The notes under the pieces were generated by a model. The model was not told where the DNA came from, did not search any database, and saw only the letters and a program-made list of their open reading frames with translations. From Branchiostoma floridae (taxonomy: Eukaryota > Chordata > Leptocardii > Amphioxiformes > Branchiostomatidae), in NCBI RefSeq assembly GCF_000003815.2, contig NC_049993.1:3951460-4015459 (forward strand): a stretch of DNA of 64,000 bases, in the 5' to 3' direction. Below, piece after piece: positions 1-64,000 of this stretch; the first letter of the stretch is position 1; the number at the start of each line of letters is the position of its first letter. Both the position numbers and the translations under genes were made by a program.

Positions 1-238
1 TCTTAATATTGTATGGTTTGTTTGTTTAGCATTTGCGTTTGTGTGATTCATTCATATACTTAACCAGCTTCAACATCTTAACTACTACGTCAACAGTATT
101 AATTACTATTGTCGGAATTTACTTTTCTTAAATTTATAGGGATGTTGAGCAAATGATTTATTATATCGTGCATTATATAAATTGGAGCTAATAATACCAC
201 AACTGTAACATATCACTATTTAACGGCACCGTTGTTTT

Positions 239-487
239 AGTGAGTGAGTGAGTGAGTCACTGAGTGAGTGAGTGAGTGAGTGAGCGAGCGAGTGAGTGAG
301 TGAATGAGTAAGTGAGTGAGTAAGTGGGTGAGTGAGAGTGAGTAAGTGGATGAGTGAGTGACTGAATGAGTGAGTCACTGAGTGAGTGAGAGGGTGAGTG
401 AATGAGTAAGTGAGTAAGTGAGTGATCGAGTGCGTGGGTGAGAGTGAGTGCGTGGGTGAGTGAGTGAGTGAGTGGGTGGTTGAGTGG
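239..487. repeat. TGAG tetranucleotide microsatellite, interrupted
   Basis: The motif TGAG runs for about 250 bases with scattered point changes (GTGGG, GTCAC, GAGCG). On the other strand it reads as an artificial Thr-His-Ser-Leu repeat, so the open frames there are not genes. The flanks (1-238 and 488-861) are AT-rich and I see no gene in them. Confidence 0.95.
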
Positions 488-861
488 TTTCCCAAAGCAC
501 TCCAATGGAGGCTCGAGACTTAATTGAGCTGCAGACATCAATGGGTATGTGTTCTGTGAAGTGATCTGAAGATACGGCGTGCGTTGGCGTTAAAAGAAGT
601 TTGAATAGCTTTTGAAGTTAAAACAATTTTTTATTGAAGAACTATAACCTTTCCCAGGCAATCTTCTTAGCAGCTTAAATGTCTCATAATGTAATATGAT
701 GTTAACATACTTAATAAGTCTGGACACGCCTTGATAGCCTGTCTTATTTTTCTTGTCCGGGCTGAAGCTGGTTTTACAGCCTGAAATCTGTCACTTTGAG
801 CACCAAATTATCAGTTGCTGAGTTTTATTCCCTTCAAAAGAAGAACATTTTAAGAAAAAAT
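488..861. other. 5' flank of the lectin gene, nothing firm
   Basis: This is unique-looking sequence between the microsatellite and the first recognised ATG of the lectin gene. The reading frame of exon 1 stays open upstream of 862 to about 796 but without an ATG, so this is either 5' UTR or the start of a longer exon. No clear TATA box was seen. Confidence 0.4.
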
Positions 862-3800
862 ATGCAGACGGTGAATGAGAAAACTATCTGCGCTGTACCA
901 CGCCTTAACAACGCAGACTGTGAGCCAGAACCTGCGGACTGTGTTGGGACTCATGCCGAGGTGCCTCTCACTATGAACTCTGATCAGGATAGCAACCAGA
1001 CCGATGTTGCAGGGGCAGAAACTCCCATTTCAAATCTGTACGAAGACGCTATGAATGCTGAACAACGAGAAGGGGAAGATGTAGCTCAAGAAAGCTCAAC
1101 GTCGGTTTCAAGCATCTACGAAGACACAGCAAAGAAAGCGGCCGAACCAATGTCAGGGATTTACGTATGTGGAGATTCCGGGGTTTCGTCACGGCTTTAC
1201 GAGAACTCAGAAAAAACGAACAAATCTACTGACGGTAAGGAGTCAGACTCTGTGATTTACCAGGCAGACGGAGTGTTACCTGGTACCATACATGAATCTT
1301 CTCCAAATCAACCAGCAGGTAGGTTCTATAAATTTTGAAAGAGAAATAAATAAGTTAAATGAAGAAGATATTTTATGAAATTCTGAATAAGATGCCTTAT
1401 AAACTGATATCTTTCAAAAACAAACCAAGACAATATTTACAGAATGAGTGAAGGGGGTTAAAAAAAATAGCGTATCGGTGTCCACTTTACCCTAATTTAA
1501 CCCTAAACATTCAACATCTCTACGACTGAAATGACCGAACACAGGCCAAAACCTTTTTTGGGATCATTGTAAATTCTCTGTCAAATAACAGTCAATGCGT
1601 TTTATCACATTTAGATGTGCATCATTCCTGCCCGTTATTATGAATTATGCAAAAAGACCCTTTTTTGCACTGAAGGGAACAGCCGCTGCGACAATTAAAT
1701 TACAATGCTTCAAAAAAACACTACCAGGATCCACTAAATAATGACTTTACATACAATCACCCCTGGGTCCAAAATTGAATTTCCAAAATTCAAATCCAAA
1801 ATTCACCCTGCGAGAACGGACCGTTTTAGTGGTCTGCTTTAACGAATAAACTTACAATTTAACGAATAAACTTACAATTCATTTGTAAGGTTAAATGTAG
1901 AGAATAATGAAACCGCACGCATCGCTTCTACCCGCATTACAGTAAGCTATCCCCATGACCCGTATTGACCTCGCGAGCGCCATGCTGAAATTTCGGGCCG
2001 TCAAAACACAAGCCGAAAAGGCCATCTTCTACCGTGATTTCCCGACAATTATCATTGAAAATCGATGTTGCTACACTTTTGAAAATGACGTGGTCGTCTT
2101 CGGCAATATTTTTATCGCATGCGTTTTGTTGTCGTTCTTATTTTCACCTTTGTGGTTTGGAGAATGTCCCTACTCGACCGGCTGACTCCCCTAGCGTACT
2201 GTATTTACTCTATTTGACCAATTTCTACAATTAGACCACCAAACCACGAAGCCTGGTAGAGGCTAGGATAGTTGACTTGTTTCTGATATATTCATACAGA
2301 GACCCGTTTTTAATTGTATTAGTCCGCAACTGTCATGATATGGTAATTAATAATGAAAAAACGTTTTTTGTGAATATTGTAATTCATTGAATTTGTTTTT
2401 CTGCATACTATAACATCTATTATCATAATACCGGTACGTTTACGACGATTTCTCTAGCCATATTGATTTGACAAATTGTCAACGCATCATTTTCTCCAGT
2501 TACATGTTGCTGTTATAGGGTACCCTTGCCACTTCTTCTGTGTAACTTTTCTGCCACTCTTGTCCTGCTAAAAGCGTAATATTGTAATTGTAACACGCCG
2601 CGGAATTACACGGCGAACGGGCGCGTGGTTGGGAGGGGGTACAAAATACCGGTAGGAAGAAACACGGCACAATTAACTGCCGCTATGTACATTTATACAT
2701 CCTCTGATGTTCCTTCCTTTTCTGTCAGTAAATGCATAAAACATAAACCTGCATGAGCATACAAAATGTCATGAGAAAACGGAAGTATACTGCCAAGAAT
2801 TTTCATTTAACTTCTGTCCGTCACAACCGCTATGACGTAACACTTCACTGCTAGCGTAGATATAAAAATGGCGGGAAAATGGCTGCGTACGTTCAATTTT
2901 GCCCATTCAGTCGTAGATCCGGGCTATTATGCAACGGTTCTTCACACTTTTACATGAGTTGTAGGTCACCAACAGAAATTCAAGATTGTTGTTGAATCAT
3001 GTTCGTCTTGTGCCGTGAGCATGTGTAGTTATGATCTATATAAATTTGGCAATGAATGTGACAGTGTGTTCGTCCCACGACGAGCTGCCTACCCCGAAAT
3101 TTAAAAAAAAGTATACTGAAAACTTTTGGCCTTGTTGTCTTCGAATGCATTGTTATCGATGCTTTGTAAATGGTGTATTGGACACCTAGATGTCTGAAGT
3201 GTGCACAGCTCAGAAATAACTATTGTTGCATGTGTAGATCTCTTTAAGTTCCAGTATTTTTAATCTACCGGTATAAGTCTTACTACCGGTATTATGCCAA
3301 TGCATGTTAGTAGTTTGTAAATTACGGCACAATTCAGTTTTTACTGCAATGCAGTTTGTCTATGTTTTTGTTAATAAACCAATTACTACTTCTACTACTA
3401 CTACTTCTGTTGCTGATTCAAAAAGAAAACCAATAATACTCATACAAGTAAGTTTATTACACCATCAGAGCTTCATGCAGCAAAAAAATGGTTTGAGTCA
3501 TTCTTAACTGTATGTATGTCTTTGAACCTGTAACTAATTGATGGAAAGAATTTGACTGAACTATCAAGGAGGATCTCGATAATGAAAACTAATCTATAAT
3601 CCGTTCTAGGAACAATGAATCAAGATTCCTCAGAAGATTCCAAGAATGACACGGACACTCTTCGCCCAGATGGCCAGGAGAAAAGATCAAAGGGCCACCG
3701 ACACGCATGCGCAGTTGTAAAAGAGGGCATGGACACCCCTGCATATGAGAGCGTGACTGAAGGAGGAAGTCAAGGTTCCTTTGTTTATCAAAATTTCCAT

Positions 3801-6800
3801 AGTGACCTAATGCTATCACTGATTCATTTTTACAATTAATATTACGATAGCCAGATTTCTATCACATCGGTATCTTGTGTAGTGCTGATTTTGTTTCAAA
3901 CTTTTGGTACAATCAGAAATATCTAAAATCATTGTGAATTACTCTCAGTTAGTATACCTTAATCAATATGTGTATCTACTTTATTTGCATATCTTGAATA
4001 TATTTAATCTCTGTTAGGATCCGTGATATTTCTTTTCAATTTGATATTGCAAAACAATCTTTTCTGAAATTCCATACATGCAAGATAAACGGTAAACGGG
4101 TCTCCATAACAACGTATTGACTCAGCCAAAAATAGAAACTGATGTATTATCATGAAAGCTCATCTGTGTTGACGTAGTACATAATGAAGATTTTCCACTG
4201 TCTTACAACACCAAAATTTGCTTACCTCGAATTTTCAGTCGCACTTCCGTCGACCTTCTTCAGGAATGATGATTACGTGACTTAGAGACTTAGTTGCTCT
4301 GATCACGTGACTTAGAGACACGTGATTCGAGTAACGAATCAAAAATGACTGGCAAGCGATGTCGGCCCCCCATCTCTGTTGAGTGTGCCCTTATGTATAT
4401 GGCCTCCTTTACCCCCCTCGCAAAGTAATCCGGTTTGAAATTGATGTAATTAGTTAATATCAAACAAGCTATTGTCACTCTGATACTGTCTTAGAAATTC
4501 ATTTTTAATATGTAAAATTTTATTCGAAATGTAGTGTTGTCTGTATAATCATAATGTCATGAATTCAAAAGTTATGTAACATATGTCCTGCTTGTCTAGC
4601 TTCATTTATTCTGTATTTTCCAGAATATTTGCGCTGCTATATATCAGTTATTTAAAATGTTAGATGACCAGTTTTCAGAAAATCATCTTAAAGAGATATT
4701 TCGAAAGTAAAATGACGCTACAAAGGCTGATCAGGTTCCACAGTGTGTTCAATAAAAGCCAATTCAACTCATTTGATAACATGGTTTAACATCAGATTCT
4801 GATAAGGACTGGCTGTAATTTGACGTGTGTTACGTATATTTTATATATGTCTGCGTATTTAATCGAGATCGACTTATCTTGATGGAACATTCAATTATAA
4901 TTGTTGACTTCAAATGAATAAAATAGGTTTTTCAACATTTTCGTTCTAACTAGGTAAAGGTGAGGTTGAGGTGGACCATCACTATGAGGACATAGACGCT
5001 ACAACAATAATTGGGAAAGAGAGAGGTGCTAACAGCCTCCTAAGAAGTGAAAAGATCACTAAAAGTCAATCGTCTGTCAACGACGAGCCACAGGGGGCAC
5101 CAGGAGAAGGTAGGTAAAGTTTTGTTGTAATGCGAATTAACCCTATTAAGACCGGGCCCTTTTTTGGTCAAATGAAACTCAATGTCATATAACTTCTAAA
5201 TGGTTGACAATATGACCACTAAATGTTTAAGGAATTATATAAAAGGGAAATATAAGCGTTGTAAGAAAGTTTAATACATTAAAACGTAATATGACGTCAT
5301 CTATGTGATTGAATTGGCCGGAATCATTAAAGAAGGATATTCCCATAAAACTTCAAGGCATGAAAAAACGTGTAGATAGAAACTAGTTAGGATAACAGAA
5401 TTATAAATTTTGCTACGACTTCTGTTTTTACTTAGGTCAAAATGACGTCAAAAATGACGTCATAAATATTAAATTATATCGGTTGTGTTCTGCCAGCTTG
5501 GAAATGCCAACTTAAATTTCCGCTATAAGATATTTTTAGAAACAATCCCCAAATACATCTAAAATAGACAAAAGCTTTCATTTCAACGTTTTTTAATGAA
5601 AATAGTAGGTAGTTACTTATGTTCAGGGATAATAAGCTAACTATACTTGATATGATGATCTATCCCGCTATCTTGGATTTTGGCCGATGACAATAGTAGA
5701 TTTCCATAATTTCTGCTTGTCGAATTATGAAAGATATACCACATTGCATGGGATGTTATTATTGTAATAAAATAGCAATTATGTGAAAAAAATAGTGTTA
5801 ACCCTATTCAGACCGGGCTTGTTTGGTCATCCCTGGACCGGGGGGGGGGGGGGGGGGGGTTGAGGCCCTCCACTTCTAAGTCCTCTAACTCTTGAACGAC
5901 GTGTCGTAGGGCCACCAAATTTTTAGGACATGACATCGATATAATATCTAACAATTATATGACGTTTGAAGTTACGTTGACGTAAGATGATGTAATTATG
6001 ACGTCATCAATTTGATTATATTGGCCGGACCCATGAGAAAAGGGTATTCTCAGACAACTTCAAGTTATACTACAAAAATGTAACAACAAGTGCAGATAAC
6101 ATAATAATAATGTTTATTACGACTTGTAGTGCCAATAGCAACATCGATGACGTCATAATGACGTCATAAAATGACGTCATGCACATCTAAGATACGAGTT
6201 AGGCTCCGCCATATTATATCCACTACCTTGAATTTTTAAAACTACTTTTTTTGCAACAAATAATCACAAAAGGGCAGTGGAAATAGACTAAATTCATTCA
6301 TTTACATGGTTTTTGATGAAAAAATACCAGGTAATTACAAATTTTAAGGGATAATTAGCTTGTTATTCTTGATCTGGCCATACGGTCCGCCATCTTGGAT
6401 TTTGGGCTGATGACGTCATAAAATTAGCATAATTTATGCATATATAATTATGAAAGATATGCTAAATAATATAACATTTATCTATGTAACAAAATAGCAG
6501 TAATATAGCAAATAAATGTGAAATGAAAAATATATTGTTAGAACCAAAAAATAGTGATTTTTGGCAAAACTGCCTGTCAGCAAACGGTTGCCATGGCAAC
6601 ACGAAAAAATGGAAAATTTGTCAAACTTCGTAAAATTGTTGCCAACAATATTTTAGGAAAACTCACTGGATTTGGTGGCTTTAGCGTAAGGCGGTCTGGC
6701 GTTATAGGACATCGAAGTTGGCGCAGGCCTCAAAAGCCCCCCCCCCCGGTCTGAATAGGGTTAAGACCGAAAATAAGTGATTTTCGTCAGAAATACCTGT

Positions 6801-9800
6801 CAACAACCGGTTGACATGGCACAAGAAAAAATGGCAGCGGAGCAGAGTAGATATTTTTAAAAAAAAAGAATAAGCACTGCTTTCACTGCTGTTCCAAACA
6901 TGGTCTGCCTTCCCTCGTCCCGGGTTATGGCTCAAAAACTCCGACCAACTGTTTGCCAGTGATGAATGATAACATTTAATCAGTCTTATTTTTGGTGGGG
7001 GTTCTTCCAGGAGCTATCAGCGAGAGAATCAGTTTAAGAAGGATTTTTGTCACTACCTTTGCTCGACTGGTCTGTGTGCTCGTCACTGGCACCGCTGCTG
7101 TGGTCATGTGTGTGATGGCCTTGAGAGTGGTCAGCATTGAGACGCCGACAATCACCAAAAATCAGGTTGGTAAGACTTCAAGCACGATATAACCTTATAA
7201 AATAAATTTAGCCACTTAATCTGCATAAAGCCGAATTTACGTTAATGCAGAATGGAAAATAGTTACAATAGGCAAGTTAACAGGATTTCTGGTATTTCAC
7301 CCTAGAAAATAGCAAGTAGTAATGACATCCCTGTGAAAATAAGCTGATTATGCTTTTCAACAAATTATTGTCGGCCATCTTGGATTTTGACCAATTACAT
7401 CATCATATTAGCATAAACTATGAATGTTTAGTTTCAAACGTTTAAGATATGTTACATATTTAATACATTTGAAAACAAGTCTAGTTCCTGTTACAGTATT
7501 ATTCGTTTCTTTTTTAATTCTTGCCAACAATATTTTAGGAACAGTCACCAAGTTTGGTTGTTCTAGCACAGGCTCGTTTTGCCAGAACCCCGCCACTCCC
7601 GGAACAACATTGCATTTCGTAGGACCTATGCGATCTAAAACACTCAAGATGGTTCTGTAGGGTTGAATTAAAAAGGAGTAGAAAAAATTCACTGTAGTAA
7701 TATTAGAGAGTACTTAATTTGTGCATTACCCATCATTTTAAGAAATTATTTCTTACTCTTATTTCTAGAAATTCGGGTTTTGATCTAGCAAGATCGATAT
7801 CTTGTAACGTTTTAAAAAATTAGAATCTTACTTCGAAAAATCATTTTAATTGGTTATTTACATATTGTACAAATAATCATTTGTTTGTAATAATTCCATC
7901 TTTCTTAAATCCAGAAATATCATAGGAATCATGAAATGTTATATATGTATGAATGGTATCATTGGATAAAACAGAACAGTAGATTATTGTTTAGTCTGCG
8001 TTGTATATTATTAACATAATGTTTGGTGTCTCCCTTGTTAAGGACACGGTCGTCACTACCGAATCTCCACTATCTTCGACTCTGCATCACATGATTACAT
8101 TCTCTGGCGACATTACTGCAGTCACTTACATCGCTGCAGCCGCTAACATCACTGCAGTCACTGACATCACTGCAGCCGCTAACATCACTGCAGCCTCTGC
8201 AGCCACTAACATCACAGCAGACACTGTGAATTTAACGGAATCTCCCAGCACCATACCAACAGAGTGGAGTCAATCTTGCTGTAAGGGTTAATAGACTAGT
8301 CTGGACTGTTATCTAGTGGCAGTAGTTGCCATATCCTATACATAATATCAGTATTTTTAAATCCGTAAAACCGTGTATTTGCTATGACCTACCATCTTTT
8401 ATCTTATACAATGTGAAGCGATAGATATACTCAATGTGCAATCATGCTGCAATGAAATACCTTTCTATTTTATTCTAGTTTCTTTGATAAAAGTGGTACC
8501 TCGTGTCTTGTGATCTTCAGATTGCCACTTCTTTGGGGCGAAATAAATGCTTGATCACCGTTTTTCAGTTCCAGGAACGTACAGTGACTGTGCCGAGATT
8601 TACGAAGGAGGGTGCAAAACAAGCGGTGTTTACAACATCACCCTAAGGAACGATACACTTGTGGATGTCTACTGCGAAATGGATGCTAACGGTGAGGGCC
8701 ATTGCTCAATGCATTAAAAATGTTCCAAATGTGTTAAACCTACATTTGTGCCTGTTTAATCTAAATAGGTTTGCATGAATGCAAATTTCGACCAAGTCAT
8801 GTAGTTTGAGACACTGCTTACCTAACAATAAGAACGAGCTCTATTTTTATGTCAGCATATGTTTATTTTGACAACATTATCATAAATTGTTGTATGTGTT
8901 TACTAGGAGGATGGACTGTCATTCAGCGTCGAATTGACGGATCGGTTCCGTTCAACGGTACCTGGGCGGACTACAGACGTGGTTTCGGGGACAAGACCGG
9001 TGAATACTGGCTGGGCAATGACAACCTCCATCTACTGACCAACCAGAAGAACTACAGTCTCCGGATGGACCGGATGTCGAGGGGATCGGGAACATATCTC
9101 TCAGTTACATGCAGTCATGGGTACTTCAAGTAAGTGTTGTTTTTTTTATGATGGATGCAAACCTACTTTTATCTCAATCATTTTCAAATTAACATTCTAT
9201 CAATCACATTATGCAAAAACAATATCTATTTTAAAACAAGGATTTGAAACTGATTAGGCTCATACAACGTCTTAGCTGTTGTGCGAAAACAAAGTTTTGA
9301 ACGGTACCGTATTTGTTTTCGTGTTTGCTATCTAGCTTGTTTTTCTATGTCTAACAATGTTTTCTTTAAAAAATTGAAACTTGGCAGTCAATATACAAAG
9401 TTACTTACTGTCATCTGATTTCTACAAGACCATTGTTATTGTGGCCATACGGGTAGAGATCCCCGACATAATATAATCCCTTTATGATGTCGGTAGGATG
9501 TAAAGAGTCAACTTAGCTACTATTACCCTGACAGAAGGTATTCTTACACCGCAGGGTTTCCGATGAGAAGAATGCCTACAGACTGGATGTAGGTCGACCC
9601 CAGGTACAAGGTAACCCCTGTGATATTATGATTTACGCTCATTCTGGATACGCGTTTAGTACCGTGGACAGGGACAACGATCTCGTCAAAACAATTAGCT
9701 GTGCTAAGTGCTATGGAGGTGGCTGGTGGTATCTCCCTAATTGTGGTCCCTTGGCACATTTTAATCAACCGTGGGCAAGCTGTAATAGCAAACACGAAAC

Positions 9801-9852
9801 GTTTACGGTCAATCCGAAATCTTTGATGTTGAAGCCATATCTGCCTGGATGA
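862..9852 (+). CDS. Type II membrane fibrinogen-related protein (FIBCD1-like architecture), 8 exons
   Basis: Exons by splice signal and phase are 862-1318, 3610-3768 (or 3774), 4954-5109, 7011-7165, 8043-8280, 8569-8691, 8907-9129 and 9555-9852. They join in frame into about 602 aa. Residues 1-258 are hydrophilic and cytoplasmic, with tyrosines in acidic settings (LYEDA Y60, IYEDT Y86, IYVCG Y101, LYENS Y113, IYQAD Y133, AYESV Y198, HYEDI Y216). A helix at about 277-295 follows an Arg-Arg pair, as expected for type II topology. The stalk (about 311-390) repeats NITA. The fibrinogen domain starts at [11 protein letters not shown] and contains [18 protein letters not shown], the Ca-site-like DRDND and GGGWWY. 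Its end is divergent: the usual NWxxWKG segment is missing and it stops at KPYLPG. Secreted and membrane fibrinogen-related proteins bind acetylated sugars; that activity is inferred. The start could lie further upstream. Confidence 0.85.
1319..3609 (+). other. Intron 1 of the lectin gene
   Basis: The intron opens with GTAGGT and closes with TTCTAG. It contains an exact 20-bp tandem duplication at 1838-1877 (core AACGAATAAACTTACAA). A small open frame at 1955-2185 shows no recognisable domain. I see no further gene in it. Confidence 0.6.
4141..4370. repeat. Dispersed repeat, copy 1 (related sequence near 24481-24660)
   Basis: The stretch with ACACCAAAATTTGC, TCGAATTTTCAGTCGCAC and paired ACGTGACTTAGAGAC words resembles 24481-24660, where ACACCAAAATTGGAC, AAATTTTCGACTACAC and ACGTGACTCAGTAAG occur in the same order. 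It also has a short internal repeat of the ACGTGACTTAGAGAC word. It lies in intron 2 of the lectin gene. Family unknown. Confidence 0.5.
5141..6855. mobile_element. Outer piggyBac-like MITE, interrupted by a second copy
   Basis: A TTAA at 5137-5140 precedes the terminus CCCTATTAAGACCGGG. The body to 5797 parallels the inner copy (shared TTGGCCGGA, CATCTTGGATTTTG-like and AATTATGAAAGATAT words). After the inner copy the outer body resumes at 6765 with a stretch like 6541-6610 of the inner copy. The right end was not found, so this copy is probably truncated near 6855. Confidence 0.7.
5802..6760. mobile_element. Inner piggyBac-like MITE, complete, TTAA-flanked
   Basis: This 959-bp element begins CCCTATTCAGACCGGG and ends with the exact inverse complement. 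It is flanked by TTAA at 5798-5801 and 6761-6764. CCCT ends with TTAA target duplication are the hallmark of piggyBac-type elements. It has no transposase frame, so it is non-autonomous. It includes poly-G just inside the left end, poly-C just inside the right end, and several TGACGTCA words. It sits in intron 3 of the lectin gene. Confidence 0.85.
7250..7664. mobile_element. Third, decayed piggyBac-like MITE fragment
   Basis: The sequence shares GCCATCTTGGATTTTG, TTGCCAACAATATTTTAGGA and a degraded right terminus (TGTAGGGTTGA against TGAATAGGGTTAA) with the element at 5802-6760. The left part is missing. It lies in intron 4 of the lectin gene, immediately after the transmembrane exon. Confidence 0.7.
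8101..8225 (+). repeat. 36-bp coding minisatellite of the lectin stalk
   Basis: Inside exon 5 a unit encoding roughly [12 protein letters not shown] recurs about two and a half times, marked at the DNA level by repeated ATCACTGCAG. Each unit adds an Asn-Ile-Thr sequon, so it builds an N-glycosylatable, Thr/Ala-rich spacer between membrane and lectin domain. Confidence 0.75.
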
Positions 9853-12800
9853 TACGATTGATACCTTCTGCTGTCAATTGTGGTGTGATTTATTCTTTAG
9901 TGCTAAGACCACGTTAATTCGATTATGTGTTTTTTTCTTAGAGCTCGGTAAGACTGATGCGATCGTGTGAATTAAAACAGAATTTATTATGAAATCTAAG
10001 TGGCAAGGAAGGTTGAAAACATTATTAATTACACAAAATATAGTATGTGCAATAGATCCCTTATGTTCATCTCATTCTTAGTCTTTGAATTGAATTGTCA
10101 CTCTACAATAGTATCCGTTTTTTTTTTCATTTCTATTCAATTTATGGCATTTATTTCCTGATTTTGCAGCTGCTTTGTACGATTTGTAAGTTTAAGATTA
10201 TGGTTTTTAATTCTTTTAAAGCACCATAGCTCTGTTACGGCGGCATTGAGTCACTTTTAATGAAATTCAGCACCAGACTCTATAAACAAAGAAACAATGC
10301 ATATTTTGAAATACACGTCAATAGTAACAGTGTTAGACAACGACGTAGAACACCTGTTTTGAGATGAATAAATAAATGAACGTCAATGACATTAGGTCTT
10401 GAATGTGTACTGGAGACATAATCACAATGTTAGCATCATTTCATTTACTTTCGTGTATCTATAAATATGATGATAATGATGATCGATAGAAGAGTCACTT
10501 TGTATATGCAGTGTAGATCACTCAAGAAGAATTTCACTATTACCTTCGTCAAGAAGTTTATGCTTTCAGTTATGCAAGTTATGTTGTTTTATATAGGTCA
10601 AAAGCATAACTAGAGAACCTATGGATGGATTTTCACGATATTTCCCGAGTAGCGGGAGGAGAGGGTAAAACTGGTTAGGGCAATCCGCACGTGATGATGA
10701 TGATGATGATGTAGAAACGAAGGATAAGTTTAAAAAATGGTTTACCTTGCATCTACTGGCATTTTTGTCGGTACTGCAGGGGGCCGTAGATTTTGTGTGT
10801 TTCATAACGCGAGAAGCTGTTACTAGATTATAATGAAATTTGGTAGGAGAGTAGCCTTATAGGAAGGAAAGTCAAGTTTTAAAATGGTTTACCTGTCGTT
10901 TTTACGTCGGTACTACAGCAAGCTGTGTATGTATGCATGCGCGTGACTCTGTTAGCAAAATGAAGAAATAATGATCCCATAATAGTGTTGTACTGATACT
11001 AGTGACATTAGTAGTAGAATGGTAAATGACTTCTCTATAACGACAGCCAAGTGTCGGTCCGAGGACCCAATTGCCAAGCTTGTTGATATAAACAAGGACA
11101 TAAAATATCATCAAAGAGTTCGAGACATCCAATGTTAAGAATTTAATTACGTCATCAACTAATTATATGATTTTCAGTGTCATTTGGAAACACCATAAAG
11201 AATTTGAAAGAAGGATGGAAGGAATGAAAATGAAAGAAAGACAAGAAAGGATAATATTCCATGGGCCAGAGGACATCTGTACCATTTGAGTTGCCAAATT
11301 CAGATAAAAAAGGGCAGCTCTTCTATAGTGTACATGAAACGTGCTACACCCTAAATGGGTAAGCAGGCAAAAACATGATGACCTTTCACCCACACTACCA
11401 GTCACCTTTCACCCCTTGCTGCTCCTGACAACAGAGAAAACAGCAACAGGCAAACGCTTTAGGAGGATTGTCTGGAGGTTGATAACACTGCAAGCAGGTA
11501 AGACCAAAAAATACATAAAAATGACTGCATTATTATGAACCATAAGAGGTATAGGTCATTTCTGTGGTTGGTAGGTAGTGCGAATTGAAAGACTTTTTGG
11601 GATAACAAAATTGGGTGTGGCATATTTTTATACCTTCACGGATGGGAAATATGTTCTGGCTCGGCCGGTTTACCTTCTTCCTTCTTCTCCAAAGAAATAA
11701 GGGAAATGACCTGGACCGGACTACTATGCTTCGGTTTATTGATACTGGGGGGTGTAGCAGACACCTTGTGGTGTTCGGTTACATGTAGCAAGTGTCAGGA
11801 CAGAGCTCGAGGGGCTAACGTTAGATTATGAATGTGTTAATGTAAGACTTGGGTCATATAACGGCAGCTCATATCAATCCGTCAGCATTTTAATCCGTCA
11901 ATTTTCAGACCCAATCTGTCAGCTTGTAAAGAATCTAGCTCAGGTAATTCTTTCTTAGTACTTTACAAAAAAAAACAGTATTGTACACAGGGGACGTTAT
12001 TGTTTATTGAAATGTAAAGAGTTTTGATAGTCTGTGTGCGGCCATGTTTGGCACCAAATGATTGATGTACAAAACACTTCTTTACTGTCATTTGCGTACC
12101 AAAGAACGGATCAAAAGTTCTAAAGAATGTCATAACCGTGTAGTGGAACAGTAGAAAAGATTTATAGCTAGTTGATGTGTTTAGGGCCATGTGTTGATCG
12201 CGGCTATCAACAGTTTGCCAGCGTGTCTACCTTGAAATTTTATCACCTCTGATGACATTGTATTAGTGTCAGCTGAATAACATGCAATTGTTGTGAAGAT
12301 AAAAACCATTAATAAGCAGCCTTGCTACATTATTGTGACGCATTAATAGTCCGCTGGGAGTAGAATCCCATGGGACTTGCTACCAGTTACCCTATCTTAG
12401 AAGTGTTTTTTTTTTCGAGAGGGCATAGGAACTGGCAGACTAGTACACGTGTAGTAATGACCGAGGAAACAGTGTAGACAATACACGCAACAGTTCCGTT
12501 GAAATTTCAAAAGCCCGCTTGTTCATTCATCGTCCAGTGCTGAATATGCTGGAAAGTGACGGATAAATACGAGTTGCCGTTATTACGTCATTTGGACAGT
12601 CTATTGTAATATGGATGCCACTCAAGTTTATGAGGGTAATTTGCTATGAGCAATCAAAAAGGCTCTGATCTAAAATGACTGAGAAATCCAATATAAATTT
12701 TGTGACGATAGAAAAAAATCGCTATTTAGGAATGAATTAACTAGCATAACGTGTTAATATATCTATTTCTGTCACTCTATGGGTTGAGTTTATTTTCGGG

Positions 12801-13292
12801 AAAGGTGGGCTTAAATGCAGTAGGATGGGCTTCCTCAGCGGAACCCTTTCTGGGCCCCTAAGGGTATGCATGGGGGTTTGGCCTGTCGTGGAACTGAGCT
12901 AGACAGAATGTCACAGCTCGAGCGATTGTTGAGGGATGGTTGTGTGTTTGTAGGGGGAGGGGTGCAATACAAAAATTAGCATCCATCTTCCGGAAAAGCC
13001 CTAATTATTATCTGGCCAAACACATTGGTGACAAAAACCAAACATAGTTAGGCTAGACCGTGTGTAATTTTTATTTCCTTGCAGATTTTATCATTTTAAC
13101 GTAAATTCTCACTTCCTGTCACTCATATAATTGCAGGAACACATTTGTCAAATAGAAAAGAAAATGAATAATTTGTTATGCCAGACCTTTAAAGACAACA
13201 TTATTTATTTGCATGCAAATCTATTTTCTATTTAGTTTTAATTGATGTATTAATCTTTTTTTTTTTTTAATTTTTGGTCCATTAGTATCGCC
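9853..13292. other. Intergenic; lectin poly(A) signal and simple repeats
   Basis: AATAAATAAAT at 10367-10377 is a plausible poly(A) signal, about 515 bases after the stop. A GAT run lies at 10692-10711. Two diverged copies of a word containing AATGGTTTACCT and GTCGGTACT occur near 10737-10780 and 10881-10916. Elsewhere I see no supported gene; the small open frames here show no domain or splice context. Confidence 0.5.
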
Positions 13293-14715
<1,423 letters not shown>

Positions 14716-17406
14716 AAACACTACATGTTTAGGAGTTTGATTCTAGGACATCTAAGTAAACTCCTTATCCAAACGGATAGCCAGAGTTGTAAATCATTTA
14801 GGTGTAGCAAATGTACAGACTGAATGGGTAAAGTTAGGGAACTGAGGGCAACTCTACAACAGATGTCATATCATGACAAAATCCCCTGGGCTTGAACTTA
14901 CTAATAGACAGAAAACTCCTACAGTCGCCAAACTACCGCCACTGTTTTCGCCTGACGCCATGGAAACACTTGGTAAACACACCGTATACTACCACAAAAT
15001 AGTTGTAATGCAAGTTTTTGCAAATTAAGTAAATAAAAAAAAGATGCCCGGACACCAGTTATTCTAGAGAGACATAGTACTCTAGGAATTTTAATACCAA
15101 TAATGATTTCAAAAATGAGTTTAGAACAATAAGATGGACATGGTTACAATTTGAATTAATATGTCTTATTGTGCAATGATATGGTACTGTTCTATCATAC
15201 TTCACTTACTGTACTACAATCATGTTTTACTACACGAAACAACCCAATTCAGACATTCATTGCAATGGTTGCCTGCAAAGCAGTTCAATTTGTAAATATT
15301 AGATAAACTGCTGATTGCTTTATAGATTAATTAGAGACATTGGTGTGCACAAAAAGGTACAGTAACATACTAGACATTTTCAGAAGAAGAACCGAATGTG
15401 TTATAAAGTAGTTGTCATGAACAATGCATACTTCACCAGCAATTAGTGCAAAGTCAACCGTCTGTCTATTAAAACGAAAATGTAAGTAGATTTCGATGTT
15501 AATTAAGATAGTTAACTCATGGCTTTACAGCACGTTTTTTCGCAAGTTGTGATGAATTTTCAACGATTTAGCAATACACACCGATATGTCAATATGAAAA
15601 AATGTATTGGTGGGAATTTCTAACAATAAACCACATGTAAAACTTTTATGAGGACTAGTTTTAAAAGAACGATGTAGTATTTAAATAATGCTTTTATATA
15701 ACGCATGGCATGATTAAGACATCCAGTAGTAGCCTAAGAGGTTGTTGCCTATCTGTATTATGCTGCATATAGAAAAAAATATGTCATAATCTGAAGTGAA
15801 TACAACACCGCATTTGTCTTATGAACATTTGAGAATAAACCATCTCACAGTTCCATGTGTACATATGCTGTGGTGGTGATTAAGTTCTAAATCTTCTTCT
15901 TCTAGAAACATCAGAACTTAGCAAGTTTTATCTGTTATTAAAAGCTAGGTGGACGAACAATTTTTTTAAACCCAATATTCTTCGTAACCTTGTTTCTTGT
16001 TTGCAAACATAACACTTTTAGCAAGTTATGAGTATGAAAAGTTGAATAGTCTGATGTTGTCTGGTAGAAACGTATTGTGTGAGGTTCGGCCGGACTAACC
16101 TCTCAAAACTCATGACCACAGCATGTTTCAGAACTTGAAATATAAACCCCACTATTTGCAGTACCGTAACAAGCTGCTAGGGGTCCAAAATCTACTCCTT
16201 TCTGGGTCTCATCAAGACCTACCCACATACTAAATATCTATACAGTCCATCTACACGTTCTTGAGTTATGTTGGTCACACAAACATACACACAAACGCTG
16301 CCAAAATATAACCTTCTTGGCGAAGGTAACTACAATACGTTAATAATGGTACCCAACTTATCACTGGGAAAGACCGTGTGCGATAATTTTTTTACACTTC
16401 CCTTGATTGATTCGGCAATATACATAATGGAACCAATTGAATTGAAGTAATATCCGTCTATTGTAGGTAGCCACTGAAATGACTTTCAAACTTTTCATCA
16501 TTTCATCAGAAACTTTTTCCCCAGATAAAAAAAAACATAATTACATGACGTTGACAGCTGTAGTTTGAAAATGAACGTACTATGCATATTCAGGTAACCT
16601 TTATATGAATGACGCAGGTAAAACAGGGAAACATAATCATTCATCAATTTTTTTAGCAAGTCGCTGGTCTCGCATCATTTTCCCCAGGCACCGGTTGAAG
16701 GACGGTAGATCATCCTAGACAACGATTTTTTTGCGTTGTCGCTGTCATACACTTGGAAAGATAGGACATTCAGCAGTCTCCCTATTTCATAGTAGGACAT
16801 GCAGCAAAACGTACAGCTATGATCGTAGTATCCATGACGTGCCAAAAGGCCTCAGCAAAGAAGGTAGAGTAATTTTATTATTTCTCCACTCCTATAGTCT
16901 CATAGAATATTCTTACTTTAGGATATCAAGCCCCATGCAACTAAGGATCACTAAGCCACTAAGTTTCCACAATTACAACTCACCGCGGAACTTTCATAGC
17001 TCTAACATCTGTGCGTAGTTCCCCCTTGAAATAAAACGTATTTTGAGCAGGGAGAGTTAAAATTGATATTGATTTTTAAAATTGATTCTGGAAATCACTT
17101 CTTAAAATATGTAGACCACCAGAGAACCCGGTAGCTAATAAAATCTATGGATCCATAACAAAGCCTAATTATAAAACACTACCAATTAGAATGGTTGACT
17201 TTTAGATTTTAAACTTATCCATTTCTCAATTGAGCCCGAATACCACACATTTTCGAAAAAAAACAGAAAAATGTATTCATATTTGGTATAGAGATTACGT
17301 TATCAATGAGGAGCAAAATGCATTCAGCTGATGATATCTTGTCGTGAATGCTTCCAGAGATGTAGACCGAATATACCCCCTGCAGGTGAGTCATAATAAA
17401 TTGTCG
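14716..17406. other. Intergenic, repeats only
   Basis: No supported gene was found. At 16180-16327 there is a dispersed element ending in the hairpin ACCTTCTTGGCGAAGGT, preceded by CGTTCTTGAGTTATG and ACACAAACATACAC. It has the same layout as elements at 45730-48396 and 53871-54054. At 16365-16560 lies a sequence related to 21110-21345, on the other side of the LRR gene. Confidence 0.5.
16365..16560. repeat. Repeat flanking the LRR gene, left copy
   Basis: It shares GTGTGCGAT, CCTTGATTGA, AAGTAATATCCGTC, CTGAAATGA and ATAATTACATGACGTTG with the stretch at about 21110-21345. The two copies bracket the single-exon LRR gene in the same orientation, with partly different order of blocks. Family unknown. 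Confidence 0.5.
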
Positions 17407-17415
17407 TATAAAAGG
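17407..17415 (+). promoter_or_regulatory. TATA box of the LRR gene
   Basis: TATAAAAGG lies 44 bases upstream of the ATG at 17459, which predicts a transcription start near 17437 and a very short leader. Two ATGs at 17432 and 17436 would fall at or before that start, so they are unlikely to compete. Confidence 0.65.
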
Positions 17416-17458
17416 TTTATATGTAAACAGACATGAATGTTTGTTAGAGAACGCAGCC

Positions 17459-20400
17459 ATGTTGATTTTGCTTCTCTTGGCAGCTGTCTGCTCAGCTTCA
17501 AATAGCCAGAGCTTACCTCCGTGTAGGTTAGCTGCATGGCTAGAGTGTGTGTCTGTCACAGAAAAGCCAGGAATTTCATTCGATGTGAATTCTGGCCCAC
17601 ATATATGTGCCATTTGTGAGGTTCAAGACAAGAGTGTTGCCTCCACAAGTCCTCTCCCTTTCCTTTCTAGGGTCGGATATGTTGCAATAAGAGGATATCC
17701 TTTCCGTGTCCTTTCAGCAACGATCCTGAAACCCCTCAAGCATTTTGAGGTTAACATATTGGCATTGGTAGATGCTAAGATCACTGATGTGGAGAACAAC
17801 ACCTTCGCTGGGTTTTACCGTCTTCAGCAGTTGTCGCTAGATTCTAACGAGCTAACACATGTCAAACAGGGCTGGCTTGTAGGTCTAGAGAATCTCTTGA
17901 CGCTGATTCTGTCCAACAACCACATCAAGAAAATATATCCAGGGAGCTTTGCGAACCTAGCTCGCCTGATCAACCTGAATCTACAGAAGAACCTGTTACA
18001 CGCTGTAGACCCTGGCTGGTTAACTGGACTAACATTTACCAGAGTCATAAACCTGGGGTTTAATAAAATCAGCAGTATTTTCCCAGGATCATTCAAACAC
18101 CTTCCGCTGACCTGGTTAGACCTTAGGTGTAACGATCTGTCGTCATTGGATGGCGATGTAATTTTGGGACAGTCTTCTCCACCAAAACTCCATGTCAGCA
18201 GTGGTATGCTGTCATCTATTCATGATGAAAAGCCACATAGAATGATGTGGAGCCTAAGTAGGTGGGCAGATATGACGAAAGGATTATCATCAGCAACGTT
18301 GGTTGTTAGGGTGCCCAAGTTCCACTTCTGTGTCGAGCAGTACCAAAGCCCTTTGTACGACAGAGCATTCGATAAAGTCTTGTTTCAGTGGAAGTCTGCT
18401 GTCAATCGTAGCACATCATGTAGTAGTTTGGGCCGTACCATCTCCATAGAGGCTCCGGTAGTTGTCTTGGCTACTGACTTTTCTATGGAGGACAAAGTTC
18501 TCCCCAACACGCTTGACCAGTACAGACAGGTTTGGGGATACGATGGGGGTATTTCTGTACCAGTTGGCCCAGTGGGAAGTCCGGCCTTCCGACTGGTTTC
18601 CATGGCTACAGGCAATACGAGTTTTGAAGGCGTCGCCATGTCAGTCATTGACACAAAAGACAGACACAAACCTTCCACTACAGTGTCCGGATGCAGTGAA
18701 AACGATACCAACCATACAAACACCACGCATGGCAATACAGAGAATGTAACCTGCATTTTGCTCACTAAAAATGAACACATCAAGTTGTTCTTCACCGTTG
18801 CCCCGGTCCAATGCCAGCCACACACAACATCAACCAATTACAGAACAAACACTTACCAGACCACGAGCTCGACAAACTACTCTGAGTACACAGAACAAGA
18901 CCACACATCTTTAGAACCTGGAGACAACTCTACACAGCAGATGAGTACCACACCAGGACCAGATGTACCCACAGCAACAGATCATGTTCTCATCTCAGTT
19001 GTTGTCTTGGCAGTGGCCATTCTGGTAGTGTTGGTCCTCCTAGTGTTGGTATGGAAGTTGTACACATCAGGTTTTTGCGCTAAGGACAATAGGGCCAGCA
19101 ACGATGCACACTTTTGGACAATCCCATCTAGCGTTGCCTTCCCCGGCTTGCTGAGGTCGGCTTCCTTCCCTGGCATTTCAAGGAATACCATGTTGGATGA
19201 TGCAGCCTCCTGTAGGTCATTGCCCACTGTCCTTCATTCCATCGAACCTACTTACAGTGAGATTCCTGATGACATAGCAGCTGCTCAGAGGCCTTTGCCT
19301 GGTCTCCTTCACACATATTGGGAGATTCCAGATAACATAGCGGCTGCTCAGAGGCCTTTACCTGGTCTCCCCCACACATACTGGGAGATTCCAGATGCCG
19401 GCATGGTACGGTCAGTTTCTCTCCCTATAGTAAGGTGTATCCACGAGGACACCCGAGGCAGTGCTGCATTACGTAGGTCCTTACCCACGATCTCCCATCA
19501 CCTAGCCAATGCACAGCGTCCTCTGTCTGCCCCATCACACACTTACAGTGAGATACCAGATGATGAGGAGAGCGGACCCGTGCCTTACTATACTGATACT
19601 GCAGATTTTTCACGTCATCATGTTGTCACAAACAGGAGACAGAATCGACGGGCTTGCTCAGATAGCAACACAACGTCCAGCCGACACCTATCTGTAAGAT
19701 TCCTTGCCTCATATGGGTCAAATGAACAGGCTAGAGCCCAGTTAAGCAACATCTACAGAAAGCCTCCAGAGGTCGAGCCCGTAAGAGCCCGTAGACAGCT
19801 GGGGGCAGCTTCTGTGTCCCTGCCTGCTGACCAAGGTTTAGTTACGTACGTCAACGTCACAGATGCTATTCTATCCAGAGGTCAAAATGTCACGGAAGCT
19901 CATTCAGCCTTCCTCACATTGCCTAATGTTGACTGGACTTGGCAGATATTCAGTGAGGGAACACCTTACACACAACGGGATGTGTCCCCTCATGTCGTCA
20001 CACTGCCTAGCACCTACTGGCCATGTGGGATTTCAGGGGAGGGAACCCGTATAACAGGACGTCGCACGTCACTACCTCTCGTCACAGTGCCTAACACTTA
20101 CATGCCATGTGGGATTTCAGGGGAGGGGATCCGTAATACATCGCGGCGCACGTCCCCTCCTCCCGTCACACTGCCTGACACTTATGTGCCATGTGAGATT
20201 TCAGGGGAGGGAACCCGTTTAACAGGACGGCGCACGTCCCTACCTCTCGTCACAGTGGCTAACACCTATGTCCCATGTGAGGTATCAGGGGAGGGAGCCC
20301 GTATAACACCACGGCGTGCGTCCCTTCCTCCCGTCACACTACCTGACACCTACGTGACATGTGAGATTTCAGGGGAGAGAATTCGTGTAGCATCACGGCG

Positions 20401-20668
20401 TGCGTCCCTTCCTGTAGTCACACTGCCTAACACCTCTGTGGCATGTGAGGTTTCATGTGAGAGAACCCATGTAACTCCACATTGTACGTCCCTTTCCACA
20501 CAGCCTAACACCTACTGGCCATGGCATATTCAAGGGCAAAGAACTTATGTAACAGGGTGGCTTACAGTGCCTAACACCTACATGCCATGTGAGATACCTG
20601 GGGAGAGAACCCGAATGACACCCACATTTACATCAGTGGACACATATTGGCCATGGGGTATTCCATAG
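17459..20668 (+). CDS. Single-exon leucine-rich-repeat transmembrane receptor with repeat-built cytoplasmic tail
   Basis: The frame is open from 17441, but the first ATG is 17459, giving 1069 aa. Residues 1-16 (MLILLLLAAVCSA) are a signal peptide. LRRs occupy about residues 90-235, with LSLDSNELTHV and LILSNNHIKKI as clear units. A Cys-containing ectodomain and a Thr/Ser/Asn-rich stalk with many sequons follow. A hydrophobic helix at 510-533 starts VLISVVVLAVAILVVL. The tail of about 535 aa has YSEIPD/YWEIPD motifs at Y599, Y620, Y641 and Y696. From residue 847 it has six exact 28-aa repeats, each with a TY-x-P-C motif and most with RRxSxP, then degenerate copies to the end. No kinase, TIR or death domain is seen. 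Binding partner unknown; a role in recognition or adhesion is inference. Lack of introns and a TATA box fit a compact lancelet receptor family. Confidence 0.88.
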   Translation: MLILLLLAAVCSASNSQSLPPCRLAAWLECVSVTEKPGISFDVNSGPHICAICEVQDKSVASTSPLPFLSRVGYVAIRGYPFRVLSATILKPLKHFEVNILALVDAKITDVENNTFAGFYRLQQLSLDSNELTHVKQGWLVGLENLLTLILSNNHIKKIYPGSFANLARLINLNLQKNLLHAVDPGWLTGLTFTRVINLGFNKISSIFPGSFKHLPLTWLDLRCNDLSSLDGDVILGQSSPPKLHVSSGMLSSIHDEKPHRMMWSLSRWADMTKGLSSATLVVRVPKFHFCVEQYQSPLYDRAFDKVLFQWKSAVNRSTSCSSLGRTISIEAPVVVLATDFSMEDKVLPNTLDQYRQVWGYDGGISVPVGPVGSPAFRLVSMATGNTSFEGVAMSVIDTKDRHKPSTTVSGCSENDTNHTNTTHGNTENVTCILLTKNEHIKLFFTVAPVQCQPHTTSTNYRTNTYQTTSSTNYSEYTEQDHTSLEPGDNSTQQMSTTPGPDVPTATDHVLISVVVLAVAILVVLVLLVLVWKLYTSGFCAKDNRASNDAHFWTIPSSVAFPGLLRSASFPGISRNTMLDDAASCRSLPTVLHSIEPTYSEIPDDIAAAQRPLPGLLHTYWEIPDNIAAAQRPLPGLPHTYWEIPDAGMVRSVSLPIVRCIHEDTRGSAALRRSLPTISHHLANAQRPLSAPSHTYSEIPDDEESGPVPYYTDTADFSRHHVVTNRRQNRRACSDSNTTSSRHLSVRFLASYGSNEQARAQLSNIYRKPPEVEPVRARRQLGAASVSLPADQGLVTYVNVTDAILSRGQNVTEAHSAFLTLPNVDWTWQIFSEGTPYTQRDVSPHVVTLPSTYWPCGISGEGTRITGRRTSLPLVTVPNTYMPCGISGEGIRNTSRRTSPPPVTLPDTYVPCEISGEGTRLTGRRTSLPLVTVANTYVPCEVSGEGARITPRRASLPPVTLPDTYVTCEISGERIRVASRRASLPVVTLPNTSVACEVSCERTHVTPHCTSLSTQPNTYWPWHIQGQRTYVTGWLTVPNTYMPCEIPGERTRMTPTFTSVDTYWPWGIP
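19997..20668 (+). repeat. 84-bp coding tandem repeat of the LRR receptor tail
   Basis: Exact 84-bp periodicity starts at 19997, 20081, 20165, 20249, 20333 and 20417. From 20501 the period breaks and units become shorter, to the stop codon. Each unit encodes a frame such as VTLPxTYxPCEISGEG followed by RRTSLP or RRASLP. The repeats differ by amino-acid changes more than by frame lesions, so the frame is being kept. Confidence 0.9.
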
Positions 20669-23600
20669 GACAATTCCATGGAGAGTATTCCTGGTTAATT
20701 GGTCAATCTGCTCAAGTTATTTTATTCTAATAGGGCGCATGACAAAAACGTATTCCAAATTAGCCACCCTGGCGCCTACCCACTTAGGCCTACGTCACAT
20801 TTCCAACACGCGCACACACACGCACACACACACACACAGACACACACAGACACACACACACACAAACACACACAGACAACATTTGCAACATAATTATATT
20901 CTTCTTGATGAAGTTCAAAACATAAACTGAATATTTCATCCAAACTATGTACTGAGTGATACAGTGTTGGCTTTCAGACGTCTCTTGATTGACAATATAT
21001 ACTGAGAAACACAATGAAACAATTACTGCCCACACGTATGAGGGATATTGAAATGAATTTCAAATCTGTCCCTCCCTATTAAAATGTCAAATTTTCATTA
21101 CTACATCAGAATACTTTGTCACAACATAATTACATGACGTTGGTAATTTTTAACTAGACAGTGTGCGATGAATATTTAGACTTTCCTTGATTGAAACATG
21201 AAGGAAACAAATGAAACAAAGTAATATCCGTCCATGTGAAGTTTGTAACTGAAATGATTTTCGAACCAATTGTACCTACCCTTAATGTTACTTCATATGA
21301 TTGGAAACTTTTTGATACAAATTTCCAACAATATATTTTCAAATGACGATGACAGTTATATTACACGTTCAAACTTTTCTTCCTGCCCATGATGTGTTAT
21401 CAATTTTCAACGTTTATTATTTTTCTTAAGATCATGATGACAAAACATTGGCAATTGCACTATGCTAATAAATAGTAAATTTTTTAGATGAATATTGAGA
21501 CTTCGGATGATTGAAATGACGAATCTAGGAACCAAATTGATACAAAAGCGTCGTAGCGGAAATGAACTTTACCCTTTTGATGATACGATTGATCCAAAAC
21601 TTTTTTTCCTTACACAAATGTCAGACAACATTGTTATGAGACATATTGAAACAAATAAACTTCACCTAACTATCACTTAGAGTTGTAGGGACCTCCGCAA
21701 AGTTTGGTCCGACGGGAATAGACGCATCAACTGCAGTTTCTTAGGACGTGACGTGACGTCACAAACGGGTCGTAATTGCAGGTGACCTGTGGTGGTTACA
21801 TTAGGCAATGTTGATTTGATTAATATGGATGAGATCCGCGCGTGCATCAATTTTCGGCCGTTTCCAAAAATGAAAATAAAAAGTTTTGAACCATACTGTT
21901 AATCGTACAAAGCAGCTGTTGCATTTATATACCGTAAATTCAAATTGCCGAAATTCATACTAATTCATAGAATATCAATTCAAATTCCAACGTCAAAGAA
22001 GATGTGAAAGAACAATAATGAAAATCTAGTGTTTGGTATACCTAACTTAATTTTCCTAATCTTTCTGACTACTTAGATTCCACATTGAATTCATTTTTTT
22101 GCCAAACTTTTTTTCTGTTCACACGCTTGCATCAGTTTTTTGGTTTTCAGAGAATATCATTCATATCAACATGGCCTTACGAGAAAAGAAAAGAGAACCG
22201 ATGTGTACTATTACATCGTGCTGATACTATTAAATTCAAATAACTGAAAAATAGTACATTACCTAACTTTTTATCCCAGAAAAGGTCTGTCATGACCATC
22301 TTAATATGGATGATCTTTACAACATTTTTTCTTAAACATTTATCAATTTAATGAAACTAGCATGCTAATACTTAGTCTATTTTCCCAGATCTTTTAGGAA
22401 GAAAATGTTATAACTAGAACGTTTAACTACAACATGTCCATCATCGTATAACGTGTCGTTAGTAGGTGGCGTCAGTGGCTGATCCAATATTGTCTACCTG
22501 TTGGATAGCAAAGGCAGCCAAGGATTAAATCAGTTTTATTCATTTTATTCATACTGTTAGTGTGTGTTTGTGGGGGGGGGGGTGTGTGTAAAGTATTAAT
22601 CTTGCCTCTTGTTGAATGTTTTATACCAACATGGTTTGTTCAATAAGGAGAAAGTATTTTGCAAACAAAAGCTAACAAAAACAGCGGTATGTATGAACGG
22701 TTTAGTTTGTAGCATTGGGTGAAATGCTTGGTGGTAAAGTATCACTGACGCCCACAGCCTAATTAAATTCCAGTGTTGGTAGAAATGGGTTGAATATGGA
22801 ATATCAATATGTAAAAATGGTAGGTTGGCATGAAACAGCGACAGCCAGTGCATCATCATTATATCACCATATCACATTCAGTCAAAAGGTGGAATAAGTT
22901 TGAGGAATATTTTATAGTTTTACGTAGAGCCAATGTTATGGAATGTTCTTCTTATCTAAAGTAGTGTTTTTTGTCTCATGTTGGTATTATTAGACTAATA
23001 TGGCATGTACATTAAAAAACTACAAACGAAAGCTGACAAAAACGTTGGCATATAGATGGCATATACTTTCTAGCGTTTTGTAAGGTGTTTCGCTGTTAAA
23101 ACAAATATAGATCAATGGCTTATAGCAAGCACATATAAATGTGCATATTAAATATACCCTATTAGTAGTATTACGTGAAGCAGCGGTGAGTCCAATAAGG
23201 AAATAGTGACGAGGAAATAAATAGGAAATTTATTGTGTCCGTTGAGTCAATTTTATCTTCAAATGTAGAATGTTTAACAATAGATTCTTGTTTGGGCCTC
23301 TTGTTGGGATTGTTAGGCAAATGAAAAGTGCCTGTACATTCAAGAGAAACAACTTTGCTACTGAATGCTGAGAAAATAGTATTTGTTAAATATGAATGTA
23401 CTTTCTAGCGTTGCCCGAGCAACGTAATTGAATTCCACTGTTTGTGGCAAACACAATGAAGATGTAAAAAGAGGTAGAGTGTCACAAGACAGTAGAAGTC
23501 AGTCCAATGGAGGATAAGCTTTAGGCATATTGTTTTCGATGAGCCAACTTTATAGAACTATCTTTATATCTAAAAGTTTGTAACATTAACCCAATGAGCT

Positions 23601-25589
23601 GTGACTGTCAGGCCTCAAAACATGGGACCAAAGGATAAAATGTTGAGCGTAAATATCTTCATATGATTGCTGCCCCTACGGCCGATGAGTCTGTGGGACC
23701 GGTGAGGTGAGGTGAGGTAAATCACAGGAACTTGACGAACTCAGAGCTCATAATACGCACGTACTGAAACTATGCATTCAAGTGGCGCACGGGGATCGTA
23801 AGGCTGACAAGATCGCACGGAAAATATAGTCGGGAGCTCAACTAACGGTACAGGTTGGAAGACAATCACATCTTGAAGAAACATTTGGAAGACAGTGTTG
23901 TATACGTCTTCGTCTGCTGTGGAGAAAACCTACCAGTTCTGAACATCACAACAACACTGCTTGGAATGTTCATTATCATTTACATAACTGACGTGGTACT
24001 CTATGATGTGCATATTCATTTTACACTGTATGCGATATACTTTCAACTCTCGAGGACACATGCACCTTGCGACTAGACGATTAAACCCGATGAAGCTTCT
24101 TACTGGTTGCGGCAATGATACAGTTCATCACGGAACCACAGATGTGTACGTCTCGGTCTCGGCTGCCTGGCTGGCCCGTGTGATGTACTGTCACATTACC
24201 AACATATACATTCAAGCATACAAAATGCGTCCGTCACAATTCATAAATCCATCACATTTGACCATGATGTGGTGCGATTCTACTGTACATGGAATTCTAG
24301 ACGAGATATCTGCATCTGTCTGTGGCTCATCATCTTACGTTTGGTACCGCTGTCTGCAAGGAGAATAAACTTTCGTCTTCATCATTAAAGACATCTGGAT
24401 ACCGAAACATCACCGTCGCCTAGCTCGTGGATACTTCATCTCACTTGTTGATATGTCTATAACGTTCGTAGGTCAAATGTGCAAGAAGACTGCAACAGGA
24501 AAACGAACTTTCATCCAGAAACAGTTGAACTGTAATTTCCAACACCAAAATTGGACTCACCCAAATTTTCGACTACACAGCATCAGTCTTTGTCAAGGAA
24601 CGAGCAATCCACTGCTGTCGTGACGTCACGTTATGCAGATGGAACACGTGACTCAGTAAGCAGTGGATCATAGGTTGCAGGAAGTCTATGGCGCAGATGA
24701 ACTTTCAAAATAAGAACTTTCATCTACATTGGCTACTTTAGTCTATATTTGGCAAAATGATTTATACTTGTTATACCGAGGTTCTGACGTCTCACAGCTC
24801 ATGGTCTTTTCCAGCAGAATTAGTTTATCCACCCTTTTTGTCATTGACTGATGACAAAAAAGCTACAAGTCAAAACTTAAAACCTCCATTGAACTGGCAC
24901 CTGCTACATATAGCTGTTGAATATATTATTGATTGATATTGATTATATCAAATGCAGCACAATTTTGCCGTCCTGATGGTACTTGTATCACTTACAACAC
25001 TTATATGTCTAATAGTATTATGGTGGTGACTATCTTTAATTGTGAAATGTTCTGTTTTTAACTCAATGGTATAGAACGCTTCTTATTGTGTGATTATTTT
25101 TTTTACATTTGTGTGGTAATTTGAAGCATATGTTTAAGAAATAATGTAATAAACACAATTCCTCGTGCACTGTACCATGACGTCATTACACCGAGTATCC
25201 ATGAAACAGCATATGACTGTAGCTGTCAACTCGGTAAATAATACCAGTTTACCACCTGAATATCACTTTGTGCACCAGCCTTCGTTAATGCAGAAATAAA
25301 ATACTAGTTAGTCGTACTGCCTTGTTTTGTCTCTTGTTACAATAGTTAATTGTATCTAGTCTGAAGATCTATATAACGTTATTTCATTGTTTTGTTTTTA
25401 TTCAGTCCTGAAATGAAAATTTTGGACCCAGAAAGTCACATTTCACTGTTTTCCAGACGAAGCTGAAAACGACTATTCCAAGTAGAATGGTTGCATGCTA
25501 GAAAAAAATTATTACTTCTTGTTAATGAAAAAAGGCAATTAAAACAGTGAAAACTTTTTTTTTTCAATCTACGATCCATTGTTCTTTGA
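20669..25589. other. Intergenic; CA microsatellite and dispersed repeats
   Basis: A CA-rich microsatellite lies at 20812-20878. The right copy of the LRR-flanking repeat is at about 21110-21345, with a weaker third at 21420-21600. Diverged tandem units lie at about 22600-23580. A GGTGA run is near 23700-23718. Dispersed repeat copy 2 is at 24481-24660. An open frame at 24003-24368 has no recognisable domain or splice partner and is not called. Confidence 0.5.
22600..23580. repeat. Three diverged tandem units of roughly 340 bp
   Basis: Units beginning near 22607, 22975 and 23290 share, in order, words such as CATGTACATT, GCTGACAAAAACG, ACTTTCTAGCGTT, AATTCCAGTGTT-like and CAGTCCAATGGAGG-like. 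Divergence is high, so boundaries are approximate. No coding potential was seen. Confidence 0.4.
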
Positions 25590-26235
25590 AAATGCATTCA
25601 AAGCGATGCTATTTGAATCATCAGGTGAAAAAGAATGCATCACGCACCAAACGAAAAAATACAAAAAGTTTTATTTGCCTACTAGCTTCCTCATGCTCCA
25701 TAAATAAATTCATTATAACTCACATACTTATCACAAAATGAAAAAGAACATCGTTTAACGACCATAAAGCCAACGTCGAGGAGCAAAACACAACCACATT
25801 CACATGCGGTGTTGTTATGGGCCAGATTTGAACTTCGACCCAAAAACAGAGCGCTACAGAATGTCTGCCCAACAAGTCAAGTCAGTGAGTTGGAGGTACG
25901 GATTCCAGAATGTTTATAACACGTTGTGTATGTCGAATTTTTATAGAAACTAATAGGTAGTTATGTGGTAGATTTTGTCATTGAACGAACTTCAAAGAGT
26001 TGTGAGGCTAAGATCACTATATCGTTAAATTGTGGCTAGCGAGGCCGATGCGAATCTTACGAAAAAGTTTTCCCAAAGTTTATCGTATTTTGTTGCCACC
26101 ATTTTGACGAATATCTACTTGTAGCGTCGTTCATATATTCCCTGAAGAATAGAGACCATCTGGAGAGTCATATTTTGTCCGAAAATGTAGTTCTTATCCG
26201 TACAATGGAAATTGTAGTTTTCTGCATGCATGTGT

Positions 26236-28421
26236 TGCATCCTAGAATGTCGTCTATCCTAAAAGCGCTTTTAGGATAGAAGCGCTTTTAGGATAGACCG
26301 GCATCCAAAATGTGCTTCTATCCTAAAAGCGCTTCTGAGATATCCAGAACACGTCACAAGCGAGGAGCGCATTCTGGATATCCTGAAAGCGCTTCTATCG
26401 GAGCGCATTCAGGATAAGCCGACGTGTTTATCCAGAACGTTCACTTGTGGGAGGAGCTTATTGTCTTAGGAGGCGGAGACTATTTTGCATGTGATTTTTC
26501 GTAGTCAAAAGGCCGCCATCTTTGTTCTCCTCATGCGGTCACTTCCGGGTTTGATTGTGATAGAAGATCGCAAATACTTACACCAAATTAACGTAGTTTG
26601 CACAAACCAAATCATTTTGGGGGACTACGTGGGCCGGTCTAACCCTCACATAATCACGTGAAATCTAGGTTCAGCGGTTTCTTTATAACCTCCGGATTTC
26701 GGTCACGTAGATTACGGCAGGCTTCGCGAGGTTGAACTAAATTTGGAAACTTTGGTGTAAACAATCACTGGAAGTGACCGCTGCCATTTTCTCGCGACGT
26801 GTTGAATGCATGGACCCCACACACTGAGGTAGTATCGCTATCTCTGGTTCGATAGTTCGAAACAACCAGAAGCTGAAAGTCAGCAAACCATTGACAAAAG
26901 TCACCCTGCACGGGAGAAGACAGATGTCGGCCACCTTCGACAGGAGCGCATTCAGGATATCCAGAATGCGCTCCTTCGCTTGCGACGTGTTCTGGATATC
27001 CTAGAAGCGCTTTTAGGATAGAAACACATTTTGGATGCAGATCTATCCCAAATGTGCTTCTATCCCAAAAGCGCTTCTAGGATATCCAGAATGCGCTCCT
27101 TCGCTTGCGACGTGTTCTGGATATCCCAGAAGCGCTTTTAGGATAGAACTATTAGAAGCACATTTTATCCCAGACTGAGCGCTTTTTATAGGATAGACGA
27201 CAATCTGCTATTCTTGTTAGACGAACATCTGCTTCTATCCAAGAAGCGCTTTTGCGAATACAACCTGGGAACTGAATGGCTTGGGGACTTGATCAATGTG
27301 CAGCTGGACGTTTTCATTGACTGTTTTATGGTACATTTTGTAGTACTTTTTATGGTACATTTTGTAGTACATCTTGGGATACACTATTGAGAAGTACTTT
27401 CTGTGTTTTACTTGCACAATTAGATGGATACAAATCATATACATGTAGTTGCAATCAAAAGGACAAATTAGTGTTTAATCTGCATGGAATCAAGTTTCAA
27501 TATAAATTGGTAAATTTCCCATTATCTGTGTACACTGTATACTTATTGTATTCAGCAGTGAACAATTACCTCTGTGCATTAACTTGCAATAAAGATAACT
27601 TTTATTATAAGATTTGTCATATTTTCTTAGCCTAATAAATAGATTTATCCATGAAGGAGAAGTAAAAGTTACTATACAGTACGACAGGGCTTTGAGAAAT
27701 TTTATCACCAACTAAAAGGACTGTTGCAGATATATATCATCTCATCCAGTTCCTCCGTGCTTTTATTTCAGAAACAAGATGTCTTGGATGAATGACTGAG
27801 CCAATATCATTTCAAAAGTTTAATAAATCTTCAAAACAGTATGAAACTGTTTAGGTTAAATTAGATAGTTGAACATTTGTCAACAACACAGTGATGAAAA
27901 TAAAATTGTACAACATACTTTCAACATACCCGCAGCCCCTCCTGCGTCAAAGTTTAACTCGATCTAGTCTCCTCTGAAAATGCTCTGAAAATCAACACAA
28001 GGACACTCTTTCCAGATGAATGAGCATATTTTCTTCATGAAATCTAACTTGTGAAACATGTTACAATATATGATACCGATCATGTGTGTAAGAATATAAG
28101 CTCATGTGTGTAAGGATAAGCTCCTGACTGCACTTTTCATGTGCACGTTTCTGATTGACATCAAGAACTAAAAATGAAGTCAACATCTTTCATGTGTGGG
28201 TGACATTTTCCAAATATGGAAACCTGGGCGTAAACAATCACCGCTTGCGGTCCTGTCAATCACCATGATTGACGGCGACAAAGAAGCGCGTCTGGGATAT
28301 CCTGAATGCGCTCTCCCTTAGAGCGCTTTTGGGATAGAAGCACATTTAGGATGCAGGCCTATCCCAGGAGTGCTTCTATCCTAAAAGCGCTTTTGGGATA
28401 GAGCACATTTGGGATGGTACA
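26236..28421. mobile_element. Palindrome-word insertion, 2.2 kb, 7-bp target duplication
   Basis: CATGTGT flanks both sides (26229-26235 and 28422-28428), and the insert is absent at the matching place in copy B (near 49148). The outer ends are inverted and similar (TGCATCCTAGAATGTCG against TGTACCATCCCAAATGTG inverted), each leading into the core AAAAGCGCTTTT with CTATCC and GGATAG on its flanks. Arms at about 26250-26560 and 26760-27205 are inverted to each other. A shorter block at 28215-28420 repeats the second arm directly. No transposase frame is visible. Probably a non-autonomous foldback DNA element with a secondary partial copy. Confidence 0.75.
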
Positions 28422-28681
28422 CATGTGTGTGTCGTGGGACGCGTGCCTCGTGCATTTTTTGGCAACGCCTCAAGGCCGATGTCTTACAAACCATCTGGCA
28501 ATGGCAATGCGTTACCAGTTTCATTGAGTCTGATGTGGCTAGTTTTGTTTGATTTTACTATAGTTTAGGTTCATTTTAAATTATAGGCACTTTTACATAT
28601 CATTTAAAATATTTAGACAAACGTTTTACAGCAGCTTCATTGGAAGATGCATAATTTTCTTTATCTGTGACATAGTTGCAG

Positions 28682-28759
28682 GAAGTGGCAGGTCAAAGAA
28701 GAAGAAGAAGCTGAGTTGTGAACTCTCTGAAATTCTGCATTACCATTATCAAGCGTAAG
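28682..28759 (+). other. Probable 5' UTR exon of C2H2 gene A
   Basis: The exon is bounded by TTGCAG and GTATGT and is conserved with 49463-49543 in copy B, which has an even better acceptor (TTTGTTACAG). A 712-bp intron would join it to the coding exon starting at 29472. It contains no ATG in frame with the fingers. Confidence 0.55.
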
Positions 28760-29484
28760 GTATGTCTTTGAGTGCATCATTGTTATAATTATATGGTTCT
28801 TGGAATCATAAGGACTCTTATGACTATTATGGAGAATTGTAACATCAGGCTTCCAAACTTTTTTTTTTACTTCTTTTCATCAGTGGGCAACCTCAGCTAG
28901 GTTGTGCATGAACAGTTCACGGTGCAGCCAGTCCAATTGTTAAAGGATAGTTAAGTTAAAGTGAGTTGAAAGAATGTGTTGATGGTTTATGGAAATTCAA
29001 ACAAGAAGCCTTCTTTGCTTGGATAGGACTTCTAGACTTGGAACATATGTGATATGGTTGAACATATGCGATTTGTTTGGAGATCATCAATGTTATAGAA
29101 AGGGTTCTCTCTGTACATAATTAGACATGTCATTACATGTATTTATATGTTGTTGGTAAATAGTAATCCATCATACATTGTATTGAAATAGTATTCAATT
29201 TGTTTTCTTTTTCTTTGTTATGGTTGTACTATGAATAAAATAAAAAAAGATTAACGATGGGATGTCAACATAATTTTCGAAAATCTGCCAATCATCAACA
29301 TATTCATAATTATAACGTTTGACTTACACATGTATTCTGGTAGCATTGTGTGCACATAAGAAAGAGAAACTTTTTTATTGTTATTTCGTGATAGATATTG
29401 TCGTCAATAGACGGAAGTAAAAGCTCTAGGATAAGTTTATCTACAACGTACAAATCTTTGTTTCCCAGCAGATAAAATCAGAAG

Positions 29485-30249
29485 ATGGAAGATACCAGCT
29501 GCAGCTCTGGACAACAGATAACAAAGCACACTGGTGGTAAAGCCTACATGTGTGGGGAGTGTGGGTACAGGACAGCTCACAACTCAACCTTTTCCAGACA
29601 CATGAGAACGCACACAGGAGAAAAAACCTTCAAGTGTGACCAGTGTGAATATTCTGCAGCACAGAAATCTGTTTTGGACTATCATTTAGCCAAACACACT
29701 GGAGAGAAACCCTACATGTGTGGGGAGTGTGGGTACAGGGCAGCTAGAAAGTTTACCTTATCCCAGCACATGAGAATTCACACAGGAGAAAAGCCCTACA
29801 AGTGTGAGCTGTGTGACTATTCTGCTGTGAATAAATGTACTTTGCACTACCATCTAAAAGCTAAACACACTGGAGAGAAACCCTACATGTGTGGGGAGTG
29901 TGGGTACAGGACAGCTCACAAGCCAAACTTATCGAAGCACATAAAAACGCATACAGGTGAAAAACCCTTCAAATGTGACCAGTGTGACTATTCTGCTGTG
30001 AGTAAATCCAACTTAGACGACCATCTAAAAGCAAAACACACTACAGTAAAACCTTACATGTGCGGTATCTGTGGATACAGGGCAGCTATAAAGTCTCGCC
30101 TTATTCAGCACATGAGAATCCACACCCGGGAAAAACCCTACAAGTGTGACCAGTGTGACTTCTCTGCAGCACGGAAATCCAGTCTGAACCGTCACTGCCA
30201 AGCTAAACACAGCGTAGAAAACCTACAAATGCCGGTACAAGAAAGCTAG
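29485..30249 (+). CDS. C2H2 zinc-finger protein A, 8 fingers
   Basis: The start ATG follows an acceptor (TTTCCCAGCAG) by 13 bases, giving 254 aa. The leader MEDTSCSSGQQITKHTGG precedes eight C2H2 fingers in strict alternation: odd fingers CGECGYRTA with HMRTH ends, even fingers CDQCDYSAA with HLAKH or HLKAKH ends. HTGEKP linkers join most fingers; two linkers are altered (HTTVKP, HTREKP). All eight fingers keep both Cys and both His. The protein should bind DNA in the nucleus; no KRAB, BTB or other effector domain is present, so the transcriptional effect is unknown. It is the counterpart of the gene at 50297 and a relative of the broken gene at 13293. Confidence 0.88.
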   Translation: MEDTSCSSGQQITKHTGGKAYMCGECGYRTAHNSTFSRHMRTHTGEKTFKCDQCEYSAAQKSVLDYHLAKHTGEKPYMCGECGYRAARKFTLSQHMRIHTGEKPYKCELCDYSAVNKCTLHYHLKAKHTGEKPYMCGECGYRTAHKPNLSKHIKTHTGEKPFKCDQCDYSAVSKSNLDDHLKAKHTTVKPYMCGICGYRAAIKSRLIQHMRIHTREKPYKCDQCDFSAARKSSLNRHCQAKHSVENLQMPVQES

Positions 30250-30407
30250 AATTCTGTTATTTCTCAACATACGAGAAACACAGAAAACCCATCCAGAAAA
30301 ACTCACCATTAGTGTGTCGTGAAACAGCAAGTGTGGCACTTACATCCATTCTATTCTAAAGAGATGTAAGTCTGAGATACAGTTGGCAAAATGTACATGT
30401 GAACGGA

Positions 30408-30413
30408 AATAAA
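30408..30413 (+). terminator. Poly(A) signal of C2H2 gene A
   Basis: AATAAA lies about 160 bases after the stop at 30249, a plausible 3' UTR length. No downstream element was examined. Confidence 0.5.
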
Positions 30414-31586
30414 AGGAGAGTAAATAGTGCCCACTTGTACGTACCAGTATAAGGTACCGATGAAGAAAAAGCTTCATCTTTAACGATCTCGATGGGAACT
30501 GTTAATCATTACTGTTGAGAATGTTTCTTGTTTAAACCTGACACTTTTGTTATTAACATATAAGTTTTATTGTTCATTTGTTTGGATGATGATAATAATA
30601 ATAATAAGAAGAACTAACATTTTACATCACACAAATATTGAGTCCATTAGACAATTTATCACTCGTTGCGTAGTACAAGGTAGATGTTCAGGCCTAGCCT
30701 TGTTCTCGTTTACACCTGAACTTTTTTGTTAATTATATTTCTCTCAAGGAAAAATCTTGTTTTTGCTGGTGTGTTCTTTTTCTTCTTCTTTCTTTACATG
30801 GTACGTAGGTAGGTCGATTGGAGATGAATACATAAATTATGAATACATAAATTATGTTAATTAGCTCTAAATTTGCATTATGATGTCATCCATATAATCA
30901 AATTAACACGACCTTACGTTACATGCTACGTGCGTCATATTGGAGGTGAAGGTACCTATAGGAAAATGCATACAACTGAATGTGCGCTATGCTAATGGGT
31001 GGCTCATTTTACATAGTTCATTAATTTCTTTGCGGTCAAAGATACGGATCCCCTTTTGGAGATATAGATTGCTTTAGGCAAGGTGAATACAGTCTCATGC
31101 TAAGGAGAATCTGATTTGCATAGTTATCTAAAATCAATCTAGAATTATCAAAATGCATCACAAAGATTTGAAAATATAAAAAGATATTCACATGGAACAA
31201 CATAGGTGACCTCTATACCAAGAACAATATATCCAACCATAATCAAAATATTATTACATTGTACAGTAAAAGACTGACCTAAAGGTCCTATTTCACTGAG
31301 CGGAGGTACTGTTGAGATAATGTCCAGGTACATTAGAGTTTATTCACCGTACATTATTCACCAATGTAACATTTGAATGGATGGAAAGATGGGTGGATGG
31401 AACTGCCCCTCTATTGCTATAGAGCTTAAAGGCTATCCTTCTCATAATGAAACAAGAAACAAACAAATGTTATCTTTAAAACTATCCTTCTCATAATGAA
31501 ATATGAAACAAACAAACTAATGTTATATTTAAAAAAAGGTCCGACGGCAGAGATCATGAAGCCTTCCAAGGCAAGATCCTAGTAAG
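30414..31586. other. Convergent 3' intergenic region, copy A
   Basis: This separates the C2H2 gene (+) from the cadherin-RTK gene (-). A 15-bp tandem duplication with GAATACATAAATTAT lies near 30826-30855. TTTATT at 31339-31344 is a possible AATAAA on the minus strand for the RTK, about 245 bases past its stop. Much of the stretch is recognisable in copy B at 51540-52100 and 53215-53340. No gene is seen. Confidence 0.5.
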
Positions 31587-34500
31587 TTAGTATTTTTCGC
31601 CATGGGTGGTTTGCAGACTAGTATAGGTGTTCTCATCCAGACTCGCCAGGTCAATGTAGTCCTGAGAAAGTGATACAAATGGCAAAATGTCAGTCACATG
31701 AAAGATGCTAGCACTCCACTTAATATTAGATGATGACTGGTTGCAGTCAATCATTCTGTGCTACTGATCATATAACGACTGATATTACCACAGTTAATGT
31801 AAAATACAAATTTTAAACCATTTTATAAAAAAAATTCTTATAGACGGTTATATACTGCAATTGTACTGCATATGGATGACACTCTGGACTCACGTGTTCT
31901 GCCTCCATCAGTGTATCCAGACTTTGCTGGATCTTGCGGAACTCTGGTCTCCGGGCAGGGTCAGCATTCCAACAGTTGAGCATCAGGGTGTAGCTAGTAC
32001 ACAAATGTCATCGAGTAAGAATTCTCATACCGAGACTTACTAGAAAACAAGGATTTCTGGCGTTGTTGTACTTTGTGCAAGCAAGTGTTGTTCTTTGTAC
32101 TGTTCAGTTCGTCTTACTATTATGAGCGATGCGTTACAAAAGTGGTCTTGAAAAGTATCTTGTTTCACGAACTCTCAACAACATTAGTCATTATTAGAGG
32201 AAGCCGAATGCTTCAAGCATTTAATTCTCTTTTACGACCACGATGATATCCTTACATGGCCATTTTTGTTTTAGCATAAGAAGGAAGACATTTTGACTCA
32301 CAGTTCTTCATCGCAGTGGTGCGGTTTGCCCATCCTGTATCCCTGCTGCACTCCGTCCATCACTTCACGTTTGGACATACCGGGGTACGGAGTCGCACCT
32401 AAGCAGAATACATGATAGGCATTATAAATCTCGTTTTTTTACGAACGTTTATGAAATCATAGACAAGAGAACTTATCATCATCACAAACATCAAAAAAGT
32501 TCAAGTAATTTTGATAAGATTGTTATGGTTACAATGTTTTAGATGGGCGTATGCAGTCACGCTAGTGGTTAAGATATGATTGTAGTTATGATTGGTTGTT
32601 TTCTATGAGAATCATTAAAAAAAGATTGAAATATTTAACGGAACGGAATGAAAAAGAATGTACCAAGGTGCGAAAGGAACGAAGTGAAATATGAAGCAAA
32701 CTGAAAAAGAAACGATGTAAATATAAGAAAACGTATCGACTGTCCAAAGCTGTCGGTAACAAATGCGGATCGTGAGAGAATAATTCAGCCGCGCAAACAC
32801 AGCAACGTTTTAAAATTTTTATCCTGCCTCATTTGAGGTAAAATTCTGAAACGAAAACACGTTATATCCATTCAACATTCACTCCTTCATTGTAATCCTT
32901 CCACATTACCGGTTCCTTAGGACCCCACAGATTTTACTTCATTTTGCTGTATAATTCTCTCCATCTTTTCTATTTCGTGCTTGCTGTACACCAGTGTCAC
33001 GCACAAAATATATGAACCCACCCAAAGTGACGATCTCCCAGAGCAGCACTCCGAAAGCCCAGACGTCAGTCTTGGTGGTGTACTTCCGATGGAATAGCGA
33101 CTCGAGGGCCATCCAGCGGATAGGCAGGCGGGTCTGTGCGGGACAGATGGTTGTATACTAGAGTACGATATTTGCATACTATTCACCAACGGCAATGATT
33201 ACAGAGTTATAGACAACATATTCATGCCTGTACTCCCTCTGCAGCACCTGCGGCCGTTTCTGTGCTTGCAGAATAGGATTTCACTCCCACATGAGGAGAC
33301 ATCTCAGGAATTGACTGTTCGTCTACTCATCCGTCGACATGGACAGAAGAATCCATCATCGTCACTGTCATACGATATTGTGATTTATTGAGATTGCAAA
33401 CGATACAATACACGTGGGACACAGGCAGCGGTATGCTGGTGTCGTGGCCCACACATGAATACATACGATAACAGATGCTGATCTGCTGGTTAAATACAGA
33501 CAGGTACCTACTGCACTGCAGATAATATAAAATCCTTGGCTGTCCGTTTTTCGTAACTACAGTACCAGTTATTCTCTGGATGTAATTAATGCATAAACAC
33601 CTTGGTAGTGCTCTCGTACTCATCCCCCTCTCGCGAGAAGCCAAAGTCTGACACCTTACAGGTCCGGTCTGCAGTAACTAGCACGTTCCGGGTTGCAAGG
33701 TCACGATGGATGATCTAATATTGTGAAAATTTAAAATCAAAACAAATAATAACTAGAACGAAATGTCACTTCATCTGTATGGTAAGTGTCTTCTGATCCA
33801 GTCAAGGAAAAAAAACAGTAAAAACTGATTTCATGTCGCCAAGTTGGCTTTAATCGTTTATCGTGCCATCTTATCTCTGGAACCTTAGTGGGACAACGTA
33901 ACAAAGAAGTCGATATCACCAGCCGTCGTTGTTTAGATTCAGATTCAGGCTTTGATACAGCCAATGTAATCAAAGTAAGTTACTTCTACGAGGTTTCCAC
34001 TCACTTTCTTTGCTGCCAGAAAACTCATCCCCTTGGCTACGTCCCAGGCAAACTTGGTGAGGTCACGTGAGGAGAGAGACTTGCTCCCGCCGTGCAGGTT
34101 CCCGTATGGTTGGTGAGTGCGGCTGGTACGGAGGTTGGACAGGAGACTGCCTCCAGACACGAACTCCAGCAGGAGATACAACGGCTCTAGAAAAGGTATC
34201 AATACATATAAATGAATATAACATAGCCTGTTAAACGTCCCTGAGAGGGTTTGGAATGATATCTGCGATATTTTTTTAATCATATTGAATGATATTTAAT
34301 CCAAATAGTTCTAAGTTTAAGAAAAATATAGTATTTGGATCTATCTGATTCCTTTAAGCTTTTGAAAACGTTTAAAAAGTGACCGGACCAAGTTTCTTTA
34401 TTTGATAATTTTGTAATCTATGTGACTATGTCACTTTACGAAGTATTTTTTTACCAATATTTGAAACAATTTGTTTTATTTGCTCATAAAAGCCGCATAT

Positions 34501-37500
34501 CGCCCGCCTCTACATATTTTATCAATGACTTTCTGCTTGTTAGGCAGTCCTGACTTTATGCCTTATTATCATATAGCCAGGCGCCGCGGACCAATCAGAA
34601 GGCCCCGTTCCACGTTGGTTATGACGCCGTAACACTTAGATTCCGGCCAGGCCGGTGTGTATCCTCCTTCTGATTGGTCAGAATGAATCGACACCGTGAC
34701 TGGAGGCGATTTAGATCGGCCTGCGTACCAGGGAGAAAGCAATTGAACACCGGTGCTGGCACTGGTGCCGGTGTCGATTCATTCTGACCAACCAGCCTGA
34801 GCGATACACACAAGATATGCAGGGTTTGGCCAATCAAAAGGAGCGAAACATATGCCAGAGCAGAGGGAATAAGCACAAACTGTAAGGAGGGAGTAGTTAA
34901 CATTGAGAATGAGTTTTGTTGTTCTAAAAAGCGAAAGACTGCAATGTTTTGAATATTTTCTGTGGAAATTTTGGTTTCAAACTGCATTCTGTAAACAAAT
35001 GTATGTACCAAGGAACAGATGTGAACTTTCAGAAATTCGACAAAGAAATTGACGCGTATAGTACCAAGGGATCTATGCGTCATACAGTAGTTTGCAAGTT
35101 TGGGTAGGCTATATGATAATAACGTTAATAACCCGCCTGTTCCTAGGTGTACATGGTGTCATATCGACTGGTCCTTTGCTATAACCACCTCATAAAACCA
35201 CCGAGTGAGCCAAGCGAACGAGGTGGTTTTATTCGGTGGTTATAGCAAAGGACCAGGCGTTATGACACCATATACACCTCGGGGCGGGTCATTAACCCTT
35301 AATTACAGGTGTACAAATAAACCAAAGAGTCAAGGATTTGTTTTTATCAAATACATGCAGCTTGCTTTTTCTTACAACTACGATGTGCAGTTTGTTTCTT
35401 AAATGAGGGCAGAAGACTAACCTGTTTCCGTGCAACGTCCAAGAAATGAAACAACGTTAGGATGAGTCCCAAGGAGCTTCAGTATTGACAGCTCCTTGAA
35501 AAACGCAGTCAAAGCCGCGGGACTTGTCATACCTAGTAAGCAATAAGAAATCATTTGCATAAATGAACTGTTATCGCTCAATGGCATTGGGATATTCATG
35601 TGTAGAAATTGAATATTTCACACATAAATTGAATATATCACACATCTTATGTATTTGTTGTGCTTTGTAAAGTCCGAGAGTGCTAGCTTCAACACAACAT
35701 AATTAAGAACTAAATTATTTTTTTTTTAGATTAGAATTCCTTTATATTTAGTATTCCAAGCACCTTTCAACTCCTTCACTGCCACAGTAGTTACACCAGT
35801 GTTGCCTGATATTTTCCAGGCCTCGGCTCTATAGACAGTCCCAAATTCTCCTTGGCCAATTTCCTCGTTGATGTCCAGCTGACTTCGCGGGAATTCAGAT
35901 GGCAACTTCAAATCCTCATAGGTTACTTCTGGTGCTCTCTGTATCAAAAGAAAGGTTTCTCGACTCGTCTTGTTAGTGTATAAACAAGCGTTAAAAATAT
36001 ATAACGAATACGCATTGCAAAATATGGAAACATGTAGGAAAGCCGTAGGAAAGCATGTTTCGTTAAAAAGAAGCTTGTTAAGAGTTGAAGAAAAAATGTC
36101 ATACTTCGTTCTCACTGCGTGCCGTCAGCCCCTGGTACGTGTGATTAGACTGTTTAAAAAAAAAACAGAAAATATTATAAGTACATTGGTATTCTTTACT
36201 AGAAGCCTGGAAAACATTTACTGTAAGCAAATTTGATAGACCAATGCTGAAATATATCACATGTACAATGCATAACATCATATACAGAGTAAGGTCGAAT
36301 ACATAAGCTTTTATGTTGCATGTTATTAAATTTTATAACTACTTTGCACATTTATTTGCTTTACTTACTGTGCGCCTATGAGATATCTGCAAACTTTGGT
36401 ACTCGTCTTCCGTATCATGGCGCTAGAAGAAAGTCGTAAACAATCGTGTTCAATTCTTTAGGTTATAAATTGAGAAAAAAAAATCTTTGTTCAGCTGGTA
36501 AATGTTGCATATCAACAGTTGTATTATTTCAAGAAGAAAGCATGAAAAGATGCAAATGATAAGACGAAGTGGTGGCGAGCTTGTATTGAACATATATTAA
36601 AGATAGTTGAAGAATGGAAAGATAAAATATTTGACAAGACCATTTGTAAATGCATCTGGTAAGTGAATATACTAAGAAATACATGAATGTTTGCCATTTT
36701 CGTGTGAACTCAAACAACATTCCAGCAGAAAACAAAGCAAAAAAATTACCTATGTAACTAAAAGCTTTTTATTTCTGATAAATAATCTGCGGATGACATA
36801 AATTTACAAGTAGTTATAAGGACCATATAAAGGTGGGCATTTGCAGAAAAAAAATACAGAAGTTATGAACTGCTCACCACATTCTCCAGCTCCATGTTGC
36901 TTGAGTGGTTTCCCTCGTGTTTTTCTGAAATAGCGATCATCGATATGTACTTATTCAGACATAAAGTTTGACGATATGTACGTGCTTTAATCTATATAAT
37001 ATCTTAAGTTTAGAAATTATTTTACACTTACCATTGGCTGCCCTCTTTCTCCTAACGAACACCACTGCAACTGTGACGATAGCCAAGAGGACCACGGCAC
37101 ATATTGTTGCTGCTATAATGATGGTGTTGGTGTCATTTCCACCTATAGTAATGGACCAACGAAAAATCTCTCTCACAAATCATGTTTCCTATTGATTTCA
37201 AAACAAATTTTGAGCAATATCAGAAATGGTATTAAAAGTAACGTTTTTAAGTAAGCTACTAAGTAAAATGTATATTACTATGATCGGGGCATTGGGTTTT
37301 TTAATGCGTTTTATGCCTGGATTTTTTAGTGCCTTTAATATCATTTATTGATTAGATCTTTCAAACAGAAAGAAATTCAAGCATTATGGAAATAGATGCT
37401 GCCTGTTTTGTTATACATTGTTGCTGGCTATACAGCAAAAATATCGAAAATTTGTATGCCTTGTAAGTGTATGTTTGTTAAAAGGTGAACATGTACCTTC

Positions 37501-40500
37501 CTTTGTTGTGTTGACATTGATCACATCAATAATCACTACAGCTGTAGTATCTCTGTAAAGAACAATCAGTAACGGACGTCACATTTAGAATATCAGAGTT
37601 TGTTAAAACTATTCTAATGATAACAGATGTGATATTATCAACACAAGATTATGCTACCGAAATAATTTGTCCGTAAACACTGTATCTACAGTGTAATTAT
37701 TGCGTGTGAATGATATACACATCAATGTGTAAAACTATTTTATTACAATCATTCCAATTGCTGCTTTTTGCTAGGCTGTATTGAAAATGAATTCCACAAG
37801 GTCACCTGGAAGCAGTCCCTTGATCAGCGGCCATGACCACCACAACATAAGACCCCACAGTGTTGGCATCCAGCCTCCCTGATACAGTGATGTTTCCATC
37901 TGTGCTGATGGAAAACTTGTCCTTCCCATTTTCGGATGCAAACATGATGCCGTATCTGATCTCACCATTGGAACCAGAGTCTGGGTCTGTTGCAACCACC
38001 TGTAACCAGGTAGAAATCGTTTCATTGTTTCAATCTGAATGATAAGATGGGCTCTTAATGTGCTGAATGTTAATGAAGGTTAGACATCCAGGTAATAAGT
38101 TACACCAAAAAGCAATTACTCAAGCAACTAGATATGATTTTGGAAACGGTCAGACCTTTCAAACAACATCCAAAGTACATGTAGTCTTTACATTTTTAAA
38201 AAGTATCAATTTTTGTTTGCTTTCTTCTTAAGGAGGTAAGACTCATTTGAAATGTGAGGAATCATTTGATAATTTAGATTTTTCTAAAGTAATGTTCTGC
38301 ATGCTGAAAACACGATCAGTTTCGTTTAAACCCAGTTGATGATGTAAAATATATCCTTTTGTATCCAAAAAAAGTGTTAAAATGTCAGCAACGTTTACCT
38401 GTGTCACGACAGCTCCATTTGCTGCATCCTGTGCCACATTTGCATGGTAGGTTTCGGCGGTAAATGTTGGATTGTTGTCGTTCTCATCCAACAGTGTGAT
38501 GAGAACAATGGATGTAGGGCTGCGGTACTTCTCTGTTGTGTTTGTTTCAACCGCATAAACCTAGAAATCATACGACATTGTTAGTTCTGTTTGCAACCAA
38601 ATAGTTATATTAGTCATTACCATCCCTGGTCAAAGGAGTAGGGAATTGGGAGAATTTTACTACCTCCACAAATCTACTGCTGCATAAACATTTTCATCGT
38701 ATTATAAATTTTAACGACAAATTTTACACTTATCTTACAAAGATTCGTTGAACGCTGTAGTTACTGTCAAATTGTTCTTGATGTAAAATGAAATTATTGA
38801 CATGCAAAACTTAGCACCAATTGTTTGCTACCACAACAATAAATTTCAGATTTCGTTGTATCACAGAGGATCACAACCACATGTTGTCATAATGAATGTT
38901 TTGTTTACCTGCAGTGTGAAATTGCTGTTTATCTCCCTGTCCAGGATACTGTTGTTGCTGACAGTGACTTGACCGGTCGTGCCATCAATGGTAAAGGCAT
39001 CGGAAGGAACCAGCACATACATGAATACTGCATTGCCTCCCTGGAAATGTTAAACGTATTTCACACTATTAAAAAAAGATATGACAGTTGTCATTAAATA
39101 TGCTTACTATCTCAATGAAAATTGGAGATTTTGCTTCTGGTGTGCCTGTCTCTGGGTGTCTGCGATGTGTGTGTGTGTGTGTGTGTGCGTGTGTGTGTGT
39201 GCGGAATGCCATGTTATTCTATATGCAGGTAGCCTAGACAAAATGCGCAATATGACTCAATTTGCATCATTAATGAGGATAGTTTGTCATTGTAGTATTC
39301 TCTATTCAATGACTTTACTACATGTAACGTATGCACTTTTTGACAGGTGAAACCTCAACAAAAAGCAAAACGGCGTCATTTGTATAATCAATGTAAAATG
39401 TATTATTGTTTCAAAACGCTTACTGCAAAGGAACAAGACTACTCATCGTATGATAGATAAGATATACTTCCTCATACCTCATCCTTGTCTGACGCTGTGA
39501 CAGTGAGTACAGGAGAACCAATGGGGGTATTCTCCATCGCTGTTGCCTGGTACTGGCTGGCAGACATCTGTGGTCGGTTGTCATTGGCGTCTTGAACAAC
39601 GATGTACACACGAGCCTCTGCTGATCTGACATTGCTGTCCGACTGTTCTGCCTAATTTAGCAATTATGAAAAATATGAGATAAGTATTTTTTTGCTTGTT
39701 TTTGTCTACGTTTGTCAGCAGATCGCTGTATCTAAAAAGTAGTTAATAGGTATCCAAGTATTTAAATGTGAATGTGATTGGTAACTATGCTGAGTCCATA
39801 TCATGTTACAAATCTATGTATTCTAATATCTGATTTTCTAATGTGTTTATGGATACCTAGTACCATTGCATTTTGCTTCTTTGGCCCCTTTTTACTTGAG
39901 ACACCACTACAACACAGAACAATTTGTTTCATGTAATAGAAAATATTAAGGATAATGCGTTCACTAACGCCCAATATCCAAATGAAATCCATGTATTCTA
40001 AAAATTTTGTTCCTTCTTGTTTTTAATTTTAAGATCAAGATCATTAACCATAATATATACCATTGTTCGTTTACCTTGATGGTGAGTGTGACATCATGTA
40101 CTGCCTCCCTGTCCAGTCCTCTAACCAAAGACAGCTCTCCTGTTGAACTATCGATGCTGAAATAGTCCAACAAGTCTGCTAGGTCGGTTGGTATTGCGGA
40201 GGCTGCAATTTGGATTTTAAACGACAGCATTGTTATAGATATTCCTTCAGGTTGACTATGCTTATATTTGATTTAATTGTTTTCCATTTGATGTAACCGT
40301 CATTAGAGGTGATATCAATAGTGATATATAGATAATTAAAATATAGAATGCTCTTTGATCATAACTCTTAAAAACACAGACCTCCAATTTCTTTTTATTT
40401 CTGCTCAATACATCTTGATCACGGAATGACCTAGTCTCGCGAATCGTGATCTTGCGTGGTTTGTTCATTTCTTTACTTCTTCTATAATTTGCAAAATGAT

Positions 40501-43500
40501 CGTAATTTTTTCTGACTTGCAAATTGATGTGTGTGCGAAAAATGGCCTTATATTGTAATCTGACGGAAACTGATGATTGTCACACACCTGTCTGTAGTGA
40601 GTAGACAAGTGTCTGGTTGATTCCGAAGTCCTGGTCATAGGCGAGGATGGCAGCAGGTGATGTGTTCAGGCTCCCTGTCGCATTCTGGATTTGAATATGG
40701 TTATCTCTATTAAAGCGATAAGAGCAGAAATGTCTTACAATGCCATCCTACTATTAAATCAAAACTTGCATATCTTACATAAACTTAAAGCCATTCTTAA
40801 AAAAAACATGTGCATATTTTGTGTAAATTTTCTGTTCTTTGAAATTTTCCTTTTGAGTCTAATTTGAAAACACTACTGACAAATAAGGTGTGATAAATAA
40901 TAATGAGCTACCAATTGTTTTGAGATCAATAACCACCAAGGTCTTAAAGCTATGAAACAGGAAAGTAGCTTACCTCAATTACAATAGTTTCATAGATGTC
41001 ATGCTGAAACATTGGAGTCAAGTCATCTTCATCAGTTACAGCTATGGTCAGTGTTGTGACGGAACTTCTAAACGGGTTACCAGTGTCCTGAAAACACAAA
41101 CAGTATAATGCATTACATAGACAAATGTATAAAAGTGAGACATTCATTTTCAAGTATTGACAATCGAAGCATTGAAAACAGACAACGAAAATCAACCAAG
41201 CCATGTATATCGAAGTTTATATATGTAGACCTAAAGGCTTAACACTCCATGACAGACATTCCTAAATGCTGAAAATTCTTTATGTTAAAGAACTCTCCAT
41301 TTCAACTTACCCGAACCTGCACTAAAAGCTCAAACTGCCTTTCGCCAGATTCATAATCCAGAAACTTTGATAAGGTCACATCTCCAGTGGTTCCAACAGA
41401 AAAGTAGGACATCTGATAAAGAATGAAATTAAGATCAATATGGCCCTAAAACACATCTTGGTTCCAAAATGTAAAATGCAAATGTAAAGTTGAATACAAT
41501 ATACAGTCAAAGCTTAATTGTTCTATTACAAATGTAGTTACAAGGACATTGCTTACATTGCTGACTAAAGAGAAGATTCTTTGTCCATTTGGTCCACTGT
41601 CAATGTCTGTAGCTGACATGGTGAAAATGGTTGATCCAACTTGAGTGTACTGTGGAGGAAAGTCACAAAAAAGGAAATGCTATTTTGTACAGTAGCTGAA
41701 GTCAATATGTTTAATGGAAAATTTCTAGTATAAATTTCGACCAACCTGTATCCAGAGAGACAAGAGGTTACATATGTATCAAGAGGTAAGATATTCTATC
41801 AAGAAGGGTAACATTGTTAAATTCTAGAGTCTCATATCGCACAATGATGTTAAACTTTACGACTGATCTATCATAGATATTTCTTATTGACTCTGTGCAT
41901 CATTACTTTTGAGAACATCGGGCCTATTTGCATAAATTCTACCGATGTAAAATCTTTGAATTCCTGACAAACAGTTTATAACCATACCTCACTAACGGCA
42001 GTGCTAAAGGGTGTTCCTTGGAATTCGGGGTTGTTGTCATTTTCATCCGTTACTGTGACAATAATGAACGTTGATCTCTGAAGTGAGTGAGAATTTACAC
42101 AATATTAGTCAAGTAACATAGTGAATGAAGGGTGCAAAATGTTTGCATTAGTACTGCTTTGCGTCTCTATTGATCACACCCGATAACATTCACATGGCTG
42201 CTGACAGTCGTAGACCGCATTATAAAAATGTGTAGCTATTGTTTCAAAGAGCCAGTAGAATATTCGGCAGTGTAGAAATCGTAACTAGAAATGTACCAAA
42301 CGACAATGCACTATATATTTCTAACATGAACAACAATAAACAAAAGGGCACATTCAAAACCTAAACTCTAAGGTAAACCTGAAAGATGTATGCCGAATTT
42401 CAAATTTTTTTTTTTACTTTTTCATAATGTCAGAGGACTAATATGCATTTCTTTGACCGTAAGAATACCCAACGTGGGATTTTACGTAAAATATATTACA
42501 TACCGGTACATTGCTGTTTACAGGAGATGTGCACTCTACTTGAAATCTGATACTACCATCAGTATTGAATGGAGGCTGCAGTTTGGGAAAAAGGAGACAA
42601 GGCATATAATAAACAAAGGTTTTTTTTGTCAGAATTATTTTCTTTTTCCATGATGTATCAGTACAGTTTTCTTCAATCAGATATTAATCATTAATCATTA
42701 CTCACCACATCTCTATCAATGTCTTGATCCAAAACTAAGGGAACATATGTCGCATTATCCTGTAGGTCTAAGCTGAAGTATCCTCCCGGCGTCTGTGATG
42801 TTAGGGCGATGCTTGCGATGTCCACCCCATAGGTTCCGGAGAAATCCAAGTTTGTGATTGCCTCACCTATAGCGAAGCATTGCATTTTCAGAATGGAAGT
42901 TTTCAGTTTCATGTCCACATTAATGCCAAATAAAGTTATATTCAGAGAAATAATGACAATACTTGGGCTAATGTTTTAAAAAGCAAAATAGAGAGGCGCC
43001 ATTGAATATAAAGGCTTGTGAAATTGTAACGTTGGAAAAGTTTTTAATTTCAAGTCTTTAAGTTGTATGAACAGAGAATGCAGAAAACAAGGTAGCTAGA
43101 AAGGCAACATTATTTCAGAAAATGAAGATGTTTCACTCCCAGTAATTTGTTATTTGCCAAGCTACTTGTATACATTGCTATACTATTATTCCTGCCCAAA
43201 GGGCGTCGCCAAAAAAGATAAAACAATTTAAAATCTATGAATCTTTATACTATACAGTTATTGTCACATTAGCCTAGCCTTCATTTAATGTCTTTTTTTT
43301 TTCTTTTAATGTTTCATAATGTGAGTTGAGTCGTTTGGCTTCTAAGCATAAAAATATTTTTAAATGCAATCCATAATTCTAATCAGTAATCACTTGGACA
43401 TACCTGCTGTAAAGCTGTTCTCCGCAATTTCTAAAAATAAGAGACTTCCACCCGTTCCATTTACCCAGCAGACATCTGTAATAAAATGTCACGCAAGTTT

Positions 43501-43800
43501 TGGACATTGATCTGATCAGAATGATAATGATTGTATTCATATTTGTCAGCCATATACATGATTTCGTATTAAAGGTGTGTTGATGACACTATAATCATCC
43601 GAAAAATGTTTATTGATACCAAAGATGCAAAGTTTTATTGAAGGTCTATTAACTTAAGATACTAATAAATGGAGTTTGTGCGGATTGAACAAGATGGAAA
43701 ACTTCTTACCTTGTGCTGTGACATCGTACCTCCCCAACAGTACGACTGTTGTTGCAACAAACACCCAGTTAGACACTCCACGTACCCTAACCATCGTCAT
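31587..43800 (-). CDS. Cadherin-repeat receptor tyrosine kinase A, 26 exons
   Basis: Exons, 5' to 3': 43800-43710, 43475-43404, 42866-42706, 42575-42510, 42077-41988, 41649-41557, 41412-41311, 41087-40974, 40684-40588, 40202-40075, 39651-39478, 39040-38909, 38560-38399, 37999-37806, 37552-37497, 37142-37032, 36924-36878, 36422-36369, 35938-35764, 35532-35422, 34186-34005, 33714-33601, 33133-33022, 32398-32302, 31993-31894 and 31661-31587. All phases join, giving 969 aa. Signal peptide 1-29; five cadherin repeats (about 47-575) with DENDNNP at 141 and 465 and DANDNRP at 359, but DEDDLTP after repeat 2; TM about 583-606; kinase about 670-945 with GQGEFG (676), VAVK (K703), HRDLATRN (807) and DFG (827). 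APE is ALE (L852). The C-terminus has YIDLASL (Y947), NTYTSL (Y958) and ends in Tyr. Kinase style is FGFR/RET/Cad96Ca-like. Ligand unknown. Confidence 0.88.
33233..33365 (+). mobile_element. LINE 3' fragment with zinc-knuckle codons
   Basis: From 33240 the plus strand reads [20 protein letters not shown] and then a stop at 33312-33314. This matches the C-terminal zinc-finger tail style of LINE reverse transcriptase proteins. A CATC-rich stretch follows. The block is absent at the equivalent place in copy B, so it inserted after the duplication. The exact right end is unclear. Confidence 0.5.
34563..35122. mobile_element. CCAAT-box MITE, copy 1
   Basis: Perfect 16-bp inverted ends TTATTATCATATAGCC (34563-34578) and GGCTATATGATAATAA (35107-35122) bound the element. 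Comparison with copy B (cttatta at 56622) suggests a TA target. Inside are CGGACCAATCAG, an inverted CTGATTGGTCAG and TTGGCCAATCAAAAGG, all CCAAT boxes. No transposase. It lies in the intron between RTK exons 20 and 21 and is absent from copy B there. Confidence 0.7.
35124..35296. mobile_element. Foldback element of 173 bp
   Basis: Arms beginning GTTAATAACCCGCC and ending GGCGGGTCATTAAC pair across the element, with the inner arms GGTCCTTTGCTATAACCACC and GGTGGTTATAGCAAAGGACC exact. The loop is near GAGTGAGCCAAGCGAAC. It abuts the CCAAT-box MITE and is missing from copy B. Confidence 0.75.
39164..39201. repeat. GT microsatellite in an RTK A intron
   Basis: A GT run interrupted by GC lies between cadherin exons 11 and 12. 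A shorter, more broken GT run is at the equivalent place in copy B (about 60640-60695). Confidence 0.85.
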
Positions 43801-45729
43801 GTTTCTACAACAGTCTCACGAGGGCAGTTACGGGTCTTTGATACCGCAAAATTTTCCTGATTTACCGTACTTCGGTCACACTCGGAACTCCTCCTGACCG
43901 CTGACCTACTCGTTGAAAGCCGTCAGTGAATTGCTCACAATCGCACGTCAGGACTACAGGACTTCGCCCATGTACAACCTAAAGACAGGCAAGCAAAAGT
44001 TTTAACTTGGATTCTTCAATGCTTTTGCAACTGCAATATATACTCTATACTGTAGTGCTCACTAGAAACCAGCCAACTCGGAACGTTCTTCTAAGTTAAC
44101 CTGTTTATTCCTTACAACAAGGACAAAGAAGGCACATCATCGGGTATACGTCATACGTTAGAAACCTCTCAAATTTACATATCCCATCCTACATAACGGT
44201 CATTTTGCCAAGCAGATCTACATATACCAGTATCATTAAAATCCTGTACAAAGACTGGAAAGGCGTTAGAAGAATGAAGCCAGTGCTAGTTATGCATTTA
44301 AGATAAAACATATATAAGTATGTTGTCTCTGTCAATTCAGATTCTACATATACCTAAATAGGTTCATGCTGTCACAAAACGTGTATTTGAACTAGCCACG
44401 TATGGGACATGGTCGTAATCGATCATCTAAAGTGTAAACCTTTACCCACCTGAGTCCAATCTTCGCACGGCAAACACCTGCGAAGCACTGTGACGGGTTG
44501 TTTGTATACCTGTTGACCGATGGCGGTGCCTGAACATTCCCCTTACTTGCATATGCATATATAATATACCTTAGTTGCTCTACCATTTTGTTTTTGTATA
44601 CGTCCTAGCTGTCAATGTTCTAAAATTGTCACAGGAAAGCATAGAGGGTGCATATCTTACTATTCTTGGACAGAAATTTGTAGTTTGGGCTAGCATGAAC
44701 GAAAAAGAAAAGGTTCCTATTACGGGGGTTGCTTTTATGACATGGCTATTGCGATCGTCAGGGGCTCTGTGTTTGCAGCGATATCTCTAGATCCGTTGGT
44801 TGGATTTGATTGTAGTTTTGGAATCGCAAACCGATCTAAGATCAAACCTAAAATCTTTGCATTTCCCAAGTGACTCAAATTAATTAGTGGAGGGAGACTG
44901 TAGCCACCCTTAGACTTCAATGTACAGGGACTACAAGTGCCTTTCACCCAGCAGGTACTACACGTGAACTCTTTACTATACAGACCTACCTGTGGGATAT
45001 TAAGAAGGAGTGGCGTCCGCCTGGGGTGCTGAAAATGCCGTTTAGAAGCCAAAAGCACAACACCATGCAGAATGTGTACGGTTCCACCCTTTCACCTGTT
45101 CACCCCGGGGGGCAACGGTCATAGCAAAGACAAAGGGACAGCAAGCAAGCTGGATCATATATCGAGAAACCTCGCCCCATTTGTTCATACAATTCCACAC
45201 ACCCATGTCTAACCCAAATATTTAGCCTCTGGGGCCTTTATGGAGCCTCTGCGGCCTTTATTCGGCTCCTAATGCACTTTTGCTGGCCATTTCTTTTTGT
45301 ACTGGATGGCTGATTGCCCTTCAAATCCAATGTAGTTCTATTATGATATTCATGCCAAGGAGTGTTTACAATAATAAAGTTTCTAATTTAAAATCGTGTC
45401 GTGCGAATCATTTCTTTAGTGCAGTAGAAGCCAGTTGATTGCACAACAGATAACCACACACTTCTGTTGATTGCACAGAATCCCCAAATCCCAAACCAGT
45501 GCGGCCCAGCTAGATAACTTCGCATTATTGCACCACGCTAGATAGCCCGAAATACGTTGGCAAATGGGGTGTGTAATTAAGCGGCTTCTAAATTCTTGTT
45601 GTATTCTGGTGTTATAAACACTTCAGGGTGGTTAGTATAGAATCAGCTGCAGTAATGAAGTGTACGTTCGGGATCTAAAAAGCATTTTTTCTGTTTAATT
45701 TCTTTTTTTCTGAACTTAAAGCTACTCAA
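43801..45729. other. 5' flank of RTK A, no gene called
   Basis: The region upstream of the RTK A start must hold its promoter and leader, but no firm TATA box or leader exon was identified. A short duplication of the word GCCTCTGGGGCCTTTAT-type lies near 45226-45270. Open frames at 44575-44790 (+) and 44735-45058 (-) have no recognisable domain. Confidence 0.4.
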
Positions 45730-48396
45730 ACTAGAGTTCGGGGACCTCATACCTCCATGAAATATTTATTGCTTTTTTTGTGGATGGTATGTATAGTCGG
45801 TTGTATTTGAGAGTAATGGTTAAAATGTTATGGGAAAGTAGTGGTGTATTTATTTAATGACACAGAGGATGTCCATCTGATTAATAATTATTAAAATGTG
45901 ACACTTAATTGTGTAATGTGCGTTTAAGAGGTCGACGGCATATGGTAGCGTGGTGTTCCTAAAGCTTGATGTTTGGCATTTAAACTGTCTAAGGTTGTCA
46001 GCATTATTGAGGTTCGACTATGTGCCTCAGAGCTGTGTGGTGGGAGGAAGTTGGGAAACTCACAAAGAAGAAGGTTTGTGGCCAACTTTAGTCAGATTGT
46101 GAGTTGATTTTCCACCAATATGTCATAACATCAGCTGTTCACACGGTACAAAAACAAGATGCACACTTTCTTCTGACAGCCCTACACCAACTGTAAGATG
46201 AATACTTGGCGCCAACCCCGTCTGCTAAAAAACAAGTACCATTGGCTACGAAAGAGACAACTAACAACTGCCCCTTATCGTAACGAAATCAGAACATCTG
46301 TATCGTCCATAAAACTTCTGACACCCAACCCATCTAAGATGAGAGGACCTAATGGCATTTTAATCACCATGTCACTCAAATCAGCAGTACAGTATGTGAG
46401 ACATCCATACCTATTAAGCATTACCGTTAAATGTACCTCAACTTCTTACAATTATACTTACGCTTCACATCTCCATGATATCCTAAGCAGACATAAATAA
46501 AACTAATCATCATATTAAAAAAACTCGGAGTTCCCCAAACAGCTGTCATACAAATCACCTCACTATCTGCTTGGAGCTATGCCCATTAACAAACACTTAA
46601 AGTCTGTTCCGATATATTGCAGATATAGGGGTGATTTTTGATATTATTACATCGATTATAACGACAGATACGGCGCCCAAAACCTCATCGATTCGAGCTT
46701 TCATCACACCCCACCAACACAACTAGTATGAAACCAATCCATCCAGCCGTTCTTGAGTAATCTTGTACACAGACAGACGCATAACAGAAAATACTAGAGT
46801 TCGGGGACCTCATACCTCCATGAAATATTCCTTGCTTTTTGTGGATGTTATGTATGTTGATGGTCGGTTGTATTTGAGAGTAATGGATATAACTGTTATG
46901 GGAGAGAACTGGTTTTTTATTTAAAGACAAAAACAATGTCCATCTGATTAGGAAATATAAATATGTGACACTTCAAAGTCTAATTTGAGTTTAATAGATC
47001 GACGCCATATGGGGAAAAATATAGGTGTGAAAACCACAGACAGTAACCACTCATTTTCCAGGACAGGCATTATGTCCTACATACTGGGTAAAATCGCAAA
47101 TGTATGCTTTGTCATAATATGACATATGAGAAATCCACTAATGCAATACAAGAAATACAATACAGGATACAAACACATCATCAACACAACAAAAAGGACA
47201 TGAAATATCCAGCAACCAATACCTACATGTAGGATACGGGGACAAGTTGGTGCTAGATATATAATAATGCAAGTACTTACCAACACAACATCAGCATAAC
47301 GCCACGCGGAGCACAAAATCTAACAGCGCAAACGAAGTATAAAACACCAGGTCCCCAAAGGCACAAGTGGCTAAATACAAAGTTAATTATCATATTCAAA
47401 TTATTGTCCAGCATCGGCAAACAGTTGCTCTAATGAGCCAACTGTTACATTACCCTAACCAGTTGCTATACGCATCAACTGTTCAGATAAGGGATTACCT
47501 AACACATCCACATAATAGATATGTAATAAATCCGATTACATACTAACGAAACTTCCGCGTAACGCAAGGCGCATCTAACAGCACAAACGAAATATAACAC
47601 ACTGTGTCCCCAAACGCAAAAGTACATACATGCAATTTATTATCACAATCAAAATTGTCCGGCTTCCCCAAACAGATGTTCTAAAATGTCGGGATGGGCA
47701 AACAGCTGCTCTAAGGTGCCAACTGTTACAAATATTTCAAACAGTTGCCATCAACATCAGGACATCAACTGTTCAGATAAGGAATTACCAAACACATCCA
47801 GATAATAGATACACAATATAACCAAGTACATACTAACACAACTTCAATGTAATGCAAGGCAGAACACAACATCTAATCACTTTCAGCTTTCACACTAAGT
47901 ATGAAACCAATCCATCCAGCCGTTCTTGAGTTATCTTGTACACAAACATACAAATACAACTGAAAATATTCAAATTGACCGGAATGGGCAAACAGCTGCT
48001 CTGAGGAGTCAATTGTTACAGATACCCTAAGCAGATATAAACAAAACTAATTATCATATTCTAAAAGCTCGGGGTTCCCCAAACAGCTGTCATACAAATC
48101 ACCTAACTATCTGCTTGGAGATAAGCTCATTAACAAACGCTTGAAGCACAATGCCTGTTCCAATATATCGCAGATATAGGGGTGATTTCTGATATTATTA
48201 CATTGATAATAACGACAGACACGGCACCTCATCAATTCGAGCGTTCATCACACCCCAACAACACAACAAGTATGAAACCAATCCATCCGGCCGTTCTTGA
48301 GTGATCTTGTACACAGACAGACAAACATAACAGAAAATATAACCTCCATGACATTTCATGGAGGTGATAACCTCCATGACATTTCATGGAGGTAAT
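45730..48396. repeat. Composite array of an unknown dispersed element
   Basis: Two head sections begin ACTAGAGTTCGGGGACCTCA at 45730 and 46793 and stay similar for about 215 bp. A section of about 295 bp recurs at 46498-46792 and 48046-48341 (shared CCAAACAGCTGTCATACAAA and CAGATATAGGGGTGAT). A unit of about 270-280 bp is tandemly repeated near 47280, 47555 and 47835. The right end carries two copies of the hairpin ACCTCCATGA...TCATGGAGGT at 48342-48365 and 48370-48393. The word CGTTCTTGAGT followed by CTTGTACAC occurs three times. No protein domain was recognised. Confidence 0.7.
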
Positions 48397-49462
48397 AAAA
48401 CGAATTTCCCAAGGACAACGAATTAAATGCTTGAATACTTTCTATCTATAAAAATGAAAATAATAAGAATATACATGATTACTTTTTCGCAACATCTGGA
48501 AACGCAATTCATTGAATTTGCTTGAAAAGCGATACTATTAGTGTCATCGGGCGCGAAAACTCATGGCCTTTAGTTACAGCACATTCTATACGTAAAAGAC
48601 TTCGCTGGTCGACCAGCTTCACAATTGAATGGCAAAAATATTACAACTCACAGGCTTTTCAGGAAATCCTCCAAATTCTTACTAGTACATAACGATAACC
48701 AAGACAAACTTGGGAAGACAACCACATTCACTTGCGGTGTTTAAACTCCGACCCGGAAACTCAAAGCCGAAGAACTTCCTGTCCAACAAGTCAAGTCAGC
48801 GAGTTGGGGCAAGGTTGGAGGTACGGATTCTAGAATGTTTATAACATGTTTTATGTCGGATTTGTTTATAAAAACCAATATGGTAGGTTTAGTCGTTGAG
48901 CGAAGACAAAGATTTGTGAGGCTAAGATTGGGATATCGATCGATTTTGGCTAGCGAGGCCGATGCGAATCTTACGAAAAAGTTTTCCCAAAGTTTATCGT
49001 ATTTTGTTTCCACAATTGTTTCCCGAACATCTACATGAAACGTTAAGATATTCCCTGAAGTATAGAGAACATATGGAGAGTCATATTTTGTCCAAAAATG
49101 TAATACTTATCCGTGTATGTACCACGGAAATTGTCATTTTCAACATGCATGTGTGTGTGTTGGGCGCGTGCCTCGTGCTTTTTTTTTGGCGACGCGTCAG
49201 GGGCGACGTCTTACAAAAATTTGGCAATGGCAATGCGTTTCCAGATTCATTCAGTCTGCAGCGGCAAGTTTTGTTTGATTTTAACATAGTTTAGGTTAAG
49301 CTTATATTATTGGCTCATTCTTTTACATATCATTTAAAATATCTGGAAAAAAGTTTTACAGCAATGTGTTGACAGCCTTACTAGAAGATTGTCTGCAATG
49401 GTTGATTTTCTTTACCTGTGACATACTTCAGGTCAAGCTTATTATTGCTTCATTTGTTACAG

Positions 49463-49543
49463 GAAGTGCCAGGTCAAAGAAGAAGAAGATCAAGCTGAGT
49501 TGTGAGAACTCTGAAATCCTGCATTACCATAATCAAGCATAAG
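49463..49543 (+). other. Probable 5' UTR exon of C2H2 gene B
   Basis: It is bounded by TTTGTTACAG and GTATGT and conserved with 28682-28759. A 740-bp intron would lead to the coding exon at 50284. Confidence 0.55.
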
Positions 49544-50296
49544 GTATGTCGTTAAGTGTAAGTGTATCATTGTTATGATTATATTGTTCTTTTAATCATA
49601 AGGAGACTTGTGACTATTATGGATAGTTAAATAAGGCTTCAAAATGTTTTTTTAACAAGGTTGCAGTGGCCAATCTTAGCCAAATACTAGGTTGCACTTG
49701 GACAGTTCAAGGTGCAGCCTGTCCAACTGACAAGGGATAGTTTAGTTAGCAGGAGTTGAAAGAGTGTGTTGATGGTCTACGGAAATTCATACAAGAAACC
49801 TTCTTTGCTAGGACAGGACTTCTGGACTTACCACAAAACATATATGTGGTTTGGTTGGAAAAGATCATCAACATTAGTATAGAAAGGGTGCTCTCATGTA
49901 CATAATTATACATAGCATTACATGTATTTACAAGTTACTGGTAAACAATAGGAATTCATCATAGATAGTATTGAAAAGGTATTGAAATTAGGACAAAGCA
50001 AACATTGCGACATGATTTTTTTATTCAAAAAGCTATTGTTATGGCTGTACTATAAACCAGCCAAAGCAAAATTATAGATGGGATGTCAACATAATTGTTG
50101 AAAATGAGCCACTCATCATCATATTTATGATAATGTTTGACTTACTAGTACACGTGTATCCCAGTGGCATTTCACATTAGAAGGAGAAACTTTAATTATT
50201 ATTTCATGATAGATATAGAAGTCAATAGACCAAAGTAATAGAATAAGTTTATCAGCAACAGACAAATCTTTAATTCCCAACAGATAGATTCAGAAG

Positions 50297-51247
50297 ATGG
50301 AAGATCCCAGCTGCAGCTCTGGACAACATATAGCAAAACACACTGGTGGTAAAACCTACTTGTTTGGGGATTGCTGTTACAGGACAGCTCAAATATCAAC
50401 CTTATCCAATAGCATACAGATGAGACCTCATACAGAAGAAAATCCCCACGAGTGTGACGAGTGTGACTATTCTGCAGCATGGAAGACTGCTTTGGACCAA
50501 CATCAAGCAAAACATACTGGAGAGAAACCCTATGTGTGTGAGACGTGTGGATACAAGACGGCTCACAAGTATAAATTATCCCGGCACTTGAGAACCCACA
50601 CAGGGGAAAAACCCTACATGTGTGGGGAGTGTGGGTACAGGGCAGCTCTCAAGTCTACATTATCCCGGCACTTGAGAACCCACACAGGGGAAAAACCATA
50701 CAAGTGTGGGGAGTGTGGGTACAAGGCAACTAGACAGTTTACCATATCCCAGCACATGAGGACTCACACAGGGGAAAAACCCTACAAGTGTGAACTGTGT
50801 GACTATTCTGCTGTGAATAGATCTACTTTAGATTACCATCTAAAAGCTAAACACAATGGAGAGAAACCCTACATGTGTGGCGAGTGTGGCTACAGGACAG
50901 CTCACAGGCCAAACTTATCGAAGCACATAAGAACTCATACAGGTGAAAAACCCTTCAAATGTGACCAGTGTGACTATTCGGCTGTGAGTAAATCTAACTT
51001 AGAGAACCATCTAAAAACAAAACACACTACAGTAAAACCCTCCATATGTGGGGAGTGTGGATACAGGACAGCTATAAAGTCTCACCTTACTCAGCACATG
51101 AGAACCCACACAGGGGAAAAACCTTACACGTGTGACCAGTGTGACTATTCTGCAGCAAGGAAATCCAGTCTGAACCGTCACCATCAAGCTAAACACAGCG
51201 GAGAAAACTTACAAACACAGGTACAAGAAAGCTATATCCTTCCTTAA
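50297..51247 (+). CDS. C2H2 zinc-finger protein B, 10 fingers (first degenerate)
   Basis: The start is in the same position after the acceptor as in gene A; product 316 aa. The leader MEDPSCSSGQHIAKHTGG matches copy A. Finger 1 has lost its first Cys (YLFGDCCYRT) and has a stretched His region, so it should not fold. Nine intact fingers follow. Relative to gene A there are two additional fingers near the front (CETCGYKTA and CGECGYRAA types), which breaks the strict alternation for three consecutive G-type fingers. The C-terminus extends VQES by YILP because the stop codon of gene A is replaced. Nuclear DNA binding is expected, with a longer and different site from gene A; no effector domain is visible. 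Confidence 0.88.
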   Translation: MEDPSCSSGQHIAKHTGGKTYLFGDCCYRTAQISTLSNSIQMRPHTEENPHECDECDYSAAWKTALDQHQAKHTGEKPYVCETCGYKTAHKYKLSRHLRTHTGEKPYMCGECGYRAALKSTLSRHLRTHTGEKPYKCGECGYKATRQFTISQHMRTHTGEKPYKCELCDYSAVNRSTLDYHLKAKHNGEKPYMCGECGYRTAHRPNLSKHIRTHTGEKPFKCDQCDYSAVSKSNLENHLKTKHTTVKPSICGECGYRTAIKSHLTQHMRTHTGEKPYTCDQCDYSAARKSSLNRHHQAKHSGENLQTQVQESYILP

Positions 51248-52673
51248 CATACGAGAACAACAGAAAGCGTTAAACTATCCAGAGAAACACATCAGCAAGT
51301 GTGGACCATACAGTCATGTTCTATTATAAAGAGATGTACTTCTGAGATACAGTTGGTCAAAAGGTACATATTATGAAGAGATGTAGTTCTGAGATACAGT
51401 TGGCCAAAGGGTTTTGAACTGAAATAGTGGTTGTGCAAATTGTGCCAACCTGTATCCGGGACTGATGGAAAAGAAAAAGCTTAGTTTATTTCTTTTAATG
51501 TGAGAACTGATAGTCATTAGTATCATACATGTTTCTTGTTTAAACCTGACCCTTTTGTTATTAACCTGTTGGTCTTGTTGTTCATTTGTTTGAATCATGG
51601 TTATATTGATAATATCAAAAACTAACGTTTTCAATCACACAAGTGTTAGGCCCATTAGCCTGATTAACAATCAACAATTTAGCACTCATTGCGTATTACA
51701 AGTTAGATGTTCAGACCTTTTCTTGTTTGCACCTGAACCTTTTTTCTAATTATACTGCCTTTAAGGAAAATACTGTTTTGCTGATGTGATCTTTGTCTTC
51801 TTTGGCCTTACGTTACATAATACGGATGCCATATTGAAGGTGAAGGTACCTTTGGGAAAGACGCATGCAACAGACTGCGCTATGCTAATGAATGACTCAT
51901 TTGCATAGTTAGTGCATATACTTTACTACTTTTCGGTCAACGGTAGGGATCTCCTATTGGAGATATAGACTGCTTTAGGAAAGGTGAATACAGTGAAATA
52001 TGTCTCGTGCTTAACTGACCTAATTTGCATAATCAATAATAATTAGGACTATTTCCTAAAGGGTCTATCTCACTGAGCGGAGGTACTCTGGAAGTACTAG
52101 TACGGAGGTAAATTGAAGGATGTTCACGGAGGGAATGTTTAGCCGGTTTTGTCTTGCACTCACACTGACGTGAGGCACTGTTGCGTCTCAAGTCCAGATA
52201 AACAGGTTACAAAATGTATCAGCCGGAGATTTTTGAATATAGATATATCATCACTAATGATATTCGGAACAACACAGGTAACATATATTGAAGTATAAGC
52301 TCAACCTTAATCAATATACTCTTACAGTAAACGAGTCCTATTTCACTTGTTCAATAATGTGAAATGATTGGGACTGAATGGGAAATAGATTTGTAGTGAT
52401 TTTTTTTTTAAATTAGGTTTCGATTATTAATAATTGATACTTAGTGCAATATACGTCAAGCATACGTACGTGTTGTACACACGTGCAGAAAATTGATCTC
52501 TCTCAGACACGCATGCATAGTTTTTTTTACTCCCATACAAGTAATGAAAACATGCTATATCGTCCAAGTAAAAGCATTCAGTGTAATTTATCATCTATGA
52601 CAAGTGGATAGGTTGATCGGAGATGAGCAAACATGAATACAAATATAACGTTAATTATGTCCTGATTTTCTTA

Positions 52674-53078
52674 ATCAAGTGTTCCTAAGCATTTGCACGA
52701 ACCCCATGACATTCGCGTGAACATTATATGATACGCACGAATCAGGATGTGAAAACGCACGAAACTTATGAAAATCACACGAATCACTGTGAAAACGTGC
52801 GAACCTTATGTGATTCGCAAGAATCACTACGCGACACACACGGATCTTATGCGATTTGCACAAACCTTATGAGAATGACGTAATGTCACGTGACCCAGCG
52901 GTGGTCGGTCGGTTTCGCATAAGGTTCGTGCAAATCACATAAGGTTCGTGTGTGTCACATAGTGATCGTGCGAATCACGTAAGGTTCGATCGTACGTTTT
53001 CGCATTGTGATTCGGGCGTATCACATAATGTCCGTACGAATCTCATAGGGTTCTTACAAATACTTAGGCACCCCTGAT
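52674..53078. mobile_element. Foldback element of 405 bp built from AAGGTTCGTG words
   Basis: Arms of roughly 170-200 bp are imperfect inverse complements from ATCAAGTGTTCCTAAG on the left to CTTAGGCACCCCTGAT on the right. Within each arm the words CACGAACCTTATG and TGATTCGCA recur every 20 to 30 bases. The unpaired centre is near 52873-52910. No coding frame. Absent from copy A. Confidence 0.8.
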
Positions 53079-53140
53079 AATGATACCAACAATGCTATGA
53101 TACTATGATAAATATGATAGCTCAAATGAATTATTACATT

Positions 53141-53215
53141 GGTTATTGCACCGGGAATCGGACCCGAGCCTTGTACATGTGAGCCCCGAAGCCATACCAC
53201 TTATAATCTCTGACC
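53141..53215 (-). other. tRNA-like stretch, possibly SINE-derived
   Basis: On the minus strand GGCTCGGGTCCGATTCCCGG resembles a tRNA T-arm and polymerase III B box, preceded at a plausible distance by AAGTGGTATGGC, an A-box-like sequence. The acceptor stem does not pair convincingly, so this is not called a functional tRNA. Confidence 0.35.
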
Positions 53216-53340
53216 CTCTATTGTTATATCGCTTTGAGGTTATCCTTCTCATAACGAAACAAACAAACTAATGTCATCATTTAAAAACAAAGGCCCAACG
53301 GAAGAGATCATGAAGTCTTCCATGGCAAGATCCTAGTAAG

Positions 53341-56300
53341 TTAGTATTTTTCGTCAGAGGCGGTTTGCAGACTGGTATAGGTGTTATCATCCAGACTCGC
53401 CAGGTCGATGTAGTCCTGAGAAAATGAGATAATGTCAGTCACAGGAAAAATGCTAGCACTCCCCTTAAATTATGATATTGACTGATGGCTGAAAAACGCT
53501 ATGCTAGTTGGTTGCTGTTAATTAAGGTTGCAGTCAATCCTTTTGATCGTCGTTGGGTAAGTTTTTCTTCTGTGCTACTGATATTATCACTGCTGAGGTA
53601 AACTACCTTCTACTGAACCATTTTATGAAGAACGATTCTTATAGACGGTTATATACTGCAATAACACCACACGTGAATGAGGCTTTGGACTCACGTGTTC
53701 AGCCTCCATCAGTGTATCCACAGTCTGCTGAATCTTGCGGAACTCTGGTCTCTGGGCAGGGTCAGCATTCCAACAGTTCAGCATCAGGGTGTAGCTACGC
53801 AAATGTAATCATTTATTAATTTTAATTAAATTCTAATTCTTTTCTCTCGAAAGACGTATTTCCGTATAAAACAAGAGTTCGGAGATCTCATGCCTGAATA
53901 AAATAGTATGATTATGCAAATGACTTGCACATCTACATAATGTATGCCTGGTTATGTACACAGACGGTCTAGAGTTATACTGACCACAAATATGCGGAAA
54001 CACAGACAGACACAGAGACACACCAAAAACTATACCTCATATTCATGGAGGTAACAAGGTGTTGTCCCTTGTGCAAGCAAGTGTTGTACTTTGTGCTGTG
54101 CACTTCGTCTTATGAGCGATGCGTTTACAAAAGTGGTCTTGACATGTAATTTTGTTTCTTCAATGACACCCATTATCCTAAAGACTGCACGAACTCTCGA
54201 CTACATTAGTCGTAGTCAGAGGGACGCTGAATGATTCAAACATTTATTTCTCTCTAACAACCATGATGGTGACTAGCCTGGTATCCAATCGTATTATAGC
54301 TCCCGAGTCTCTTCTGTCCTTTTCCAAAGAGACTCGAGAGCTATAATACGGTTGGATACCAGGCTAGATGATGACATTGCACGACCATTTTGGTTTCAGT
54401 ATAAGAAGAAAGACATTTTGACTCACAGTTCGTCGTCACAGTGGCGCGGTTTGACCATCCTGTATCCCTGCTGCACCCCGTCCATCACTTCACGTTTGGA
54501 CATACCGGGGTACGGAGTCGCACCTAAGCAGAATACATGATAGGCATTATAAATTCCCTCTTTTACGAAGTTCAACGTTGATAGAATCATAGACAACAAA
54601 ACTTATCGACATCACAAACATCAACGGATCAGTAACGTCACGTAAGTAACTTTGATAGGCTTTTTATGGTTTAAATGTTAAAAATGGGCGTAGATAGTTA
54701 TACTTGTGGTTTGAGTATAATTCTACTTATGATTAGCTTCCTCATTACAGTAAATGGTGTATAGAAAGTGTGAAATGGAATGGAACAGAATGGAATGTAC
54801 AGAAAGTGCGAAATAGAACGAAATATAAAGCAGACTGAAATAGAACCGATGGACATATAAAGAAGCGTATTGACTTTCCAAAGTCGTCGGTAACAATTAC
54901 GGATCTTGGGAAAATAATTCAGCCATGCAAAAAAAAAGCTCTAAAAATTAAATCTTGCCTCAGTCTGAGCAAAATTCTAAAAAAAAACATTTTTTTTCAT
55001 CTATTGCCCACTTCTGAATTGTAATCCTTCCGCAGTATGGGCTCCCTATCATTCCTTCGATTTTATTTCAGTTTGCTTCATAAAACGTTTTATTTTGTTC
55101 TATTTCGTGCTTTGTGTACACCCCGGACACCCTGTTACGTAGATATCGTTTCAACCCACCCAGAGTGACTATCTCCCAGAGCAGCACTCCGAAAGCCCAG
55201 ACGTCCGTCTTGGTGGTGTACTTCCGGTGGAACAGCGACTCAGGGGCCATCCAGCGGATAGGCAGGCGGGTCTGTGGACAGATTATCATAACAATAACAA
55301 AATTGTATTTTAGTTGCATACTTTTCACCAACGGCAAAGATTGAAACGTTATGGTCCATATTCATGCCTGTATCATACGAAAACAGAGGCTGATCTTCTG
55401 GTTAAATGTAGACAGGTACCTATTGCACCACAGATAACATTAAAAGGCTGTCCGATCATGATAATTACAAAATTGCATCGAGTACGATATTTGCATACTA
55501 TTCATCAACGACAAGGATGAAAAAAGTTAGAGACCATGTTCAAGTCTGTACTGCCACTATCATACGATAATGGATGCTGATGTGCTGGCTAAATGTAGAC
55601 AGGTACCTACTACACAGCAGATAATATTAAATCCTCGGCTGTCTGTTTTTCGTAAGTACTAAATCAGTTATTCTCTGGCTGTAAGAAATGCATAAACACC
55701 TTGGTAGTGCTCTCGTACTCATCCCCCTCCCGCGAGAAGCCAAAGTCTGACACCTTACAGGTCCGGTCTGCAGTAACTAGCACATTCCGGGTTGCAAGGT
55801 CACGATGGATGATCTAATATTGTGAAAATTTAAAATCAAAACAAATAAGTGTCTTCTGATCCAGTCAAGGAAAAAAAACATTAAAAACTGATTTCAGGTC
55901 GCCAAGTTGGCTTTAATCGATTATCGTGCCATCTTATCTCTGGAACGTAACAGAGAAGTCGATATCACCAGCCGTCGTTGTTTAGATTCAGATTCAGGCT
56001 TTGATACAGCCTATGTAATCAAAGTAAGTTACATCTACGAGGTTTCCACTCACTTTCTTTGCTGCCAGAAAACTCATCCCCTTGGCTACGTCCCGGGCGA
56101 ACTTGGTGAGGTCACGTGAGGAGAGAGACTTGCTCCCGCCGTGCAGGTTCCCGTATGGTTGGTGAGTGCGGCTGGTACGGAGGTTGGACAGGAGACTGCC
56201 TCCAGACACGAACTCCAGCAGGAGATAAAACGGCTCTAGAAAAAGAACATGTATCAATACATGTACATGTATACAACAGATTTTATTCAAAGTCCCCTAA

Positions 56301-59300
56301 TTTTGAATTATATTAGATAATATCTAAACCACAATAGTTTTGAAATTTAATGATAATAATGAAAATGATATGAAATTTGAATTTCCTTGTATTTTAGTTC
56401 CTTGAATTTGAAAACGTGTGAAAGGTGACTGGACCAGATTTCTTTATTTGATGGTTCTATGATCAATGTGTGATTATGTCACATAACGAAATATTTACCG
56501 ATATTTAGAACAATTTCCAAATAGTATATATGTATTATATCCCCATAAAAGTCACATATTGCCAGCCTTTGTATATTCCATCAATAGCCTTCTGTTTGTT
56601 AGACAGCCCTTTCTGTATGTCTTATTACAGTTGAACAAATAGATTAAGAGTCAAGAGATTGTTGTTGTTGTTGTTTTTTCAAAAATACATACAATTTGTT
56701 TTGTTTTGTATAAACAGGATGTGCAGTATGTTTCTTCAATGAAGACTGAAGACTAACCTGTTTCCGTGCAACGTCCAAGAAACGACACAACGTTAGTATG
56801 AGTCCCAAGGAGCTTCAGTATTGACAGCTCCTTGAAAAAAGCAGTCAAAGCCGCGGAACTTGTCATACCTGGTAAGCAATAAGAAATTGTTAGCGAAATT
56901 GCATTGTTATCGCTCCATTTAAAAAAAAGGGAATATTCATGTTTTGGAATTAATATTTCACATATCCTATGTATTTGTTGATCTTTGTAAAGTCCGTTCG
57001 AGCTGGCTTGAAATTAAGAATGCCTTTTAGATTAGAATTTCTTAAAATAAGGATTCAAAGCACCTTTCAACTCCTTCACTGCCACGGTTGTTACACCTGT
57101 GTTGCCTGATATTTGCCAGGCTTCAGCTTTATAGACGGTCCCAAATTCTCCTTGGCCAAGTGCCTCTTTAATGTCCAGCTGACTTCGCGGGAATTCTGAC
57201 CGAGCCTTCACATCTTCGTAGATCACATCTGGTGTTCTCTGTATCGAAAGCAAGGTTTGTCAGAAAAAACACATTCGTCCTGTTAGTGTATAAACAAGCG
57301 TTGAAAATATATAACGAATACACATTGCAAAATATGGAAATATGTCCGTAGGAAAGCATGTTTCGTTAAAAAGAAGCTTGTTAAAAGTTGAAGAAAAAAC
57401 AATGCCATATTTCGTTTTTACTGCGTCTCGTCAAACCCTGGTACGTGTGAACAGACTGATGGAAAAAAAAAACACAAACAGAAAATGTTACAAGTGTATT
57501 AATTATTCTTTACAAGAAGCCCTGGAAAACATTCATCGTAAGAAAATTTGATAAAACGATGCTGAAATATATCATAATGCATTAGATTATATGCAAAGTA
57601 AGGTCATATACATACGCCTTTATGTTGCATGTTATTCAATTGTAATATAACTACGAGTCCTTTGCACATTTCGTTTGCTTAACTTACTGTTCGCCTATGA
57701 GATATCTGCAAACTTTGGTACTCGTCTTCCGTATCATTGCGCTAGAAGAAAGTCGTAAACAATCATATGTTCAATTCTTTAGGTTATAAATTGAAAAAAA
57801 ATCTTTGTCTGTTCAGCTGGTAAATGTTGCTAATAGACCATATCAACCGTTGTATTATTTCAAGAAGAAAGCATGGAAAGATACAAATGAAAAGACGAAG
57901 TGGCGGCGAGCTTGTATTGAACATATATTAAAGGTACTTGAAGAATGCAAAGTTGAAATATTGGACAAGACCATTTGAAAATACATCTGGTAAGTAAATA
58001 TACTAACAAATACATGAAGATTTGCCATTTTTCTGTAAGCTCAAGCAAAACAATGACATACTTCACTAAAAACTTATTATTTCTGTTAAATGTTCAGCGG
58101 CTGACATAAATGTACAAGTGATAATTTTACAAATTATTTATAACGACCATATAAAGGTGGGTATTTGCAAAACAAGATACAGAAGGCATTAATTGCTCAC
58201 CACATTCTCCAGCTCCATATTGCTTGAGTGATTTTCCTCAGGGTTTTCTGAAATGGAGATCATCAATATGTACTTATTCCGGAATGAAGTTTGATGGTAT
58301 GATATCACTTTAACTTGATATAATAAGTTCAGTTTAGAAATTATTTCACACGAACTTACCATTGGCTGCCCTCCTTCTTTTGAGCAACACCACTGCAGTA
58401 GTAATTATAGCCAGGACGACCACCACACATACTACTACTGCTATGATGATGGCATTGGTGTCGGTTCCACCTACAGTATATATGGGAAAAGTGATAGAAA
58501 GAACTCTCTCAAACAAAACATGTTTCCTGTTGAACCATACGTCAGGACCACTATGACCGTTGGCGTTTATAAGGCTCCGCATTGCATTAAGAAATTGAAA
58601 TTGAAATTTTATGAGAAACATGATTTGTCAAGAATTAGATATTCAATCATAGACAATTTAAGAAGCGGTATTAACGTTTTTCAGTTAGTTACAAAAGCAC
58701 ATTGTATACAGGGCATAAGGATTATTAATAATTGTTATATAATGTCAAGTTTCAGTAAGGAAGCAATAAGGTAATAGATGCCAACTGTTTGGCTAGTACG
58801 TTCTTGACTACAAGTCAAAAATGCTTTTACTCGAGCAACTGCATGACTTGTCTCTAAATGTACCTTCATTTGTTGAGTTGACATTGATCACATTGATGAT
58901 CACCACAGCTGTAGTCTCCCTGAAATGTGCAATCAGTAAAGGACTGGTCATTTACAAGATCAAAATGTCTTAAATTAAATCTATTCTTATAATAACAGTA
59001 GTTATATTATTAACGGGAGAATATGACACGGAACAGATTTGTCCATCAACACTGTACCTACTTTCTGTAAGCATTGCAGGTGCATGACATACATATAAAT
59101 GATTAAAACTGTTTCAATCCAATCTCTAAGTTGCTTCTTTCTGCTGTACTGTTTTGAAAATCAAATCCACACGGTCACCTGGAAGCGGTTCCTCGATCAG
59201 CGGCCATGATCACCAAAACATAAGAGTCCACAGTGTTGGCATCCAGCCTCCCTGATACAGTGATGTTTCCATCTGCACTGATGGTAAACTTGTCCTTCCC

Positions 59301-62300
59301 ATTGTCGGATGCAAATATGATGCTGTATCTGATCTCACCATTGGAACCAGAGTCTGGGTCTGTTGCAACCACCTGTAATCAGGTAGACATTGTTCCATTG
59401 TTTCAATCTGCATACTAGTAAGATTGACTCGTAATGTGCTGGATAAAGCAATATATTTCAAAGTACATGAAGATTAAACATCCAGGTAATAGGATATGCC
59501 AGAAAGCAGTTACTCAGGCAACTGGATATGATTTTGGAAACGATTTTGGAAACATCCAAAGTACGTGAAGTCTTTAAAAGTTTTAAAAACTATCCGAATT
59601 TTGTTGCTTTATTCTCAAGGAGGCAAGACAAATTTGAAATGTTAGGAATCTTTGGTAATTTAGATATTCCTAAAATAATGTTTTGCATGCTGAAAGCACG
59701 ATCAGTTTCGTCTAAACCAGTTGATGATGTAAAATATGTCGATATGCTTATGCATCCCTAAAAGAGTTTCGAGAAGTCAAGAAGGTTTACCTGTGTTAAT
59801 ACAGCTCCATTCGCTGCATCCTGTGCCACATTTGCATGGTAGATTTCGGCGGTGAATGTTGGATTGTTATCGTTCTCATCCAACAGTGTGATGAGAACAG
59901 TGGAGGTGGGGCTGCGGTACTTCTCTGTTGTATTTGTTTCAACCACATAAACCTGGATATCATAAGAGAGATTATCAATTATGAGAGCAACCAAATAGTT
60001 AATCCAGTTATTCCCATCCCTGGTCAATATAGTAGAAAACGTCGAGAATTTTACTACCATCACAAATCTGCTCGTGTTATTTTTTTTTACTATAAATTTT
60101 ATACTTATCTTACAAAAGAGTCGCTGAACGTAGCAGTTAATGTAAAATTGTTTTGGTGTTTTGGGTGTAAAATGAAATTAACTACGAGTAAAGCTAAACA
60201 CCTATTACATACAGCTTTACAGCTTTGAAGGGAACAATGTAACATTGAAGCTACGTTTCACATACAATTGGTTGCTACCACAACAGTGCATTCCTGATCT
60301 CGTTGTATCTTATATAGAGCGATTTTGATGCATATGTTATCATAATGAATGTGAAAAAATACATGTTTTGTGTACCTGTAGTGTGAACTCGTTGTTTGTC
60401 TCCCTGTCCAGGATACTGCTGTTACTGACTGTGACTTGACCAGTCGTGCCATCAACGGTGAAGGCAGCAGATGGTTCCAGCACATACATGAACATGGCAT
60501 TTCCTCCCTGGAAATTTTAACGTCTGGTAAGAATATGCTATATGTCCTTTCTTGAATATCATACTCTTAAAATGGCAGTTGTCATTTAATATTCTATCTC
60601 AATCAATGGAAATTGGAGGTTTTGTTTTGGTGTGTCAGTATGTGTTTGTGCTTGTGTGCCTGTGTGTGTGCGTGTATGTGTGTGTGTGTGCCTTTCTGCC
60701 TGTGTTGCCGCAAATACATGGTTAGCAATAACTCCATAACGTCTAGATCAACGCTATGGATCTAGACGTGATCTAAAAGGACAAGCATCAGCAGCACTCG
60801 CTAAACTCAGCCCCATCCTCCAGAACAAGAACATCAGTCTGCCAGTCAAGATCAAACTGTACAGAACACTTATAGTCTCCATCTTCCTCTATGGCTGCGA
60901 AACCTGGACCACCACGGCAGAAACAGAGCGCCGCATAGAAGCCTTCGAGATGAAATGCCTGCGAAAAATCCTCGGCATTTCCTACCTGCAACGCCAGACA
61001 AACAGGTCTGTACGCCATCAAGCAGAGGCAGCATGTGGCAAGCAAGAACCACTCCTGTCGACAGTCAAGCGCAGGAAGCTGAACTGGTTCGGCCACATCT
61101 GTCGACACAACTCCCTTGCTAAAACCATACTACAAGGCACAGTAGCAGGAGGGAGGAAACGAGGTAGGCCAAGGAAGACGTGGCTGGACAATATCAAGAC
61201 ATGGACTGGCCTACGTACTGAACAGCTCATCAGAGGGGCAGAGGACAAAGCAAGATGGGCACGGATCACTGCTACTGGATGTCGGGGAGCCCCTACGACC
61301 ACCGAGGGTACGGGCCGTGAGTGAGTGAGTGTCTAGATCAAGTGTAATATCTGCTATGGATAGATGTTGACAAGATGAAGGCGAATGTCGACTTTGGCCT
61401 TCCTACTGTGTGGCCATGAACTGCAGCAGAACATCTGGTTTTTGTATCTTTTTTTTTCTTGGTAATATTATTGTCTATTTTGGAGGCAGATATTTTTTGA
61501 TGAATGAAAAAAAAAGATTGGTGATGGCTTTGGTTTGGCAACCTGATCTGGAACTGAAGCTTTTTGCTGGAATCTTTCAACAAGGTTAATTGAACAATCA
61601 CATCGGAATTCCATGATTTTCGATATGCAGGTAGTCTAGACAAAGTGCACAATATGAATCAATTTGCATCATGAATGAGGATAGTTGATATATGATTATA
61701 GTAACCTCTTTCCAATGACTTTCATTACTACATGTAACGTATTTGACAGTTGAAACATATAATAACAGAAAATAGCAACAATGTCAAAAATGGCCTCATT
61801 TGTATAATCAATGTAAAATGTATTAACTGTTTCGAAACGCTAACTGCAAAGGAACAAGATACTCATTGCATAACATGTTAGATAAGATATACTTCCTCCT
61901 ACCTCATCCTTGTCTGACGCTGTGACAGTGAGTACAGGAAAACCACTGGGGGTATTCTCCACCACTGTTGCCTGGTACTGGCTGGCAGACATCTCTGGTC
62001 GGTTGTCATTCGCGTCTTGAACAACGATGTACACACGAGCCTCTGCTGATCTGACATTGTTGTTTGCCTGTTCTGCCTAGTTAACCAATTGTGATAAAAT
62101 CTGAGATTATTACTTTTTGTTTGTTACTGTCCAAGTTTATCAACAGAATGTCGTATTTACAAAGTAGTTAACAGGTTCTTAACACGTATTTAAAGGTGAT
62201 TGTGATTTGTAACTATACTGAGTCCATATCATATTACAAATCGTAGCTGTGCAATATCTGATATTCTAATGTGTATATGGGTACCTAGTATCATTCATTG

Positions 62301-63420
62301 GCTTAAAGACCAATTAGGTGTACCCTGTGAAAAGCACTAAGGAAGTACTCCCTACTGTGACCATCCCAGCAGCTAGAGTCGTGAATTGACCCCTATAAAT
62401 ACATAAACTAATAAATATCCCAGACTGTCTACACACTGGAAACAAAGGCAGGGACAGATTAGCATAAAATACTGGTCAAAAATTCAAATATATTTCTTTA
62501 CTGGTTTTCAAGGAAACACGATCAAACCCGGCAGAATTATCAAGATAGTTGAAACAAAGTTACATAATCGAGGTCCTAATAAAAGCAACTTTCAAATTTT
62601 GGGAAACTAACCTTGTGTTCAAATTGAAACTTTCAAGTCTGCTCTGCCAACTTTGTATCAAAGTGTCTTTTTGTATCTACACATGATTGCAACTTGAAAA
62701 TCTTCCTTATAACTGAATTAGCTCTGATATTTATGTGTCTAGAAATATGGCTAATAATGTGGTGTCTGTTCGCAAGTGTACCAACAGGGGCTATGTAGAC
62801 TGTACATGTAACTGTCAGTTATGTCTCACAGTACCAGAGTAAGACAAGCCAGCATTTTCATTACTTTATATTCTGGGTTAGGTAAAGCTTTATGTATAAT
62901 CATACTTTACTACCTAAAGTAGTATCCTAATATCAAAATTGAATTGAAAATAAACTTGTGTTGGTCAGCCATCTCAGTCAGCCTTCCCCGATGTGAACTC
63001 CACCACAGTCGACAGAAGACTGGGCTCTAGTAGTTTACGTTAGTCGAATTTATATGGTGGTTTTAAAGTACGGGGTTGGTGTTTAAATTGCTTCTTGGAC
63101 CCACTTTACTCATACAGCACTGGGCAGGATGTTTCATATCATAGAATATTTTAATGAGGATATTACGTTAGATACACAAATGTAAGCCATGTATTCTAAA
63201 ACCCTTGTTCCTATTTTGAGTTTGCTTTACTTTTTAGATCAAGCTGATCATTATTCATTAACATATAACATAGATCGTTTACCTTGATGATTAGTGTAAC
63301 ATCATGTACTACCTCCCTGTCCAGTCCTCTAACCACAGACAGCTCTCCTGTTTGTCCATCGATGCTGAAATAGACCAACAGGTCTGACAGGTCTGTTGGT
63401 ATTGCGGACGCTGCAAATGG
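53341..63420 (-). CDS. Cadherin-repeat receptor tyrosine kinase B, partial (5' end beyond window)
   Basis: Seventeen exons, equivalent to exons 10-26 of copy A: 63420-63293, 62076-61903, 60507-60376, 59952-59791, 59372-59179, 58919-58864, 58470-58360, 58247-58201, 57741-57688, 57238-57064, 56868-56758, 56235-56054, 55813-55700, 55271-55160, 54523-54427, 53794-53695 and 53415-53341. Every exon has the same length and phase as in copy A, giving 673 complete residues. They cover the end of cadherin repeat 3, repeats 4 and 5, the TM helix, the juxtamembrane part with EYQSL, and a full kinase: [21 protein letters not shown] and an intact APE (WMAPES). The tail has YIDLASL and NTYTSL and ends in Tyr. 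No frame lesion was seen. Exons 1-9 should lie beyond 64000. Confidence 0.88.
53871..54054. repeat. Short hairpin-ended dispersed element in an RTK B intron
   Basis: It begins AGAGTTCGGAGATCTCATGCC and ends CATGGAGGTAAC, the same head and tail as the array at 45730-48396 but only about 180 bp. It lies between RTK B exons 24 and 25 and has no equivalent in copy A. Confidence 0.65.
54273..54367. mobile_element. Hairpin MITE of 95 bp
   Basis: Arms CTAGCCTGGTATCCAA and TTGGATACCAGGCTAG are exact inverse complements, continuing inward through TATTATAGCTC and AAGAGACTC to a loop of about 13 bases. It lies in an RTK B intron and is absent from copy A. Confidence 0.85.
60752..61330 (+). mobile_element. 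5'-truncated LINE, reverse-transcriptase C-terminus
   Basis: GTCTAGATCAA at 60741-60751 and again at 61331-61341 is an 11-bp target duplication. Inside, the plus strand codes from about 60770 to a stop near 61324 with [40 protein letters not shown] and [16 protein letters not shown], typical of the C-terminal end of non-LTR reverse-transcriptase proteins. The 3' end is a short GTGA run. It is antisense to the RTK and lies in the intron between exons 11 and 12; copy A lacks it. Confidence 0.88.
62250..63150. other. Copy-B-specific intron sequence, nature unknown
   Basis: The intron between RTK exons 10 and 11 is about 1.2 kb in B and 0.42 kb in A. The extra sequence starts after the shared CCTAGTA(C/T)CATT word and shows no recognised ends, domain or repeat. 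Confidence 0.45.
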
Positions 63421-63770
63421 GATTTTAAACGACAGCATTGACATAGATATTCATTCCAGATCTAACTATACTTAGATTCGATATAATTGTTTTCCCTTTG
63501 ATGTAACCATTTTAATACAATTAGAGGTGTTATCAATAGTGATAATCATGTACCATTGACTAATTGAATATAGAATACTCTTTGATCATAACTCTTGAAA
63601 ACACAGAAAACACGTACCTCCAAATCTTCAGCTTCTGGTCAGTGCATCTTGACAACGTAATGGCCTGGTCTCGCGTGATTTGTTCATTTTGTTACTTCTT
63701 TTACAATTTGCAAAATGATAATTTTTCCGACTTGCAAATTGATGCGTGTGTGGAAGTTGTCCTTATATTA

Positions 63771-64000
63771 TCATATAGCCAGGCGCCGCGGACCAATCAG
63801 AAGGCCCCGTTCCACGTTGGTTATGACGCCGTAACACGTAGATTCCGGCCAGGCAGGTGCAAATTAACACCAGTGGTGTTAATTCATTTTGAATTAACAC
63901 CGGTGCGGGTGTTAATTCATTTTGACCAATCAAAAGGAACGAAAGAAAGGTATATGCAGGCATTGGCCAATAAAAAGGAGCAAAACATATGCCGGAGCAG
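63771..64000. mobile_element. CCAAT-box MITE, copy 2, cut by the window end
   Basis: The left terminus TCATATAGCCAGGCG and the next 60 bases match 34571-34640 almost exactly. The middle differs, with AATTAACACC words inverted around ATTCATTTTG. GACCAATCAAAAGGAAC and TTGGCCAATAAAAAGGAG recur. It interrupts the intron that would carry RTK B exon 9. Confidence 0.7.

Follow-up and report, generated by a model that had tools for sequence, protein, structure and literature searches.

Motifs, constraint and repeat turnover in the cytoplasmic tails of a lancelet LRR receptor family

Lancelets are a standard outgroup for vertebrate immunity. In p130Cas and Sin, repeated Tyr substrate sites accompany a bipartite Src-binding site, the YxxP repeats binding Crk, and in FAK, Y397 serves an SH2 role. 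These and the following are the known systems closest to the receptor described here. BbLcLRR (MW390887) of Branchiostoma belcheri is an Lck-associated LRR receptor that lancelet Lck binds and phosphorylates; HDY655SEV is one of its three mapped tail Tyr sites, and in human cells the receptor then associates with SHIP1 and, to a lesser degree, with SHP1/2 (PMC8211107). FAK carries the Src-SH3 site RALPSIP plus Y397, the SH3 stretch covering residues 363-375 (PMC6528292). The cytoplasmic tails of GPIb, the LRR receptor of platelet GPIb-IX, bind 14-3-3 zeta at several places (PMC8976409), and the 14-3-3 mode I motif is RSXpSXP (PMC6770128). In the available parts of PMC8211107 and PMC10199209, both non-subscription literature, no tail of the kind reported below is described for the single lancelet LRR receptors treated there.

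The window receptor and its proximal tail motifs

The window is a 64,000-nt stretch of B. floridae DNA, to which all coordinates refer. It contains an LRR receptor gene (the window gene) which, judged by its sequence, is one of many lancelet LRR receptor genes that consist of a single exon and form one large family. Its product follows the BbLcLRR-type plan of an LRR ectodomain, one span and a Tyr-bearing tail:

17459..20668, + strand: LRR receptor gene, single exon, 1069 aa + stop (open frame 17390-20668, Met 17459)
17750..18178, + strand: leucine-rich repeats, aa ~98-240 (LRR_8 in 3 stretches)
18986..19066, + strand: membrane-spanning helix, aa 510-536 (AlphaFold2 helix, block pLDDT 37-54; hydrophobic run in the translation)

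The Pfam LRR_8 match has E 5.8e-30, and the cytoplasmic tail after the single span is ~530 aa long. The AlphaFold2 model (25 alignment rows) has a mean pLDDT of 35.6 and a pTM of 0.30; pLDDT of at least 70 is confined to the LRR stretch, the membrane helix is weak and the tail is unmodelled. The tail is probably disordered, with which the model is compatible without proving it.

A previous sequence-only reading had proposed that Tyr and RRxSxP sites are paired in the tail of an LRR receptor. This was borne out; a single frame (17390-20668) covers the tail. It had placed the feature at 19997..20668; the array is indeed in frame there, but the motif-bearing tail begins ~840 bp earlier, with RSASFP at 19154. 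The better-conserved signal is in these upstream motifs, outside that span:

19154..19171, + strand: RSASFP, 14-3-3 mode I type site, aa 566-571 (R566, S567, S569 and P571 invariant in 25 aligned paralogs; pN/pS 0.08)
19211..19225, + strand: CRSLP, aa 585-589 (invariant in 25 aligned paralogs; pN/pS 0.05)
19250..19273, + strand: TYSEIPDD, Src-SH2-type YxEI site, aa 598-605 (Y599 invariant in 25 aligned; EPTYSEIPDD pN/pS 0.31)
19286..19333, + strand: QRPLPGLLHTYWEIPD, SH3 + SH2 type module copy 1, aa 610-625 (63-bp tandem repeat; pN/pS 0.25; Y620 invariant in 25 aligned)
19349..19396, + strand: QRPLPGLPHTYWEIPD, SH3 + SH2 type module copy 2, aa 631-646 (63-bp tandem repeat; motif match)
19409..19426, + strand: RSVSLP, second 14-3-3 mode I type site, aa 651-656 (motif match; pN/pS 0.26)
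19538..19564, + strand: HTYSEIPDD, YxEI site, aa 694-702 (pN/pS 0.07; near the HDYSEV Lck site of BbLcLRR)

Motif columns of the proximal tail, selected after the alignment had been inspected, gave pN/pS 0.19 versus 0.57 for other proximal columns (25 members). The strongest constraint fell on CRSLP, HTYSEIPDD and RSxSxP, two of which are not Tyr sites. The 63-bp tandem repeat spans 19259-19396 (Tandem Repeats Finder), and its copy 2 joins RPLPxLP, of SH3 type, directly to YxEI, of Src-SH2 type, a module absent from the sequence-only reading.

The class I core of Src-family SH3 ligands is [RK]xxPxxP, of the RPLPxLP type, and Src-family SH2 ligands of the pYEEI type read Y-x-E-I. The former core is present in RPLPGLP of copy 2 (aa 632-638), a candidate SH3 site, and absent from RPLPGLL of copy 1; Y599, Y620, Y641 and Y696 each lie within YxEIP and are candidate SH2 sites. 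RPLPxLP in the window tail was as frequent as observed in 0/5000 tail shuffles, and the generic pattern [RK]xxPxxP was not enriched there (1 match, reached by 1975/5000 shuffles). RSASFP and RSVSLP have the sequence R-S-x-S-x-P and are putative mode I sites; the earlier phrase 'close to a 14-3-3 pattern' was too modest. An ITAM consists of two Yxx[LI] 6-12 residues apart and a Crk-SH2 substrate domain of the p130Cas type of repeated YxxP. Both were considered for the window tail and rejected: successive YxEI sites (aa 599, 620 and 641) are 17 residues apart, counting those in between, and YxxP is not formed because the array reads Y-x-P-[CW], with C or W at +3 in the units retaining Tyr.

The 28-aa array and the paralog family

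Downstream, the window tail contains a repeat with an 84-bp period (19984-20475, 5.9 copies, 78% matches; Tandem Repeats Finder):

19934..20008, + strand: degenerate first unit, aa 826-850 (profile match)
20009..20428, + strand: five 28-aa units with Tyr + RRxS, aa 851-990 (Tandem Repeats Finder, translation, profile)
20429..20494, + strand: sixth unit, both sites gone, aa 991-1012 (profile match)
20495..20665, + strand: C-terminal cap ending in TYWPWGIP, aa 1013-1069 (identity among branch members)

Six exact units had been claimed. The spacing is exactly 28 aa, with TY at aa 852, 880, 908, 936 and 964 and the sixth unit (NTS) another 28 aa on, but the sequence is not exact: the complete TYxPC[EG]I + RR[TA]SLP is present only in units 1 and 3 (2/6). 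The deviations are RRTSPP in unit 2, CEV in unit 4, VTC in unit 5 and NTSVAC...PHCTSL in unit 6, which lacks both sites; Tyr and RRxS are each kept in 5/6 units. Nor is the array's end regular repeat, aa 1013-1069 being a cap common to near paralogs; mean pairwise identity is 0.77 in the last 78 aa versus 0.61 in the preceding 152 aa (7 branch members). In the 539 aa from VWKLY onward RR[TA]S occurs 5 times (shuffle mean 0.06; 0/5000 shuffles reach 5) and R[RS]x[ST]xP 7 times (shuffle mean 0.18; 0/5000 reach 7), counts which exclude a composition effect only, since shuffles ignore tandem duplication.

The array tail had been thought confined to one receptor; instead, clustering of the matches listed gave ~70 loci with array matches in the B. 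floridae genome. The usual family unit is NTYWPWEIPGEGTRNTPRRASLPLVTLP, and in the window's branch xPC replaces WPW. The array T-Tyr is preceded by N (N-T-Y) in 97% of scored units and by D in two window units. RSxSxP, RPLP(x) and Yx[EDQ][IVL]P were each found in 30/30 scored paralogs and RRxSxP in 27/30, the scored set comprising those main open frames of loci L001-L032 that are 780 aa or longer, with L010 and L030 excluded and L033-L040 outside scoring. The 21-aa SH3/SH2 module has 2 tandem copies in the window gene and five in L036, which also bears a further Tyr repeat.

By clustering, nine array loci had no nearby proximal match. Arrays on unrelated proteins were considered and set aside: three of the nine (L038-L040), read by eye, are LRR receptors of the same plan whose proximal tails have diverged yet retain RPLP + YxEIP. 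An apparent giant array in a 5559-aa open frame at C262 was discarded because the frame crosses a run of N letters (296 in L033). Profile comparison aligned AQRPLP.LP.TYW of the 21-aa module with ASLPLVT.PNTYW of the 28-aa module (score 17.1, whereas 100 column shuffles reached at most 14.8; probability 19%, 13 columns), which is suggestive of a common origin that we do not claim.

Proposed function, constraint and turnover

The family, its tail motifs, their constraint across paralogs and the turnover of repeats are observed in the sequences themselves, which suggest that the tail is a repeat-built phospho-scaffold for signalling. We give an even chance to the reading that it is a docking platform for a Src-family kinase and, after phosphorylation on Ser, for 14-3-3, its valency depending on the number of array units. 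The kinase, of the lancelet Lck/Src type, would bind RPLPxLP through its SH3 domain and the adjoining phosphorylated YxEI through its SH2 domain; such dual docking (compare RALPSIP + Y397 of FAK) would open the kinase and keep it on the tail, where it could phosphorylate the remaining YxEI sites and, perhaps, the array units on their Tyr. The phospho-Tyr sites would in turn recruit SH2 proteins, for example, phosphatases of the SHP or SHIP type. Independently of this, a basophilic kinase would phosphorylate RSxSxP and RRxSLP, and dimeric 14-3-3 would bridge two or more phosphorylated Ser sites. Valency would be set by the copy number of array units and of the 21-aa module, and we propose that unit gain or loss would thereby tune signal strength per receptor.

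Constraint on the 28-aa unit was measured by comparing the motif columns named in the sequence-only reading with the other 17; post hoc motif columns differed more strongly from the rest in the window (0.18 and 0.37 versus 1.64), but the former were preferred because the latter had been picked after looking. The pN/pS values were 0.44 versus 1.51 in the window (6 units), 0.58 versus 1.05 in the window's branch (48 units) and 0.32 versus 0.72 in the rest of the family (177 units). However, pN was equally low in random 11-column sets in 1259/20000 cases (window) and 889/20000 cases (branch), which counts against the docking model, as do the missing enrichment of [RK]xxPxxP in the window tail and the array's YxP[CW], for which we can name no corresponding SH2 class. 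Whole-unit dN/dS, likewise unfavourable to that model, was 0.90 for the window array, with 1.07 for L005 and L008.

A rather unlikely alternative is that the array is a coding minisatellite growing by unequal exchange, with little function, and that the proximal tail alone matters. Units are indeed more alike within arrays than between them (nucleotide identity 0.830 versus 0.741), and in the window's own branch the array as a whole is barely constrained, the coding frame (33 units, pN/pS 0.83) being indistinguishable from the other forward frames (0.88-0.90) and the reverse frames (0.77-0.85). Moreover, some units depart from the main frame in 10/32 loci, and in L009, L011 and L023 the array halts at a Tyr or Trp codon position, with in-frame units remaining beyond the stop; individual units are thus dispensable or decaying, as is much of the array in some genes. 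The weak constraint in the window's branch and the broken frames also count against the docking model. What the minisatellite alternative leaves unaccounted for is the constraint on the coding frame in units from other branches than the window's (141 gap-free units, pN/pS 0.53 versus 1.17-1.23 in the other two forward frames), and that Tyr and Ser stay although their codons vary (TAC/TAT and TCC/TCT/TCA/TCG). Among scored units, 98% have Tyr in the Tyr column and 86% have Ser at that position of RRxS; the profile had been seeded with TY-bearing units, which favours units of that kind. Frame-broken repeats in other individuals were named in the sequence-only reading as evidence against it; the frame breaks seen here, which are common, lie in paralogs.

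It is also possible, though we think it improbable, that the tail is mainly of the inhibitory-receptor type, the YxEI Tyr recruiting SHP/SHIP-type phosphatases and the SH3 and 14-3-3 type motifs being secondary. HTYSEI is near the mapped HDY655SEV of BbLcLRR, the recruiter of SHIP1 and, less, SHP1/2, and under the looser ITIM rule of that paper, a Tyr with an aliphatic residue at +3, YSEI and YWEI would pass (PMC8211107). The proximal YxEI sites do have Tyr plus aliphatic +3, but the canonical ITIM ([ILV] or S at -2, Tyr, [ILV] at +3) does not occur in the window tail, where each of these four sites has P or H at -2 and the array units retaining Tyr have C or W at +3; furthermore, the predominance of non-Tyr sites among the three most constrained motifs argues against this alternative. 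Release from the ER by phosphorylation and 14-3-3 is a mechanism from other membrane proteins, and that RR motifs here retain the receptor until such release, repeat number setting surface level and not signalling, is highly improbable: RRxS units with P at +2 from Ser and mode I type sites near the membrane would fit, but the constrained Tyr and SH3-type motifs are left unexplained.

Comparison with known systems

If the docking reading is true, dozens of LRR receptors with a common Src-docking + 14-3-3 type tail would constitute a lineage-specific receptor repertoire resting on the kinase logic of vertebrate immunoreceptors and possibly tuned through the number of repeats. A further reading, which we consider unlikely, is that the tails form a repeat-encoded signalling repertoire in which ~80 LRR receptors share a few short modules whose copy numbers shift by unequal exchange, giving each receptor, and perhaps each animal, its own heritable signal gain. 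The modules in question would be the 21-aa fused SH3/SH2 ligand, the 28-aa Tyr + 14-3-3 unit and, in L036, the further Tyr repeat. Paired-receptor families (activating/inhibitory) are comparable to such a repertoire, but here tuning would be by repeat number. The tails supply defined peptides suited to direct binding assays: QRPLPGLPHT-pY-WEIPDD, LLRSA-pS-LP and RRA-pS-LPLVTLPNTYWPWEIPG.

BbLcLRR resembles the window receptor in being a lancelet LRR receptor with one span and tail Tyr, and its HDYSEV is similar to HTYSEI. It differs in its 699-aa length, its SMART-predicted WSC domain and its three mapped tail Tyr, and the available part of its description makes no mention of repeats. GPIb-IX shares the combination of an LRR receptor with 14-3-3-binding tails, for which the window receptor has 14-3-3 type sites; to our knowledge, it has no repeat array and no comparable gene family. 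With p130Cas and Sin the common features are repeated Tyr sites plus a Src-binding-type site. FAK, like the window module, has a proline-type Src-SH3 motif followed by a Tyr. However, FAK is a kinase, not a receptor, and it has the arrangement in one copy with the Tyr 22 residues past the SH3 stretch 363-375, whereas in the window module the SH3 motif and the Tyr have two residues between them and tandem copies can occur.

The receptor gene and its family

The gene under study and the zinc-finger arrays of the window are as follows.

17390-20668, + strand: LRR receptor open frame, a single frame with Met at 17459, giving 1069 aa
13555-14715, + strand: C2H2 zinc-finger array, 84/168-171-bp coding repeats (Pfam run on 13555-14241)
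29476-30249, + strand: C2H2 zinc-finger array, 84/168-171-bp coding repeats
50288-51247, + strand: C2H2 zinc-finger array, 84/168-171-bp coding repeats

The receptor consists, in order, of a hydrophobic N-terminus, leucine-rich repeats (Pfam LRR_8, E 5.8e-30), a Thr-rich stalk, a membrane helix (predicted at aa 510-536) and a ~530-aa tail. The repeat array that the sequence-only reading had placed in this tail is present, as an 84-bp tandem period in the gene and as six positions at 28-aa intervals starting at aa 852. It had been described as six exact units, which holds for the regular spacing but not for the motifs: Tyr and RRxS are each found in 5 of 6 units, the complete TYxPC[EG]I + RR[TA]SLP in units 1 and 3 only, and unit 6 has lost both sites. 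R[RS]x[ST]xP occurs seven times in the tail versus 0.18 expected (0 of 5000 shuffles).

The window's own genome (a single genome; 513 Mb, 431 contigs) was searched for relatives. Matches to the full protein clustered into 43 loci; a search with only the proximal tail (between membrane span and array) had 220 matches, and one with only the array had 186. Clustering of those listed among the latter two sets yielded, as a lower bound, at least 75 loci with the proximal tail, at least 70 with the array, at least 62 with both and at least 81 altogether. The feature thus belongs to a gene family, copies of which lie on the window's contig, on the same strand, at 3.86, 3.90, 3.93 (two), 3.94 and 3.97 Mb. 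Array units were found in 31 of the 32 paralogous loci L001-L032, and three of the nine loci matched by the array only (L038-L040) are, judged by eye, LRR receptors of the same plan. The typical unit is NTYWPWEIPGEGTRNTPRRASLPLVTLP. The window gene, L002-L006 and L008 have a common unit type in which WPW is mostly replaced by xPC or xQC; on this unit form, rather than a tree, they are taken for a derived branch. The feature is real, but more widely spread and centred elsewhere than had been described.

Further open frames and coding-like stretches were noted in the window; a Pfam match at 0.01 was not found for the first, third and fourth.

766-1335, + strand: open frame of 190 aa that contains five Tyr motifs (NLYEDA, SIYEDT, GIYVCG, RLYENS, VIYQAD) and looks like another Tyr-rich tail exon
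35726-36121, - strand: exon with VTYEDL preceding the beginning of a tyrosine kinase domain (PF07714, E 1.2e-4, 21.9 bits, slightly below the cut-off of 23.1); by eye, part of a receptor-type tyrosine kinase gene
60740-61324, + strand: by eye, resembles the final part of a reverse transcriptase from a retroelement
59758-60177, - strand: by eye, a cadherin-like stretch

Constraint and turnover of the array

The 11 of 28 unit columns defined by the text of the sequence-only reading were compared with the others: pN/pS was 0.44 versus 1.51 in the window (6 units), 0.58 versus 1.05 in its branch (48 units) and 0.32 versus 0.72 in the rest of the family (177 units). These figures, like the other constraint values for the array, are descriptive; unit pairs are non-independent, and units carrying TY served as seeds for the unit profile. 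Random 11-column sets had an equally low pN in 1259, 889 and 212 of 20000 draws, respectively. Whole-unit dN/dS within arrays ranged from 0.21 (L018) to 1.07 (L005, L008), with 0.90 in the window and 0.54 for 225 pooled units; between the window and 16 paralogs it was 0.51-0.85 for the array, 0.36-0.62 for the proximal tail and 0.38-0.69 for the ectodomain. In the frame control, the coding frame of the rest of the family (141 units) had a pN/pS of 0.53, versus 1.23 and 1.17 for the two remaining forward frames and 1.15, 0.67 and 1.10 in reverse, the 0.67 being attributed to common third positions. The corresponding values for the window's branch (33 units) were 0.83, then 0.90 and 0.88, and 0.85, 0.77 and 0.82; the window's three gap-free units gave 0.67 (coding), 0.62 and 1.52 (forward). 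By these column, dN/dS and frame-control values, most of the family has a constrained array, and that of the window's branch is, as a whole, relaxed. The window array, the subject of the original finding, ranks among the less constrained.

Nucleotide identity among 156 full units was 0.830 within arrays versus 0.741 between them, and only 73 of the 156 had their best match inside their own array. At 10 of 32 loci (L007, L009, L010, L015, L016, L023, L025, L026, L028, L032), units also occur outside the main open frame, in a different open frame. A stop stands at a Tyr or Trp codon in L009, L011, L021, L023 and L031, with whole in-frame units past it in L009, L011 and L023. Frame breaks affect a good part of the family; they and the lesser constraint on the window array both count against the docking model proposed below. 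A C-terminal cap common to seven branch members has an identity of 0.77, versus 0.61 in the preceding stretch. One paralog, L030 (C15:3940947-3945584), is truncated directly after the membrane span; a matching tail (C15:3946510-3947484, same strand) starts ~2.4 kb past the matched ectodomain, and an intron or insertion may lie between them.

Motifs of the proximal tail

The sequence-only reading overlooked a set of motifs upstream of the array, ordered across paralogs as RSASLP, CRSLPAVL, SIEPTYSEIPDD, AAAQRPLPGLPHTYWEIPDD, a second RSxSLP and HTYSEIPDDEESGP. R566, S567, S569, P571, C585-P589, Y599 and Y620 are invariant in 25 aligned members. Pooled motif columns (52) had a pN/pS of 0.19 and the remaining 258 proximal columns 0.57, a contrast partly built in, the motif columns having been chosen with the alignment already in view; the LRRs gave 0.47 and the stalk 0.69. 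Separate motifs ranged from 0.05 to 0.31, at pS 0.26-0.53. Scoring covered 30 members, i.e. the 32 loci minus L010 (split by stops) and L030: RSxSxP, RPLP and YxEIP-type sites were present in 30/30 and RRxSxP in 27/30, being absent from the main frame of L007, L015 and L025. By number of matches, the window tail shows no enrichment of the generic SH3 pattern; the case for an SH3 ligand rests instead on the exact form of the motif and its presence in all scored paralogs. A further paralog, L036 (C12:18183500-18188000), carries five tandem copies of the 21-aa SH3/SH2 module, QR[PT]LPGLPNTYWEIPD, fusing an SH3-type RPLPxLP (RTLP in one copy) to a Src-SH2-type YxEI, and about five copies of another Tyr-bearing repeat, SYSKQSVDRLLQTYGVARGD.

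A putative docking tail and its precedents

Most likely, judging from the preferences and precedents given below, the tail would serve as a docking site for a Src-family kinase, 14-3-3 would bridge its sites, and valency would depend on copy number. The Src SH2 domain prefers pYEEI, Src SH3 ligands include RPLPPLP-type peptides, and RRxS is a fitting site for PKA-type kinases. The weakest step is the role of the array Tyr; we know of no SH2 class matching YxP[CW] of the array units.

Along with these preferences, the model rests on published precedents. RSXpSXP is described as the 14-3-3 mode I motif (PMC6770128), and FAK as having an SH3 site for Src, RALPSIP, near Y397 (PMC6528292). The B. 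belcheri LRR receptor BbLcLRR is reported to bind Lck, to be phosphorylated in human cells at Y539 (DDYATV), Y655 (HDYSEV) and Y690 (HDYDDP), to bind SHIP1 and, less so, SHP1/2, and to dampen T-cell signalling (PMC8211107). Tails of GPIb, also an LRR receptor, are reported to bind 14-3-3 zeta (PMC8976409). On this model, the present LRR receptors would have a multivalent phospho-scaffold as their tail, a variation on a known design.
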